From: Phreatobacter sp.
GTDB taxonomy: Bacteria > Pseudomonadota > Alphaproteobacteria > Rhizobiales > Phreatobacteraceae
Length of the DNA: 64,000 nt
Direction of reading: 5' to 3'
NCBI RefSeq assembly: GCF_030691135.1
Contig: NZ_JAUYFA010000039.1
Span: forward strand, 1-64,000
In this document: in pieces, positions 1 through 64,000 of the stretch
Layout: each line of letters opens with the position of its first letter
Position numbering within the stretch: position 1 is the first letter of the stretch
Position numbers and translations under genes: made by a program
Notes under the pieces: generated by a model
The model's database searches: none
Told to the model about the DNA's origin: nothing
The model's input: the letters and a program-made list of their open reading frames with translations, nothing else

Positions 1-59
1 GAACCACAAGGGCTCCCACCCATAAAAGGGCGACTGAAACGCAACCCCCAACCCTAAGG

Positions 60-114
60 CCGGAAGCGTCATGCACCAGAAGGTGACTGAGAAGCTTCAG
101 AGACGCGAAGCCGG
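60..114. ncRNA. candidate structured RNA element (three-way junction)
   Basis: Complementary segments nest cleanly: CCGG 60-63 with CCGG 111-114, then GCGTC 66-70 with GACGC 102-106. Inside are two hairpins, CACC 74-77 with GGTG 82-85 (AGAA loop) and CTGA 87-90 with TCAG 97-100. This gives an outer stem, an internal loop and a three-way junction. All pairs are Watson-Crick, so either strand could fold. I do not match it to a known RNA family, and chance in GC-rich DNA is possible. Confidence 0.3.
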
Positions 115-264
115 GCCGTTCAAAGCGCGGCGCCGCGTCGATGGGCGGTTTATAGGCCAGCCCCGTTCGGACTGTCAACACGGATCTGGAAAAAAATGAC
201 GTCCCGACGACAGTGCCTGCCGCCGGGCCCAGAGCCGATTCACCGTGTACGCCCTCAGGGTATT

Positions 265-281
265 GATTGAATGGTTCAATC
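265..281. promoter_or_regulatory. perfect dyad GATTGAA-TGG-TTCAATC
   Basis: Seven-base arms (265-271 and 275-281) are separated by 3 bases and lie in an AT-richer patch about 415 bases upstream of the M23 gene. The symmetry looks like a binding site for a dimeric regulator. No regulator is identified and the distance to the gene is large. Confidence 0.25.
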
Positions 282-696
282 GGCGATTCGACAAGGACTT
301 TTCCACAGGCCGGGCCGACAGCGCGCCGCTGGCCCTACCAGGATTGCGCCGCCTCCCCACCGCCTGGCACGCTCCATCCTGCCCTGTCGGTCCTGTCGCG
401 TGCCCGGTGACGCCGGCTGGTGAACGCCCGTGGCGGCTCAGGGTTCCGACCCGCCGGTGCCGCCGGCACGCCGGAAGCCCGAGCCGACCTGTCCTATTCC
501 TTTCGCGCGCAGCGGTCCCCTCCATATGACCGGCCACCCGCAATGCCTCCCAGGTGCCGGATAGCCCTGAGCGCGCCACATTTTTCGCTCTTCTCTGGCG
601 CTGGCCGTTGCTTGACGGATGCAGGCGGGGCGGGCAACGTCCGCGGCACATCGTCGGCCGGGCACCGCCCGACGCCACCGATCGGAGAATTCGCGT

Positions 697-2634
697 TTGC
701 TTCTTTCTGGCCGATCGTCCTTTTCTCATCACGGCGGTCCCAGCGCGACGCTCGGGGACGAGGCGCCGCTGTCGAGCGACGGCCGCGAACGCCGCGGCAT
801 CGAGGCCCGGCGCGTCAACGTGCGCTGGCTGTCGGGGACGGTGCTCACCGGCCTGTGCGGCGCCGGCCTGATGGGCGGAGCGGTCTGGGCGGCACTGGAG
901 AACCCCACCCGGCCCCCCGCACCCGCCGAGATCGTCCGGCCTCTCACCCGCGGCCCCGGATCGGCATCCGACCGTCCCACCAACACCGCCCGCAAGGGAG
1001 ATCGCCTGACCCCGCTCGCCGATCTGTTCTCGTCGTCCAAACAGACCATCCGCGTGTCGCAGACGTCCCGGGTCGGTGACCGCGAGATCATCCGGGTCAG
1101 GCCGCATACCCGCGTGGTCGCCAATCTCGTCCAGACCTCCAGCGGCAATCACGACATTCCCGAGTTCAACCCGCTGCGCCTGCTCGCCGGTGACACGGCC
1201 GAACGCGCCGAGGAGCAGGCGCCCGATACCGATGGCGAGGTGACCCTCGTCATGCGCGACATCGCCTCCCTGCCTCCCCAGCAGCGCACCATGCTGACCC
1301 TTTCGACCGAGGAGATCCTCGGCCAGATTCGGGAGGCGGCGAACCAGACGGATCTCGCAATCCCCCTCGTGCTCCCGACGGGAGGCCCCCTCGCCCGCCT
1401 GTCGCCCGGCAACACGGCGCTCGATCCCGATGATCCCAACGTCGTGCGCGTCGCCAAACGCGCCGCCGAGGCCGCGACCGACGCCGCCCCGCCCGACCGC
1501 ACAGTCATCGCCAAGACCGGCGACACCATCACCTCGATCCTGCTCGAGCTTGGCGCGGTGCGCGACGATGTCCGCCTCATCGCCGCCGCCTTCACCCGCG
1601 GCGGTCGCGAGATCACGCTGCGCGACGGCCAACGCATCCGCGTGCTCTTCGCCCAGGGCCCATCGGGCCGCAGCCAGCCGGTCCGCGTCATCCTGGTCGG
1701 CGAGCGCGGCACGCCGGAGGCTGCCGTGGCGCAGACGGACGAGGGTCGTTACGTCGCGGTGGAGGATCCTGCCGAGGCCGTCAACGTCACCGACGAATCG
1801 GAGGAAGACGACGAGGGCTCGGGCCTGCGCCTCTACGCGGCGATCTACGAGACCGCGCTGCGCCAGGAGATCCCGCGTCCCATCGTCGACGAACTCATCC
1901 GCGTCTTCGGCAACGACGTCGACTTCTCGCGCCGGGCCGGCACCAACGACCTGTTCGAGGTGCTCTATGCGTCCGACGACGAGGGCGAAGCGGGCCGCGG
2001 CGACATTCTCTATGCCTCGATCACCACCGCCGGGGAGACCCGCCGCTACTACCGCTTCCATTCGACGGCCGACGGCATCATCGACTATTACGACGAGCAG
2101 GGAAAATCGGCCCGCAAGTTCCTCATCCGCAAGCCGATCGCGGGGGGCCAGATGCGCTCCGGCTTCGGTATGCGCCGCCATCCCGTCATGGGCTATTACA
2201 AGATGCATTCCGGCGTCGACTGGTCCGACCGGATCGGCACGCCGATCGTCGCCGCCGGCAACGGCGTCATCGCCAAGGCCAGCTGGTCGGGCGGCTACGG
2301 ACGCCGCATCGAGATCGAGCACCCCAACGGCTATACCTCGACCTATTCGCACCTGTCGGGCTTCGCCCGCGGCATCAGCGAGGGTGCGCGCGTCCGCCAG
2401 GGCCAGGTGATCGGCTATCTCGGCAATTCAGGCCTCTCGACCGGCCCCCACCTGCACTACGAAGTGTTGGTCAATGGGCGCTTCGTCGATCCGATGCGTG
2501 TCCGCGTGCCGCGCGGCCGCGAGCTCGCCGGCCCGATGCTCGCCGCCTTCCGTGCCGAGCGCGAGCGCATCGACAACCTGATGACGCGCGACCGGGCCGA
2601 GACGCGCGTCACCGCGGCGGCACCCTCGCGCTGA
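697..2634 (+). CDS. M23 family metallopeptidase, membrane anchored
   Basis: Predicted zinc endopeptidase of the LytM/M23 family that cuts, or helps regulate cutting of, peptidoglycan cross-links; 645 residues. The N-terminus is cytoplasmic and basic, followed by one membrane segment at about residues 44-66, so the bulk lies in the periplasm. A LysM/OapA-like region (about 267-315) precedes the peptidase domain (about 482-600). That domain keeps the zinc ligands: His504 and Asp508 in MHSGVD, and the HLH pair at 585-587. The TTG at 697 is preferred because GGAG lies 9 bases before it. An in-frame ATG at 619 lacks a good ribosome binding site and would add 26 residues rich in Arg and Ala. The gene is convergent with trmFO. 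Family assignment is strong; the substrate bond is inferred. Confidence 0.9.
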   Translation: MLLSGRSSFSHHGGPSATLGDEAPLSSDGRERRGIEARRVNVRWLSGTVLTGLCGAGLMGGAVWAALENPTRPPAPAEIVRPLTRGPGSASDRPTNTARKGDRLTPLADLFSSSKQTIRVSQTSRVGDREIIRVRPHTRVVANLVQTSSGNHDIPEFNPLRLLAGDTAERAEEQAPDTDGEVTLVMRDIASLPPQQRTMLTLSTEEILGQIREAANQTDLAIPLVLPTGGPLARLSPGNTALDPDDPNVVRVAKRAAEAATDAAPPDRTVIAKTGDTITSILLELGAVRDDVRLIAAAFTRGGREITLRDGQRIRVLFAQGPSGRSQPVRVILVGERGTPEAAVAQTDEGRYVAVEDPAEAVNVTDESEEDDEGSGLRLYAAIYETALRQEIPRPIVDELIRVFGNDVDFSRRAGTNDLFEVLYASDDEGEAGRGDILYASITTAGETRRYYRFHSTADGIIDYYDEQGKSARKFLIRKPIAGGQMRSGFGMRRHPVMGYYKMHSGVDWSDRIGTPIVAAGNGVIAKASWSGGYGRRIEIEHPNGYTSTYSHLSGFARGISEGARVRQGQVIGYLGNSGLSTGPHLHYEVLVNGRFVDPMRVRVPRGRELAGPMLAAFRAERERIDNLMTRDRAETRVTAAAPSR

Positions 2635-2666
2635 GACCTCCGGTCCCGGCGGCCTGGCAGGAGGCG

Positions 2667-4085
2667 CTATTCCGCCGCGAGGCGCGCCGCACCATCGAGC
2701 CAGGCGTCGAAATCAGCGAGCGCCCGCGCACTCAGCACCCTCTTGCGCGCCTGGGTCTTGGCATTGCCGCGCAACCGTTCGCCGTCGGGCCCCTTGTTCG
2801 GCGCCGGCTCGGCGAGCGGCGGGAACAGGCCGAAGTTGACGTTCATCGGCTGGAACGAGCGCGGCCCCTCGTCGATGGTCGACACATGGCCGCCCGTGAT
2901 GTGGTTGATGAGAGCGCCATGCGCCGTCGTCACCGGCGGCAGCGACGGTGCCCGGCCGAGCCGCTCGGCCGCCGCGAACCGGCCGACCATGCCGCCGATG
3001 GCGGCGCTCTCCACATAGCCCTCGCATCCCGTGATCTGGCCGGCGAAGCGCAGCCGCGGCTCGACCTTCAGCCGCAGCGTCTCGTCGAGCACCTTCGGCG
3101 AGTTGAGATAGGTGTTGCGGTGGATGCCGCCGAGCCTGGCGAACTCGGCCTTCTCGAGCCCGGGGATCATGCGGAAGATTCCAGCCTGCTCGCCATATTT
3201 CAGCTTGGTCTGGAACCCCGTCATGTTGAAGAGCGTGCCGAGCTTGTTGTCCTGCCGGAGCTGGGCCACCGCATAGGCCTTCACGGTCGGATTGTGCCTG
3301 TTGGTGAGCCCGACCGGCTTCATCGGCCCCCAGCGCAGCGTCTCGCGCCCGCGCTCGGCCATCACCTCGATGGGCAGGCACCCGTCGAAATAGGGCGTGC
3401 CCTCCCACTCCTTGAACTCGGTCTTCTCGGCCGCCAGCAGCGCGTCGATGAAGGCCTCGTACTGGGCCTTGTCCATCGGGCAGTTGATGTAGTCGGCGCC
3501 CGTCCCGCCAGGACCCGCCTTGTCGTAGCGCGACTGGAACCACGCCTTGTCCATGTCGACGGATTCGAAATGGACGATCGGCGCGATGGCGTCGAAGAAG
3601 GCGAGCTCCTTCTCGCCCGTCAGCTGGCCGACAGCGTCGGCGAGCGCCGGCGAGGTCAGCGGTCCGGTGGCGACGATCACGCTGTCCCAGCCCGCCGGCG
3701 GCAGCCCCGCCACCTCCTCCCGAACGATCGTGATGCGCGGATGGGCCTCGAGCGCCGCCGTCACGGCCTGCGAGAAGCCGTCACGGTCGACGGCGAGCGC
3801 CCCGCCGGCCGGCACCTGATGGGCATCCGCCATGCGCATGATGATGGATCCCATGCGGCGCATCTCGGCATGGAGAAGACCGACCGCATTGGTCTCGGCA
3901 TCGTCGGAGCGGAAGGAGTTGGAACAGACGAGTTCGGCGAGGCCTTCGGTCTTGTGGGCCTCGGTGCCGCGCGACGGCCGCATCTCGTGCAGCACGACCG
4001 GAATGCCGGCCTCGGCGACCTGCCAGGCGGCCTCGGAACCGGCGAGGCCGCCGCCGACGACGTGGATGGGGGAAATCTGTGTCAT
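2667..4085 (-). CDS. trmFO: methylenetetrahydrofolate--tRNA-(uracil-5-)-methyltransferase TrmFO
   Basis: Folate- and FAD-dependent enzyme that makes 5-methyluridine at position 54 of the tRNA T-loop, using methylenetetrahydrofolate as carbon donor. The 472-residue protein has the normal family length. It starts with the FAD-binding glycine motif GGGLAG (residues 11-16) and keeps the typical blocks [41 protein letters not shown] and [13 protein letters not shown]. The cysteines in the first two blocks match the catalytic positions known for the family. It is transcribed toward the M23 gene, with 32 bases between the two stops. Confidence 0.97.
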
Positions 4086-4127
4086 GCCGATCTTCTACGG
4101 CGGAGCGACACGGCCGGCAAGCAAGGC

Positions 4128-6080
4128 TCAAAGGGCGAGCGTTTCGTCGGTTGCGAGATTCCGCCGCGTCCTGTTCACCTCCCGGCAGGCGTCGACACCG
4201 AGGACGGCGAGTTTCAGCGCCCGCAGATGCGGCGTCCCGTCGCCCAGAGGCTCCTCGGCCAGCCAATAATGGGTATGGTTGAAGTAGCCGCCCGAGATCG
4301 ACGTCTGCTGCGGAATGTTCAGCGTTCCGGGTGAATGCGCGGCGGGGATCGGGCCGCCGATGAAGTCGCCCTTCACCGCGGCACGCTGGGCGAAATAGAG
4401 ATTGGTCCAGCAGGTCAGCGCGAACATGGCGGAGTGCTGCAGCCGCGGGCGCGCAGGGGCCATGCCCGGATTCGCACTTTTGGGGGCGAAGAGAACGCGG
4501 CCATCCTCCCCGGGCGTCAGCCCGGGAGGCGCGACCGGAAACTCGCGCAGCGACACCTTCTCGGCGAGACCCTTCTCCGTCCCCGCCTCGGTCATCAGCA
4601 GCGCCGCATGGGCGAGCGGGCTTCCCATCGTGACGAAATCGCTGATGCGCCAGGGCGAAGCGACGATCTCGTTTTTCACGACGGTGATCTGCTCCGTGGT
4701 GAAGATCGCGAAGGCCTGCCGGACCTTCTCCTGATACTCGACCGCCGAAGGCGTTTCGCCCGGATCGAGCCGCTGCCAGCCGAGCCCCCCGCCAACCTCC
4801 GCCACCGCATAGGTTCCTGTGTCGATCGCGTTCTTCGGCAGTCCGTCGATGTCCGCGAAGGCGGCGATGACCCTGTCGGTCAGCCGTGCCTTGGCCATCT
4901 GCTCGACAAAGAAGGCGCGCAGCACGTCATAGGCGATGATCGTGCCGAGGCTGTGCGCGACGACGACGATACGGTCGTAACGGGGCGCGCCGTCGCCGGT
5001 GCGCTGGTCATGCAGGTCCTGAAGCACCTGAAGGCCGAGTTTTCGGATGCGGTTGCGGGCCTCGATGTTGTCGGGCGCATCACGCAGGTAGCGGGCGCAG
5101 TCCCCGACATAGGGAACGAGGAACACCCAGGCGAGGAAGACGAAGAGCGTCAGGAAGACGAGGAGCCAGAGTGTCGTCGGCGGATGGCCGAGCGTCAGGA
5201 GCGCGATGTCGAGAAGCCGGGTGCCTTCGGGCCAGTCCGCATTGCCAATGCCGACAAGCGTCCAGACCGGCCCCCAGAGGGCGACGAAGAGCGACAGGCC
5301 AGCCGTGCCGGCGACCCCATAGGCCGTGGCCACGGGTCCGAGGAACATCAAAAGGCTGGCCAGCGCCGGCACCAGGGTCAGCAGTGCCAGCGGGTGCCAC
5401 GACGCGATCGCGGCGAACACGACGAAGACAGCTGCGATGCCGAGGCCCTGCGCCCAGCCCTTCCGCAGCCCGAAGGTCACGAACCCGCCCACCAGGACGG
5501 CGAGGACGAGGAAGGACACCGTCGCCTGTGGCGCTGCAAGGCCGGCACGGGCGGCGACGTCGAGCCATGACAGCCCGATCAGGCCGGTTCCCACGACCCA
5601 GACCACGTGAACGGCCGCCAGCAGCGCAGCGGTCAGGATCGTGACCGCCGCATACCAGATCCAGCGCGCATCAGCCGGAAGGCTGGACCGGTCGCGCTTG
5701 GCCAGGTCGCACAGCCAAAGCAGCACGGCGACGAAGCGCGTGCCGCTCATCAGATGGGCCCAGTAGAGCTCGTAGAAATCGTAGCGCCGCTTTTCGGTCA
5801 TGCCGAGCGCTGGTGTCGTCACCGATTTCAGGTCGAAGGAGCCGTCTTTTCCCACATAGGGCTTGATCCAGCGAGGAATTGCACCCTTGCGGCGCGCCGC
5901 CTCGCGGTCAATCTCGGGCTTGCCCAGAACGGCATCGACCACGCCAAGCATGGTCTCCATCGGCCGCTGGTCTCCGATACCGTGGAACACGAGGACGGCT
6001 GTCCGGGGGGCCGGGGGAGTGACTGTCTTGGCCGCCGCCTTGTCCTGACCTGCGCGTGCTGCCACCGATCCCTCCCCCAC
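4128..6080 (-). CDS. membrane protein with a split alpha/beta-hydrolase (lipase-like) fold
   Basis: A 650-residue protein I cannot assign to a named family. Near the N-terminus is an oxyanion-type strand motif FHGIGDQ (about 32-38). Residues about 111-325 hold several hydrophobic segments that read as six to eight membrane passes. The nucleophile elbow VVVAHSLGT follows (Ser about 377). Downstream, an Asp in GDFIGGP and a His in FNHTHYW are candidates for the rest of a Ser-Asp-His triad, as in PGAP1-like lipases. The hydrolase fold thus appears interrupted by a membrane domain. Translation may start at GTG 6080 or at GTG 6065, the latter behind a GGGAGGGA stretch. It lies between trmFO and clpB on the same strand. 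Hydrolase activity on a lipid or ester is inference only. Confidence 0.75.
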   Translation of the reverse strand: MGEGSVAARAGQDKAAAKTVTPPAPRTAVLVFHGIGDQRPMETMLGVVDAVLGKPEIDREAARRKGAIPRWIKPYVGKDGSFDLKSVTTPALGMTEKRRYDFYELYWAHLMSGTRFVAVLLWLCDLAKRDRSSLPADARWIWYAAVTILTAALLAAVHVVWVVGTGLIGLSWLDVAARAGLAAPQATVSFLVLAVLVGGFVTFGLRKGWAQGLGIAAVFVVFAAIASWHPLALLTLVPALASLLMFLGPVATAYGVAGTAGLSLFVALWGPVWTLVGIGNADWPEGTRLLDIALLTLGHPPTTLWLLVFLTLFVFLAWVFLVPYVGDCARYLRDAPDNIEARNRIRKLGLQVLQDLHDQRTGDGAPRYDRIVVVAHSLGTIIAYDVLRAFFVEQMAKARLTDRVIAAFADIDGLPKNAIDTGTYAVAEVGGGLGWQRLDPGETPSAVEYQEKVRQAFAIFTTEQITVVKNEIVASPWRISDFVTMGSPLAHAALLMTEAGTEKGLAEKVSLREFPVAPPGLTPGEDGRVLFAPKSANPGMAPARPRLQHSAMFALTCWTNLYFAQRAAVKGDFIGGPIPAAHSPGTLNIPQQTSISGGYFNHTHYWLAEEPLGDGTPHLRALKLAVLGVDACREVNRTRRNLATDETLAL

Positions 6081-6122
6081 AACACCAAAGGCCGCCCGAT
6101 CGGATACCCGAAAGGACGGCCT
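6076..6122 (-). terminator. rho-independent terminator after clpB
   Basis: On the minus-strand transcript, 6114-6122 pairs with 6089-6097 as nine base pairs including one G-U. A nested four-base stem (TCGG/CCGA, GTAT loop) sits inside, and a T-rich tail follows. On the plus strand the G-U becomes a mismatch, so the signal is directional. The loop region is nearly identical to one near 35146-35170. Confidence 0.6.
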
Positions 6123-6161
6123 GGCAAGAGGGTTGTATTCCCGATGTGTTGCAGCTGAGAG

Positions 6162-8759
<2,598 letters not shown>

Positions 8760-8857
8760 GAGGTCACTCCCTTGCCCGTTCCGCCCGTCTCTCCTGAGCC
8801 CGAGATGAAACGTCCGACCGATGGATTGCCGGCCCAGAAGGCACCGGCCCGAGGCGG

Positions 8858-8886
8858 ATATGGGGGTGTCACGCGGCTGTGAGAAG
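8858..8886 (-). promoter_or_regulatory. possible RpoH (sigma-32) promoter of clpB
   Basis: On the minus strand CCCCCATAT (8866-8858) matches the sigma-32 -10 type CCCCATnT. It is preceded, after 14 bases, by CTTCTC (8886-8881). The -10 is good; the -35 matches CTTGAA only in its first three bases. The position, about 100 bases before the clpB start, and the gene's known heat-shock control in other bacteria support it. Confidence 0.35.
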
Positions 8887-8982
8887 AGACCGCGGCGGAC
8901 TTTTTGAGGCGCGTCAAACCGGCCGGCGTGCGCCCCTGGTGGAAACACGATTGGACAAGACAACGGCGCCGCCCTTTCACCA

Positions 8983-9062
8983 CTCCCCGGCGGGGAGAGG
9001 TCGGCCGAAGGCCGGGTGAGGGGGCGATGCCCTCGCCATCAGCCGCTCTCCCCCTCACCCGG
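8983..9062. repeat. cluster of GC-rich palindromes between clpB and the MOSC gene
   Basis: Three nested dyads lie close together: CTCCCC/GGGGAG at 8983-8997, GGCC-GAA-GGCC at 9003-9013, and a perfect 13-bp inverted repeat (9012-9024 with 9050-9062). Unlike the other palindromic repeats in the window this one lies between divergent genes. It ends 38 bases before the MOSC start. It resembles GC-rich intergenic repeats common in Rhizobiales; copy number is unknown. Confidence 0.5.
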
Positions 9063-9099
9063 GCTTGACCGTCCCCGCCGCGTCGGGCCACCTCAAGCA

Positions 9100-9900
9100 A
9101 TGACCGACACAGCCCCCGCCCGCATCACCGCCCTCTACCGCTATCCCGTGAAGGGGCTCTCCGCCGAGCCGCTGACCGAGGCGCCCCTGAGCAGTGGCGC
9201 GCATTTCCCCGGCGACAGGCTCTTCGCCATCGAGAACGGTCCCTCCGGCTTCGACCCTGCCAATCCCGAGCACCAGCCGAAGCAGAAATTCCTCGTCCTC
9301 GCCCGCCAGGCGGCGCTGGCGAAGCTGAAGACCAGCTATGACGACGCCAGCCACAGCCTCGCCATCGTCGCCGACGAGGTCGAGGTCGCCCGCGGGGACC
9401 TGCGTACACCGGAAGGCCGCGCCGCGATCGAGGACTTCTTCCGCATGTTCCTCGCCAACGACCTCGCCGGCACGCCGAAGGTGCTGGAGGGCCCGCCCGG
9501 CTTCCACTTCATGGATTCGCGCTCCGGCTTCGTGTCCATCATCAATCTCGCCACGGTCCGGGCTCTGGAGAAGGAGACCGGCATCGCCATCGACCCGATC
9601 CGCTTCCGCGCCAATATCTATATCGACGGCGTACCGGCCTTCTCGGAGTTCGCCTGGGTGGGCAAGCGCATCACCACCGGCGGTGCCGCCCTGCGCGGCC
9701 TGAAGCGCACCGAGCGCTGCGCCGCCACGACCGTCAATCCGGCCACTGCCGTCCGCGACCTGATGATCCCCGCCGTGCTGATGCGCAGCTACGGCCACGC
9801 CGATTGCGGCATCTATGCCGCGGTGGCGCAGGGCGGGCGGATCGCCGTCGGCGACGCGCTCAGAGTGACCGAGGAGGACGCGTCCAGCGTGGCGTTCTGA
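9100..9900 (+). CDS. MOSC domain-containing protein
   Basis: A 266-residue protein with the MOSC N-terminal beta-barrel domain (VKGLSAEPLTEAPLSSG region) followed by a MOSC domain. The C-terminal part carries the family cysteine in the block RTERCAATTVNP. MOSC proteins bind molybdenum cofactor and serve as sulfur carriers or as mARC-type reductases such as YiiM and YcbX; substrate here is unknown. ATG 9100 is chosen because the upstream in-frame codons fall in a palindromic repeat. The gene is convergent with a nitroreductase gene (16-base gap). Confidence 0.85.
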   Translation: MTDTAPARITALYRYPVKGLSAEPLTEAPLSSGAHFPGDRLFAIENGPSGFDPANPEHQPKQKFLVLARQAALAKLKTSYDDASHSLAIVADEVEVARGDLRTPEGRAAIEDFFRMFLANDLAGTPKVLEGPPGFHFMDSRSGFVSIINLATVRALEKETGIAIDPIRFRANIYIDGVPAFSEFAWVGKRITTGGAALRGLKRTERCAATTVNPATAVRDLMIPAVLMRSYGHADCGIYAAVAQGGRIAVGDALRVTEEDASSVAF

Positions 9901-9916
9901 GGGGGGCGCTCTGCCC

Positions 9917-10606
9917 TCAATCCTCCCAGCGCACGACCTCACCGAGCCCCGCGCGCACCGTGCGATAGCCGTTGACCGGCGCCGCCGCATCCGCTCGCCC
10001 GAAGGAGATGCCGCAGACGACGCGCTGGTCGTCGGCAATGCCGAAATGGGCGCGGATTGCCCCTGCATGGACGGCGAGGGCTGCCTGGGCGATGGTCGCG
10101 ACGCCGTGGGCTGTCGCCGCCGTCATGAAATTGCTGACATAGGCGCCGCAATCCAGCGCCCCATAGGCGCCGAGCGCCTCATCCGTGGTGATGATCGCCA
10201 CATGCGGCGCATCGAACAGCGCGAAGTTGCGCAGGGACTGGCGGGCATAGGCGGCCTTGTCGCCGCGCTGGACCCCCACCGCGTCATAGAGCTGGAAACC
10301 GCAGGCCCGCCGCCGCTCCAGAAGCGCCCCCCGATACTCGCGCGGGAAGGGAAAATCGCTCGACGGCTCCGCCCCAGCGGAGGCGAGTTGGAGCATCAGC
10401 GCACGGAAGCGCTCGACCGCGCCGCCGCTGGCGATCACCACCTGCCAGGGCTGGGTATTGTTCCAGGAGGCGGTCTTCTGCGCCGTCGTCAGGATCGCCG
10501 CGATCGTCGCCCGCGGGATCGGCTCGGGCCGGAAGGCGCGGCAGGAATGGCGCGCGGCCATCAGGCGGTCGAAGGCTTCGGCATCGGTCGGCAGGGGGCT
10601 GGTCAT
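9917..10606 (-). CDS. nitroreductase family protein
   Basis: Flavin (FMN)-dependent oxidoreductase of the nitroreductase fold, 229 residues. The N-terminal block RHSCRAFRPEPIP and the WNNTQPW segment are typical of the FMN phosphate- and ring-binding regions. A C-terminal GISFGRAD block is also family-like. Such enzymes reduce nitroaromatics or quinones with NAD(P)H, but the natural substrate cannot be read from sequence. It is convergent with the MOSC gene and divergent from the hydroxylase-type gene at 10794. Confidence 0.88.
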   Translation of the reverse strand: MTSPLPTDAEAFDRLMAARHSCRAFRPEPIPRATIAAILTTAQKTASWNNTQPWQVVIASGGAVERFRALMLQLASAGAEPSSDFPFPREYRGALLERRRACGFQLYDAVGVQRGDKAAYARQSLRNFALFDAPHVAIITTDEALGAYGALDCGAYVSNFMTAATAHGVATIAQAALAVHAGAIRAHFGIADDQRVVCGISFGRADAAAPVNGYRTVRAGLGEVVRWED

Positions 10607-10793
10607 CGGTCTCGCCGGATCGTTCGAGGGGCCGCGCCATCGTCTCCGCTCGCCGGCCTTTTCGCCATCCGCCGTTCGGCACGGACGGAGCCTGGATCAC
10701 GGCGGATTGCCTTCCCCTCGGGCCGGGCAATGGGGTAGATGGGGCCGTCGGGGGTCGCCGCCGCGGCTCCCTTCCCATCCGAGACGCACCCGC

Positions 10794-11513
10794 ATGTCCC
10801 TTGCCAAGGAAGTCCGCGCGCTCGCCGGCGACACGCTCGCCGTGCTGCGCCACCCCGACGCCCGCGGCGCCGTCCTGCTCTATGCGGGACTGGCGGCGGT
10901 CTTCTTCGTCTATGCCGCGATCACCGCGGGTCTCATGTGGACGCTCGTCGCTGCGGTGATCGGCGTCTGCCTCCTGCCCGCCGTCGAATTCATCACCCAC
11001 AAATATGTCCTGCACTGGCTCGAACTCGCCAAGACCTCGGCCACCGCGCAGTTCTGGAACCGCGTCCATTACGCCCACCACATGGACCCGAAGGACACCC
11101 GGGTGATCCTCGCCCATCCCGCCAGCGTCGTGCTGCTTGTGGCCGTGGTGGCGGGCATCGCCTGGCTCGTCGGTCTCAGGCCGATCGCCCCGGTCGTCGC
11201 CATCGCCTTCGCGCTCTTCGCCTTCTACGAGATCGTCCACTTCGCCTGCCACATGGATGGCGACATGCGCTCGCGCTATTTCACCGCGCGGCGGCAGGAA
11301 CATGCCCTGCACCACTATGTCGACGAGAACCGCAATTTCGGCATCACCACGGCGATCGCCGACCGGCTGCTCGGCACCCGCATCGTCGACAAGAAGGCAC
11401 TCGTCCGCTCCCCGACCGCCCGCAATCTCGGCTATACTGGCGAATTCGCCGACCGCTATCCCTATCTGAAGCGCGACGATGCGCCGCCGGCCGGGCGGAC
11501 CCCCGCCGAGTGA
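10794..11513 (+). CDS. fatty acid hydroxylase / sterol desaturase superfamily membrane protein
   Basis: A 239-residue integral membrane protein with four to five hydrophobic segments. It has the histidine clusters of the diiron fatty-acid hydroxylase superfamily: ITHKYVLHW, HYAHHMD, HFACHMD and EHALHHYVDE. These His residues would bind two irons for O2-dependent hydroxylation or desaturation of a lipid or carotenoid. The ATG at 10794 begins MSLAKEVRAL; a longer in-frame reading is arginine-rich and unlike the family. The stop overlaps the GTG start of the next gene (GTGA), suggesting translational coupling. Substrate not determined. Confidence 0.82.
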   Translation: MSLAKEVRALAGDTLAVLRHPDARGAVLLYAGLAAVFFVYAAITAGLMWTLVAAVIGVCLLPAVEFITHKYVLHWLELAKTSATAQFWNRVHYAHHMDPKDTRVILAHPASVVLLVAVVAGIAWLVGLRPIAPVVAIAFALFAFYEIVHFACHMDGDMRSRYFTARRQEHALHHYVDENRNFGITTAIADRLLGTRIVDKKALVRSPTARNLGYTGEFADRYPYLKRDDAPPAGRTPAE

Positions 11514-12700
11514 CCCGTCCGCGCGCCGTCGACGTCCTCGTCATCGGAGCCGGCGCCGCCGGCATGATGTGCGCCATCGAGGCCGGACGGCGCGGCCGCT
11601 CGGTGCTCGTCGTCGACCATGCCGAAGCGCCGGGCGAGAAGATCCGCATCTCCGGCGGCGGCCGCTGCAACTTCACCAATCTCGGCACATCGCCGAAGAA
11701 CTTCCTGTCGCAGAACCCCCGCTTCGCCATTTCGGCGCTCGCCCGCTACACCCAGCGCGACTTCATCGCCCTGGTCGACAGCCACGGCATCGCCTGGCAC
11801 GAGAAGACGCTGGGCCAGCTCTTCTGCGACGGCTCGGCGCGCCAGATCATCGCCATGCTGACCGATGAGATGGAACGGGCCGGGGTCGAACTCAGGCTCG
11901 CCACCGGCGTCGAGGACATCGCCCGGACCGAGGACGGTTTTGCCGTCCGGCTCTCCGACCGTGACATCCGCTGCACGTCGCTGGTCGTCGCCTCCGGCGG
12001 CAAGTCCATCCCGAAGATGGGCGCGACCGGTCTCGCCTACGACATCGCCGCCCGGTTCGGCCTCGCCGTCGTCCCGCCGCGTCCGGCCCTCGTGCCCCTG
12101 ACCTTCTCGGCCGACATGCTGGCGACTCTCACGCCCCTCGCCGGCATCGCCGTGGAGGAGGCGGTGGTCGGCCACGGCAAGACGCGCTTCCCCGAGGCGG
12201 TTCTCTTCACCCATCGCGGCCTCTCCGGCCCGGCCGTGCTGCAGATCTCCAGCTACTGGCGCGAGGGCGACGACATCGTCGTCTCGCTCGCCCCCGGCGT
12301 GAACGTTCTCGAGGGCCTGAAGGCGGCGCGCGCCCGCAACGGCCGCCAGGCGGTGCAGACGGTTCTCGCCGAGATCCTGCCGCGGCGCCTCGCCCAGGCC
12401 GTCGTCACGAGCCAGGCGCCTACCGGCAATCTCGCCGACTGTTCCGACAAGGTGCTCGCCCGCATCGATGCGGCGGTCAACGCCTGGCGCATCCGCCCGA
12501 ACGGCACCGAGGGCTGGCGCACGGCGGAGGTCACCCTCGGCGGGATCGACACCGCCGGCCTCGACCAGCAGACCATGGCGGCGAAGTCCGTGCCCGGCCT
12601 GTTTTTCATCGGCGAGGCCGTCGACGTCACCGGCTGGCTCGGCGGCTACAATTTCCAGTGGGCCTGGTCGTCTGGCTGGGCGGCCGGCAAGGCGGCCTGA
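11510..12700 (+). CDS. NAD(P)/FAD-dependent oxidoreductase, HI0933 (YhiN/BaiN) family
   Basis: Flavoprotein of 396 residues. It opens with the dinucleotide-binding motif GAGAAG (about residues 11-16), followed by the family signature ISGGGRCNFTN. The C-terminal block FIGEAVDVTGWLGGYNFQWAWSSG is diagnostic of the HI0933 family. One characterised relative, BaiN, acts on bile-acid intermediates, but most members have no assigned substrate. The GTG start at 11510 overlaps the stop of the hydroxylase-type gene by four bases, so the two proteins may work together on a lipid or isoprenoid substrate. That link is inference from coupling. Confidence 0.9.
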   Translation: MTRPRAVDVLVIGAGAAGMMCAIEAGRRGRSVLVVDHAEAPGEKIRISGGGRCNFTNLGTSPKNFLSQNPRFAISALARYTQRDFIALVDSHGIAWHEKTLGQLFCDGSARQIIAMLTDEMERAGVELRLATGVEDIARTEDGFAVRLSDRDIRCTSLVVASGGKSIPKMGATGLAYDIAARFGLAVVPPRPALVPLTFSADMLATLTPLAGIAVEEAVVGHGKTRFPEAVLFTHRGLSGPAVLQISSYWREGDDIVVSLAPGVNVLEGLKAARARNGRQAVQTVLAEILPRRLAQAVVTSQAPTGNLADCSDKVLARIDAAVNAWRIRPNGTEGWRTAEVTLGGIDTAGLDQQTMAAKSVPGLFFIGEAVDVTGWLGGYNFQWAWSSGWAAGKAA

Positions 12701-12812
12701 CAGTCGGCCTGACGGGCCGCAGTCCCTCTCCCTCTCACGGCCCGTTGCCGTCCGGGTGGGCAAACCCTATGGTCCCGGTCCCTTCCGAGGAACGCTGCAA
12801 GAAGAACCCGAC

Positions 12813-15098
12813 ATGGCGACCGACAACACGACCGGCCGACGCAACCGCCCGACCATCACGGACCAGGAGGCGCTGGCCTTCCACCAGGTCGGCAAGCCCG
12901 GCAAGCTTGAGATCGTGCCGACCAAGCCCATGGCGACGCAGCGCGACCTGTCGCTCGCCTATTCCCCGGGCGTTGCGGTTCCCGTCCTCGCCATCGCCGA
13001 GGATCCGGCGCGCGCCTTCGACTACACGACGCGCGGCAACATGGTCGCCGTCATCACCAACGGCACCGCCATCCTCGGCCTCGGCAATCTCGGCGCGCTC
13101 GCCTCCAAGCCGGTGATGGAAGGCAAGGCGGTGCTGTTCAAGCGCTTCGCCGACGTCGATTCCATCGACCTGGAGATCGATACCGAGGACGCCGACAAGT
13201 TCATCGACGCGGTGCGCTATCTCGGCCCCTCGTTCGGCGGCATCAATCTCGAGGACATCAAGGCGCCCGAGTGCTTCATCATCGAGCAGCGCCTGCAGGA
13301 GCTCATGGACATCCCGGTGTTCCATGACGACCAGCACGGTACCGCGATCATCGCCGCCGCCGGCCTGATCAACGCCATGGACATTACTGGCCGCGACATC
13401 AAGACGACACGGCTCGTCGTCAACGGCGCCGGCGCCGCCGGCATCGCCTGTGTCGAACTCCTGAAGGCGATGGGCTTCACGCCCGACAACGTCACGCTCT
13501 GCGACACCAAGGGCACGATCTGGCGCGGCCGCACCGAAGGCATGAACCAGTGGAAGTCCGGCCATGCCGTGGCGACCGATGCGCGCACCCTCGCCGAGGC
13601 GGTCAAGGGTGCCGACGTCTTCTTCGGCCTGTCGGTCAAGGGCGCGCTGACGCCCGAGATGGTCATGTCCATGGCGCCGAAGCCGATCATCTTCGCCATG
13701 GCCAATCCCGATCCGGAGATCACCCCGGAGGAGGTGCACGCGGTGCGCTCCGACGCCATCGTCGCCACCGGCCGCTCCGACTATCCGAACCAGGTCAACA
13801 ACGTCCTCGGCTTCCCCTTCCTGTTCCGCGGCGCCCTCGACGTGCGTGCGACGCAGATCAACATGGAAATGAAAATCGCCGCCGCCAATGCGCTCGCCGC
13901 CCTCGCGCGCGAAGACGTGCCTGACGACGTCGCTGCGGCCTATGGCGGCGGAAGGCCGAAATACGGCCCCGACTACATCATTCCGGTGCCGTTCGACCCG
14001 CGTCTGATGATCGCCGTGCCGACCGCCGTCGCGCAGGCCGCGATGGAGACGGGTGTCGCCCGCCGCCCGATCGTCGACATGGCCGGCTACAAGGCGCAGC
14101 TCACCGCCCGCCTCAATCCCGTCGCCGGAGTCCTTGCCCGCATATTCGAGCGCGCACGCCGCACGCCGCGCCGCGTCGTCTTCGCCGAGGGCGAGGAGGA
14201 GCAGGTGATCCGCGCCGCCCAGAGCTTCGTCAACCAGGGCCTCGGCACGGCGATCCTCGTCGGCCGCGAGGACCGGGTACGGGCGACAGCCCTCGCTGCG
14301 GGCATCGACCTGAAGGACGGCATCGAGATCGCCAATGCGCGGCTTTCCACCCGCAATGCCGACTATGCCAGCCAGCTTTACGAGAGGCTGCAGCGCCACG
14401 GCTACCTGTACCGCGACTGCCAGCGCATGGTAAACCAGGACCGCAACATCTTCGGCGCCGCCATGGTGGAGGCCGGCGATGCCGACGGCATGGTTACCGG
14501 CGTCACCCGCAACTATTCCTCCGCCCTCGAGGAGGTCCGCCGCGTCATCGACGTGAAGCCGGGCCACCGGCTCATCGGCGTCTCCATCGTGCTCTCGCGC
14601 GGGCGCACCGTACTCGTCGCCGACACCGCCATCACCGAAATGCCATCGGCCGCCGATCTCGCCGAGATCGCCGTCGAGGCCGCCCATGCGGCGCGCCGCC
14701 TCGGCACCGAGCCGCGGGTCGCGCTCCTCGCCTTCTCCACCTTCGGCCAGCCCAAGGGCGAGCGCTCGGAAAAGGTCATCGAGGCCGTGAAGATCCTCGA
14801 CGGCCGCCGCGTCGATTTCGAGTATGACGGCGAGATGTCGGCGGACGTCGCCCTCAATCCGGAACTGATGCAGGCCTATCCGTTCTGCCGTCTCACCGGG
14901 CCGGCCAACGTGCTGGTCATGCCGGCATTCCACTCGGCCTCGATCGCGACGAAGATGATGCAGGAACTCGGCGGCGCCACCGTCATCGGTCCGCTTCTGG
15001 TCGGTCTCGACAAGCCGGTTCAGATCGTCCCGCTCGGCGCCCGCGATTCCGACCTCGTCAACATGGCGGCGCTGGCGGCCTACAATATCGGCGGCTGA
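12813..15098 (+). CDS. maeB: NADP-dependent malic enzyme with C-terminal phosphotransacetylase-like domain
   Basis: Converts malate to pyruvate, CO2 and NADPH. The 761 residues comprise a malic N-terminal domain ([10 protein letters not shown] with the catalytic Tyr, [11 protein letters not shown] with Lys), an NAD(P)-binding domain ([16 protein letters not shown]), and a phosphotransacetylase-like C-terminal domain from about residue 430. In known MaeB proteins that last domain is regulatory and responds to acetyl-CoA. ATG 12813 gives the usual N-terminus. In this genome it would drain C4 acids from the ethylmalonyl-CoA pathway toward pyruvate. The gene is convergent with the GGDEF-EAL pseudogene, and a GGCTGA/TCAGCC dyad spans both stops. 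Confidence 0.96.
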
Positions 15099-15107
15099 GG
15101 ACCGGGG

Positions 15108-17719
15108 TCAGCCGAGGGCGGCGATCAACGCCGTCGTCTCGGCGGCGGGGACGAGCCATGGTGCGCGGTTGTCCGGGATCGGTTCGGCCTCGATGGAGGC
15201 CGCGACCGCCGTCGCCGCATCGGGCCCGACCGGGCGGGAATAGACGAAACCCTGGACGGTATCGCAGCCGAGTTCGCGCAGCACGTCAAGTTCGGCGCGC
15301 TTCTCGGCACCCTCCGCCACGGTGGCGAGTCCGAGGCCACGGGAGAGGGCGATGATGCCGGCGAGGAGCTTGCGCTTGGCCGGATCACCGGCGATGCCGT
15401 CGACGAAGGAGCGGTCGACCTTCAGCCGGTGGAAGGGCAGCCGCGTCAGATAGCCGAGCGACGAGTAGCCCGAACCGAAGTCGTCGAGGGCGAGCTTGAC
15501 CCCGAGCCGCGACAGCGAGCAGAGCGTGCGGCTGACGCGCTCCTCGCTCTGGTCGACGAAGAGGCTCTCGGTCAGTTCGAGGCAGAGCAGCTCCGGTGGC
15601 AGGCCGGTCTCGGCCAGCACAGCGGCGACGGCCGTCTCGAAGTCCATGGCCCAGAACTGGGCCGGCGAGGCATTGACCGACATGGTGCGCTGCGGCAGGC
15701 CCTGGTCGAGCCAGGCCTTCGCCTGGCGGCAGGCCTCACGGAGGATCCACAGGCCGAGGTCGACGATGATGCCGGAGTTCTCCGCGACGGGGATGAACAC
15801 CGCCGGCGAGATCGGTCCGCGCTCGCGGTGGGTCCAGCGCAGCAGCGCTTCGAAGCCAATGACCCTGCCCGAGCTTATGCACACCTGCGGCTGGTAGACG
15901 GCGTGCAGCTCCTGTTCCTCGATCGCGTGGCGGAGGTCGCGGGCCAGCAGCAGACGCTGCTCTACTGCCGCGGCGAAGGCCGACTCGAACAGCATCGAGC
16001 GACCGCGACCCGCTTCCTTGCCCGTGTAGAGGGCGAGGTCGGCATGCCGCATGGCCTGGTCCGTCGAGGTCGCGTGCTCGGGCAGCATCGCCACGCCGAC
16101 CGTGGCGCCGACGAAGGCCTCGCCGCTCGACAGGTCGATCGGCCCGGACAGCGTATGGATCAGGTTGTCGGCGACGAGCCGGACATCCTCTTGCTGGTGG
16201 TCCCGCTCGATCAGCACCGCGAACTCGTCGCCACCCAGTCGCGCGATCAAGGCGGTACCGCCGAACTCCCGGCGCAGGATGGCCGCGACACGACAGAGGA
16301 GTTCGTCACCGGCAGCATGGCCGAAGGCGTCGTTGACCTCCTTGAACCGGTCGAGACCAACCAGGTAGAGCGTCGCGAAGCGACCTTCGAGCAGGGCCTT
16401 GCCGATGACCTTGGTCAGCGCCTGCTTGAACATGGCGCGATTGGCAAGGCCGGTCAGCGAATCCGCATAGGCGAGTTCCTCGAGCTGCCGCTGCGTCTGC
16501 TTGCGTTCTGTGACATCCTGGACGGTACCGACGAAGCCGACCACCTTGCCGCCGACCTCCTCGCCCTTGCAGGTGACGGCGAAGTCGCGGATGCGGCCAT
16601 CGGCACAGCACAGGCGCACGTCGCAGCTGTGTGCACCACCCTCCTTCAGCACCGCGCGCTGAACGTCCAGAAGCTTCTGCTGGTCCTCCGGCATGAACAG
16701 CGCCAGGACCGCCTCGTGGGAGCTGTCGAAGGTCGCGGGGTCGAAGCCGGTGACCGAGAAGAGCTCGTCGCTCCAGGTCAAGCCGGCATCGCCCTGGAGA
16801 TAGGACCAGGACCCCATGCGGCCGAGACGGTGGGCCTCGGCGAGTGCTGCCGACCGCTTCATCAACAGGCGTTCGGTCTCGCGCAACTCGGTGATGTCGG
16901 CGGTCGTGCCGCGGTAGCCGAGGAAGGTGCCGTCTGCATCGAACATCGGCTTGCCGCTGGTGCGGGCCCGACGGGGTCCGATCCGGGTGTTGACGGTATA
17001 GTCGAGATTGCGGAACGGCCTGTGGGCCTCCATCTCCCGCTGCACAGCCTCCAGTTCCGGGAGGGAGGAAACCGGGACGTCGAGGTCCCAGCGCCGCTTT
17101 CCGATGACCAGTCTGACGTCGATCGATCGTGTCGCGCTGCCCGCCTCGAATCGCTCGAAACGGTGCTCGGCATCGGTCTGCCAACACCAGTCTGTCGCGG
17201 TGTCGAGGAAATCCGCCAGCCTCTGTTCCGAGGCGGCGACCTGCTCCAACGCCTGGGTCTCGCTGGTCTCATCGGTGACGATGCCGATGATGCGCACGAT
17301 GGCACCGGACCCGTCGCGCTCGGCCTCGCCGTGGATTCGAAGCGAGAAGTCGCGCCCGTCGGGGTGGCGGCAGGTGACATCCACCACATAGGGCGTGCCG
17401 TCCGAAAGGCAGCGTTGCAGCGTTGCAGCGCTGCGGCGACACGCGCGGCACCGTCGCCATGATAACGCTCGCGAACCGTCGCGATGGTGACGAATCCGGC
17501 GGGCACGTCCATGAGGGCAGCGAGTTCCTCCGACATCCAGAAGGTGGTCGGATCGCGCGCCTCGATCACCCAATAGCCCATCCGGGCAATGGCCATGGCA
17601 CGGCTCGCCAGCATCGCGGGCTGCAGCAGTGGCCCTTCCAGGATTTCCGCAGCGGTCGGTAGCAGATGATGGGGGGCGGCGCTCGACAGAGTCACAATCC
17701 CGAACAAGACTGGAAGCAC
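15108..17719 (-). pseudogene. PAS-GGDEF-EAL protein, frameshifted by an 8-bp tandem duplication
   Basis: Relative of the neighbouring 17932-20553 gene: N-terminal PAS regions, then GGDEF, then EAL (c-di-GMP synthesis and breakdown). The N-terminal part reads from GTG 17719 in one frame to about 17425, and the rest reads in another. Removing one of two adjacent 8-base copies (17413-17420, 17421-17428) restores a single frame that aligns without gaps to the paralogue around the break. The EAL half keeps EALLRW, NASPAQF, LELTES, DDFGSG, KVDRSFV and AEGAE, so it looks catalytic. The GGDEF motif is present, but the first metal-binding Asp of the usual LIDLD block is Gly (VGLD, codon 16356-16358), and no RxxD inhibitory site precedes it. 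It may be a pseudogene, a phase-variable gene or a sequencing error; an internal start could still yield a GGDEF-EAL fragment. Confidence 0.8.
17409..17428. repeat. 8-bp direct tandem repeat causing the frameshift
   Basis: The plus strand reads GCAGCGTT twice followed by GCAG, i.e. 2.5 units. Deleting one unit leaves an uninterrupted reading frame. Such short tandem units change copy number by slipped-strand mispairing. Confidence 0.9.
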
Positions 17720-17931
17720 AATTGTTCCACATGACGTAGCGCAAAAGCGCTGAAGAAAAGGTAATCACATGCCAATAATGCCTTTGGCGGGGGCCGCCAT
17801 TTCGGCAGCCGACATGCCCGTCTACGGCATCGGCCGGGCCGCCTGTGTCGGCGACAGGAAGCGGCGCCTGCACCGCGCCTCGCGAACCATCCGGCGCAAA
17901 CACCCGAAAATGAGGCGGCTGAAGCCCCGCG

Positions 17932-20553
17932 TCAGCCCATCAGTGCGGCGACCGCCGGCAGGGTCCGCTCCAGCCGCACGGGGCGGCGTTGCCATTCGAC
18001 CAGCGGCGAACGCTCGATCGAATCGGCGACGACCGGGGCCATTTCCGGGGCCACAGGACGCGAATAGACATAGCCCTGGACAATGTCGCAGCCGAGTTCG
18101 CGGAGGACGTCCACCTCGGCCGGCCGCTCGGCCCCCTCGGCGACGATGGACATGCCGAGGCCGCGCGACAGGGCAATGATGCCGCCGAGGAGCTTGCGCT
18201 TTTCGGGTTGCGTCGAGACACCGTCGACGAAGGATCTGTCGACCTTCAGACGGTCGAACGGCAGGCGCGTGAGATAGCCGAGCGAGGAATAGCCGGAGCC
18301 GAAATCGTCGAGTGCCAGCCGCACGCCCAGGGCGGAGAGTGCGCCCAGCGTCCGGCTGATCTGGTGCTCGCTCTGGTCGACGAAGAGGCCCTCCGTCAGT
18401 TCCAGGCACAGGAGGTTAGGCGGCAGCCGCGTCTCGGCGAGCACGGCGGAGACAGCCGTCTCGAAATCCATGTTCCAGAACTGCGCCGGCGAGACGTTGA
18501 CCGCGATGGTGCGGGGCGGCAGTCCCTGGTCGAGCCAGTCGCGACCCTGGCGGCAGGCTTCCCGCAGGATCCACAGCCCGAGGTCGACGATGATGCCCGA
18601 ACTCTCGGCCACCGGGATGAACTCGGCGGGCGAGATCGCCCCACGTTCCCGATGGGTCCAGCGCAGCAGCGCCTCGAAGCCGACAACCCGGCCGGTCGCC
18701 AGCTCCACCTGCGGCTGATAGTGCGCGTGCAACTCGTTCTCCGCGATGGCATGACGCAGATCCCGCGCGAGGATCATCCGCTGTTCGACTGCATCCGCAT
18801 AGGCGGCCTCGAACACCATGCACCGGCCGCGGCCGGATTCCTTGGCCATGCAGAGGGCGAGGTCGGCGTGCCGCATCGCCAGTTCCGTCGTCGCGGCATC
18901 CTCGGGCAGCTTCGCGATACCGATCGTGGCACCGATGAAGGCTTCACCGTTGGTGAGGTCGACCGGTCCGGAGATCAGCGCGATGAGCTGGTCGGCCAGC
19001 ACCTTCATGTCGTCGTGTATCGTCGGACGCTCGATGAGCACGGCGAATTCGTCGCCCCCGAGCCTGGCGATGAAGGCCTCGGCGCCGAGTTCGTGGCGCA
19101 GCAGGCCGGCCACGCGACACAGAAGTTCGTCGCCGGCAGCATGGCCGAGGGAATCGTTGACCTCCTTGAACCGGTCGAGGTCGATGAGCAGCAGCGCAGC
19201 GAAGCGCTCCTCGAGCAGCGCGCGGCCGACCATGCCGGTCAGGGTCCGCTTGAACTGCGTGCGATTGGCGAGTCCCGTGAGGGGATCCGCAAACGCCAGT
19301 TCCTCCAGCTGATGCTGGGCGAGCTTGCGTTCGCTGATGTCCTGCACGAGGCCGACGACGCCGACGATATTCCCGTCCACGACTTCGGCCTTGCAGTTCA
19401 CGGCAAAATCGCCGACGTGCCCATCGGCACAACGGAACCTGAGGTCGGCATTGGCGGTACCGCCGGACTTCAGCACCTGTTTCTGCATGTCCTCGAGGCG
19501 CGCGGCATCCTCGGCGACGAAATGGGAGATGATGTTGGCGTGCGACATTTCGAGCGTCGCCGGATCATAGCCCGTGAGCGCATAGAGCTCCTCGCTCCAC
19601 GTGACCTCGTCGCTTCCCCGCCGGTAGTGCCAGGACCCCATCCGCCCCAGCCGGTGCGCTTCCGCGAGGGCCGCCGTGCGGCGGGCGAGAAGCTCCTCGG
19701 TCGCTTTCCTTTTGGTGACGTCGCTGGCGGTGCCGCGATAGCCCTGGAACGTGCCGTGCTCATCGAAGAAGGGCTTGCCGCTCGTGCGGATCGTCGCCCT
19801 GTCGCCGCTGGGGCTGACCAGCGAATAGGTGAAGGACCGAAACGGGCGATGCTCTTCCATATCGGCGCGATGGCGCGCCATGGCGTCGCGATTCTCCGGA
19901 ACGTAGGGCAGCTCCCACCGGGTGATGTGGCCTTCGGCGATGATCTGGATCGCCGTATTGACCTCGGCCGGGAGCAAATTGGGCAGTAGGCGGTGGTTCG
20001 CGTCCGTCTGCCAGCACCAGTCCGAGGCTGTGCTGATGAAATCGGCGAGGCGCTGCTCGCTCGCTGCAAAGGACCGCAGGACGGCCTGTTCCTCGGAAAT
20101 GTCACGGACGATTCCGGAAACGGCTGTGACGCGTCCTTTTGCGTCACGTTCAGCCTCGCCATGGATGGAAAAGTCGATGATCCGCCCGTCGGGATGGCGG
20201 TACTGACCCTGGACGCGGTACGGTAGCCCTTCGCTCCAGCACAGGAGGTGACCGCGATTCAGGTCGTCCGCGGCGATGCCGAGATAGCGGGCGCGCACGT
20301 CGGCGACGGAGATGATGCCGTCCACGGTGGTGACCCCGTACATGGCCGCGAGCTCTGGCGATATCCAAAGCGTCTTGCTGCGAGGTCCTGAAGACTGCCA
20401 ATAGCCCATGCTCGCGATGCCCATGGCGCGCCTGAGCAGGCCGGCCTCGCGTGCCGAAGATACGGAAGCCGGCGTCGTGCCGCCGTTCCGTACTGTCTTC
20501 TTGGTGCCAGCCATGTTGCGTGGACCTAACGTCATGTTGCGCGGATTGTCCAT
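17932..20553 (-). CDS. PAS-GGDEF-EAL bifunctional c-di-GMP signalling protein
   Basis: Predicted cytoplasmic sensor of 873 residues: three PAS/PAC regions (about 45-150, 165-285, 290-410), a GGDEF domain (about 425-585) and an EAL domain (about 600-850). The GGDEF domain has the metal-binding LIDLDRFKEVND and an intact IARLGGDEF, so diguanylate cyclase activity is plausible; the RxxD inhibitory site is absent. The EAL domain has EALLRW, NVSPAQF, LELTEG, DDFGSG, KVDRSFV and AEGAE, as expected for a c-di-GMP phosphodiesterase. The PAS regions suggest small-molecule, redox or light input. Start ATG 20553 is the longest; ATG 20532 and 20511 are alternatives, the last with AGG ten bases upstream. 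It is a tandem paralogue of the broken gene downstream. Confidence 0.9.
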   Translation of the reverse strand: MDNPRNMTLGPRNMAGTKKTVRNGGTTPASVSSAREAGLLRRAMGIASMGYWQSSGPRSKTLWISPELAAMYGVTTVDGIISVADVRARYLGIAADDLNRGHLLCWSEGLPYRVQGQYRHPDGRIIDFSIHGEAERDAKGRVTAVSGIVRDISEEQAVLRSFAASEQRLADFISTASDWCWQTDANHRLLPNLLPAEVNTAIQIIAEGHITRWELPYVPENRDAMARHRADMEEHRPFRSFTYSLVSPSGDRATIRTSGKPFFDEHGTFQGYRGTASDVTKRKATEELLARRTAALAEAHRLGRMGSWHYRRGSDEVTWSEELYALTGYDPATLEMSHANIISHFVAEDAARLEDMQKQVLKSGGTANADLRFRCADGHVGDFAVNCKAEVVDGNIVGVVGLVQDISERKLAQHQLEELAFADPLTGLANRTQFKRTLTGMVGRALLEERFAALLLIDLDRFKEVNDSLGHAAGDELLCRVAGLLRHELGAEAFIARLGGDEFAVLIERPTIHDDMKVLADQLIALISGPVDLTNGEAFIGATIGIAKLPEDAATTELAMRHADLALCMAKESGRGRCMVFEAAYADAVEQRMILARDLRHAIAENELHAHYQPQVELATGRVVGFEALLRWTHRERGAISPAEFIPVAESSGIIVDLGLWILREACRQGRDWLDQGLPPRTIAVNVSPAQFWNMDFETAVSAVLAETRLPPNLLCLELTEGLFVDQSEHQISRTLGALSALGVRLALDDFGSGYSSLGYLTRLPFDRLKVDRSFVDGVSTQPEKRKLLGGIIALSRGLGMSIVAEGAERPAEVDVLRELGCDIVQGYVYSRPVAPEMAPVVADSIERSPLVEWQRRPVRLERTLPAVAALMG

Positions 20554-20638
20554 TCATGGCGTTATCAGTTCGTTACGATTTACCACTATTGCGCGATCTG
20601 TCCGTTACATGACTGTCGAATTCGCGCGAGACCCCCCC

Positions 20639-21250
20639 ATGAGTACAACTTCCACGATACCTGTCTTCGATATCGGGCAGGTTCTGCTGCGCTGGGAGCC
20701 GCAGGCGGCGCTCGAGCCGCATTTCGACGACCCGGCCGCGCTCGACGCGTTCATGGAAGAGGTCGGCTTCATGGACTGGCATGCACGCCAGGATGCCGGG
20801 CGGGCGGTGGCCGAGGCGGTGGCCGACCATGCGGCCCGCTTTCCTCGCCATGCGTCGGTCTTCGCCGCCTTCTACGACAACTGGCTTGATGCGGTACCGG
20901 GGGAAGTGCCCGGCACCCGCGCGATCTTCGAGGGACTTGCGGCACGTGGTCCGGTATATGGCATCTCGAACTTCTCGCGGGAGCTGTTCGACAGGACCCG
21001 GCCGGTCCACCCCTTCCTCGATGCCTTCTCCGGGCTGATCCTGTCGGCCGATGTCGGCATCAACAAGCCAGACCCGCGGATCTATGCCATCCTGTGCGAG
21101 CGCCATGCCCTGGCGCCGGAGGCCTGCCTGTTCATCGACGACTCCCCGCGCAACGTGGAGGCGGCACTGGCCTTCGGCATGGACGCGGTCCACTTCACCG
21201 ACGCACCTTCGCTTTCCGCCGCGTTGCGCGCGCGGGGCCTGGCTTGGTGA
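20639..21250 (+). CDS. HAD family hydrolase
   Basis: Haloacid-dehalogenase-superfamily phosphatase-like protein of 203 residues, similar in motif style to the YihX group. Motif I is FDIGQVLLRW, where the second Asp is replaced by Gly as in YihX-type proteins. Motif II is ISNFS, motif III has the Lys in NKPDPRIY, and motif IV is FIDDSPRNV. A small sugar phosphate or similar metabolite is the likely substrate; which one is unknown. ATG 20639 has GAG eight bases upstream; an in-frame ATG at 20609 is possible. Its last 56 bases overlap the 3' end of the convergent histidine kinase gene. Confidence 0.88.
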   Translation: MSTTSTIPVFDIGQVLLRWEPQAALEPHFDDPAALDAFMEEVGFMDWHARQDAGRAVAEAVADHAARFPRHASVFAAFYDNWLDAVPGEVPGTRAIFEGLAARGPVYGISNFSRELFDRTRPVHPFLDAFSGLILSADVGINKPDPRIYAILCERHALAPEACLFIDDSPRNVEAALAFGMDAVHFTDAPSLSAALRARGLAW

Positions 21251-23276
21251 CCTTCCCGTAGAGGTCTATCGCCTCGGCGAGCCGATCGCGATCGAGCGGC
21301 TTGGTCAGGAAGGAATCCATTCCGGCGGCGATCGCCGCGGCCCGGTCCTCCGCGAAGGCATTGGCGGTCAGGGCGATGATCGGCAATCGCCGGCCGTCCC
21401 CCTCTCCCGCCCGGATCATCTTGGCGGCGGAAAGCCCGTCGCATTCGGGCATCTGCATGTCCATCAGGACGAGGTCGATGCTGGCTGCCGGGTCGAGGGC
21501 GGTGGTCGCGGCGGCGCGGCCGTCCTTCACCCAGACCGGCCGGTGGCCGAGCTTCTCGACGAGCTTGCGACAGAGCAGGGCATTGATGTCGTTGTCCTCG
21601 GCGATCAGCACCGTGAGCGCCGGACCAGCCGAGACGAGGGGCTGATCGGCGCTGCCCTCACCCTCGGCCGCGCGTTCGGCCGGGCCGGGCCCCTCCCCCC
21701 GCATCTGCATGAGGAGCGAAGCCTCGCGCACCGGCGACACGAGCCAGCCCCCGATGCCCTTCTGCCGCCAGGCGGAGACCGCCGAGCGCTCGGCCGGCCG
21801 CACCAGGAGCACCGTGCGCTGGACCCGCTCGGACAACACAGCAAGGACCGCGGCGACGCTCTCCTCGCCGAGCCGGTAGTCGAGGATCGCCGTGTCGAAC
21901 AGGCCCGGCGGAATGTCCAAAAGACCGTCACAGGCGGTGGCGTCGGCGCCGCGGGCCGTCAGCCGGCGGACCAGCGCAGCCCGCTCGATCGGCGACGGCG
22001 AGACGATCAGCACCGCGAGATCAGCAAGGCGTTCGTCCGGCGTGCCGGCCGTCGCCGCGATCGTCATCGGCAGCCTTACGGTGAAGGTCGCGCCCTCGCC
22101 GAGCGCCGTGGCAACGGTGAGCGTGCCGCCCATGAGGGCGACGATGCGCCGCGAGATAGCAAGGCCGAGGCCGGTGCCCGAATGGCGGCGGGAAAAGGTG
22201 GTCTCGCCCTGCTCGAACTCGCCGAAGATGCGTTCGACATCGGCGGTGGCGATGCCCGGGCCGGTATCCGCGACGGTGAGGATGAGATGATCCTCGTCGC
22301 GTGTCGCCGCGATGGTGACGCCGCCAGTTTCGGTGAACTTCACCGCATTGCCGGCGAGATTGAGCAGCACCTGCCGCAGCCGCGTCGCATCGCCCGTCAA
22401 CCGCGCCGGCACGTCGGGCGCGATCGAGGTCGCGACGTCGAGCCCCTTGGCCTGGGCCCGCGGGCCGAGCAGTTCCGCTGCGCCTTCGATGATCGGCAGG
22501 AGGTCGAAGGGCGCGAGGTCGAGATCGAGCCGGCCAGCCTCGATCTTCGAGAAATCGAGGATCTCGTCGATCAGCGTCAGCAACGCTTCGCCCGACCCCT
22601 TGACCGCATCGGCATAGGTCTTCTGGTCCGGCGACAGCCGGGTGTCGAGCAGCAGGTCAGCCATCCCGAGGATCCCGTTCAGCGGAGTGCGGATCTCGTG
22701 GCTGACGGTGGCGAGGAAGCGTGACTTCGCCTCGTTGGCGCTCTCGGCCCGGGCCGTCGACAGCGCCAGCGCCGCCTCCGCAGCCTTGCGGTCGGTGATG
22801 TCGCGGCCGACCGACTGCATTTCCTCGCAACGCCCCTCGCCGTCACGGATGGGGTGATGGCGCCAGGCGATCCAGCGATGCCCCGTCGGGGTGGCGATCA
22901 TCTCGTCGGCACTGCATGACCCGTCCGCCTCGCGGCGCTCTTCCGAGCGGTCGATCACCACCGGGCCGCGATCGAGACCGACCAGTTCCGCTGCGGAAAC
23001 GCCGACGAGGTCGCCGAAGGCCCGGTTGGCGAAGGTGATGGTGCCCTGGCGGTCGCGTCGCACGATGAGGTCGCCCTGCGCATCGATCAAGCCGCGGTGA
23101 CGCTCCTCGCTCTCGGCCAGTTCGAAGACCCGGTCGGTGAGGACCTCGACCGTGTCCTCCAGCGCCGCCGCCTTGCGCAGAAGCGCCCGCCGCCCGTGAA
23201 CAAGATGGAAAACGGCCGCGACCGAGGCCACTGCGAAGGCTGCCGCACCACCCGCGACCAGGGCGAAAGCATCCAC
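21195..23276 (-). CDS. hybrid sensor histidine kinase / response regulator
   Basis: Membrane-anchored phosphorelay kinase of 693 residues. A single hydrophobic segment covers about residues 4-24. A short coiled coil and a PAS domain (about 55-165) follow. HisKA has His193 in SHEIRTP, and the ATPase domain has an N-box at Asn310, DTGPGI and GTGLGL. Next comes a degenerate receiver-like region (about 420-525) lacking the usual acidic pocket, then a normal receiver with Asp606 (LMDMQMP) and Lys in the TKPLD block. The start is placed at GTG 23276, with GGAG seven bases before it; longer in-frame starts reach 23444 but lack this. No response regulator with an output domain lies beside it, so the downstream partner is unknown. 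Confidence 0.92.
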   Translation of the reverse strand: MDAFALVAGGAAAFAVASVAAVFHLVHGRRALLRKAAALEDTVEVLTDRVFELAESEERHRGLIDAQGDLIVRRDRQGTITFANRAFGDLVGVSAAELVGLDRGPVVIDRSEERREADGSCSADEMIATPTGHRWIAWRHHPIRDGEGRCEEMQSVGRDITDRKAAEAALALSTARAESANEAKSRFLATVSHEIRTPLNGILGMADLLLDTRLSPDQKTYADAVKGSGEALLTLIDEILDFSKIEAGRLDLDLAPFDLLPIIEGAAELLGPRAQAKGLDVATSIAPDVPARLTGDATRLRQVLLNLAGNAVKFTETGGVTIAATRDEDHLILTVADTGPGIATADVERIFGEFEQGETTFSRRHSGTGLGLAISRRIVALMGGTLTVATALGEGATFTVRLPMTIAATAGTPDERLADLAVLIVSPSPIERAALVRRLTARGADATACDGLLDIPPGLFDTAILDYRLGEESVAAVLAVLSERVQRTVLLVRPAERSAVSAWRQKGIGGWLVSPVREASLLMQMRGEGPGPAERAAEGEGSADQPLVSAGPALTVLIAEDNDINALLCRKLVEKLGHRPVWVKDGRAAATTALDPAASIDLVLMDMQMPECDGLSAAKMIRAGEGDGRRLPIIALTANAFAEDRAAAIAAGMDSFLTKPLDRDRLAEAIDLYGKVTKPGPARATRRKAKVRR

Positions 23277-23623
23277 GGCAACTCTCCACGCAACCCGGAA
23301 CGATGCTGACAACGTAAACAGACAGGGTTGACGGTGCGTTACCAGGACGCGGCCGGAGACGGACATGCGGCCCACGGCTGCGCGCCGCCTGGCGGGGTGG
23401 CGGCAATCCCGCTTCCGGCGTGAGGCGGCCGGCGGCGGCATCACCGAACCCGAGCCCAGGCGGTCGACCGCAGCCGACGGCGCGACCGGGGCGGCCGCCC
23501 CCCCTCGGCGTGAGTGAGCAGGCGGCAGGCGGCCCGCCTATGTCGCCGGACCGCAACCCACCTCCTTCGTCAGCCGACACGCTCCGCGCTTCGGTCGTCC
23601 AGCGGCACCCTCCAGGCCTGGCG
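23277..23623. other. gap between histidine kinase and comM genes
   Basis: About 350 GC-rich bases upstream of the histidine kinase gene and downstream of comM, both on the minus strand. I find no gene, clear promoter or terminator hairpin with a T-run. Long open frames here on both strands are codon-bias shadows. Confidence 0.4.
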
Positions 23624-25159
23624 TCAGGCCGCGACCCGCACCCGATCCGTCGCACCGCGATAGCTGGTGGCCTCGGCGAGATGCACGCGCCTGACGGTGG
23701 CCGCCCCGTCGAGATCGGCAATGGTCCTGGCGAGCTTCAGCACCCGGTGATAGCCCCGCGCCGTCAGCCGCAGGGCCTCGGCCGCGTCGCGCAGCAAGGT
23801 GAGGCCAGCCGCATCCGGGGCGGCGACCTCGTCGAGAATGGAGGGCGGCGCATGGGCATTCAGCCTGACGGGCAGCCCGCGCCCGCCATAGCGCGCCTGC
23901 TGCAGCGCCCGCGCCGCGGCGACCCGCAGCCCGATCTCGTGGCTCCCTTCGGCAGGCGCGGGAAGGATCAGATCGGCGGCGGAGACCGCCGGCACCTCGA
24001 TCACCATGTCCATCCGGTCGATCAGCGGGCCGGAGATCTTCGCCTGGTAATCCGCCATGCAGCGGGGATTGGGCATACGCGGACAGGCAAACCCCGGCTC
24101 GGTCGCCTTCCCGCACCGGCAGGGGTTCATGGCGGCCACGAGCTGGAACCGCGCGGGAAAGCTGACGCGCTGGTTGGCCCGGGCGATGACGGCCTCGCCG
24201 GATTCGATCGGCTGCCTCAGCCCGTCCAGAACATGGGGCTGGAATTCGGGCAGTTCGTCGAGGAACAGCACTCCGTGATGGGCGAGCGACACCTCGCCGG
24301 GCCGGACGCGCAGCCCTCCGCCGATCAGCGCCGCCATGGACGCGGAATGGTGCGGGTTGCGGAACGGGCGGCGCGTCGTCAACTGCCCTCCTTCCAGCTC
24401 CCCCGCAACCGAGTGGATCATCGAGACCTCCAGCAGTTCGGCCGGCATCAGCGGCGGCAGGATGGAGGGCATCCGGCTCGCCAGCATCGACTTGCCGGAG
24501 CCCGGCGGACCGTTCATCAAAAGCGCATGTCCGCCCGCCGCGGCGATCTCCAGCGCCCGCTTGGCACTCTCCTGACCCTTGATGTCGCGCAGGTCGGCGA
24601 GCGGCGCATCGACGGTGCGGATTCCCGGCTTCGGGCGCGACAAGACCTGGGTGCCGCGGAAATGGTTGGCGAGCTGCACCAGATTGTCGGGCGCCAGCAC
24701 CTCCACATCCTCGCCCGCCCAGGCGGCCTCCGGGCCGCAGGCCGCCGGGCAGATGATGCCGAGCCCCAGCGCATTGGCCGCCATGGCCGCCGGCAGCACC
24801 CCGGCGACGGGGGTGATCCGCCCGTCGAGGGCGAGTTCGCCGAGCACGACGAAGCCGCCGAGGGCGTCGGCGGGAATGGCCCCGATCGCCGCCATCAGGC
24901 CCAGCGCGATCGGCAGGTCGAAGTGCGAGCCTTCCTTGGGCAGGTCGGCCGGCGCGAGGTTGACCGTGATACGCCTGCCCGGCAAGGCCAGACCCGAGGC
25001 GACCAGCGCCGAACGGACGCGCTCGCGCGCCTCGCTCACAGCCTTGTCGGGAAGCCCGACGATGTTGAACACGATCTGCCCGGCGAGCACATGCACCTGC
25101 ACGTCGACCGGCTTGGCCTCGATCCCTTCGAATGCGACCGTCGCGACCCGCTGCACCAT
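23624..25159 (-). CDS. comM: YifB/ComM family Mg-chelatase-like AAA+ ATPase
   Basis: AAA+ helicase-like protein; ComM in naturally transformable bacteria drives branch migration during integration of incoming DNA. The 511 residues contain an N-terminal ChlI-like subdomain (about 20-140, a Lon-protease-like fold), Walker A GPPGSGKS at 217-224, Walker B GVLFLDELPEF, and the zinc-type Cys motif around NPCRCGK...FACPRMPNPRC. The start ATG 25159 gives the usual MVQRVATVAFEG N-terminus. A longer in-frame reading to 25216 would begin inside the paired LexA boxes and is rejected. Regulation by the SOS repressor is strongly suggested by those boxes. Confidence 0.95.
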   Translation of the reverse strand: MVQRVATVAFEGIEAKPVDVQVHVLAGQIVFNIVGLPDKAVSEARERVRSALVASGLALPGRRITVNLAPADLPKEGSHFDLPIALGLMAAIGAIPADALGGFVVLGELALDGRITPVAGVLPAAMAANALGLGIICPAACGPEAAWAGEDVEVLAPDNLVQLANHFRGTQVLSRPKPGIRTVDAPLADLRDIKGQESAKRALEIAAAGGHALLMNGPPGSGKSMLASRMPSILPPLMPAELLEVSMIHSVAGELEGGQLTTRRPFRNPHHSASMAALIGGGLRVRPGEVSLAHHGVLFLDELPEFQPHVLDGLRQPIESGEAVIARANQRVSFPARFQLVAAMNPCRCGKATEPGFACPRMPNPRCMADYQAKISGPLIDRMDMVIEVPAVSAADLILPAPAEGSHEIGLRVAAARALQQARYGGRGLPVRLNAHAPPSILDEVAAPDAAGLTLLRDAAEALRLTARGYHRVLKLARTIADLDGAATVRRVHLAEATSYRGATDRVRVAA

Positions 25160-25199
25160 GGTCCACCCCCGGGCACCATCATGCAGCAGACCGACATCA

Positions 25200-25237
25200 G
25201 AACAATCCGGGAACATACGGATGTTCCATTTTTGTTC
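25200..25237 (-). promoter_or_regulatory. two LexA (SOS) boxes upstream of comM
   Basis: GAAC-N7-GAAC lies at 25200-25214 and GTTC-N7-GTTC at 25223-25237. Both are perfect matches to the alphaproteobacterial LexA consensus GTTC-N7-GTTC, in opposite orientation with centres 23 bp apart. The inner halves form the dyad GGAACAT-ACGG-ATGTTCC (25210-25227). They sit 41-78 bases before the comM start, a suitable operator position. comM belongs to LexA regulons described for other alphaproteobacteria. Confidence 0.8.
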
Positions 25238-25327
25238 ACGTCGATGAAGGATGGTTGCGAGGGCGTTCGGCCGTCCCTCTCCGATGAACTGGTCAGCGGG
25301 CGAGACGAGGCGCGCCGGCCCTCTGCG

Positions 25328-25714
25328 TCAGGCCTCGTGCCGCTGTGTGTCCTGCGGAGACGTTCCGAGGGTCGCCCAGCCGCCGCTCGCCTGAACGTCG
25401 GGCAGGTCTTTGCGCAACTCGGGGTGGCGCAGGAGATGGGCCTTGGACACCAGGTGGGCAGTGACGGGCGCCGTGATGAACAGGAACAGCGTGATCAGCA
25501 GTTCGTGGAAGGAGGGCAGCCCGAGAACGATGAGGAAATAGAGCATCGAGGCGATGAGCAGCGCACCGATGCCGAGCGTCGTCGCCTTGGTCGGCGCATG
25601 CAGCCGCCGCATCATGTCGGGCAGCTTGGCGAGCCCGAAGGAGCCGACCAGCAGGAAGAAGGCACCGACGATCAGCAGGCCGGCGATCAGAAGCTCCGCA
25701 ATCCAAGCCATCAT
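25328..25714 (-). CDS. mrpG: Mrp/Mnh Na+/H+ antiporter subunit G
   Basis: Small membrane subunit (128 residues) of the multisubunit Mrp cation/proton antiporter. Three hydrophobic segments are visible, with the family block GSFGLAKLPDMMRRLHAPTKATTLG between the first two. The tail after HLVSKAHLLRHPELRKD is hydrophilic. It is the last gene of the operon, 7 bases after mrpF. Start at ATG 25714, with a second Met right after it. Confidence 0.95.
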   Translation of the reverse strand: MMAWIAELLIAGLLIVGAFFLLVGSFGLAKLPDMMRRLHAPTKATTLGIGALLIASMLYFLIVLGLPSFHELLITLFLFITAPVTAHLVSKAHLLRHPELRKDLPDVQASGGWATLGTSPQDTQRHEA

Positions 25715-25721
25715 CTCGGCC

Positions 25722-25991
25722 TCACTCGATCACGTTGCCGCGCAGCAGATATTTGCAGAAGGCGACCGTCGACAGGAAGCCGACCATGGCGAAGAGCAGG
25801 GCCGCCTCGAAGAGGATCGTGACGCCGAACCAGATGCCCAGCACCACGATCAGCGCGATGGCATTGATCGTCATGGTGTCGAGCGCGAGCACGCGATCGA
25901 GCGCGTGCGGGCCGATGGCCAGGCGATAGAGGTTGAGGAGGAGGGAGACGGAAATCGCCACGAAGGCGATCACGCAGGCTGCGGCGATCAT
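25722..25991 (-). CDS. mrpF: Mrp/Mnh Na+/H+ antiporter subunit F
   Basis: Short membrane subunit of 89 residues with three transmembrane helices. The block YRLAIGPHALDRVLALDTMTINAIAL is typical of MrpF/PhaF, which resembles bile-acid transport-type small subunits. The start is ATG 25991, overlapping the mrpE stop by four bases (ATGA); a longer reading to 26072 would lie inside mrpE and is arginine-rich. Part of the six-gene operon. Confidence 0.95.
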   Translation of the reverse strand: MIAAACVIAFVAISVSLLLNLYRLAIGPHALDRVLALDTMTINAIALIVVLGIWFGVTILFEAALLFAMVGFLSTVAFCKYLLRGNVIE

Positions 25992-26482
25992 GCGAAGATC
26001 TCCATGAGGCGCCGCTCGTAGCGCTCCTTGATGGCATTGACAGTGCCCTCGGGATCGTCGGTCTCGAGGCAATGAACGAGGATCGAGGTGCCGTCGGCCG
26101 AGAGGTCGGCGCTGATCGTGCCCGGCGTCATGGTGATGGTGCCGGCCAGAATGGTGATGGCCTCCGCATTGGTCAGCGCCAGCGGAACCCGCACGAACTG
26201 GGAGCGCAGGCTGTCACCGCGGCGGAACAGGATGAGCTGGGCCACCTGGATATTGGACAGCACGATGTCCCAGAGCACCACCAGAGTGAAATCGACGATC
26301 CGCCAGGGGTTCTTGAAGCGCGGGCGATCGGGCCAGTAGGCCTGGGTCACCAGCGGGATGAGGACGCCGAGGATCAGCCCCAGCACGGCATTGCCGAGGG
26401 AGATGTCGTTGGCAAGCGCCATCCACACGCCGGCGATGACGAGGGTCAGGATCGGCTGGGGAAGGTAACGGGTCCGCATCAC
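25988..26482 (-). CDS. mrpE: Mrp/Mnh Na+/H+ antiporter subunit E
   Basis: Membrane subunit of 164 residues with two to three N-terminal hydrophobic segments and a soluble C-terminal domain, as in the MrpE/PhaE family. The block LANITMTPGTIS-like (here LAGTITMTPGTISADLSADG) followed by VHCLE is characteristic. It overlaps mrpD by four bases upstream and mrpF by four bases downstream, consistent with coupled translation of complex subunits. Confidence 0.95.
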   Translation of the reverse strand: MMRTRYLPQPILTLVIAGVWMALANDISLGNAVLGLILGVLIPLVTQAYWPDRPRFKNPWRIVDFTLVVLWDIVLSNIQVAQLILFRRGDSLRSQFVRVPLALTNAEAITILAGTITMTPGTISADLSADGTSILVHCLETDDPEGTVNAIKERYERRLMEIFA

Positions 26483-28026
26483 GGCCTCCCCGCACTGGCA
26501 AGCGGGGCGGGCCCGAGAACCGCCCGCACATAGGCACCGGTATCCAGGATCTGCGCCGCCGTCAGCCCCATTTCGCGGCGCACCGGCCCGGCGAAGGCGG
26601 TGAGGGCGACGGTGGCGCCGAGGAGGGCCGCAAAGACCGCGACCGGCAGCGGCTTGAGCGACGGCATTGCGGCGGCGGGCTCGGCGTGGGGCGTCGCCGG
26701 CTTCCAGAACAGCACGCTCCCGGCGCGGGCGAAGGCGAGGATCGCCACCAGGCTGGTGGCCAGCAGCATGGCCCAGATCCAGGTGACTGCGGCGCTGCCG
26801 CGGCTCGCCTCCATGATCATCAGCTTGCCGAGGAAGCCCGACAGCGGCGGCAGGCCGGCCATGGCGATGGCGGCGGCGAAGAACAGCCCGGACAGCAGCA
26901 CCGGATGGCCGACGGCTGCGGGAACGAGACGGTCCTCCGCCCCGCCGCGTTGCGGCACGAGAATGTCGACGAGGAGAAACAGCGTCGCGCCGGCCATGGT
27001 GGAATGCAGGACGTAATAGAGCCCGGCCCCGATGCCGCCCGCATCGAACAGGCCGAAGGCGACGAGCAGCGACCCCATCGACCAGACCACAGCGAAACAG
27101 GCGAGGCTGAGAAGGCTGCGCGCCGCGAGCATGCCCAGGGCCCCGACGACGAGGGTCGCCAGCGCGGCCGGCAGCATCCAGGGCGTGACGATCCCGGCGA
27201 CGGCGCCCGCATCGGCACCGAAGATCAGCGTGTAGACGCGCAGGATCGTGTAGGCGCCGACCTTGGTCATGATCATGAACAGCGCCGCCGACAGACCCGG
27301 GGCGGCCGCATAGGCGGACGGCAGCCAGCCATGCAGCGGCGCCACCGAGGCCTTCAGCGCGAAGACGATGAAGAGAAGCACCGCGCCGACGCCGAGCAGC
27401 GCCGTGTCGCCCGCCCCCACCGCCGCCACCTTGCGCGCCAGGTCGGCCATGTTGAGCGTCCCGGTCACCGCATAGATGGTCCCGACAGCGAACAGGAAGA
27501 GCGTCGAACCGATCAGGTTGATCGTCACATATTGGAAGCCCGCCTTGAGGCGCTGCGCCCCGCCGCCATGCAGCATCAGACCGTAGGAGGCGATCAGCAT
27601 GACCTCGAAGAAGACGAAGAGGTTGAACACGTCGCCGGTCAGGAAGGCGCCGTTGACGCCGAGAAGCTGGAACTGGAACAGCGGATGGAAGTGCCGCCCG
27701 CGCGTGTCCCAGCCGGCGGTGGCGTAGAGCACGATGGCCAGGGCCAGCACGGCGAAGAGCAGCACCATGGTGGCCGACAGCCGGTCGAGGATCAGCACGA
27801 TGCCATAGGGCGCCGGCCAGGCGCCGACGAGATAGGGCCGTACGGTGCCGTCCTGTGCCAGGCCGTAGAGGCCGATCGCCACCGCCAGAAGCGCAAGAGT
27901 CGCGGCGATGGAGACGACCCGCTGGGCCGCCAGATTGTGGCGCGAAGCCAGGATCAGGATCGGCGCGACGATGCCGGGCAACACCAGCGGGGCGATGATC
28001 CAGTGGTTGATGGCTGTCTGCATCAC
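26479..28026 (-). CDS. mrpD: Mrp/Mnh Na+/H+ antiporter subunit D
   Basis: Proton-pumping-type membrane subunit of 515 residues, homologous to NuoM/NuoN of complex I, with about 14 transmembrane helices. Visible blocks are FFEVMLIASYGLMLHGG (the conserved Glu in helix 5), LLFIVFALKASVAPLHGWLPSAYAAAP split across the text (conserved Lys), and AGLPPLSGFLGKLMI. Together with MrpA it forms the proton and cation paths. ATGA overlaps occur at both ends (with mrpC and mrpE). Confidence 0.96.
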   Translation of the reverse strand: MMQTAINHWIIAPLVLPGIVAPILILASRHNLAAQRVVSIAATLALLAVAIGLYGLAQDGTVRPYLVGAWPAPYGIVLILDRLSATMVLLFAVLALAIVLYATAGWDTRGRHFHPLFQFQLLGVNGAFLTGDVFNLFVFFEVMLIASYGLMLHGGGAQRLKAGFQYVTINLIGSTLFLFAVGTIYAVTGTLNMADLARKVAAVGAGDTALLGVGAVLLFIVFALKASVAPLHGWLPSAYAAAPGLSAALFMIMTKVGAYTILRVYTLIFGADAGAVAGIVTPWMLPAALATLVVGALGMLAARSLLSLACFAVVWSMGSLLVAFGLFDAGGIGAGLYYVLHSTMAGATLFLLVDILVPQRGGAEDRLVPAAVGHPVLLSGLFFAAAIAMAGLPPLSGFLGKLMIMEASRGSAAVTWIWAMLLATSLVAILAFARAGSVLFWKPATPHAEPAAAMPSLKPLPVAVFAALLGATVALTAFAGPVRREMGLTAAQILDTGAYVRAVLGPAPLASAGRP

Positions 28027-28400
28027 GGCCGCGCCTGATCGGTTGTCACCTGTGTCGCTTCGGCCTCGTCGGCCGAGGCCGGGCTGTTCTCGACGGAATC
28101 GGAACCCGTCTCCAGGAAGCTGCGGAGCGCCAGGACGATGACCAGGGCGGTCATGCCGAAGGAGATGACGATGGAAGTGAGCACGAGCGCCTGCGGCAGC
28201 GGGTCGACATAGCCGGCCGCGCCGGCGGCATAGATCGGAGGGCGATTGACCGTCAGTCGCCCCGTGGCGAAGAGGAAGAGATTGACGGCATAGGAGAGAA
28301 AGACGGTGCCGATGACGACCGGAAAGGTCTGCCGCCGCAGCACGAGATAGACCCCGACAGCGGTCAGGAGGCCGATGGCCGACGCGACGAGCATCTCCAT
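28023..28400 (-). CDS. mrpC: Mrp/Mnh Na+/H+ antiporter subunit C
   Basis: NuoK-like membrane subunit of 125 residues with three helices. The block LPQALVLTSIVISFGMTA is the hallmark of MrpC/PhaC. A hydrophilic, acidic tail of about 25 residues (SVENSPASADEAEATQV) extends beyond the last helix. The ATG at 28400 follows the mrpA stop by one base, with GAGGG upstream, and the gene overlaps mrpD by four bases. Confidence 0.96.
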   Translation of the reverse strand: MEMLVASAIGLLTAVGVYLVLRRQTFPVVIGTVFLSYAVNLFLFATGRLTVNRPPIYAAGAAGYVDPLPQALVLTSIVISFGMTALVIVLALRSFLETGSDSVENSPASADEAEATQVTTDQARP

Positions 28401-28401
28401 G

Positions 28402-31269
28402 TCAGCCCTCCCTCGGCACGGGTCGCCCCGCTTCCGGCGCAGCCGGGGGAAGCTTGATGTCGGATGGCCCCTCGGGAATCGGGATGCGCTCGGCGCGCGC
28501 CTCGATCCGCGAGATCTGCGCCAGCGCCAGCAGCACCGTCCCGACCACCGTCAGGAACACCCCGGTGTCGAAGGCCATGGCCGTGGCGAGCTCGATCTGG
28601 CCGATCAGCGGAATGTCGAAATAGCCGAAGGAACTGGTCAGGAACGGCCGGCCGAACACGAAGGAGCCGAGACCCGTCAAACCCGCGATCACGACGCCGG
28701 CGCCCACCAGCGTATGGCCGTCGAAGCGCGCCTTCTGGTGGCTCCAGGAATAGCCGCTCGCCATGTACTGCATGATATAGGCGATGGCGACGACCAGGCC
28801 GGCGATGAAGCCGCCACCCGGCAGGTTGTGACCGCGCAGGAAGATAAACACGCCCACCGTGAAGACGAGCGGCAGCATGGCGCGCGTGGTGACCACCAGG
28901 ATCAGCGGATGGGCCTCGGCCGATTCGAGCCCCTGCCGCATGGCCGCGAGCCGGCGGGCGGCCGGCCCGCGCAGGCTCGTGTCGAGCAGCGCGAAGATGG
29001 CGAGGGCGGCGATACCCAGCACGATGATCTCACCGAACGTATCGAAGCCGCGGAAGTCGACGAGGATGACGTTGACGATATTGGTGCCGCCGCCACCGGG
29101 CTTGGACTGGGCGACGTAGTAATCCGAGATCGTGGAGAAGTCGCGCGTCAGGATGGCAAAGGCCAGAGCCGCCACGCCGAGGCCGGCAGCCACGGCGATG
29201 GCGCCGTCCCTGACTTTCCGCCCGGCCTGTGGTTCGGCAGGCGTCGTCTTCGGCAGCAGGTTGAGCGCCAGCAGGAGGAGGATGGTGGAGACCACCTCGA
29301 CCGAGATCTGCGTCAGCGCGAGGTCGGGCGCCGAGAAATAGATGAAGGCCAGCGAGACGATGAGCCCGACCACGCTGGTGACGATCAGCGTCAGCAGGCG
29401 GTTGCCGTGCTTCATGACCACCACCCCGGTCGCGGCCATCAGCGCGCCCCAGGCGACGACCGCCGCGAAATTCACCGGCAGCATGGGGCGAGCGCCGGCC
29501 CCGTGCGGGAAATGCGTGAAGGCCCACAGGCCGATGACCAGCACCGAAATGGCGATGATGGCGATGGACCGGGGCAGCGATTCCACATTGGCCTGCCGGG
29601 TGAACCAGCGCGCCGCGGCGACGCTCACCGTCACGGCGGTTTCGAACATCGCCTTCGCCTCGGGGCGCGGCCAGGCGCTGCGCAGCCGCGCCAGGCCGCC
29701 ATGGGCCCGGAACGCCAGAACGCCGCCGATGACGGCCGCGATGCTCATGAACAGGGCCGGCGTGAAGCCGTGCCACAGCGACAGGGAATAATAGGGCAGC
29801 GGCGCGCTGCCGATGACCGCCTGGGCTGTGCGCGCGATAATCGGCCCGGCGATCAGCGCCGGCAGCAGGCCGATGGCGACGACCAGCGCCACAAGCAGCG
29901 CGACCGGCAGCCACATGCCGATGCCGGGATCGTGCGGATGATGCGGATAGTCGTGGCGCTCGTGCCCGGCGAAGGTGCCGATGGCGAGCCTCACCGAATA
30001 GGCGACCGAGACGAGGGCGGCGAGGGTCGCCCCGACAGGAATGAGCCAGCCGAGACCGGCGAGCGAGCCGGAGGCCGACGCTTCCAGCATCATCTCCTTC
30101 GACAGGAAGCCGTTCAGCGGCGGCAGGCCCGCCATCGAGGCCGATGCGATGCCGGCCAGAACGGCGGTCACCGGCATCAGCTTGGCGAGGCCGCCGAGCC
30201 GGCGGATGTCGCGCGTCCCGGCCTCATGGTCGACGATGCCGGCGGACATGAAGAGGGCGGCCTTGAAGGTCGCGTGGTTGAGGATGTGGAAGACGCAGGC
30301 GACCGCGGCATAGGGCGTGCCCAGGCCGAGCAGCATCACCATCAGGCCGAGATGGCTGACGGTGGAATAGGCGAGGATGGCCTTCAGGTCGTCCTTGAAC
30401 AGGGCGATCCAGGCGCCCACCAGCATGGTCACCAGGCCGACCGGGACGACGATCGCGAACCACAGGTCTGTGCCGGCGAGAACCGGCCACAGCCGCGCCA
30501 GCAGGAAGACGCCCGCCTTCACCATGGTCGCCGAATGCAGATAGGCCGAGACCGGGGTCGGCGCCGCCATGGCATGCGGCAGCCAGAAATGGAACGGGAA
30601 CTGCGCTGACTTGGTGAAGGCGCCGGCAAGAACCAGCACGAGGATCACCGGATAGAGCGGCGACGCCTTGATCACGTCGCCCTTGGTCAGCAGGACGCTG
30701 AGCTCATAGGACCCGCCGACATGGCCCAGCAGCAGCATGCCCGCGGTGAGCAGCAGGCCGCCGCCGCCGGTGACCACCAGCGCCATCCGGGCGCCCTGGC
30801 GGCCGGCGGCCGCGTGGCTCCAGAAACCGATGAGCAGGAAGGACGAGAGGCTCGTCAGCTCCCAGAAGATCAGCATCAGGATGATGTTGTCCGACAGGAC
30901 GATACCGACCATCGCCCCCTGGAACAGCAGCAGATAGGCGTAGAAGCGACCGATCGAATCCTGCCGGCTGAGATAGTAGCGCGCATAGATGATGATCAGC
31001 GCGCCGATGGCGAGGATCATGGTCGCAAAGAACAGGCCGAGCCCGTCGGCGAAGAAGCGGAACGACAGGCCGATCTCGGGGACCCAGGCCGTACCGGCGA
31101 GAACCGTCTCGCCGCGATAGACGGCCGGCGCATCGACCAGCAGCAGGGCGAGGCTCGTGAGCGTGACCGCCAGGGTCACGAGCATCGTCGTGTCGCGGCC
31201 GGATCGCGCGAACAGTGGCGGCAGCAGCGCCCCGAACAGGGGAATGAGCGGCACGAGAATGAGGTTCAT
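28402..31269 (-). CDS. mrpA: Mrp Na+/H+ antiporter fused subunit A/B (PhaAB type)
   Basis: Large membrane subunit of 955 residues. The N-terminal two thirds match MrpA/NuoL (FWELTSLSSFLLIGFW; KSAQFPFHFWLPHAM; NHATFKAALFMSAGIVDHEAGTRD). This is followed by a DUF4040/MrpA-C region (FIYFSAPDLALTQISVEVV) and a fused MrpB domain (LRGHNLPGGGFIAGLVVAIAY). The AB fusion is known from rhizobial pha systems. It is the first gene of the antiporter operon, which exports Na+ or K+ for proton uptake and serves pH and salt tolerance. The start is either ATG 31269 or GTG 31278; neither has a strong ribosome binding site. A possible promoter lies about 100 bases upstream. Confidence 0.95.
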   Translation of the reverse strand: MNLILVPLIPLFGALLPPLFARSGRDTTMLVTLAVTLTSLALLLVDAPAVYRGETVLAGTAWVPEIGLSFRFFADGLGLFFATMILAIGALIIIYARYYLSRQDSIGRFYAYLLLFQGAMVGIVLSDNIILMLIFWELTSLSSFLLIGFWSHAAAGRQGARMALVVTGGGGLLLTAGMLLLGHVGGSYELSVLLTKGDVIKASPLYPVILVLVLAGAFTKSAQFPFHFWLPHAMAAPTPVSAYLHSATMVKAGVFLLARLWPVLAGTDLWFAIVVPVGLVTMLVGAWIALFKDDLKAILAYSTVSHLGLMVMLLGLGTPYAAVACVFHILNHATFKAALFMSAGIVDHEAGTRDIRRLGGLAKLMPVTAVLAGIASASMAGLPPLNGFLSKEMMLEASASGSLAGLGWLIPVGATLAALVSVAYSVRLAIGTFAGHERHDYPHHPHDPGIGMWLPVALLVALVVAIGLLPALIAGPIIARTAQAVIGSAPLPYYSLSLWHGFTPALFMSIAAVIGGVLAFRAHGGLARLRSAWPRPEAKAMFETAVTVSVAAARWFTRQANVESLPRSIAIIAISVLVIGLWAFTHFPHGAGARPMLPVNFAAVVAWGALMAATGVVVMKHGNRLLTLIVTSVVGLIVSLAFIYFSAPDLALTQISVEVVSTILLLLALNLLPKTTPAEPQAGRKVRDGAIAVAAGLGVAALAFAILTRDFSTISDYYVAQSKPGGGGTNIVNVILVDFRGFDTFGEIIVLGIAALAIFALLDTSLRGPAARRLAAMRQGLESAEAHPLILVVTTRAMLPLVFTVGVFIFLRGHNLPGGGFIAGLVVAIAYIMQYMASGYSWSHQKARFDGHTLVGAGVVIAGLTGLGSFVFGRPFLTSSFGYFDIPLIGQIELATAMAFDTGVFLTVVGTVLLALAQISRIEARAERIPIPEGPSDIKLPPAAPEAGRPVPREG

Positions 31270-31373
31270 CGGGTGCACGGTCCCATGGCGGCAGCGGCCC
31301 CGAAATCGTTGTGTTCAGCCCCCATCCGGCCCGCAGCTCCCCTCGCTTTCCCGATCCGCGATCTCGCTCCGGA

Positions 31374-31402
31374 CTTAGGCGTTGCCGACTCACCGTCGTC
31401 AA
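31374..31402 (-). promoter_or_regulatory. possible promoter of the mrp operon
   Basis: On the minus strand TTGACG (31402-31397) and CCTAAG (31379-31374) are 17 bases apart. The -35 is good; the -10 is weak against CTATAT/TATAAT. It would leave a leader of about 100 bases before mrpA. Confidence 0.35.
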
Positions 31403-31496
31403 CCCCCGATCGCATGCCGCGACAGGATTGCCACAGAGTTTCGTCGGCCAGGATGGTGGCAATTGGCTGCATGAGGGATAGGCAGTGGCGGCGCCG

Positions 31497-32435
31497 TCAG
31501 CGACGGCTCTCGATGGCCTCCCAGACGGTGGCGGCGATGTCCGGCCCGCCGAGCCGGCGAATGGCGCGGATGCCGGTCGGTGCGGTGACATTGATCTCGG
31601 TCAGGTTGCCGCCGATCACGTCGATTCCGGCGAGGATGATGCCGCGCGCCTTCAGGTCGGGACCGATGGTTTCGCAGATCTCGCGCTCGCGCGCGCTGAT
31701 CTGGGTGGTCTCCGCCGCACCGCCGCGCACCATGTTGGAGCGCAGGTCGTCAGCCGCCGGCACCCGGTTGACCGCACCGGCGAAGACGCCGTCGACCAGA
31801 ATGATGCGCTTGTCGCCGTCGCGCACCGCCGGCAGATAGTGCTGGATCACCCACGGCTCGCGCGTCAGCGCCGCGAACGTGTCGAGGAACGAGCCGAAAT
31901 TCTCGTCGCCCTCGCGAATGCGGAACACGCCGGCGCCGCCATGCCCGTAGAGCGGCTTCATGACGATGTCGCCCAACTCCTTGCGGAAGGCGCGTATCTC
32001 GTCGAAGTCGCGGGTCACCAGGGTCTTCGGCATAAGCTGCGGGAACTGGGTGACGAAGATCTTCTCCGGCGCATTGCGCACGCTGGCCGGGTCGTTCACC
32101 ACCAGCGTCTTCGGGTGAACGCGCTCGAGGAAATGCGTCGCGGTGATGTAGTGCAGGTCGAAGGGCGGATCCTGCCGCATGAGGATCACGTCGAACGTGT
32201 CGAGCCGCACGCGGGACCCTGTACCGAGCGTGAAATGGTCGCCCTCGACGTCGCGCACGGTGAGCGGATGAGCGAGCGCCGAGGGCTCGCCGTCGCGCAG
32301 CGCTAGGCTGTCGGGGTGGTAATAGAAGACTTCATGCCCGCGCCGCTGTGCCTCGAGCATCAGCGCAAAGCCGGAATCGCCCTTGATCTTGATCGATTCC
32401 ATGGGGTCGGTCTGGACAGCGACCTTGAGGCTCAT
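31497..32435 (-). CDS. gshB: glutathione synthetase
   Basis: ATP-grasp ligase joining gamma-glutamylcysteine and glycine in the cytoplasm; 312 residues, the usual bacterial length. Visible are the N-terminal [16 protein letters not shown] block, the [16 protein letters not shown] motif, the ATP-binding [12 protein letters not shown] loop, and the magnesium/substrate block INVTAPTG near the C-terminus. It follows yraN by 12 bases on the same strand, and rsmI-yraN-gshB appears to be one transcript. Confidence 0.98.
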
Positions 32436-32447
32436 CGGGCATTCCTT

Positions 32448-32825
32448 TCAGACGTCGGCGTCGAACGCGCCCTGTATATGGCGCGGCCAGCCGCCGTGCG
32501 ATACCAGGATCATGTCGTAGCGCCTATCGCCGCCCGCATGGCGGGGATGGCGGGCGAGGAAGGCCTCGGCCGCGCGAGTGATGCGCCGCCGCTGCGCCGC
32601 CGTCAGGGCGAGCTCGGCGAGGTCCACCGATCCGCGCGCCTTGACCTCGACGAAGACCACCGTGCCGCCGCGCCGCGCGACGATGTCGATCTCGGCGCCG
32701 GGCGTGCGCCAGCGCCGGGCGAGGATGCGATAGCCCTTGGCGACGAGCAGGATGAGGGCGGCCGTCTCGGCGATCCGTCCGCGCCCCCAGGCGGCGGAGC
32801 GCTTCGGGTCGGCCTCGCGCCTCAC
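32448..32825 (-). CDS. YraN family (UPF0102) putative endonuclease-like protein
   Basis: A 125-residue protein with the restriction-endonuclease-like fold of the YraN family. Motifs visible: an N-terminal GRGRIAETAA segment, GAEIDIVARRGGTVVFVEVKAR (the D-x(n)-ExK nuclease core) and QRRRITRAAEAFLARHP. Homologues have the nuclease motif but their cellular role is unsettled. The GTG start overlaps the rsmI stop by four bases, which is a conserved pairing in many Proteobacteria. Confidence 0.9.
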   Translation of the reverse strand: MRREADPKRSAAWGRGRIAETAALILLVAKGYRILARRWRTPGAEIDIVARRGGTVVFVEVKARGSVDLAELALTAAQRRRITRAAEAFLARHPRHAGGDRRYDMILVSHGGWPRHIQGAFDADV

Positions 32826-33733
32826 CCCGGCTCCCGCGCGAGCAGCAGCGCCCGCTGATAGAGATCGCGCTTGGCGAGGCCCGTCACGGTCGCCACAGCC
32901 GCCGCCGCGTCCTTCACTGATCCGCCGGCCAGCGCGGCGCGCAGCATGGCCTCGATATCCGTCTCCGCCGGCGGCGGTGCCTCGCCGGGCGGCGCGACAA
33001 CCACGACGATCTCGCCCTTGGGGTCGGGCGCGGCGGCATAGTCCGCGGCGAGCGCCGCCAGCGAGCCCCGCCGCACCTCCTCGTGCAGCTTGGTGAGTTC
33101 GCGGCAGACCGCCGCCTGGCGGTCGCCGAGCTCCGCGGCGAGGTCGGAGAGAGAGGCGGCAAGGCGCGGGCCGGTCTCAAAGAAGACCAGGGATCCCGGC
33201 ACCGCCGCCAGCGCCCGCGCCCGGCTGCGCCGCCCGGCCGTCTTCGGCGGCAGGAACCCGGCGAAGAAGAACGCGTCGGTCGGCAGGCCTGCCGCCACCA
33301 GCGCCGCCATCACCGCCGAGGGACCCGGCACCGGGATGACGCGATGACCCGCCTCGCGGGCCGCCTCCACCAGCTTGAAACCGGGATCGGAGACGAGCGG
33401 CGTCCCGGCATCGGAGACGAGGGCGACCGATTCGCCGGCCGCGAGCCGCGCCAGGAGTTTCGGGCGCATCTCCGAGGCATTGTGCTCGTGATAGGGGACG
33501 AGTTTCACCGACAGGGCGAAGTGATCGACGAGGCGGCGGGTGACACGGCTGTCCTCGCAGGCGACGAGCGACGCGGCCGCCATGGTCTCCACGGCGCGCA
33601 GCGTCATGTCACGCAGATTGCCGATGGGGGTTGCCACCACATGCAGCCCGGGCTCCAGCGAGCGAGCGAGAAAGCGTTCCCCGCCAATGACATAGTGCCT
33701 GTCTGGCAGCTTCGGCGCGGGAAGTTCGGTCAT
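32822..33733 (-). CDS. rsmI: 16S rRNA (cytidine(1402)-2'-O)-methyltransferase RsmI
   Basis: SAM-dependent tetrapyrrole-methylase-fold enzyme that 2'-O-methylates C1402 in the decoding centre of 16S rRNA; 303 residues. Blocks: LHVVATPIGNLRDMTLRA, CEDSRVTRRL, ALVSDAGTPLVSDPGFKLV, PGPSAVMAALVAAGLP and FFAGFLPPK. ATG 33733 gives an N-terminal extension of about 30 residues before the conserved core, common in alphaproteobacteria. It is first in an operon with yraN and gshB and divergent from the LppC-like gene. Confidence 0.97.
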   Translation of the reverse strand: MTELPAPKLPDRHYVIGGERFLARSLEPGLHVVATPIGNLRDMTLRAVETMAAASLVACEDSRVTRRLVDHFALSVKLVPYHEHNASEMRPKLLARLAAGESVALVSDAGTPLVSDPGFKLVEAAREAGHRVIPVPGPSAVMAALVAAGLPTDAFFFAGFLPPKTAGRRSRARALAAVPGSLVFFETGPRLAASLSDLAAELGDRQAAVCRELTKLHEEVRRGSLAALAADYAAAPDPKGEIVVVVAPPGEAPPPAETDIEAMLRAALAGGSVKDAAAAVATVTGLAKRDLYQRALLLAREPG

Positions 33734-33859
33734 GATCGGTTCTCTTTCGGCGACATTAGGCGCTGCAGGTGCCCGGCGTCCATGCCCGCCGGACAGCCTC
33801 AAACATGCTCCTCGCAGCATCCTGTTGCCCCAGGGCCACGCAAAAACCTCCCTTGCGGT

Positions 33860-33888
33860 TTGACCTTGCCCCTCGCTCGCGGCTATTC
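33860..33888 (+). promoter_or_regulatory. probable sigma-70 promoter of the LppC-like gene
   Basis: TTGACC (33860-33865) and CTATTC (33883-33888) are separated by 17 bases. They match the alphaproteobacterial housekeeping consensus (CTTGAC, CTATAT) well. The predicted leader is about 38 bases. Confidence 0.5.
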
Positions 33889-33932
33889 CGGTGCACAGGG
33901 CAGGGCGTCAGGGCATGTGGAGGCTATCGGAC

Positions 33933-35126
33933 ATGGCGGAAACGGCGAAACGGCGCGGTGGCACCGCGAACGGAACGACCCTGCGCGGCCTTCTGATCGG
34001 AGCGGCCGCCATAGCGCTGGCCGCCTGTTCGGGCGCCAATGTGCAGGGACCCGGCCCGACGGCGGGTCCGGGGCCGGTGACCGCCGCGCCGCCGGGTTCC
34101 ACCATCGGCACCGGTTCGGTCAAGATCGCGCTGCTGCTTCCCCTGTCGGCGGGCGGCGCCGCCGGCAACACCGCGGCCGTTCTGCGCAACGCCGCCGAAA
34201 TGGCGGTGGCCGAGTTCCAGGGGCCCGACATCACCATTCTCGTCAAGGACGACGGCGGCACCGCCGCGGGCGCCCAGGCCGCGGCCCAGGCGGCCATCCA
34301 GGAGGGCGCCGAGCTCGTTCTCGGACCGCTCCTGGCGGAATCCGTGCGCGGCGCGGCGGCCGTGGCGCGGCCGGCAGGGCGTCCGATGATCGCCTATTCC
34401 ACCGATACCAGCGTCGCCACGCGCGGCGTCTATCTGATGAGCTTCACGCCGCAGAATACGGTCGACCGCATCGTCCAGCACGCCACCCAGGCCGGCAAGC
34501 GGTCCTATGCCGCCTTCATCCCCGACTCGGCCTTCGGCCAGGTGGTGCAGGGCGCCTTCCAGGAGGCAGTGAGCAGGTCCGGCGGCCGCGTCGTCGCCAT
34601 CGAGAAGTTCCCGCTCGACCCCAGCGGCGTCACCGCCGCCGCCGCGCGCCTTTCCGGCATCGCCGGCCAGATCGATGCGATCTTCGTCCCCGACCCCTAT
34701 GACGGCGCCGCGATCCAGGCGCTCTCCACTGCCGGTATCGACACCCGCAGCGTCCAGGTTCTCGGTGTCGGTCCCTGGGTCGGCAATACCGCCGCCGCCC
34801 GGGCCGCCCCGACCGCCCTCTATGCGGCACCCGACGAGGCCGGCTTCCGCAGCTTCTCCGAGCGCTACCGGGCCCGTTTCGGCCAGGACCCGGCGCGCAT
34901 CGCCTCGCTGACCTACGATTCGGTCTCGCTGATCGCCGCCCTGGTGCGTACCCAGGGCTCGCAGCGCTTTTCCGAGACGATCCTGACCAATTCCTCCGGC
35001 TTCAACGGCGTCGACGGCCTGTTCCGCTTCCGGGCCGACGGCACGCCGCAGCGCGGGCTCGCCGTGCTGCAGGCCGGCGGGCGGGTCGTCAGCCCGGCGC
35101 CGCGCACCTTCACCGGCGGGTCGTAG
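33933..35126 (+). CDS. penicillin-binding protein activator (LppC/LpoA-like) lipoprotein
   Basis: A 397-residue lipoprotein: basic start, hydrophobic segment, and lipobox LAAC with the lipidated Cys32. A Pro/Gly-rich linker follows. The rest is a type 1 periplasmic-binding fold of the LppC family (KIALLLPLSAGG...; VLGPLLAESVRGAAAVA; IAYSTDTSVATRGVYLMSF). LpoA of E. coli has the same fold and activates PBP1A from the outer membrane, but alphaproteobacterial members lack its TPR part and the role is inferred. ATG 33933 has GGAGG nine bases upstream; ATG 33915 and GTG 33891 are alternatives. Its position divergent from rsmI-yraN is conserved in Proteobacteria. Confidence 0.88.
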   Translation: MAETAKRRGGTANGTTLRGLLIGAAAIALAACSGANVQGPGPTAGPGPVTAAPPGSTIGTGSVKIALLLPLSAGGAAGNTAAVLRNAAEMAVAEFQGPDITILVKDDGGTAAGAQAAAQAAIQEGAELVLGPLLAESVRGAAAVARPAGRPMIAYSTDTSVATRGVYLMSFTPQNTVDRIVQHATQAGKRSYAAFIPDSAFGQVVQGAFQEAVSRSGGRVVAIEKFPLDPSGVTAAAARLSGIAGQIDAIFVPDPYDGAAIQALSTAGIDTRSVQVLGVGPWVGNTAAARAAPTALYAAPDEAGFRSFSERYRARFGQDPARIASLTYDSVSLIAALVRTQGSQRFSETILTNSSGFNGVDGLFRFRADGTPQRGLAVLQAGGRVVSPAPRTFTGGS

Positions 35127-35160
35127 AACCCGGCAGGCCGTCACTCCGATCGGACACCCG

Positions 35161-35185
35161 AAAGGCCGGCAGCATGCCGGCCTTT
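35161..35185. terminator. bidirectional terminator hairpin
   Basis: A perfect 11-bp stem (35161-35171 with 35175-35185) has a GCA loop. Its ends are AAA and TTT, so transcripts from either side end in a short U-run. It sits between the convergent LppC-like gene and chrA. Confidence 0.75.
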
Positions 35186-35203
35186 CTCGTATCCGGCTGC
35201 CCC

Positions 35204-36517
35204 TCAGCCCAGCGTCAGCTTCACGGCCACACCGAGCCCGGCCATCACGGCGATCAGCGGGATGAGGCCGAGCTTGATCCGGAAAGCCAGCACGAAGGCG
35301 ATGACGGCGAGGCCGGCGGCCTTCCAGTCCAGTGCCAGCGGATCGACGGTCGGCAGGCGCACCGGCCCGACGGCGACGCTCCCCACGGCGCCGAAGAAGA
35401 CGTGCAGTGCAAACCAGATGGCGAGGTAGAGAATGACCCCCACCACCGCCGCGGTGATGCCCTTGAGTGCCCCGGCGAGCAGGCGGTTGTGCCGGAGGTC
35501 CTCGACGAAGGGCGCTCCGGCGAAGATGAACAGGAAGGACGGCGCGAAGGTCACCCAGGTGGTCATGGCAGCCCCGATGATCGCCGCCGTCATCGGCGAG
35601 AACGGGTCCGGCGCGCGGAAGGCCGCGAGAAAGCCGACGAACTGCGTGACGAGGATCGTCGGGCCTGGCTTGGTCTCCGCAAGGCCGAGCCCGTCGACCA
35701 TTTCGGCGGCCGTGACCCAGCCCTTCTGCTCTACAGCCGCCTGGGCCAGCCAGACGAGCAGCGCATAGGCGCCGCCGAAGGTGATGACCGCGAGTTGCGA
35801 GAAGAAGATGCCGATCTGGGTGATGATATGGCCGGGACCGAGCAGCAGCGCCGCGACCGCCACCGGCGTCAGCCAGACTGCGCCCCAGACCAGCGTGCTG
35901 ATCAGGAGCGTGGCATAGCGGCCGGGGCTGGACCGACTGGCGGGGGCGGCCTCGGTCGGCTTTGGCAGAAGGAAGGCGCCGCAGGCCGCGGCGGCGATGA
36001 CGATCAGCGGATAGGGCACCTGAAACAGCAGGATGGCCAGGAGGGATGCGGCCATGACCGCCTTCAGGACAGCGGCATCGCCCACCCGCTTCGCCATCTT
36101 GATGACCGCCTGCACCACGATCACCAGCACCGCCGCCTTGATGCCGAAGAAGATGCCGTCGATGATGGGAACGCCGCGGGCGGTGACATAGAGCATCGAC
36201 ATGGCGAGCACGATGAGCGCACCCGGAACCACGAACAGCAAACCCGCCGTCAGTCCGCCGCGCACGCCGTGCAGAAGCCAGCCGATATAGGTGGCGAGCT
36301 GTTGCGCCTCCGGCCCCGGCAACAGCGTGCAGTAGCTGAGCGCATGCAGGAAGCGCTTCTCGTCGAGCCACTTCTTCTCCTCGACGATGATGGTGTGCAG
36401 CATGGCGATCTGGCCTGCCGCGCCGCCGAAGGAGAGAAAGCCGACCCGGATCCAGACGGCCAGCGCCTCGGAGAACGGCACGGCGGGTTCTGTTCGGGAA
36501 TTTGCGGTGGGGGTCAT
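35204..36517 (-). CDS. chrA: chromate transporter ChrA (CHR family)
   Basis: Inner-membrane exporter of chromate, probably proton-driven; 437 residues with two homologous halves. The N-half has FSEALAVWIRVGFLSFGGAAGQIAML and CTLLPGPEAQQLATYIGW. The C-half has FFSQLAVITFGGAYALLVWL and GLGLAETKPGPTILVTQFVGF. These FGGPxxQ-like and PGP blocks are the CHR signatures. ATG 36517 overlaps the chrB stop (TGATG), so the two are coupled. A longer reading to 36565 lies inside chrB. Confidence 0.95.
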   Translation of the reverse strand: MTPTANSRTEPAVPFSEALAVWIRVGFLSFGGAAGQIAMLHTIIVEEKKWLDEKRFLHALSYCTLLPGPEAQQLATYIGWLLHGVRGGLTAGLLFVVPGALIVLAMSMLYVTARGVPIIDGIFFGIKAAVLVIVVQAVIKMAKRVGDAAVLKAVMAASLLAILLFQVPYPLIVIAAAACGAFLLPKPTEAAPASRSSPGRYATLLISTLVWGAVWLTPVAVAALLLGPGHIITQIGIFFSQLAVITFGGAYALLVWLAQAAVEQKGWVTAAEMVDGLGLAETKPGPTILVTQFVGFLAAFRAPDPFSPMTAAIIGAAMTTWVTFAPSFLFIFAGAPFVEDLRHNRLLAGALKGITAAVVGVILYLAIWFALHVFFGAVGSVAVGPVRLPTVDPLALDWKAAGLAVIAFVLAFRIKLGLIPLIAVMAGLGVAVKLTLG

Positions 36518-37329
36518 CAGCGATAGGTCCAATTGTGGGTCTCGGTGAGAGCCCGGGTCTGCCAAGCGTAGAGCCCATCCAACACGACGGTTCCGTGACA
36601 GAGCACTGCGGCATCATCGTCGCCAGACAGCGCCGACAGGCCGAGGCATATGGCCAGGAACCCGGCGGCCTGCGGGCTGGAACCGAGGTCGCCGGTATCG
36701 GCAGCGCGGATGATCTTCGCCAATGCCTGCAAAGGCTGGAAGCCGGCAAGTCCCATCGCCGCGAGCAGTGTATCGAAGGAACAGCGAGGACCATCATGCT
36801 CGATCGGCGCGCCGGGCGTGTCGAAGGCGAGACCAGCGGCGTCCTTCGCTACCGCCAGCACCTGGTCCGGTTCGACGAAGAGAAAGGCGGCGCCGGGATC
36901 GATGAAGCGGCGGATCAGCCACGGGCAGGCGACCCGATCGATCTTCGGCCGACGGCGTGTCACCCAGGTGCGCCCGGGGCCTCCCCATGCGTCGGCGGCC
37001 TCCCGAGGCACCATGGGATGACCCGCCGCAGCGAAGGCGATCGATCCACCCTCGAGGACCCGGGCGGCGATACCCATTGCCCGAAGTTCTGCGGCGGCGC
37101 GTTGGCTCCGGTTGTGGCCGGCCTTGCAGGCAACGACGACCGGGAGCGACGGATCGACCAGTTGGGCCACGGCGGCACCCGAGGGATCGGCCGACCAGCG
37201 CGACGCCGGCATATCGGGCTGTACGGCACGAACATCGGCAGCCCGTACGTCGATCACCTGCGGCCAATCGGGACTGCCGAGAGTTGCCGCAAGGATATCG
37301 GGCGTGATGAAGAACGATGATGAATTCAC
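36517..37329 (-). CDS. chrB: rhodanese-ChrB fusion, chromate resistance protein
   Basis: A 270-residue protein with two parts. Residues about 8-110 form a rhodanese-like domain with the active-site loop CKAGHNRS (Cys68). The rest is the ChrB C-terminal domain (RPKIDRVACPWLIRRFIDPGAAF; RCSFDTLLAAMGL). ChrB proteins sense or help handle chromate and control chrA in Ochrobactrum-type systems; the rhodanese part suggests a thiol or reductase role, which is inference. The classical N-terminal ChrB regulatory domain is absent. Start GTG 37329 has GGGAGG seven bases upstream. Confidence 0.88.
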   Translation of the reverse strand: MNSSSFFITPDILAATLGSPDWPQVIDVRAADVRAVQPDMPASRWSADPSGAAVAQLVDPSLPVVVACKAGHNRSQRAAAELRAMGIAARVLEGGSIAFAAAGHPMVPREAADAWGGPGRTWVTRRRPKIDRVACPWLIRRFIDPGAAFLFVEPDQVLAVAKDAAGLAFDTPGAPIEHDGPRCSFDTLLAAMGLAGFQPLQALAKIIRAADTGDLGSSPQAAGFLAICLGLSALSGDDDAAVLCHGTVVLDGLYAWQTRALTETHNWTYR

Positions 37330-37439
37330 AGCAGAACCTCCCACCACAAACGCGGTCTGGAGGCGGTGCTTGGGCCACCGTAGCAGCCTGCCGGGGCGAC
37401 CGCCGTCGGCCCCACACGGCCTGTCTAGAGCGGAGGGGC

Positions 37440-38462
37440 ATGTCGCGCAAGCCCCCGCACGGCTCCCATGCGGGTGGACCGGGACGACGCCCGGCCAAAT
37501 CGGCTAGTGCTCGTCGGATGGCAAGAGATGGGCACGAGGCGCCGCAGACGGGCGCGGGCGACGACGGCGCCGCCGAGATCCGGGCCGCCGCCGGCCGGGC
37601 GCGCCTCAAGGGCATCGGCCTGATGTGCGCGGCGCTCGCCTGCTTCGCCTGCCTCGACGCTCTCGCCAAATGGCTCGGCACGCATATGGACCCGATGCAG
37701 GTGGTGTGGGCCCGCTATACCGCGGCGCTCTGCATGATCCTCATCATCTTCAATCCCGTCCGCAATCCCGGGGTCTTCGTCACCCGCCGTCCCTGGATCC
37801 AGACGATCCGGTCGGCGCTGCTGTTCGGATCGACGGCCGTCAACTTCATCGCCCTGCAATATCTGCAACTCGACCAGACGGTCGCCATCATGTTCGCGAC
37901 GCCCTTCATCGTCGCCATCCTGTCCGGGCCCATTCTCGGTGAATGGATCGGCATGCGCCGGTGGATCGCGGTCGTCGTCGGCTTCCTCGGTGTGTTGGTC
38001 GTCACCCAGCCGTGGAGCGGCACGCTGCATTGGGCCATGCTGCTCACCTTCGCCGGGACGTGCGTCTATGCGCTCTACAACATCCTGACCCGCATGCTGG
38101 CGGGTCATGATTCCGCCGCGACGACCTCGATCTATTCCGTGGCCTTCGGTGCCGCGGTCGCGACCATCCTCGTGCCCTTCATCTGGACGGCGCCGCCGAC
38201 CCTCGCCGTCGTCGTCGGCATGATCGCCATCGGCGCCTTCGGTGCCTTCGGTCACTGGCTGCTCATCGTCGCCCACGGCTATGCCCCGCCGGGCATCCTG
38301 GCACCCTTCATCTACACCCAGATCATCTGGATGACGGCGCTCGGCTGGCTCGTCTTCGCCCAGGTCCCGGCAGCGAATACGCTGGCCGGCGCAGCCATCG
38401 TCATCGCCTCCGGCCTCTATCTCCTCTACCGCGAGCGGGTGGTCGCCCGTGGCGGGCGGTGA
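37440..38462 (+). CDS. EamA/DMT family permease
   Basis: Inner-membrane transporter of the drug/metabolite family with ten predicted helices in two EamA repeats; 340 residues. Motifs include MCAALACFACLDALAKWL at the first helix, VVWARYTAALCM, and GVLVVTQPW at the end of repeat one. Substrate unknown; relatives export amino acids, nucleotides or S-adenosylmethionine. ATG 37440 follows GGAGGGG closely and gives a 50-residue basic N-terminus; ATG 37518 is a shorter alternative. It is divergent from chrB. Confidence 0.88.
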   Translation: MSRKPPHGSHAGGPGRRPAKSASARRMARDGHEAPQTGAGDDGAAEIRAAAGRARLKGIGLMCAALACFACLDALAKWLGTHMDPMQVVWARYTAALCMILIIFNPVRNPGVFVTRRPWIQTIRSALLFGSTAVNFIALQYLQLDQTVAIMFATPFIVAILSGPILGEWIGMRRWIAVVVGFLGVLVVTQPWSGTLHWAMLLTFAGTCVYALYNILTRMLAGHDSAATTSIYSVAFGAAVATILVPFIWTAPPTLAVVVGMIAIGAFGAFGHWLLIVAHGYAPPGILAPFIYTQIIWMTALGWLVFAQVPAANTLAGAAIVIASGLYLLYRERVVARGGR

Positions 38463-38470
38463 CACCAGAA

Positions 38471-38489
38471 TGCGACAATCCGTCGCATA
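38471..38489. promoter_or_regulatory. dyad ATGCGAC-N5-GTCGCAT
   Basis: Perfect 7-base arms lie 8 bases after the permease stop and 93 bases before the response regulator. There is no T-run, so it is either an operator or a weak mRNA 3' hairpin. Confidence 0.3.
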
Positions 38490-38581
38490 GGGGGTTACCG
38501 GCCGGCAACCGACACTTCTCCTGACGTTGGGTCCGGTCGGACTGGCGGACAAGGTCGAGGCAGCCGCGGGGGATAGCGGTC

Positions 38582-39220
38582 ATGCGGACGGAAACGGACA
38601 GGGGTGGAGATCTCTTCATCGTCGATGACGACGCGGCGGTGCGTGACGGTCTCTGCATTGTCTTCGAGCAGGCCGGCTACCGCGTCGCGTCCTTCGCCGA
38701 CGCGCCCTCGCTCCTGGTCGCTCTGCAACAGCGCCATCCCGACGCCATTCTCCTCGATGTCTGCCTGCCGGGCGCCAGCGGCGTCGAAGTGCTGCGCCAG
38801 ATTTCCCAGCGCCGTTTCGAGGGGCCGGTGGTGATGATGTCCGGGCGCGCCGACATCCCCATGGCGGTCGCCGTCATCCAGGGCGGTGCCGCCGATCTCA
38901 TGGAAAAGCCGCTGGACGGGCAGCGCGTCGTCCATCAGGTCGGACAGGCCCTTGCCGGCCATGCCCGCCGGGCGGCCGAGCGGGCCGACCCCGTCTCGGC
39001 GCTCGGACCCGGTGGGGCGAGCCTGTTGACACCGCGCGAGCGGGACGTGTTGCAGGAACTCGTGCGCGGCGCCTCCAACAAGGAGGCGGGCCGCAGTCTC
39101 GGGATCAGCCCGCGCACCATCGAGGTGCACCGGGCCCGCATCATGGAAAAGCTCGGCGCCAGGAATGCCGCCGATCTCGTGCGCGTCATCTACGACGAGC
39201 GTCGCCACGACGCCCGGTGA
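38582..39220 (+). CDS. LuxR/FixJ family response regulator
   Basis: Two-component response regulator of 212 residues. The receiver domain has the acidic pair in IVDDD, phosphoacceptor Asp59 (AILLDVCLP) and Lys in MEKPLD. A LuxR-type helix-turn-helix (about 145-205) carries LTPRERDVLQELVRGASNKEAGRSL and ISPRTIEVHRARIMEKL, split here at natural block borders. The architecture is that of FixJ-type DNA-binding activators. No histidine kinase lies beside it; the nearest is the hybrid kinase 15 kb away. Target genes unknown. Confidence 0.93.
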   Translation: MRTETDRGGDLFIVDDDAAVRDGLCIVFEQAGYRVASFADAPSLLVALQQRHPDAILLDVCLPGASGVEVLRQISQRRFEGPVVMMSGRADIPMAVAVIQGGAADLMEKPLDGQRVVHQVGQALAGHARRAAERADPVSALGPGGASLLTPRERDVLQELVRGASNKEAGRSLGISPRTIEVHRARIMEKLGARNAADLVRVIYDERRHDAR

Positions 39221-39348
39221 ACGGCCAGACAGGCGCGAGGTCCTTTCGCCGCCTGGCCACAAGTGCCTGACCCCCTTAACTGGTGCGACCGCCTTCACCC
39301 GGGCCCTCCGGGAGGGACGGGACAGCCCTGCTCCGCAAGTGGCCAGCC

Positions 39349-39573
39349 ATGGCGCAAGAGCCCATAATCTACGCCCGCCTCCAGGGCGACGTGCTGGAGG
39401 TCGCGACCGACCGGCTGACCCTCAGGACGGAAACGGGAGCCCTGGTCGCCATCGAGGACCATGTGCGCCAGCTTTTCGCGCGCGTCGCTGAAATCCGGAT
39501 CATGACCCTCGACGAGGCGCCCTGGACATTGTCGCGGCACGTCATCGCCCCGCCCTTGCAACGGGTGGCCTGA
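39349..39573 (+). CDS. small hypothetical protein
   Basis: A 74-residue soluble protein I do not recognise. It reads MAQEPIIYARLQGDVLE, then a beta-rich stretch (VATDRLTLRTETGALVAIEDHV) and a C-terminal DEAPWTLSRHVIAPP. It has no membrane segment or Cys. Start ATG 39349 is chosen over an upstream GTG at 39283 because the extra residues are low-complexity Pro/Gly/Arg. It lies between an FixJ-type regulator and a DUF2336 gene on the same strand. Confidence 0.55.
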   Translation: MAQEPIIYARLQGDVLEVATDRLTLRTETGALVAIEDHVRQLFARVAEIRIMTLDEAPWTLSRHVIAPPLQRVA

Positions 39574-39771
39574 CGCCGCAGCTCGCCGAATATTGCAACT
39601 TTTACGTGGTGTAAGCCGATTCCGCGTCGCTCATGAAGGTATTTGGTTACACTTGTCGGCCTATGGTGCGGCCAACGAAAAGACCATGGTCGATGGCCCC
39701 CTGGACCGAGCACGGAACGCCTGCCGTCGCGAATCCCCCGGCGCGACAGACGTCACCGAGAGAGAGCGTTC

Positions 39772-40884
39772 ATGTCTGCCCAGACTGCCCAGGATACCCA
39801 TGCCTTCGTCGAACAGCTCGGACGGCTCGGCATCGAAAAGGACAGTGAGAAACGCCTCGCCCTGCTGCGCGGGGTCGCCGACCTCTATCTCTCCCGAACC
39901 GTCAGCCCGACCCTGGCGGAAGAATATCTGTTCTCAGAAATCGCGACCTCCGTCCTGCGCAAGCTGCAGCCCCATCAGCGGCCGCAGGTCAGCATGGCGC
40001 TGAGCGACAGCGAGCGGGTTCCCCACAGTCTGGCACTGGAGCTCGCTTCCGACGCGGACATCGCCGTCGCCAGTCCGATCCTGTCCAGGTCGCCCTTGCT
40101 GACCGAAAGCGACATCGTCGCCCTCGCCCAGGCGAGCAGCGACGAACATCTGCAGGCCATCGCCGCGCGCCCCACCCTGACGTCGCGCATCACCGACGTG
40201 CTCATCGACCGCGGCAGCAACACGGTGCTGCGCACCGTTTCGGGCAATGCCGGCGCCGAGATCTCCGAGAAGGGTATGCTCAGCCTCGTCACGCGGGCGA
40301 AGGACGACAACGAGCTGACCCTCGCCCTCGCCGACCGCGGCGACCTGTCGCCAGCCATGCAGGACCAGTTGAACACGCTGATCTGCGACCGGGTCTCGGC
40401 CCAGACCGACGACGATGCCGACCCCACGGTGGCCAACCTGCGGTCGCGCGCCCAGGCGCTGATCGCCGACGAACTGCGCAAGCGCAAGGCCAACATCAGC
40501 AGCACGGATCGGGTCATCGCGGCCGTCGAAGCCGGCAGCATGTCGCTCGACGACGGCCTCGGCACCCTCTTCGCCGGCGGCCGGCTGCTCGACGTCTCCC
40601 AGGTCCTGGCGCATTTCCTGCGCTTCGACCGCAACTTCGTCTTTCAGCAGATGGCGACCGGCGAGATCAACACCGTCGTTCTCGTCTTCAGGGCACTCGA
40701 CATCGCCTATGCCCATCTGGAAACGACGCTGGCGCTGCGCGCCCGCAAGCGGCGTGGCTCCGGCGACGTCGAAACCGTGTCACGCGCCGACTATGAAGCG
40801 GTCAGCCAGGCGGATGCCCAGCGCGCCATGCGCTTCCTCAAGGTCCGGATGACCGCCGGCAAGAGCAGCCCGGCCGCCGCTTGA
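39772..40884 (+). CDS. DUF2336 domain-containing protein
   Basis: A 370-residue cytoplasmic, mostly alpha-helical protein of the alphaproteobacterial DUF2336 family. Repeat-like helical units (LALELASDADIAVASPILSRS; DEHLQAIAARPTLTSRITD; GNTVLRTVSGNAG-like) resemble HEAT-type repeats. The function is not established in the family. ATG 39772 has GAGAG about ten bases upstream and gives MSAQTAQDTH. No coupled neighbour is seen. Confidence 0.85.
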   Translation: MSAQTAQDTHAFVEQLGRLGIEKDSEKRLALLRGVADLYLSRTVSPTLAEEYLFSEIATSVLRKLQPHQRPQVSMALSDSERVPHSLALELASDADIAVASPILSRSPLLTESDIVALAQASSDEHLQAIAARPTLTSRITDVLIDRGSNTVLRTVSGNAGAEISEKGMLSLVTRAKDDNELTLALADRGDLSPAMQDQLNTLICDRVSAQTDDDADPTVANLRSRAQALIADELRKRKANISSTDRVIAAVEAGSMSLDDGLGTLFAGGRLLDVSQVLAHFLRFDRNFVFQQMATGEINTVVLVFRALDIAYAHLETTLALRARKRRGSGDVETVSRADYEAVSQADAQRAMRFLKVRMTAGKSSPAAA

Positions 40885-40959
40885 CAGCTCCGGTCATCCG
40901 CGGCGCAGCGACGGCGCCATGGTCAGGGCGAAAGGTTCAGCTTAAAGAAGGGCCGGCGG

Positions 40960-42501
40960 ATGACGCCGCCGCCATCCGTGTCGACGAAGGCAACCTCCCG
41001 CATGTTTCCCAAGCCGCTCGCCAGCCTGAAACCCAATACGGCCGCCTATGAATCCCTGCCCATGGTGAAGCCGACCGGCTTCCGGGAATACGACGCGCGC
41101 TGGTTCTTCGGCGAAGAGCTGAACCTGATGGGCGTCCAGGCCGTCGGCATGGGCCTCGGCACCCTGATCGGCCGCATGGGCGTTCCCCGCGAGATCGTCG
41201 TCGGCCATGATTTCCGCGGCTATTCCGCCTCCATCAAGATGGCGCTCGTCACCGGCCTGATGGCGGCGGGCTGCAAGGTGCATGACATCGGCCTCGCCAT
41301 GTCGCCCATGGCCTATTTCGCCCAGTTCGAGCTCGACGTGCCCTGCGTCGCCATGGTCACCGCCAGCCACAACGACAACGGCTGGACCGGCGTCAAGATG
41401 GGCGCCCAGCGCCCCGTGACCTTCGGCCCCGATGAGATGTCGGCCCTGAAGACCATCGTGCTCGACGCCGATTTCGACCTCGTCGGTGGCGGCTCCTATC
41501 GCTTCGTCGAGGATTTCGCCGCACGCTACATCCGCGACCTCACGGACCGCCCGAAGGTCACCCGCAAGCTCAAGGTCATCGCCGCCTGCGGCAACGGCAC
41601 CGCGGGCGCCTTTGCCCCGCAGATCCTTGAGGCGCTCGGCGTCGAGGTCATCCCGCTCGATGCCGAACTCGACCATTCCTTCCCGCGTTACAACCCGAAC
41701 CCCGAAGACATGAAGATGCTCCACGCCATGGCGGTGGCGGTGAAGGAGCACGGCGCCGATGTCGCGCTCGGCTTCGACGGTGACGGCGACCGCTGCGGCG
41801 TCGTCGACAATCATGGCGAGGAGATCTTCGCCGACAAGATCGGGGTGATGCTCGCCCGCGACCTGTGCAAGGTCTACGGCCCCTCCCAGTTCGTCGTCGA
41901 CGTGAAGTCGACCGGCCTCTTCGCGGCCGATCCCGAGCTCAAGCGCCTCGGCGCGACGACCGACTACTGGAAGACCGGCCATTCCTACATCAAGCGCCGG
42001 GTCCGCGATCTGGGCGCGCTCGCCGGCTTCGAGAAGTCAGGACACTTCTTCTTCAATGCCCCTGTCGGCCGCGGCTATGACGACGGCCTCGTCACCGCCA
42101 TCGCGGTGATCGAGATGCTCGACCGCAATCCGGGCAAGTCGATGGCAGATCTCTATGCCGCGCTGCCGAAGACCTGGGGCTCGCCCACCATGTCGCCGAA
42201 ATGCGCCGACGAGGTGAAATATGGCGTTGTCGACCGCGTCGTGCAACGCTTTCAGGACATGCAGGAACAGGGCGGCCTCGTCGCCGGCCATCCCATATCC
42301 AGCCTCGTCACCGTCAACGGCGTCCGCATCACGACGCCGGACGGCACCTGGGGCCTGGTGCGCGCCTCCTCCAACAAGCCCGAGCTCGTCGTCGTGGTCG
42401 AGAGCCCGGTGTCGGAGGCGCGGATGCGCGAGATGTTCCATGCCGTCGACGCCGTGCTGCGCGAGAACCCCGAAGTCGGCGCCTATAACCAGACGATCTG
42501 A
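40960..42501 (+). CDS. phosphomannomutase/phosphoglucomutase
   Basis: Alpha-D-phosphohexomutase interconverting the 1- and 6-phosphates of glucose and/or mannose for surface polysaccharides; 513 residues, slightly long for the family. Catalytic phosphoserine lies in TASHND (Ser136), the magnesium loop is DGDGDR (273-278), the sugar-binding loop is GHSYIKRRV with FEKSGHFFFN, and the phosphate-binding loop is VRASSNKPELVV. ATG 40960 has AAGG upstream; ATG 41002 would remove 14 residues. It stands alone, with no polysaccharide cluster next to it. Confidence 0.93.
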   Translation: MTPPPSVSTKATSRMFPKPLASLKPNTAAYESLPMVKPTGFREYDARWFFGEELNLMGVQAVGMGLGTLIGRMGVPREIVVGHDFRGYSASIKMALVTGLMAAGCKVHDIGLAMSPMAYFAQFELDVPCVAMVTASHNDNGWTGVKMGAQRPVTFGPDEMSALKTIVLDADFDLVGGGSYRFVEDFAARYIRDLTDRPKVTRKLKVIAACGNGTAGAFAPQILEALGVEVIPLDAELDHSFPRYNPNPEDMKMLHAMAVAVKEHGADVALGFDGDGDRCGVVDNHGEEIFADKIGVMLARDLCKVYGPSQFVVDVKSTGLFAADPELKRLGATTDYWKTGHSYIKRRVRDLGALAGFEKSGHFFFNAPVGRGYDDGLVTAIAVIEMLDRNPGKSMADLYAALPKTWGSPTMSPKCADEVKYGVVDRVVQRFQDMQEQGGLVAGHPISSLVTVNGVRITTPDGTWGLVRASSNKPELVVVVESPVSEARMREMFHAVDAVLRENPEVGAYNQTI

Positions 42502-42540
42502 GGGTCAGAGCGGTCAGGCGGCCGAAATTTTCACCGCTCG

Positions 42541-42548
42541 TTAACCAT
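42541..42548 (+). promoter_or_regulatory. CtrA-type half-site TTAACCAT
   Basis: An exact match to the TTAACCAT half-site of the cell-cycle regulator CtrA, 39 bases before the small gene at 42587. A single 8-base match can occur by chance, though TTAA-rich words are rare in this GC-rich DNA. Confidence 0.3.
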
Positions 42549-42586
42549 GGCGTGACAGCTTCACGGCGAGAGCGAGGGAGCCGTCC

Positions 42587-42865
42587 GTGAAGCTTGTGTC
42601 CGTCAGTCAGAACATGCCGCGCCCGAACGGGCTCTCGGAGCTCGAGATCCTCAGGAGCGTCACCACCGGTTTTGCCGCCTTCGGCAACGCGGTGCGGGCC
42701 AGCGCCATTTCCGACGCGCAGAAATCGAAGGTCCTGGCTGAACTCGCGGATGCCTCCAACCGGATGATGGACGCCACCAACGCCTATCTCTTCGCGCTGG
42801 GCGAGGCCCACAAGGCCATGGACGCCAAGGCGACGAGCACGCCGCAGTTGAAGATCGCCGACTGA
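42587..42865 (+). CDS. small hypothetical protein (92 residues)
   Basis: I do not recognise this family. The protein is soluble and largely helical. It reads MKLVSVSQNMPRPNGLSELE, then a hydrophobic helix near VTTGFAAFGNAVRAS, and a second amphipathic helix VLAELADASNRMMDATNAYL. The GTG start at 42587 has GGAG six bases upstream, which supports real translation. A CtrA-type half-site lies upstream, and the OlsB-like gene follows 127 bases downstream. Confidence 0.65.
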   Translation: MKLVSVSQNMPRPNGLSELEILRSVTTGFAAFGNAVRASAISDAQKSKVLAELADASNRMMDATNAYLFALGEAHKAMDAKATSTPQLKIAD

Positions 42866-42992
42866 CCTCGCAACCGCGCCCCGTCACCTTTTCGTCGCAG
42901 CGACGTCATGGCGCTGTAGGGGAGATGCGGCACGTGGTCTTCTGACGTGATGCTTGGCGATTCGGCTGGGGCGTCGCGTCCGGGGGCCCATC

Positions 42993-43949
42993 ATGGTCGA
43001 TCAGGTCACGCACAGCGCCAATCCCTTCGCACGTCACTTCAACCCCGCGCTGTGGGCCGACCAGGGCCGTAAGATCATTCCCATCATGCGGGCCTATGGC
43101 GGCATCCGGCCGCGCGACGCACGGGCGGCCCTGCCACAGACGCTCGGCCGCATCGGCACGCTGGAAGTGCGCCTCGCGGCCAATGCCGCCGAGGTCCGCA
43201 GCGCCCAGAAGCTGCGCTGGCGCGTCTTCTACGAAGAAATGAAGGCGATCGCCGACGGCCCCTCGCGCCTCGCGCGCCGTGACATCGACGCCTTCGACGC
43301 CATCTGCGACCACCTCGTGGTCATCGATCACGCCGTCCTCGAGCGCCAGCCCTTCGGCCAGCCGCGCCCGGCCATCGTCGGCACCTATCGCCTGCTGCGC
43401 CAGGAAATCGCCGACCGGCACGGCGGCTTCTATACGGCGGGCGAGTTCGACGTCTCCGGCCTGCTGCAGCGCCATGCCGGCAAGCGCTTCCTCGAACTCG
43501 GCCGGTCCTGCGTGCTGCCGGCCTATCGCAACAAGCGGACGGTCGAACTGCTCTGGCACGGCATCTGGTCCTATGTCCTGACACACCGCATCGACGTCAT
43601 GTTCGGATGCGCCAGTCTCGAGGGCACCGATCCGCGCGCCGTGTCGCGCGAACTGTCCTTCCTCCATCACAACGCCCGCCCGCCGGCCGAATGGGCCGCC
43701 GCCGCCCTGCCCTCCCGCCGGGTCGAGATGGGCCGCCTTTCGCGGGACGCCATCGACATGAAGAAGGCGCTCCATGCCCTGCCGCCCCTTATCAAGGGTT
43801 ATCTGCGCCTCGGCGCCTATATCGGCGACGGCGCCGTGGTGGACCGTCAGTTCAACACGATCGACGTGCTGATCGTTCTCCCCGTTGCCGCCATTCACCC
43901 GCGCTACATCGATCATTTCGGCCCGACGGCTGAGCGTCACGCGGCCTGA
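42993..43949 (+). CDS. olsB: OlsB-like ornithine N-acyltransferase (GNAT fold)
   Basis: Acyltransferase of the GNAT superfamily, 318 residues. The central part (LRWRVFYEEMKAIADGPS; FDAICDHLVVID; LELGRSCVLPAYRNKRTVELLW) matches the OlsB/hemolysin-like family. OlsB transfers a 3-hydroxyacyl chain from acyl carrier protein to ornithine, the first step to ornithine lipids. The partner OlsA (O-acyltransferase) is not in the window, so the exact product is uncertain. ATG 42993 is preferred, with GGGGG upstream; a TTG at 42954 is in frame. Confidence 0.75.
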   Translation: MVDQVTHSANPFARHFNPALWADQGRKIIPIMRAYGGIRPRDARAALPQTLGRIGTLEVRLAANAAEVRSAQKLRWRVFYEEMKAIADGPSRLARRDIDAFDAICDHLVVIDHAVLERQPFGQPRPAIVGTYRLLRQEIADRHGGFYTAGEFDVSGLLQRHAGKRFLELGRSCVLPAYRNKRTVELLWHGIWSYVLTHRIDVMFGCASLEGTDPRAVSRELSFLHHNARPPAEWAAAALPSRRVEMGRLSRDAIDMKKALHALPPLIKGYLRLGAYIGDGAVVDRQFNTIDVLIVLPVAAIHPRYIDHFGPTAERHAA

Positions 43950-44036
43950 TGCAGGCGACCCCTGCCGTCCGGGGGGACTGAACGGCGCGCGTGCGGGTGC
44001 TATCGTCCGGTTCAAGAGAAACCGGAAGCGCCCGCC

Positions 44037-45686
44037 ATGCCCGACATGCCTGCCCTCGGCCCCCGTCTCGCCGACGACGGCACGATGATCCCTGCGCCGA
44101 TGTCCCGGCGCGTCATGAATCTCGCCGACCTCCTGCACGGCACCGCACGGCGGCTGCCGGACAGGCCGGGTCTGGTCTGGCGCGACAAGACCTGGACCTG
44201 GGGCGAGATGGCGGCACGGGTGAGCGCGGCGGCCGTCGCGCTGCGCGCGCGCGGCATCGGCAAGGGCGACCGCGTCGTCTGCCAGTCGCGCAACAGCAAC
44301 GCCATGTTCGAGGCCATGTTCGCGGTCTGGACGATCGGCGCCATCTGGGTTCCGACCAACTTCCGCAACACCCAGCAGGAGGTCGCCTATATCGCCGGGG
44401 CCGCACGCGCCAAGGCGATGATCTGCGAAACGATCTTCGAGGGCCATGTGGCGGCGGTGAAGGAGAGCGACCCCGACCTCGCCCTGACCATCTCCATCGG
44501 CGCGGCCCCCTTCGCCGCCATCGACTGGGAAGGGCTCGTCGCCGAAGGCCTCCAGCATGGCTCCCCCGGGAGCATCGCCGCCGTCGACCACGACGACCCC
44601 TGCTGGTTCTTCTTCACCTCCGGCACCACGGGACGCCCGAAGGCCGCCGTCCTGACCCACGGCCAGATGGGCTTCGTCGTCACCAACCACCTCGCCGACC
44701 TCGTGCCCGGAACGGGCGAGCACGACGCCTCGCTCGTCGTCGCCCCGCTTTCCCACGGCGCCGGCATCCACCAGTTGACGCAGGTCGCCCGCGGCGCGCG
44801 GACGATCCTCCTCGCCTCCGAGCGGCTCGATTGCGAGGAGGCCTTCCGCCTCATCGAGGAACACCGCGTCACCAACATGTTCACGGTGCCGACCATCCTG
44901 ACCATGCTGGCCGGCCACGCGGCCGCCGACCGCCACGACCACACGTCGCTGAAGCACGTCATCTATGCGGGATCGCCCATGTACCGGGCCGACCAGCAGA
45001 TGGCACTGACCCGCCTCGGCAAATGCATCGTCCAGTATTTCGGCCTCGGCGAGGTGACCGGCAACATCACCGTCTTTCCCACCCGCGAGCACGACATCGA
45101 CGACGCCGTCCAGGGCCGCATCGGCACCTGCGGCTTCCCGCGCACCGCCATGGACGTGCGCATCTTCGACGATGCGGGCCTCGAACTCGCGCCCTTCGCG
45201 ACCGGCGAGATCTGCGTCGCCGGCCCCGCCGTCTTCGCCGGTTACTTCGACAATCCGGAGGCCAATGCGAAATCCTTCCGCAACGGCTTCTTCCGCACCG
45301 GCGATCTCGGTCACAAGGATCAGGAGGGCTACGTCTACATCACCGGCCGGGCCTCCGACATGTACATCTCCGGCGGCTCCAACGTCTATCCGCGCGAGAT
45401 CGAGGAGATGATCCTCACCCATCCCGGGGTCGCCGAGGTGGCGGTTCTCGGAGTACCGGACCGGCGCTGGGGCGAGGCCGGCGTCGCGGTGCTCGTCGCA
45501 CGGCCTGGCGCGAAGGTTGAAGAGGGCGACATCCTCATACATCTCGACGGCAAGCTTTCCCGCTACAAGATGCCCCGCCAGGTCTTCGTGTGGGAGGAGC
45601 TGCCGAAGTCGGGCTACGGCAAGGTGCCGAAGAAGCTGATCCGCGAGATGCTGATCGCGCAGGGCGAGGTCAGCGCGGAGGGGTGA
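44037..45686 (+). CDS. AMP-dependent acyl-CoA synthetase/ligase
   Basis: Adenylate-forming enzyme that activates a carboxylic acid to its CoA ester; 549 residues. Core motifs: FFFTSGTTGRPKAAVLTHG (P-loop), YFGLGEVTG, FFRTGDLGHKDQEGYVYITGR, and a C-terminal Lys in PKSGYGKVPKKLI that would catalyse adenylation. The N-terminal extension MPDMPALGPRL is short. Chain length or aromatic preference cannot be read. It is convergent with the M17 aminopeptidase across a gap filled with palindromic repeats. Confidence 0.9.
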   Translation: MPDMPALGPRLADDGTMIPAPMSRRVMNLADLLHGTARRLPDRPGLVWRDKTWTWGEMAARVSAAAVALRARGIGKGDRVVCQSRNSNAMFEAMFAVWTIGAIWVPTNFRNTQQEVAYIAGAARAKAMICETIFEGHVAAVKESDPDLALTISIGAAPFAAIDWEGLVAEGLQHGSPGSIAAVDHDDPCWFFFTSGTTGRPKAAVLTHGQMGFVVTNHLADLVPGTGEHDASLVVAPLSHGAGIHQLTQVARGARTILLASERLDCEEAFRLIEEHRVTNMFTVPTILTMLAGHAAADRHDHTSLKHVIYAGSPMYRADQQMALTRLGKCIVQYFGLGEVTGNITVFPTREHDIDDAVQGRIGTCGFPRTAMDVRIFDDAGLELAPFATGEICVAGPAVFAGYFDNPEANAKSFRNGFFRTGDLGHKDQEGYVYITGRASDMYISGGSNVYPREIEEMILTHPGVAEVAVLGVPDRRWGEAGVAVLVARPGAKVEEGDILIHLDGKLSRYKMPRQVFVWEELPKSGYGKVPKKLIREMLIAQGEVSAEG

Positions 45687-45731
45687 GGAACAGAACTGAC
45701 GTTCCGCTCGGCTGAAGGCACTTCCCTCTCC

Positions 45732-45819
45732 GTCAGGGCCGGGCTTGTCCCGGCCATCCACGACTTGGATGCGACCGGTGAAGGAATTCGTGGATGCCCG
45801 GCACGAGGCCGGGCATGAC
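45732..45819. repeat. REP-like palindromic repeat, copy 1
   Basis: The 88-base unit has GGCCGGGCTTGTCCCGGCC near one end and ATGCCCGGC-ACGAGGCCGGGCAT near the other, with inner arms ATCCACGA/TCGTGGAT. It therefore folds into a long cruciform. A related unit is at 53728-53850. It sits between convergent genes and resembles short GC-rich repeats widespread in Rhizobiales genomes. Confidence 0.75.
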
Positions 45820-45854
45820 GGGCGAGAAGGTCGAGAAGGTCTCCCCGCGAAAAT

Positions 45855-45999
45855 GCCCCACCCTCACCCTCCCCGCTACGCGGAGAGGGGGACTTCCGCG
45901 TTCCGCCGATGAGCTGCGGTGGAGCCAGGCGCGACCGGAACGATCACACGCGCGGCCGTAGTCTCCCTCTCCGCGCAGCGGGGAGGGTGAGGGTGGGGC
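45855..45999. repeat. 145-bp inverted-repeat element, copy A
   Basis: Terminal arms of about 38 bases begin GCCCCACCCTCACCCTCCCC and end with the matching reverse complement. The interior carries CCAGGCGCGACCG and CCGTAGTC. A second copy at 48202-48355 has the same arms and interior words in the opposite orientation. No coding capacity. It looks like a MITE or extragenic palindrome family and lies between convergent genes. Confidence 0.75.
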
Positions 46000-46023
46000 C
46001 TACCTGCCCTCCCGCCGCCGCCC

Positions 46024-47406
46024 TTATCCGAACCTTGCCTGCAGCACCGCGAACAGCGCCCGCGCCGCCTGCATCTCGCCGCCGGCGGGGCGGCCGGGCT
46101 TCTCGGCCGGCGTCCAGCCGTAGACGTCCGCATGCAGCCAGCTCTGCGCCTTCTCCACGAAGCGGTCGAGATAGAGCGCCGCGGTGATCGACCCGGCGAA
46201 GCCCCCCGTCGTGACGTTGTTGAGGTCGGCGATCTTGCTGTCGAGCCCGCCCGCATAGGGCATCCATAGCGGCAGCCGCCAGACCGGATCGCCGACGGCG
46301 AGACCGGCGGCCGTCAGTTCCGCCGCCAGCGCGTCGTCGTGGGTGTAGACCGGCGGCAGGTCCGGCCCCAGCGCCACGCGCGCCGCTCCGGTCAGCGTGG
46401 CAAAGTCGGCGAGGAGCACCGGCGCCTCCTCGTCGGCCAGCGCCAGCGCGTCGCAGAGCACGAGCCGCCCCTCGGCATCGGTATTGCCAATCTCGACGCT
46501 AAGCCCCTTGCGGGTCGGGAACACGTCGCCCGGCCGGAAGGCGGCCCCCGAGACGGCATTCTCCACCGCCGGCACGAGCAGGCGCAGGCGCACGGGCAGT
46601 TTCGCCGCCATTACCATATGGGCGAGGCCGATGGCCGCCGCCGCACCGCCCATGTCCTTCTTCATCAAGAGCATGGCCGACGAGGGCTTGAGGTCGAGGC
46701 CGCCGGTGTCGAAACAGACGCCCTTGCCGACCAGCGTAACCTTCGGATGTTTCTCGTTGCCCCAGACGAGGTCGACGAGCCGCGGCTCGCGCGGCGAGGC
46801 GGCGCCCACCGCGTGGATCATCGGGAAGTTCTGCTTCAGCAGCGCCTCGCCGACGACGGAGGTGACCTTGGCGCGATGGCGCTTGCCGAGGTCGCGGATC
46901 GCCGCCTCGAGCTCGGCGGGACCCAGATCGTTGGCCGGCGTATTGATGAGGTCGCGCGCCAGCGCCGTGGCCTCCGCCGCCTGGCTGACCGTCTCGCCGT
47001 CGACGCCGTCCGGTACGACCAGCAGGGCGGGTTTGGCCGCTGCGGCCTTGTAGCGGCTGAACCGGTACTGCCCGATGATCCAGGCGAGCGCCGCGCGCTC
47101 TCCGTCGCCCGGATCATTGGCGAAGCGATAGAGGCCGGGCGGGATCTGGCCGGGCAGCTTGCCGGCCAGCAGCGGATCGCGATGGGCAGCGTCCTCGGCC
47201 TCGATGCCGAAGAGGACCGCGGCGATAGCGCCCTTGGCGTCCGGGACGGCCACCGCCCTCCCGGGCTTCGGCTCGAAGCCCACGGCGTCGAGATAGGCCT
47301 GTTGCGGTCCCTTCAGCTTCGCTTTGACCTCCGGATAGGTCTTGGCTGTCACGAAGGTGATGGGCGTGGCGCCCGTGGTGCCGGCCGGTCGGAGAAGCGG
47401 GTGCAT
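46024..47406 (-). CDS. M17 family leucyl aminopeptidase
   Basis: Two-zinc aminopeptidase that removes N-terminal residues from peptides in the cytoplasm; 460 residues. The metal and active-site blocks are KGVCFDTGGLDLK, LMKKDMGGAA and NTDAEGRLVLCDAL, with the usual Lys, Asp and Glu ligands. It is somewhat shorter than E. coli PepA, as in the PepB-like alphaproteobacterial group. ATG 47406 has AGGA six bases upstream; longer readings to 47457 are not family-like. It is divergent from the isochorismatase-like gene. Confidence 0.93.
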   Translation of the reverse strand: MHPLLRPAGTTGATPITFVTAKTYPEVKAKLKGPQQAYLDAVGFEPKPGRAVAVPDAKGAIAAVLFGIEAEDAAHRDPLLAGKLPGQIPPGLYRFANDPGDGERAALAWIIGQYRFSRYKAAAAKPALLVVPDGVDGETVSQAAEATALARDLINTPANDLGPAELEAAIRDLGKRHRAKVTSVVGEALLKQNFPMIHAVGAASPREPRLVDLVWGNEKHPKVTLVGKGVCFDTGGLDLKPSSAMLLMKKDMGGAAAAIGLAHMVMAAKLPVRLRLLVPAVENAVSGAAFRPGDVFPTRKGLSVEIGNTDAEGRLVLCDALALADEEAPVLLADFATLTGAARVALGPDLPPVYTHDDALAAELTAAGLAVGDPVWRLPLWMPYAGGLDSKIADLNNVTTGGFAGSITAALYLDRFVEKAQSWLHADVYGWTPAEKPGRPAGGEMQAARALFAVLQARFG

Positions 47407-47568
47407 GGGAATCCTGAGCCACAGCGTGGCTGGCAGGCTAGAGCCGCGCGATACCACCTGTCACCCCCCGCGCGCCCCGCGCATGGAGGGGGCGCGCGCG
47501 TCATGGTTTACGGCGAAGGGGCGAGCGCCTTTAGTGCCGCCCCCGAACACGCCGACCCGAGGACGCCC

Positions 47569-48162
47569 ATGACCACCCAGCCCAAGACCCTCTTGGAACT
47601 CGCCGGCCGCAAGCCGGTGCCGCCGAAGCTCGGCGAGAGCATTCTCGTCCTCATCGACATCCAGAACGAGTATTGCGACGGCCCCATCGCCCTGCCCGGG
47701 GCGCCCGCGGCGGTGGCGAAGGCGGCGGACCTTCTCGCCCGTGCCCGCAAGGCCGGGGCGAAGATCGTCCACGTGGCCCACAAGGGCGGCAAGGGCTCGC
47801 TCTTCGACCGCGAGGCCCACCGCGGCGCCATCGTCGACGCTGTGGCGCCTGTGGCCGGAGAGGCGGTGGTGGAGAAGCCGCGGCCGAACGCCTTTTCAGG
47901 CACGAACCTCGCCGAGATCGTCGGCGCGCCCGCAGCGCCGCTGGTCCTGGTCGGTTTCATGACGCACATGTGCGTCTCCTCGACCGCCCGTGCCGCCCTC
48001 GACCTCGGCTATCAGACGGCGATCGCGGCGGACGCCTGCGCGACGCGCGACCTGCCGAAGCCGACCGGCGGCGTGATCGACGCGGCGAGCCTGCACGAGG
48101 CGGAACTGGCGGCCCTCGCCGACCGCTTCGCCGGCGTGTTCACGGCGGACGAGATCGTGTGA
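47569..48162 (+). CDS. cysteine hydrolase, isochorismatase family
   Basis: A 197-residue Rossmann-like hydrolase. The Asp-Lys-Cys catalytic set is visible as ILVLIDIQNEYC, a Lys in the VHVAHKGGKG segment, and MTHMCVSSTARAALDLGY. Members cleave isochorismate, nicotinamide, ureidoacrylate or biuret-like amides; the exact substrate here is unknown. ATG 47569 has GAGGA upstream. It is convergent with pheT across the second inverted-repeat element. Confidence 0.88.
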   Translation: MTTQPKTLLELAGRKPVPPKLGESILVLIDIQNEYCDGPIALPGAPAAVAKAADLLARARKAGAKIVHVAHKGGKGSLFDREAHRGAIVDAVAPVAGEAVVEKPRPNAFSGTNLAEIVGAPAAPLVLVGFMTHMCVSSTARAALDLGYQTAIAADACATRDLPKPTGGVIDAASLHEAELAALADRFAGVFTADEIV

Positions 48163-48201
48163 GGCACGGAGACGGGCCGGCGGACGGCGGATCGGTTCAA
48201 G

Positions 48202-48355
48202 GCCCCACCCGCATCCTCCCCGCGCTCCGCGCGGAGAAGCGGACTACGGCGCCGCATCCACCTCCAGCGGTCGCGCCTGGCCCGACCGTTCAAAACGGCG
48301 CACATCGTCGAAGTCCCCCTCTCCGCGCGGAGCGCGGGGAGGGTGCGGGTGGGGC
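48202..48355. repeat. 154-bp inverted-repeat element, copy B
   Basis: Reverse-orientation copy of the element at 45855-45999. Arms start GCCCCACCCGCATCCTCCCC and end GTGCGGGTGGGGC. Its reverse complement carries the same interior words GGACTTC, CCAGGCGCGACCG and CCGTAGTC in the same order and similar spacing. It fills the gap between the convergent isochorismatase-like gene and pheT; the other about 150 bases of that gap hold nothing I recognise. Confidence 0.75.
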
Positions 48356-48465
48356 GTTCAACAGCGTGCGGCCTGAAGACGTTTCCCTCTGCGGCACACG
48401 CGCATGGCCCGGTGTCGAAGGCCCGACGCGGGACGGGCAGGCCAGTGGCCTGCCCCCGCGCCACC

Positions 48466-50883
48466 TCACGCCCTGAGGGCTCCGCCGGTCTTCTTCGTCA
48501 CTTCGGCAACGATCTTCGCCGCCACGGCGTCGATCTCGGCGTCGGTGAGCGTCTTGTCCCGCGGCTGCAGCGTCACGGCGATGCCGACCGACTTCTTCGT
48601 CGCATCGATCCCCTTGCCCTCATAGACGTCGAAGACCTGGACGCTGGTGATGAGCTGCTTGTCGACGCCCTGCGCCGCCTTGACGAGATCGCCCGCCTTC
48701 ACCGCCTGGTCGACGAGGAAGGCGAAGTCACGCTCGACCGGCTGGAACGAGGAGAGCATCAACTGCGGCTTGGTGCGTGTCGGACGCACCTTCGGTGGCG
48801 GCAGCTTGTCGAGCAGGATCTCGAAGGCGAGCACCGGCCCCTTGACGTCGAGCGCCTCGAGCACGCGGGGATGCAGCTCGCCGAAGGAGCCGAACACGGT
48901 CTGCGGGCCCATCTGGAACGTGCCGGAGCGGCCGGGGTGGAACCAGGCGGGACCGCCCTGCACCACCTGGATGCCGGCCATCGGGGCGCCGACGGCAGCG
49001 AGAACCGCCATCGCATCGCCCTTGATGTCGTAGATGTCGGCCGCGGCCGTGCCCTGCCAGTGGCGCCCCGCGCCGGCCGGCCTCGCCAGGCCGCGGCGGA
49101 TGCCGGTGGCAGCCATGAACTGGTCGTCGGGCTTGTCGCCCCGGAACACCTGCCCCACCTCGAACAGGGCCAGGTCGCCGTAGCCGCGGTCGGCATTGCG
49201 CTGGGCGGCAGTGGCCAGCCCGACGAGCAGCGTCGGCCGCATGTCGGAGAGGTCGGAGGCGATGGGGTTGGCGAGAGCCAGTGCCGGCTGGCCACCGCCG
49301 AAGAGCTCGGCCTGTCCCTTCGAGATGAAGCTCCAGGTCACGGCCTCCACCATGCCGCGCCCGGCGAGGGTGCGCTTGGCCATGCGCGTGCGCTTCTGGA
49401 TGAGGGTGAGCACCGGCTTCGGCACGGTGCCGCCGCGGTCAAGCGGCGTCGAGGGCACGCGGTCGACACCGGCGATGCGCATGACCTCCTCGGTCAGGTC
49501 CGCCTTGCCGTGGATGTCGGGGCGCCAGGAGGGCGGCGACACCTTCACCATCGGCCCGTTGCCGGAGACGGAGAAGCCGAGCGCCTCGAGGATGCGCTTC
49601 TGCTCGCGGTCGGAGACTTCGAGGCCGGTGAGGCGCTTGGTCTCGGACAGCGGGAAGTTGATGATGAAGCCGGTATCGGGAACCGAACCTGCGACCGTCA
49701 CGTCGGAAGGCTCGCCGCCGCACATGTCCATGACCAGCTTGGTCGCCAGTTCCACGCCGGGCAGCATGAAGTTCGGATCGACGCCGCGCTCGAAACGGTA
49801 GCGCGCATCGGTGACGATGCCGAGATTGCGCCCCGTGCGGGCGATGTCCATCGGGTCCCACAGCGCCGATTCGATCAGGACGTCCGTCGTCGCCTCGTCG
49901 CAGCCCGAATGCTCGCCGCCCATGACGCCGGCGATGGACTCGACGCCGTTGTCGTCGGCGATCACCGTCTCGTTGCCGGTGAAGCCATAGACCCGGCCGT
50001 CGAGGCCGAGCACGGTCTCACCCGCCGTCGAGCGGCGCACGACGAGCGCGCCGGCGACCTTCTTCGCGTCGAAGACGTGCAGCGGTCGTCCCCTGTCGAA
50101 GGTCACGTAATTGGTGATGTCGACCAGCGCGTTGATCGGGCGAAGGCCGATGGCCTTCAGCCGCCGCTGCATCCAGTCCGGCGAGGGCCCGTTCTTGACG
50201 CCGCGCACCAGGCGCAGCGCGAAGGCCGGGCAGAGCTTCTCCTCGCCCCGGGCGAGGGCCAGCGTCACCTTCTGCGGGTTCGGGAAGGCGCCCTTCACCT
50301 GCGGCACCACGTCGGATTTCAGCTTGCCGAGACCGGCGGCGGCGAGATCGCGGGCGATGCCGTGGATCGAGGTGCAGTCCGGCCGGTTCGGCGTCAGGTT
50401 GATCTCGATGACCGGGTCGGAGAGCTGCGCCCAGTCGGCATAGCGGGCGCCGAGGGGGGCGTCGGCCGGCAGGTCGATTATGCCGTCATGATCCTCGGAG
50501 ATTTCCAGTTCAGCCGCCGAGCAGAGCATGCCGCGGCTCTCGACGCCGCGGATCGTGCCGACCCCGAGCGTGATGCCCTTGCCCGGAATGAACGTGCCGG
50601 GCGGCGAGAAGACCGACTTCATGCCGGTCCGGGCGTTCGGTGCGCCGCAGACCACCTGAACCGGTTCGCCGCTGCCCGTGTCGACCATGCAGACCCTGAG
50701 ACGGTCGGCATTGGGGTGCTGCTCGGCCGAGATGACATGGGCGATGGTGAAGGCGGCAAGCTTCGCGCCGGGATCGTCCAGCCCCTCGACCTCGAGGCCG
50801 ATGCGGGTGAGCGTCTCGGTGATCTCGGCGAGGGAGGCCTCGGTGTCGAGATGGTCCTTGAGCCAGGAGAGGGTGAGTTTCAT
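48466..50883 (-). CDS. pheT: phenylalanine--tRNA ligase beta subunit
   Basis: Beta subunit of the alpha2-beta2 phenylalanyl-tRNA synthetase, 805 residues. It begins [18 protein letters not shown] and continues with a tRNA-binding EMAP-like OB domain (about 40-150), B3/B4 editing domain, B5 domain and a C-terminal anticodon-binding FDX-ACB domain ([20 protein letters not shown]). ATG 50883 has GGAG eight bases upstream. It follows pheS by 13 bases and is cotranscribed with it. Confidence 0.98.
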
Positions 50884-50896
50884 CGGATGTCTCCCC

Positions 50897-51979
50897 TCAG
50901 CTCGACAGGCCGCCGGCCAGCGACGGCAGGTCGAGCGGGCGGAAGCCGTAATGCGACAGCCAGCGCACATCGGCCTCGAAGAACTGCCGGAGGTCGTTGA
51001 TGCCGTATTTCAGCATGGCGATGCGATCGATCCCCATGCCCCAGGCGAAGCCCTGGTAGATGTCGGGATCGAGGCCGCAATTGCGGATGACGTTCGGATG
51101 GACCATGCCGCAGCCGAGGATTTCCAGCCAGTCCTCGCCCTCGCCGAAGCGCACCTCGCCGCCCTGGCGGTTGCACTGGATGTCGACCTCCATGGAGGGC
51201 TCGGTGAAGGGGAAGAACGAGGGGCGGAAGCGCATCTTCACGCTGTCGACCTCGAAGAAGGCCTTGCAGAACTCCTCGAGGATCCACTTGAGGTGGCCGA
51301 TATGGCTGCCCTTGTCGATGACGAGACCCTCGACCTGGTGGAACATCGGCGTGTGCGTCTGGTCGCTGTCGCAGCGATAGGTGCGACCGGGACAAATGAC
51401 GCGGATCGGCGGCTTGCTCGTCAGCATGGTGCGCACCTGCACCGGCGAGGTATGCGTGCGCAGCAGCATCCGCTCGCCGTTCTCCTTCGGGTTGAAGAAG
51501 AACGTGTCGTGCATCTCGCGGGCCGGATGGCCCTCGGGGAAGTTCAACCGCGTGAAATTGTAATCGTCGGTCTCGATGTCCGGCCCTTCGGCGATGGCGA
51601 AGCCCATATCGGCGAAGATGGCGGTGAGCTCGTCCATCACCTGGCTGATCGGGTGGATGCGGCCGGTTTCGGTCGGGCTTTCGCGCACCGGGAGCGTGAC
51701 GTCGACGGTTTCGGCGGCGAGGCGGGCGTCGAGTGCGGCGCTCTTCAGCACCTCGCGGCGCTGGCCGAGAGCCTCGGTGACGCGATCCTTCACCTGGTTG
51801 ATCGCCGCGCCCGCCGTCTTGCGCTCCTCCGGCGCCATCTGGCCGAGGGTGGCGAGGAGGGCGGAGAGCGAGCCCTTCTTGCCGAGGGCGGCGACCCGCA
51901 CCGCCTCCAGCGTCGCCTCGTCGGCGGCCGCGGCGATCTGCGCCGTCAGGTCTGTTTCGAGCGTTGCAAGATCGGTCAT
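50897..51979 (-). CDS. pheS: phenylalanine--tRNA ligase alpha subunit
   Basis: Catalytic class II alpha subunit, 360 residues. An N-terminal coiled-coil domain (about 1-90) binds tRNA. Class II motifs are visible: [56 protein letters not shown] and [18 protein letters not shown]. It is preceded by a terminator-like hairpin after rplT, so expression may combine read-through from the ribosomal genes with a local start. Confidence 0.98.
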
Positions 51980-52043
51980 GGTGAGATCACGCGTGATGAG
52001 GGCTGGGATCGTGTGGCGGCTGGCGCCCGGCGCGTCAAGCCAC

Positions 52044-52086
52044 GAACGAAAAAGCCCGCGCCACCCTCGGGGAGGGTCGCGCGGGC
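52044..52086 (-). terminator. rho-independent terminator between rplT and pheS
   Basis: On the minus strand an 8-bp GC stem (GCCCGCGC with GCGCGGGC) continues through a C-C mismatch into a further five-base stem, then TTTTTCGTTC follows. It lies 28 bases after rplT and about 65 bases before pheS, so it could end the ribosomal transcript or act as an attenuator for pheST. Confidence 0.72.
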
Positions 52087-52113
52087 CGAATTATCGTGAT
52101 CCTGCGAGAAGGA

Positions 52114-52479
52114 TCAGGCGTTCGCCGGCAGCGATCCCTTGGCCTTTTCGACCAGGGCCGCAAAACCGTCCGGCGCCGTGATGGCGAGGTCGGACAGGAC
52201 CTTGCGGTCGACGGCGATACCGGCGGCGATGAGGCCGGCGATGAAGCGCGAATAGGTCAGGCCCTGCTCGCGGACGGCAGCGTTGATGCGCTGGATCCAT
52301 AGGGCGCGGAAGTTGCGCTTCTTGTTGCGACGGTCGCGCGTCGCGTACTGCATCGACTTGTCGACGGCAGCCTTTGCGGCGCGGATGGTGTTCTTGCGGC
52401 GGCCCCGGAAGCCGGCGGCGGCCTTGAGGACTTTCTTATGCTTGGCGTGGGACGTAACGCCCCTTTTGACGCGGGCCAT
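52114..52479 (-). CDS. rplT: 50S ribosomal protein L20
   Basis: Ribosome assembly protein of 121 residues with the canonical start [16 protein letters not shown] and the long basic helix region [23 protein letters not shown]. In other bacteria L20 also represses its own operon by binding the rpmI leader. It is 49 bases downstream of rpmI. Confidence 0.99.
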
Positions 52480-52528
52480 GGCTGATCTCTCTTACAATTT
52501 CGTTGGGGTGCTTCTCGAACCAGGCCGA

Positions 52529-52729
52529 TCAGCCGTTCGGGAGGAAGTACCGCTTGACGTTGTAGGCATCGGTCTCGAACATCGCAGTGGTGCCGCGATG
52601 CTCGCGGATCTGCTTGTTTGACCGCTTGATCATGCCGTGGCGCTTGCCGGACTGGGCGTACATCACCTTGCCGGTCGCCGAGATTTTGAAGCGCTTTTTG
52701 GCGCCCGATTTCGTCTTCATCTTGGGCAT
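52529..52729 (-). CDS. rpmI: 50S ribosomal protein L35
   Basis: Small ribosomal protein of 66 residues, reading [20 protein letters not shown] and on to [11 protein letters not shown] 52729 has a GAGAG-type site upstream. It is the first gene of rpmI-rplT-(pheS-pheT). infC, which often precedes rpmI, is not here. Confidence 0.98.
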
Positions 52730-52764
52730 TTGGCTCTCTTCATTCGTTGCGAGGCGCCCGTCTG

Positions 52765-52780
52765 CCGGTCCGAAGACCAG
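52765..52780 (-). promoter_or_regulatory. hairpin in the rpmI leader
   Basis: CTGGTC-TTCG-GACCGG on the minus strand gives a 6-bp stem (one G-U) with a UUCG tetraloop, about 40 bases before rpmI. It may be part of an L20-type autoregulatory leader, but I cannot identify the L20 binding pseudoknot. Confidence 0.3.
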
Positions 52781-52863
52781 CGGGGCTCCTCTGAAGGCTC
52801 GCGATTGAGCTTTCGGGATCGCCACGGCAGCCCTAATCAGCCGGTCGATCCGAAGGAACGGGC

Positions 52864-52892
52864 GTATACAGGAGATGCGCGCAGCCGGCAAG
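52864..52892 (-). promoter_or_regulatory. probable promoter of rpmI-rplT
   Basis: On the minus strand TTGCCG (52892-52887) and TATACG (52869-52864) are spaced by 17 bases. The predicted start leaves a leader of about 128 bases, long enough for a regulatory fold. Confidence 0.45.
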
Positions 52893-52920
52893 AGCCTGGC
52901 GCCGCCGCTCCCGTGCCGCC

Positions 52921-53223
52921 TCAGCGACGGACCCGCACCCGGGCATAGGCCGGCGTCAGCTCGGCGGGAAGGCGACGGCCGCCGCGCGGTCCGGCGCCAT
53001 CGTCCTTCGGCAGCATCATCACCGCGATGCCCATCTGGGCGCTGGCGAAGGTCAGGCCGAGAAAGAAGGTCAGCACCGAGACGGCCATGGGGGCGACGTC
53101 GGAGCGCGCCGTCAGCGTGGCGAAGCCGCCGACGTCGAGGGCGATCAGCGCCGCGACGAAGACCCCGGCGACGCCGAAACCGATGACGGCGTTGACGAGA
53201 AGGAATTGCAGGAGCTTCGGCAT
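52921..53223 (-). CDS. small membrane protein of unknown function
   Basis: A 100-residue protein with two predicted membrane segments (about 5-30 and 45-70), reading [20 protein letters not shown] and later [24 protein letters not shown]. The C-terminal 25 residues are basic ([17 protein letters not shown]). I do not recognise a named family. It is upstream of the rpmI promoter on the same strand and divergent from the DUF1330 gene. Confidence 0.7.
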
Positions 53224-53398
53224 GGCGGCCTCCGGATCGCGGCGTGTTCACGCGCCTTGATCATTGACGACGGAACGGGGGAAGCGGATCACAGTTCCCA
53301 CTGATGAAGCCTTTCGGCAAGTCCCTTGTCCGATGGCGCTCTTGCATCAAGGCGCCCCCGGCCCGATGGTCCCGCTCCCAGCAACAGAAGAGACGGCC

Positions 53399-53704
53399 AT
53401 GCCCAAGGGATACTGGATCGCCCGCGTCGATGTTCACGACACCGAGGCCTACAAGAATTACGTCGCCAAGAACGGCATCGCCTTCGCCAAGTTCGGCGGG
53501 CGCTTTGTCATCCGCGGCGGCAGGTTCGAGACGCTGGTCGGCAGCAGCCGCTCGCGCAACGTCGTCATCGAGTTTCCGAGCTACGATCAGGCCCTCGCCT
53601 GCTGGCATTCGCCCGAATACCAGGCCGCCCGCGCCGAGCAGAAGGGCGGCGCCGAGATGGATGCCATCGTCATCGAGGGCTACGACGGCCCTCAGCCGGG
53701 CTGA
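53399..53704 (+). CDS. DUF1330 domain-containing protein
   Basis: A 101-residue protein of the dimeric ferredoxin-like alpha+beta barrel class, DUF1330. Typical blocks: KGYWIARVDVHDTEAYKNYV, GGRFVIRGGRFETLVG and VVIEFPSYDQALACWHSPEY. Its function is unknown in the family. ATG 53399 has AGAAGAG upstream; an in-frame start at 53264 would add non-family residues. It is convergent with ccr, with a REP-like repeat in the gap. Confidence 0.93.
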   Translation: MPKGYWIARVDVHDTEAYKNYVAKNGIAFAKFGGRFVIRGGRFETLVGSSRSRNVVIEFPSYDQALACWHSPEYQAARAEQKGGAEMDAIVIEGYDGPQPG

Positions 53705-53727
53705 GCGTCGGTTCGCATCCCTTGTCC

Positions 53728-53850
53728 GTCATGGCCGGGCATCGGCGGCCCAGGGGCCGCCGGTCGTGGCTTGTGACCGCCGGCCATCCATGACTTGAAC
53801 ACCGCCGTCTGAAGGAAGTCGTGGATGCCCGGCACTAGGCCGGGCATGAC
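53728..53850. repeat. REP-like palindromic repeat, copy 2
   Basis: The outer arms GTCATGGCCGGGCAT and ATGCCCGGC...GCCGGGCATGAC and the inner words CCATGACTT and AAGTCGTGGATG match copy 1 at 45732-45819. An extra stretch of roughly 40 bases interrupts the left arm. It again sits between convergent genes (DUF1330 and ccr). Confidence 0.72.
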
Positions 53851-53873
53851 GACGAAGTCCGACTCGGCAGGCC

Positions 53874-55151
53874 TCAGCCGCCCGTCGCCTCGATGACGTC
53901 GTCCAACGTGCGCAGGCCGGGGCGGGGCGAATTCACCAGCACCGCCATGTTGCCCGGAGCATGCTTGTTGGCCTGCATCAGCGCATGCGCCGCCGGGATC
54001 TTGTCCCAGGGGAAGAGCTCGCTCATGCAGGGGTCGACCCGCCGGTCGAGCACGAACTGGTTGGCTGCGGCGGCCTGTTTCAGATGGGCGAAATGCGAGC
54101 CCTGGATGCGCTTCTGCCGCATCCAGACATAGCGGGCGTCGAAGGTGATGTTGAAGCCGGAGGTGCCGGCGCAGAACACCACCATGCCGCCGCGCTTGGC
54201 GACGAGGCAGGAGACGGGGAAGGTCGCCTCGCCCGGATGCTCGAAGACGATGTCGACGTCCTTCTTGCCGGTGATGTCCCAGATCGCCTTGCCGAACTTG
54301 CGCGCCTCCTTGTTCCAGGCGGCATATTCCTCGGAATTCACCGTGGGCATCTGGCCCCAGCAGTTGAAATCCTTGCGGTTGATGACGCCCTTCGCGCCGA
54401 GCTGCATGACATAGTCGCGCTTGGTCTCGTCGGAGATGATGCCGATGGCATTGGCGCCGGCGGCAGCGACGAGTTGCACCGCGAAGACCCCGAGACCGCC
54501 CGAGGCTCCCCAGACGAGCACGTTGTCGCCGGGCTTCAGCGTGTGCGGCGGGTGACCGAACAGCATGCGGTAGGCGGTGGCCAGCGTCAGCGTGTAGCAG
54601 GCGGCCTCCTCCCAGGGCAGGTGCTTCGGCTTCTCCATCAGCTGGCGCGACTGGACCCGGCAGAACTGCGCGAAGGCCCCGTCCGGGGTCTCGTAGCCCC
54701 AGATGCGCTGGGAGGTCGAGAACATCGGGTCGCCGCCATTGCATTCCTCGTCGTCGCCGTCGTCCTGGTTGCAATGGACGATGACCTCGTCGCCGACCTT
54801 CCACCGCTTCACCTTCGAACCCACCGCCCAGACGATGCCCGAGGCATCGGAGCCGGCGATGTGGAAGGGATGCTTGTGCCCATCGAAGGGTGAGATTGGC
54901 TGGCCAAGGCCAGCCCAGACGCCGTTGTAATTGACGCCGCCGGCCATCACGTAGATCAGCACCTCGTCCTCGCCCAGCGTCCAGGTCGGCACGACCTCGA
55001 CCTTGAACGACTGCTCCGGCGGACCGTGGCGATCCCGGCGGATGGCCCAGGCATACATGTTCGCCGGAACGTGCCCGAGCGGGGGGACCTCGCCGAACTC
55101 GTAGAGATCCTTGAGGGGGCGCGACTGAGGGGTGGGAGCAACGGCTGCCAT
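53874..55151 (-). CDS. ccr: crotonyl-CoA carboxylase/reductase
   Basis: Key enzyme of the ethylmalonyl-CoA pathway: reductively carboxylates crotonyl-CoA with NADPH and CO2 to (2S)-ethylmalonyl-CoA. It has 425 residues, the normal size, in the zinc-free MDR fold. Blocks: YAWAIRRDRHGPPEQSFKVE, GSDASGIVWAVGSKV, VWGASGGLGVFAVQLV (nucleotide binding) and FDARYVWMRQKRIQGSHF. ATG 55151 has GAGG seven bases upstream; longer readings to 55301 have no family similarity. The upstream gap holds a dyad that may be an operator, and ecm is 0.7 kb away on the other strand. Confidence 0.97.
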   Translation of the reverse strand: MAAVAPTPQSRPLKDLYEFGEVPPLGHVPANMYAWAIRRDRHGPPEQSFKVEVVPTWTLGEDEVLIYVMAGGVNYNGVWAGLGQPISPFDGHKHPFHIAGSDASGIVWAVGSKVKRWKVGDEVIVHCNQDDGDDEECNGGDPMFSTSQRIWGYETPDGAFAQFCRVQSRQLMEKPKHLPWEEAACYTLTLATAYRMLFGHPPHTLKPGDNVLVWGASGGLGVFAVQLVAAAGANAIGIISDETKRDYVMQLGAKGVINRKDFNCWGQMPTVNSEEYAAWNKEARKFGKAIWDITGKKDVDIVFEHPGEATFPVSCLVAKRGGMVVFCAGTSGFNITFDARYVWMRQKRIQGSHFAHLKQAAAANQFVLDRRVDPCMSELFPWDKIPAAHALMQANKHAPGNMAVLVNSPRPGLRTLDDVIEATGG

Positions 55152-55469
55152 TGGGTTACCTCGGGTGTCAGGCGCCTTCTCAACGGGGCGCTTCGGCGTC
55201 GAGTATGTGCAGTGCAACATGGATGTGCAAGCGCGAATTGGCTCGCGCGAATGCGACATTCTAAGCCCTTTGGCTGATCCGGAGCCGCCTGGACGCAACA
55301 AAAAGGCCTCGTTGCCGTTTCCTCCCAGCGGTATTTTTTCTGAAGCAGGGACCCACGCGACATTCGACGCGTTATGGCTTGGAGGTTGCGGCGCCTGTCG
55401 CCATCCGTGTGATGTCTTGCGCCCGGAGCCGGCTCATCCGGCGATGCGCGTCCTGAGGAGAACTACGTC
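55152..55469. other. divergent intergenic region between ccr and the GlsB-type gene
   Basis: About 318 bases serving as promoter region for ccr (leftward) and the small membrane protein gene (rightward). It contains a TGTGCA-rich dyad at 55205-55229. I see no further gene and no clear -35/-10 pair. Confidence 0.45.
55205..55229 (-). promoter_or_regulatory. possible operator of ccr
   Basis: Repeated TGCA words (TGTGCA, TGCAAC, TGTGCA) form an imperfect dyad on either side of CATCCATG, 54-78 bases before the ccr start. The placement suits a regulator of the ethylmalonyl-CoA pathway, but no protein is identified. Confidence 0.25.
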
Positions 55470-55724
55470 ATGTCCGTCGAAAGCCTGTTGGTTCTCGTCC
55501 TTATCGGCGCCATCGCCGGTTGGCTCGCCGGCCTCATCGTCAAGGGGTTCGGTTTCGGGCTCATCGGCAACATCGTCATCGGCATTCTCGGCGCGCTGAT
55601 CGCCACCTGGCTGTTTCCCCGCCTCGGCGTCTCGCTGGGGGCCGGAATCATCTCGTCCATCGTCAGTGCCACGCTCGGTGCCGTCATCCTGCTCGTGATC
55701 GTCGGGTTGATCCGAAGGGTCTGA
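55470..55724 (+). CDS. GlsB/YeaQ/YmgE family stress-response membrane protein
   Basis: An 84-residue protein with three hydrophobic glycine-rich helices (LVLVLIGAIAGWLAGLIVKG; GLIGNIVIGILGALIATWLF; IISSIVSATLGAVILLVIVG). This matches the transglycosylase-associated GlsB/YeaQ family. Homologues are induced by general stress, but the molecular role is unknown. ATG 55470 has GAGGAG about eight bases upstream. It stands between ccr and ecm without an obvious metabolic link. Confidence 0.9.
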   Translation: MSVESLLVLVLIGAIAGWLAGLIVKGFGFGLIGNIVIGILGALIATWLFPRLGVSLGAGIISSIVSATLGAVILLVIVGLIRRV

Positions 55725-55776
55725 GGCCGCGGCCCGGCGCCCCCGGGGGCTGCCGGGCGCATTCCCCTTTCGCTGC

Positions 55777-55806
55777 ATTGCAATAAGTCGCATGCCGTCC
55801 CAGAAT
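55777..55806 (+). promoter_or_regulatory. possible promoter and ATTGCAAT palindrome before ecm
   Basis: TTGCAA (55778-55783) and CAGAAT (55801-55806) are 17 bases apart. The -35 is embedded in the palindrome ATTGCAAT (55777-55784). Regulators of the ScfR family (RamB, PccR) bind TTTGCAA-type words, so this could be a short-chain acyl-CoA responsive site; that is inference. Confidence 0.3.
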
Positions 55807-55836
55807 GTTCGCCAATAACCCGCTCGGGAGGCGACA

Positions 55837-57813
55837 TTGCGCAGCAAAGAGACGCGCGACAAGCCCTGGCTGATCCGCACCTATGCGGGTCATTCCACGG
55901 CTGCGAAATCCAACGCGCTCTATCGCGCCAATCTCGCCAAGGGCCAGACGGGCCTCTCGGTCGCCTTCGACCTCCCCACCCAGACCGGTTACGACGCCGA
56001 TCACGTCCTCGCCCGCGGCGAGGTCGGCAAGGTCGGCGTTCCCGTGTCCCATCTCGGCGACATGCGGACTCTCTTCGACGGCATCCCGCTCGACGAGATG
56101 AACACGTCGATGACGATCAACGCCTGTGCCGCATGGCTGCTGGCGCTCTATGTGGCGGTGGCCGACGAGACCGGTGTGCCGCGTGCGCGGCTGTCCGGCA
56201 CGACGCAGAACGACATCCTCAAGGAATATCTGTCGCGCGGAACCTATGTGTTCCCGCCCGAGCCCTCGCTCAGGCTGACCAAGGACACGATCCTGTTCAC
56301 GACGGCCGAGATGCCGAAGTGGAACCCGATGAATGTCTGCTCCTACCACCTGCAGGAGGCCGGCGCGACGCCGGTGCAGGAACTCGCCTTCGCGCTCGCC
56401 AACGCCATCGCCATCCTCGACACGGTCAAGGCCTCGGGCGAAGTGCCCGACAGCGAGTTCGGCGAGGTGGTCGGCCACATCTCCTTCTTCGTCAATGCCG
56501 GCATGCGGTTCGTCACCGAGATGTGCAAGATGCGCGCCTTCGTCGACCTCTGGGAGGAGATCGTCGAGACGCGCTACGGCGTCACCGACCCCAAGCACAA
56601 GCTGTTCCGCTACGGCGTGCAGGTGAACTCGCTCGGCCTCACCGAGCAGCAGCCTGAGAACAACGTCTACCGCATCCTCATCGAGGCGCTGGCGGTGACC
56701 ATCTCCAAGAAGGCGCGCTGCCGCGCCCTCCAGCTTCCCGCCTGGAACGAGGCGCTCGGCCTGCCGCGCGCCTGGGACCAGCAATGGTCGCTGCGCCTCC
56801 AGCAAATCCTCGCCTACGAGACCGACCTTCTTGAATTCGGCGACCTCTTCGACGGCAATCCCGTGGTGGCCGCCAAGGTCGAGGCGCTGAAGGCCGAGGC
56901 TACCGCCGAGATGAGGCTGATCGAAGAGATGGGCGGGGCCATCGCCGCGGTCCCCTACATGAAATCCAAGCTCGTCGAGAGCAACACGCGCCGCCTCGAG
57001 GCCATCGAAAGCGGCGAGCAGGTGGTCATCGGCGTCAACCGCTTCACCGAGACCGAAATGTCGCCGCTCACCACCGGCGAGGGTTCGATCATGGTGGTCG
57101 ATCCCGCCGTGGAGGCCCAGCAGGTCGCGAGCCTCAAGGCCTGGCGCCAGACCCGCGATGCGAAGGCCGCCGACAAGGCGCTGGCGGAGCTGCGCGCCGC
57201 CGCCAAAGAAGGCCGCAACATCATGGAATCCTCCATCGCCGCCGCCAAGGCTGGCGTCACCACCGGCGAATGGGGCCAGGTGCTGCGCGAGGTCTTCGGC
57301 GAATATCGCGCGCCGACCGGCGTCGGCCGGACCGCCCGGGCCGAGACCGGCGAACTCGCCCCCATCCGCGAGGAGGTGGAGAAGGTCTCGCGCCGGCTCG
57401 GCCGCCGCATCAAGTTCCTCGTCGGCAAGCCCGGCCTCGACGGCCATTCCAACGGCGCCGAGCAGATCGCCGTCCGCGCCCGCGATTGCGGCATGGAGGT
57501 CGTCTATGAGGGCATCCGCCTGACCCCCGCCGAGATCGTCAATGCGGCGCTGGAAGAGGGCGTCCACGTCGTCGGCCTGTCAATTCTCTCCGGCAGCCAC
57601 ATTCCCCTCGTCACCGAGGTGATGGAGCGGATGCGCGCCGAGGGGCTCGACGACATTCCCGTGATCGTCGGCGGGATCATTCCTCCCGAGGACGAAGCGG
57701 TTTTGCGGCAGGCCGGCGTCGCGGCGGTCTATACGCCGAAGGATTTCCAGCTCAACACGATCATGGCCGACATCGTCCGCATCGTCGGCGAAGGTGCGAA
57801 ACAGGCGGCTTGA
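55837..57813 (+). CDS. ecm: ethylmalonyl-CoA mutase (MeaA-type, B12-dependent)
   Basis: Adenosylcobalamin-dependent mutase converting (2R)-ethylmalonyl-CoA to methylsuccinyl-CoA; 658 residues, shorter than methylmalonyl-CoA mutase large subunits as expected for Ecm/MeaA. The TIM-barrel substrate domain has VAFDLPTQTGYDAD and MNTSMTINACAAWLLALYVAVA. The C-terminal cobalamin domain (about 525-655) has KPGLDGHSNGAEQIA, containing DxHxxG with the cobalt-ligating His. The TTG at 55837 is the start, with GGGAGG five bases before it. The nearness to ccr supports Ecm rather than methylmalonyl-CoA mutase. Confidence 0.93.
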   Translation: MRSKETRDKPWLIRTYAGHSTAAKSNALYRANLAKGQTGLSVAFDLPTQTGYDADHVLARGEVGKVGVPVSHLGDMRTLFDGIPLDEMNTSMTINACAAWLLALYVAVADETGVPRARLSGTTQNDILKEYLSRGTYVFPPEPSLRLTKDTILFTTAEMPKWNPMNVCSYHLQEAGATPVQELAFALANAIAILDTVKASGEVPDSEFGEVVGHISFFVNAGMRFVTEMCKMRAFVDLWEEIVETRYGVTDPKHKLFRYGVQVNSLGLTEQQPENNVYRILIEALAVTISKKARCRALQLPAWNEALGLPRAWDQQWSLRLQQILAYETDLLEFGDLFDGNPVVAAKVEALKAEATAEMRLIEEMGGAIAAVPYMKSKLVESNTRRLEAIESGEQVVIGVNRFTETEMSPLTTGEGSIMVVDPAVEAQQVASLKAWRQTRDAKAADKALAELRAAAKEGRNIMESSIAAAKAGVTTGEWGQVLREVFGEYRAPTGVGRTARAETGELAPIREEVEKVSRRLGRRIKFLVGKPGLDGHSNGAEQIAVRARDCGMEVVYEGIRLTPAEIVNAALEEGVHVVGLSILSGSHIPLVTEVMERMRAEGLDDIPVIVGGIIPPEDEAVLRQAGVAAVYTPKDFQLNTIMADIVRIVGEGAKQAA

Positions 57814-57995
57814 GCCAGCCTCGTTCTGCCCTTCACGCGACCCTGTTCACGAAGGCGGAAAAGAACATGCCGCCCTTCACTCTTCTTCCGTGGGACACGA
57901 CGGCTGACGGCCACCCCGGGTGTGTCTTCCCCCGTCCCTGATGACCTCGGCGGCGATCTGTGCCAGCTTCGCCGCCCCCTGTGAGACCGCCTGCC

Positions 57996-59612
57996 ATGCT
58001 CTCTCCCAACAGCGACTACGCCGCCCTCACCCGCGACTTCCGCTGGCGGGTCCCCGCCCGCTACAATATCGGCACCGATGTCTGCACCCGCTGGGCGCTC
58101 GCCGAGCCCGACCGTGTCGCCATTCTCTGGAAGAAACCGGACGGCCGGGTCGAGCCCGTCACCTATGGCCGACTCGAAGAGGCCTCCAACCGCCTCGCCA
58201 ACGTGCTGCTGGCCAAGGGCGTCAGGCGCGGCGACCGCGTCGCGCTCGTGCTGGCCCAGGGCGCGGCGGCCGCCATCGCCCATATCGCCATCTACAAGAT
58301 GGGCGCCATCGCCGTGCCGCTGGCGGCGCTCTTCGGCATCGATGCCCTCGCCTTCCGCATCGGCAATTCCGGTGCGCGCGCCCTTATCACGAATGCCGAA
58401 GGCGTCGGCAAGCTCGCCCAGATCCGCGACGGGCTCGGCGACCTCTCCGTCGTCCTGTCGGTCGATGGCGCCAGCGACGGCGTCGACAGTTTCTATGGGT
58501 CGCTGGAGAAGGCCTCGGGTGCCTTCACCGCGGTGGACACCGCCGCCGACGACCCCGCCATGATGATCTACACCTCGGGCACCACCGGCCAGCCCAAGGG
58601 TGCGCTGCATGGTCACCGCGTCCTGCTCGGCCACCTCCCGGGCGTCGAGATGCCGCACGAGTTCTTCCCGCAAGCCGGCGATCGCATGTGGACGCCGGCC
58701 GACTGGGCCTGGGCCGGCGGGCTCCTCAATGTGCTACTGCCCTCGCTGCATTTCGGCGTGCCGGTGATCGCCCACAAGTTCGAGAAGTTCGACGCGGACG
58801 AGGCCTTCGCGCTGATGGCCGAGCTCGAGGTCCGCAATTCCTTCGTGCCGCCCACCGCCCTGCGCATGCTGCGCTCGATCGACGATCCCCGCTCCCGGCA
58901 CAAGCTTGTGCTGCGCACCCTCGCCTCGGGGGGCGAGGCGCTGGGCACGCCGACCTACGACTGGGGCAGAGCCGCCCTCGGCCTGACCATCAACGAGTTC
59001 TACGGCCAGACCGAGTGCAACCTGGTCCTGTCCTCCTGCGCTGCCATCGGCGTGTCCAAGTCCGGCGCCATCGGCAAGCCCGTGCCCGGCCATACGGTCG
59101 GGATCATCCGCGACGACGGCACGATCTGCGCGGTCGGGGAGCGCGGCCAGATCGCCGTACAGAGGCCGGACCCGGTCATGTTCCTCGAATATTGGGGGCG
59201 ACCGGCGGCGACGCGCGACAAGTTCATCGGCGACTGGATGACCACCGGCGACCAGGGCCTCCGTGACGAGGAGGGCTATGTCCACTTCTTCGGCCGCGAC
59301 GACGACGTCATCACCTCGGCCGGCTACCGCATCGGTCCGGGCGAGATCGAGGACACGCTGCTGAAACATCCCGCCGTCTCGCTGGCGGCTGCCGTCGGCA
59401 AGCCCGACGCGTTGCGCACCGAGATCGTCAAGGCCTTCATCGTGCTGAAGAGCGGTGTCGAGCCCTCGCCGGAGCTCGCCGACCACATCCGCGACTTCGT
59501 GAAGACGCGGATGTCGGCGCATTCCTATCCGCGCGAGGTCGAGTTCATCGACGAACTGCCGATGACGACGACGGGCAAGATCATCCGGCGCCTGCTGCGC
59601 GACCGCCCCTGA
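57996..59612 (+). CDS. AMP-dependent acyl-CoA synthetase (medium/short-chain type)
   Basis: Adenylate-forming ligase of 538 residues. Motifs: MMIYTSGTTGQPKGALHGHR, EFYGQTECN, WMTTGDQGLRDEEGYVHFFGR and the C-terminal Lys in MTTTGKIIRRLL. The overall pattern is closer to ACSM/AcsM-type acyl-CoA synthetases than to acetyl-CoA synthetase. Placed after ecm, it may supply short acyl-CoA for the ethylmalonyl-CoA pathway; that is inference. ATG 57996 begins MLSPNSDYAALT. Its stop is 3 bases from the stop of the convergent GNAT gene. Confidence 0.9.
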   Translation: MLSPNSDYAALTRDFRWRVPARYNIGTDVCTRWALAEPDRVAILWKKPDGRVEPVTYGRLEEASNRLANVLLAKGVRRGDRVALVLAQGAAAAIAHIAIYKMGAIAVPLAALFGIDALAFRIGNSGARALITNAEGVGKLAQIRDGLGDLSVVLSVDGASDGVDSFYGSLEKASGAFTAVDTAADDPAMMIYTSGTTGQPKGALHGHRVLLGHLPGVEMPHEFFPQAGDRMWTPADWAWAGGLLNVLLPSLHFGVPVIAHKFEKFDADEAFALMAELEVRNSFVPPTALRMLRSIDDPRSRHKLVLRTLASGGEALGTPTYDWGRAALGLTINEFYGQTECNLVLSSCAAIGVSKSGAIGKPVPGHTVGIIRDDGTICAVGERGQIAVQRPDPVMFLEYWGRPAATRDKFIGDWMTTGDQGLRDEEGYVHFFGRDDDVITSAGYRIGPGEIEDTLLKHPAVSLAAAVGKPDALRTEIVKAFIVLKSGVEPSPELADHIRDFVKTRMSAHSYPREVEFIDELPMTTTGKIIRRLLRDRP

Positions 59613-59615
59613 GCC

Positions 59616-60758
59616 TCAGCCCCTGAGCAGGCGCTTCGCCATCGCCTTGCCCCCGGAAAAGGCGCGGCGGCAGGCGAGCGCCGCATGGTAGCGCCAGCCG
59701 GGGCGGCCGGCCCGGATGGCGACGAATCGCGTCGAAAGCGCCATGCGCCCCGGCCAGATGCGCTCGATCATCGAATGGCCGGGGATCGCACAGGAATCGA
59801 CCAGTTCCACGCCGGGAATGGAGATTGCGGCCTTGCCGATCGCATGGGACAGGAGAACGCCGGGGGAATATCGCGCGAAGGCCTCGTCATAAGTGGTCTT
59901 CAGGTACCAGGCCCGATCGCCGGCGGACAGGACCAGCCCGGCTGCGATCGGCCTGCCGTCGAGCAACAGCATGTCGATGCGCACGCGGCCCTTCTCCGCA
60001 AGGCCGCCGACCGCATCCTCGAAGAACACCTGCGTCGCCGGATCGGTCGCCAGCGCCGTGCCGCGGCGGCCCTTCCAGCCCTCTGCCTCGAGGGCGAGGA
60101 AGGCGGCGATGGCTGCGCCCGGATCATGCCCCGTCGCCGTCGAGACGGCCGCCAGGCAGCCGCGTTCGCCGAGGCGACGCGACAGGCGGCGATGCTCCTT
60201 GGACAGCGGCGGCGGAGCCTCCGTCAGTACCGCGCGGCGATGCGCATCGACGACCTGCATCCTGTGCGCGGTGGCCCGCGCATCGAGCGCCGCCGCGAAA
60301 GGCCCGGCATCGAGCAGCGGCGCGTCGAGGGCAGCGATGCCCTCTTGCGCCAGAAAGGCGAACAGTGCCTCGGCGACCACCGCGGCTTCGCCCGGCCGCA
60401 CCAGCGGCACGCCATAGGGCGCATAATCGTGGGTCCAGAGCGTAAAGACCGTGCGGGCGAACCCGAGCCGACCGGCGACCAGGCCGATGGGCTCGCCGTC
60501 ACGCGATATCAGCAGGGCCCCGAGCCCGCGCGGCGATGAGATGCCACGGGCCGCCAGGGCGAAAGCCGGGGCGAGGAACACGTTGGGCCCGGCGGCGGCA
60601 GCGAGATCTTCCCATTCCGGCCGGATGGACGCCCAGTCCATGGCGGGCACCCAGGAGGTGCTGACGGCGCCCATGCCGGCGGAGCCGAGTTCCGGCTGCA
60701 GCGGCGCCTCGACGGACGCGACGGCGGGAACCGTGAGGGTGTCGGACGACGCCGTCAT
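59616..60758 (-). CDS. GNAT/CelD-like (acetyltransferase_6) protein
   Basis: A 380-residue cytoplasmic protein with the split GNAT fold of the BcsL/CelD or FemAB-like group. Visible are WEDLAAAAGPNVFLAPAFALAA near the N-terminus and a C-terminal acetyltransferase core (FLALEAEGWKGRRGTAL; DRAWYLKTTYDEAFARYSPGVLL). Such proteins acylate sugars in cellulose or exopolysaccharide synthesis. Its ATG overlaps the flippase stop by four bases, so it probably modifies the polymer or lipid-linked sugar that the flippase handles. I split the 59616-62198 open stretch into two genes. Confidence 0.82.
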   Translation of the reverse strand: MTASSDTLTVPAVASVEAPLQPELGSAGMGAVSTSWVPAMDWASIRPEWEDLAAAAGPNVFLAPAFALAARGISSPRGLGALLISRDGEPIGLVAGRLGFARTVFTLWTHDYAPYGVPLVRPGEAAVVAEALFAFLAQEGIAALDAPLLDAGPFAAALDARATAHRMQVVDAHRRAVLTEAPPPLSKEHRRLSRRLGERGCLAAVSTATGHDPGAAIAAFLALEAEGWKGRRGTALATDPATQVFFEDAVGGLAEKGRVRIDMLLLDGRPIAAGLVLSAGDRAWYLKTTYDEAFARYSPGVLLSHAIGKAAISIPGVELVDSCAIPGHSMIERIWPGRMALSTRFVAIRAGRPGWRYHAALACRRAFSGGKAMAKRLLRG

Positions 60759-62155
60759 GCGACAGCCGGCTTGGACCAGAACCGGGCGGAGAGACCCAGG
60801 CGCGCGGTGGTAACCCAGATCAGCAGCACCGATTCGAGCGTCAGCGCCACGGCGGTGGCGATGGCAGCGCCCATCATGCCGAGGGGCGGGATCAGCAGGA
60901 GGCACAGGATCACGGCCACGGCGAAGGCGATGCCATAGATGAGGGCGCAGGCCGTCTGGTGGCCGGACATGGTGAGGAGGCGTTCCACCGGGCCGACCGC
61001 CGCGCGCGCGAGCAGGCCGATGGAGACCACGAACATCGCCGGATAGCCCTGCACATAGTCCGGACCGAACATCATCAGGAACGGCTTGCCCAGCGCCAGG
61101 ATCAGGATCGTCGCCGCGAGCGAGGGGAAGAAGGTCCAGCGGATGGAGGCACGCAGGAAATCGGCGAGCTTCTGCCGGTCGCCGGCGACGTGATATTCGC
61201 TGAACCGGTGCGCCGCCGCGGCGGCAACGGCGAAATAGACGAAGGCGACCAGCGCCAGGGTCTTCACCGCTGCCCAGTAGACGGCGACCTCCTCGGGGCC
61301 GCGCAGGTACTTCAGCAGAATGACGTCGGTATAGGTCAGGGCGAGATAAAAGGTCTCGACCAGGAAGATCGGCAGGCTGGTCTTCAGCCAGAACATCGGC
61401 TCGGTCCGGCCCGGTCCGGCCGCGACTTTCACGGCGAGGCGCCGGTTGAGCAGGACGAACTGAATCATCGCGGCGATCCAGGTCGCAATCACCGCGCAGG
61501 CCATGGCCGTGACCGCGGTGCTGGCGAAGCCGGCGAAATGGCCGCCGGCCATGCAGCCGAGCAGGATGACGGGGCGGATGAGATAGGGCGGCCCGAGGGC
61601 GAGGTCGGTCCAGTTCCAGGACCGGGCGATGCCGTCCTGGATGTCGGTGAGGACGAACATGGGCAGGCAGAGCGCCGCCAGCGCCAGCGGCATGACCATC
61701 GCACCGGTGAGGAGATGCCCGAACTGCCAGAGGATGGCGAGGCCGATGACGGCCACCGCGGTCGCGATGACCACACCGAGGCGGCGACCGCCACCGAGGA
61801 AGCCCCGGAGGCCGTCCTGGTCGCCGCGTTCGACATATTCGGGCACGAAGCGCTGGGCGGCGGAGGCGAAGCCGGCATTGGCCAGATGGCCGATGAGCAG
61901 CACCCAGACCCAGACCGAGACATAGGTGCCGAACTCCGATCCGCCCATCCAGCGCGCCATCAGCACCTGGCTGACATAGGCGATGCCGGCGCTGAAGACG
62001 CGGATCAGGAAGGCGGCGCCGGCCATGCGCTGGGCGATGGATTCGTCGGAGCGGTCGACGAGGAACGAGCGGACGCGCGCGGTGATCCCGGCGGGCGACA
62101 GCAGCGTCTTGGCGCCGCGCCCCATCTGCGCTTCTTCCGAACCCATCACCGACAA
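60755..62155 (-). CDS. polysaccharide/oligosaccharide flippase (Wzx/MATE-like)
   Basis: Integral membrane protein of 466 residues with about 12-14 helices, of the MOP flippase superfamily. The N-terminal block AGAAFLIRVFSAGIAYVSQVLMARWMGGSEFG is typical of Wzx-type polysaccharide transporters. It would move lipid-linked sugars across the inner membrane. TTG 62155 is the most upstream start with AGGGA eight bases before it; ATG 62146 is an alternative. No glycosyltransferases are nearby, so the polymer is unknown. Confidence 0.85.
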   Translation of the reverse strand: MSVMGSEEAQMGRGAKTLLSPAGITARVRSFLVDRSDESIAQRMAGAAFLIRVFSAGIAYVSQVLMARWMGGSEFGTYVSVWVWVLLIGHLANAGFASAAQRFVPEYVERGDQDGLRGFLGGGRRLGVVIATAVAVIGLAILWQFGHLLTGAMVMPLALAALCLPMFVLTDIQDGIARSWNWTDLALGPPYLIRPVILLGCMAGGHFAGFASTAVTAMACAVIATWIAAMIQFVLLNRRLAVKVAAGPGRTEPMFWLKTSLPIFLVETFYLALTYTDVILLKYLRGPEEVAVYWAAVKTLALVAFVYFAVAAAAAHRFSEYHVAGDRQKLADFLRASIRWTFFPSLAATILILALGKPFLMMFGPDYVQGYPAMFVVSIGLLARAAVGPVERLLTMSGHQTACALIYGIAFAVAVILCLLLIPPLGMMGAAIATAVALTLESVLLIWVTTARLGLSARFWSKPAVA

Positions 62156-62269
62156 GGCGGATGTCCCTGATGACGTGTCGGCACGATGATCCGATCACGG
62201 TCTTCGAGGCATAAGGGATCGGCGCTTAAGAAACGGTTCGACCGGCGCCACCGCTAGCAATGGCGGACG

Positions 62270-62298
62270 AAAAAGGCCGGCCACGGTGCGGCCGGCCT
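62270..62298 (-). terminator. rho-independent terminator after the parvulin gene
   Basis: GGCCGGCC (62275-62282) pairs with GGCCGGCC (62290-62297), extended by one A-T pair, with a 7-base loop and a following TTTTT on the minus strand. It separates the parvulin gene from the flippase gene. Confidence 0.72.
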
Positions 62299-62322
62299 GT
62301 TCGCATCATGCGCGGAGGACGA

Positions 62323-63240
62323 TCAGGGACGCGGCGTCGCCGGCACGCCGGGGACCGCGGGCCGCGTCGGCGCGGGGACGAAACGCTCGACCTGCGCTTC
62401 CGACCTCAGGCGCTGGACGAGATCAGCCTGCACGCGGCGGGTCAGGAAGTCCTCGATCTGGCCGCGCACCTGCTCGAAATTCGGGATCGGCCGCTGGCGG
62501 CGCTCCTCGACCTTGATGATGTGCCAGCCGAACTGCGACTTGACCGGCGCCGCGGACAGCTGGCCGGCCTGCATGGCGAAGGCGGCGTCGGCGAATTCCG
62601 GCACCATCTGGCCTTTGGTGAAGAAGCCGAGGTCACCGCCGTTGCGCGCGCCGCCCGGGTCCTTCGACTTTTCCTTGGCGATCGCCTCGAAATCGCCGCC
62701 GCCGCGAATCTGGGCGATCAGCGCCTTGGCCTCCTCCTCGGTCTCCACCAGGATATGGCGGGCGCGGACCTCTTCCTCGGGCGTGATGCGGGCGCGCTGC
62801 TCGTCATAGATCTTGCGCATCTCCTCTTCCGTGACGCGGGCGCGCGTCTCGGTGTTGAGCAGGCTCTCGACCAGCAGCTTGTTGCGGTAATAGGTCATCT
62901 TCCGCGCAAAATCCTGGCTATCCTGGACGTTGCGCTGCTCGGCCGCCTTGGCGGCGAGGGTCAAATCGATCACGAAGCTGAGAAGATAATCGCGCTTCTG
63001 CTCGGGATTCATCTGGGCGGTCGTCTGCCCGCCGATATCCTCCTCGGCCGCATCGAGATCGGCCTGGCGGATCTCGACGCCCTGGACGCGGGCGAGAACG
63101 CCGTCGGCGGGCGTCTGCAGCGCCGGCGGTGTCGCCGGCTGGGCCGGAGCGGGCGTGGTGGCCGGCGGCGTCTGGGCGGCCAGCGGTCCGGCGAGCGCCG
63201 CGGTCATGGCGGCGATGGACAGGAGCATGCGGACGGTCAT
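62323..63240 (-). CDS. periplasmic peptidyl-prolyl isomerase (SurA/PpiC-like parvulin)
   Basis: Folding factor of 305 residues. A signal peptide (MLLSIAAMTAALAGPLAAQ) is followed by a Pro/Ala-rich linker, a SurA-like N-terminal helical domain (about 45-150) and one rotamase domain (about 155-265: VRARHILVETEEEAKAL; GGDLGFFTKGQMVPEF; SQFGWHIIKVEE). It probably helps outer-membrane proteins fold in the periplasm. Start ATG 63240 or 63228. It is divergent from secA, an arrangement seen in other Rhizobiales, which links export and periplasmic folding. Confidence 0.92.
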   Translation of the reverse strand: MTVRMLLSIAAMTAALAGPLAAQTPPATTPAPAQPATPPALQTPADGVLARVQGVEIRQADLDAAEEDIGGQTTAQMNPEQKRDYLLSFVIDLTLAAKAAEQRNVQDSQDFARKMTYYRNKLLVESLLNTETRARVTEEEMRKIYDEQRARITPEEEVRARHILVETEEEAKALIAQIRGGGDFEAIAKEKSKDPGGARNGGDLGFFTKGQMVPEFADAAFAMQAGQLSAAPVKSQFGWHIIKVEERRQRPIPNFEQVRGQIEDFLTRRVQADLVQRLRSEAQVERFVPAPTRPAVPGVPATPRP

Positions 63241-63618
63241 GGCAGGATCGAGCCTTTTGTCACGGGAATGCGTGCTTGACGGGCACGTGTGGCGCTTTGC
63301 AGGACGGCGGTGCGACGGCACCGGGCGGTAGACGCGTGCACAACTCCTGACGGGTCCCGCCTGTTGTCGCAGCAATGCCCGTTTCGGCTTGAATTGACAA
63401 CCCTTGGTACCGTCCATATCTGTCGCCAGTTGCCGGCCCGCTGCGGAATTCCGCGCGTCCGTCGACCATATCCCACCGGGATCAGAGGATGGGGCGCACG
63501 GGGCGCTCCGCCCCCCCGCCTAGTGGGGCTGAAGGACTGGCGTGAACCATCGGAACGGTTGGTGCGACCAACGGTTTCGATGTCTCTCTCCTCCCCCGCC
63601 CCAAGTGAAGGAACGCAC
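63241..63618. other. divergent region between parvulin gene and secA
   Basis: This 378-base stretch must hold the promoters of both genes. On the secA side are two hairpins (63500-63514 and 63548-63582). No gene is supported; small frames here are discussed and rejected. I do not see a convincing -35/-10 pair. Confidence 0.45.
63548..63582 (+). promoter_or_regulatory. strong hairpin in the secA leader
   Basis: Arms 63548-63563 and 63567-63582 pair over 16 positions with two mismatches around a GCG loop. The element ends 36 bases before the secA ATG and is followed by a pyrimidine run (TCTCTCTCC). A smaller stem (GGGGCG-CTC-CGCCCC, 63500-63514) precedes it. It could be an attenuator or a translational control element of secA. 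Confidence 0.5.
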
Positions 63619-64000
63619 ATGCTCGGCGCGCTCGCCCGCAGGATCTTCGGAAACGGCAACGATCGCCGCATCAAGGGATACCGACCGCGGATCGATGCCA
63701 TCAACGCGCTCGAACCCGAGTTGGCCGCGCTGTCGGACGAGGCGCTGCGCGCCCGCACCGACATGCTCAAGGCCCAGCTGGCCGCCGGCAAGTCCCTCGA
63801 CGACCTCCTCGTCCCCGCCTTCGCCACCGTGCGGGAGGCGGCCAAGCGCGTGCTCGGCCAGCGTCATTACGACGTCCAGATGATCGGCGGCATCGTGCTT
63901 CACGAAGGCGCGATCGCCGAGATGAAGACCGGCGAGGGCAAGACCCTCGTCGCCACCCTCGCCGTCTATCTCAATGCGCTCGCCGGCAAGGGCGTGCATG
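63619..64000 (+). CDS. secA: preprotein translocase ATPase SecA (N-terminal part, cut by window end)
   Basis: Motor ATPase of the general secretion pathway. Only the first 127 codons are visible, starting [20 protein letters not shown]. They include the [21 protein letters not shown] block and the start of the helicase-type Walker A region (MKTGEGKTL). ATG 63619 has AAGGAA about seven bases upstream. An in-frame ATG at 63580 lies inside the leader hairpin and is less likely. Confidence 0.97.

Follow-up and report, generated by a model that had tools for sequence, protein, structure and literature searches.

A probable recent loss-of-function frameshift at an 8-bp tandem duplication in a PAS-GGDEF-EAL gene of Phreatobacter

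Short tandem duplications that arise by replication slippage between direct repeats make frameshift pseudogenes, and direct repeats lying a few base pairs apart are a usual setting for such slippage. The gene described here resembles these pseudogenes in that a short unit is duplicated at a direct repeat and the frame is lost in one lineage, the gene being otherwise nearly intact; nothing in it is evidently different, and it is known here from one assembly. Contingency loci, in which the frame is likewise set by the number of repeat units within a coding sequence, are a second group for comparison. An excerpt of one article (PMC12501158) names slrC and swrA of B. subtilis, whose 8-adenine tracts act as coding-sequence switches. 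Low-copy repeats can vary as well: for promoter repeats of about 54-57 bp in M. tuberculosis, present in two or three copies, variation of the copy number is described in the accessible part of PMC12817950. Phase-variable c-di-GMP genes also exist, by other mechanisms. According to an excerpt of PMC11868660, these include pdcB and pdcC of C. difficile, which vary via invertible promoters, and an sfa-linked phosphodiesterase of E. coli, which is epigenetically switched. There, as at our locus, expression of a c-di-GMP enzyme is altered heritably at the locus itself, but by promoter inversion or epigenetic control, whereas our gene carries a single frameshift for which no reversibility is shown. 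Among the matches listed for open-licence titles and abstract openings, none dealt with a c-di-GMP gene switched by two 8-bp units.

The window, i.e., the whole stretch of DNA analysed, comprises 64 kb of a 178-kb contig from a draft genome of 4.22 Mb (116 contigs, 99.93% complete), which was placed in Phreatobacter (Hyphomicrobiales, Alphaproteobacteria). On its minus strand, a PAS-GGDEF-EAL gene runs from a probable GTG start at about 17695 (alternatives include GTG 17719 and ATG 17596) to a stop at 15108, and its frame changes at a tandem duplication (Table 1). The initial annotation had placed an exact 8-bp tandem duplication at 17409-17428; it is indeed present there and is slightly longer, the maximal exact period-8 run covering 22 bp, or 2.75 copies of GCAGCGTT on the plus strand, with 14 matching positions. 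The split of the gene into two frames at the repeat was likewise borne out, the lower part being open over 766 codons with no stop and the upper part being open in another frame. A homology-free contrast of GC3 over 180 bp on each side also chose different minus-strand frames left and right of the repeat; the choice was clear below it (0.40, with 0.20 for the runner-up frame) and narrow above it (0.20 versus 0.12). By itself, an exactly doubled 8-mer is not unusual, since 200 first-order Markov simulations gave 2.07 expected per 64 kb, compared with the two present in the window. A run of at least 12 matching positions was expected 0.03 times per 64 kb in the first-order Markov simulation, and the observed run has 14. 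The second exact period-8 duplication of the window, at 33939-33955, consists of GAAACGGC doubled plus one base and is at chance level.

Table 1. Features of the broken gene and its surroundings, and indels relative to two related genomes (window coordinates)
Feature	Position	Strand	Basis or setting
5' part, native frame: first PAS-like domain as far as its long helix	17429-17695	-	Orthologue alignment, orthologue fold
Out-of-frame run of the 5' frame to the first stop, about 180 unrelated residues	16862-17408	-	
3' part, other frame: remainder of first PAS, second PAS region, PAS_3, GGDEF, EAL	15108-17408	-	
Tandem duplication, period 8, site of frame change	17409-17430		Exact repeat, GC3, orthologue alignment
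Intact tandem paralogue, PAS-GGDEF-EAL, 873 aa	17932-20553	-	Pfam
Gly codon GGT at first Asp of DLDRFK, GGDEF domain	16356-16358	-	Homologue comparison
Conserved upstream element TTCAGCGCTTTTGCGCTACGT	17734-17754	-	Six orthologous loci, genome pattern search
1-bp indels vs G007	17897, 17929		Between the two GGDEF-EAL genes
1-bp indel vs G007	20632		HAD-like gene, ahead of its Pfam match and just before a likely ATG
1-bp indel vs G007	25171		First 15 codons of the longest ComM-like reading; Pfam match begins at residue 39
1-bp indel vs G007	25301		Just outside an MnhG-like gene
1-bp indel vs G007	28401		Between an Mrp-like subunit gene and the adjacent one
12-bp indel vs G009	596		Before an M23 peptidase gene
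29 bp missing from G009	2638-2666		Between two ORFs
Indels of 1, 3 and 1 bp vs G009	4124, 6068, 6136		Close to or past the ends of putative ORFs
Cancelling pair of 1-bp indels vs G009	8806, 8826		Before the start of the best Clp_N match, Clp-like gene

A comparison of the locus in relatives, as suggested by the initial annotation, was carried out across the genus with a query of 961 bp spanning the site, which was searched in 12 Phreatobacter genomes including our own. Near-full-length matches were obtained in five of the 11 other genomes, namely G007 (95%), G004 (84%), G009 (79%), G010 (75%), and G003 (70%). In the alignment, all five orthologues lack the 8-bp insertion, and all five genes are open over 826 to 884 codons, their intact frames suggesting that they are functional. 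The remaining six members of the genus revealed only more distant homologues, in which the spacing of the N- and C-terminal tblastn matches corresponds to an unbroken frame. In a search of 61 genomes, mostly from other families of the order, the only matches outside the genus were short (G037 and G045), and none of the 292 matching plasmid records reached 80% query coverage. The unaltered G007 orthologue reads YHGDGAARVAAALQRCLSDGTPYVVDVTCRHPDGR at the site, identical to the sequence deduced for the restored frame, which upholds the gapless match of 35 residues to the paralogue claimed beforehand; the paralogue in the window likewise has 35 residues between the same landmarks. This paralogue lies directly upstream of the broken gene on the same strand, has the same domains, and shares 62% identity with its 3' part.

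In the 3' part, PAS_3, GGDEF, and EAL were all found well above the Pfam cut-off (PF00990 with 128.7 bits, cut-off 23.8; PF00563 with 230 bits, cut-off 31.3), and the second PAS region matched PAS_4 just under it (22.6 vs 23.1 bits). The 5' part alone, with 89 codons that are 91% identical to G007, matched no Pfam family. On the PAS-GGDEF-EAL protein, the NCBIfam domain models TIGR00254 and TIGR00229 scored above cut-off, and the equivalog models listed all scored below it, DibA being the nearest. The gene thus has the domain order and the EAL domain of PAS-GGDEF-EAL proteins (PF00990, PF00563); the orthologues are intact, whereas in the window the gene is interrupted and the first Asp of DLDRFK is missing.

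Residues 1-150 of the G007 orthologue were modelled from a nine-sequence alignment, with a mean pLDDT of 84.6 and residues 1-17 below 50. The best matches of this model in the PDB were PAS, LOV, and sensory-box domains (best E 1.1e-7, query TM-score 0.60), and the predicted first domain of the orthologue is accordingly a PAS-like fold. The frame change falls at residues 90-93, inside the helix 82-96 of the model, and is followed there by strands 100-107, 113-124, and 130-139. This means that, with a break in the helix before the three C-terminal strands, the native product would consist of part of the PAS domain and about 180 unrelated residues up to a stop at 16862.

The probable explanation of these observations is a recent, private loss-of-function mutation in the Phreatobacter PAS-GGDEF-EAL gene via slippage at 6-bp direct repeats. 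Of the three readings offered beforehand, recent inactivation is the best supported, since the insertion is private, the five orthologues are open without the 8 bp, and the rest of the gene is conserved; an on/off switch found no support, and an assembly error became less likely. As in other frameshift pseudogenes, the frame is interrupted relative to the homologues, and the exact tandem copy is absent from the relatives. The minus strand at the site reads CGCTGCAA CGCTGCAA CGCTGC, and in the alignment, the first CGCTGC copy of G007 differs by one base. Before the event, the site would have held two CGCTGC 6-mers on the minus strand, 8 bp apart. Replication slippage, or a similar short-homology event, would then have copied the 8 bp between the 6-mer starts once more and shifted the frame, a mechanism that the anatomy of the repeat suggests. 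Translation from the native start would yield the first half of the first PAS domain and the out-of-frame residues, and the remainder with PAS, GGDEF, and EAL would no longer be joined to that start; the enzyme is therefore probably not made, or made weakly from other starts. As the intact tandem paralogue is adjacent, the loss may be buffered. All in all, the broken gene looks like an ordinary recent loss, a known kind of event. A single private pseudogene matters little beyond annotation, where a full-length product should not be credited to the genome of the window.

The state of the remaining sequence bears on the age of the break. Between the window and G007, the 766 codons of the 3' part gave a dS of 0.111, a dN of 0.021, and a dN/dS of 0.19, and other orthologue pairs ranged from 0.15 to 0.20. 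For the 89-codon 5' part, dN/dS was 0.40 against G007 and 0.28 to 0.42 against the other relatives, which indicates that this part is less constrained in general. Apart from the break, the gene has hardly suffered, its 3' part being free of stops and having a dN/dS of 0.19 against G007, which points to a recent break. With G004, G009, or G010 used for polarisation, 19-21 nonsynonymous and 28 synonymous changes fell on the window branch and 13-14 and 23-26, respectively, on the G007 branch (20:28 vs 14:26, Fisher p 0.66). The two differ at 34 residues of the 3' part; the change was placed on the window side for 17 of them and on that of G007 for 10 (p 0.24). Fifteen other homologues were compared for invariant positions, with at least 14 present at the site, and the window copy has private changes at three of these positions (A305T, D351G, and V580A in the numbering of the 766 residues), compared with none in G007 (Fisher p 0.27). 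The other 14 homologues have 0 to 15 such changes, many of them on longer branches. As the excess of substitutions is not significant and intact homologues also carry up to 15 private changes, decay is only hinted at.

One of the three changes, D351G, concerns the first Asp of DLDRFK in the GGDEF domain, a residue that is Asp in all 15 other homologues as well as in the five PDB GGDEF sequences shown (two of TpbB, one of a diguanylate cyclase, and two of a motility regulator). We take this position to be the metal ligand that corresponds to Asp327 of PleD. The window copy would then have an incomplete GGDEF metal-binding set, with the GGDEF motif itself kept. A change in this domain was also seen in the G007 paralogue (L032, 3838-6453), where Ala stands in place of the second Gly of the GGDEF motif, a position that is otherwise invariant (alignment position 393), and its cyclase site may be degenerate.

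The same picture would arise from an artefact of the assembly or its consensus, or from a minority variant that became fixed when a mixed sample was assembled, the organism itself having one unit. The draft state of the assembly with its 116 contigs would allow for this, and four close relatives (L037-L040) are all metagenome-assembled genomes, as the window genome may be too. The indels relative to two relatives argue against it. A global alignment with G007 over 16,264 bases revealed seven indels, six of them 1 bp long and the other being the 8-bp duplication, and an alignment with G009 over 11,824 bases revealed six, followed by seven in a further 8,363 bases. Only the 8 bp lie clearly inside a gene; the roughly 16 kb compared with G007 and roughly 20 kb compared with G009 gave no second case. 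This makes an assembly error less likely. Exact duplications of a period of 4-40 that is not a multiple of three, with at least 4 bp beyond the full second copy, were counted in 338,035 bases of our genome (the window and 274 kb in 14 stretches) and in 280,000 bases of G001, giving two and none, respectively. The other one, in L127 at 17006-17025, has a period of 7 with 2.86 copies of CGCTGGC and lies inside a putative ORF (16234-17202, plus strand). Since these 338 kb contain just one further duplication of this kind, the assembly does not abound in them, and the run of 22 bp is far shorter than usual sequencing reads. The lack of any other indel clearly inside a gene and the total of only two duplications speak for a genuine private mutation rather than for sequence errors at large, and sequencing noise of a general kind is made an unlikely cause by both surveys. 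A local artefact or a mixed sample is, in our estimate, unlikely.

If the allele is real, the locus might still give a functional, remodelled PAS-GGDEF-EAL protein from another start, with the first PAS domain lost or replaced, which we regard as quite improbable. From 17903, the 3' frame stays open across the repeat and has potential starts at ATG 17732, GTG 17387, GTG 17045, and ATG 17033, among others, with GGAGG 2 nt before GTG 17045; judged from the reading frame, a product with a scrambled first PAS could come from ATG 17732. An ATG matching 17732 occurs, however, in only two of the five orthologues (G007 and G009) and is out of frame there, so that nothing suggests a real start. The conservation of the 3' part (dN/dS 0.19) would suit a functional product, but the ratio spans the whole branch, which may mostly predate the break, and through the private change from Asp to Gly, the GGDEF domain is deprived of a conserved residue. 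Very unlikely, in our view, is a phase-variable slippage switch of c-di-GMP signalling, in which the gain or loss of one 8-bp unit would turn the gene off or on. Its minimal anatomy is present, as a gene with intact relatives carries an exact tandem repeat with a unit length not divisible by three, and slippage could in principle lose a unit again; the excerpts cited above for variable low-copy repeats and for phase-variable c-di-GMP genes speak for it as well. A contingency locus would be expected to hold a tract of many units that is retained and varies in length. Our locus has just 2.75 copies of a short unit, and none of the five aligned orthologues (G007, G004, G009, G010, and G003) has a multi-unit tract, on which ground a conserved tract as a switch was rejected; switching is left without support. 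The private change in the GGDEF active site also suits decay better, though it could predate the break and leaves EAL untouched. A young slippage switch, with the enzyme mostly off, on-cells regenerated, and the paralogue as a constant partner, has an even slimmer chance. Should mixed unit numbers be found in a clonal culture, the two-unit repeat would be a reversible c-di-GMP switch and would show how contingency loci begin.

Two minor observations concern the surroundings of the broken gene. Just upstream of it, all six orthologous loci in the alignment share the pattern TTCAGCGCTTTNNCGNNACGT, which has a single occurrence in the genome when up to one mismatch is allowed; the version in the window includes an inverted repeat (AGCGC-TTTT-GCGCT), and the element is possibly a promoter or an operator. 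Against L032 of G007, dS was 0.11 for the 3' part of the broken gene (15111-17408) and 0.46 for the adjacent paralogue (17935-20553), a contrast that suggests homologous recombination at one of the two genes.
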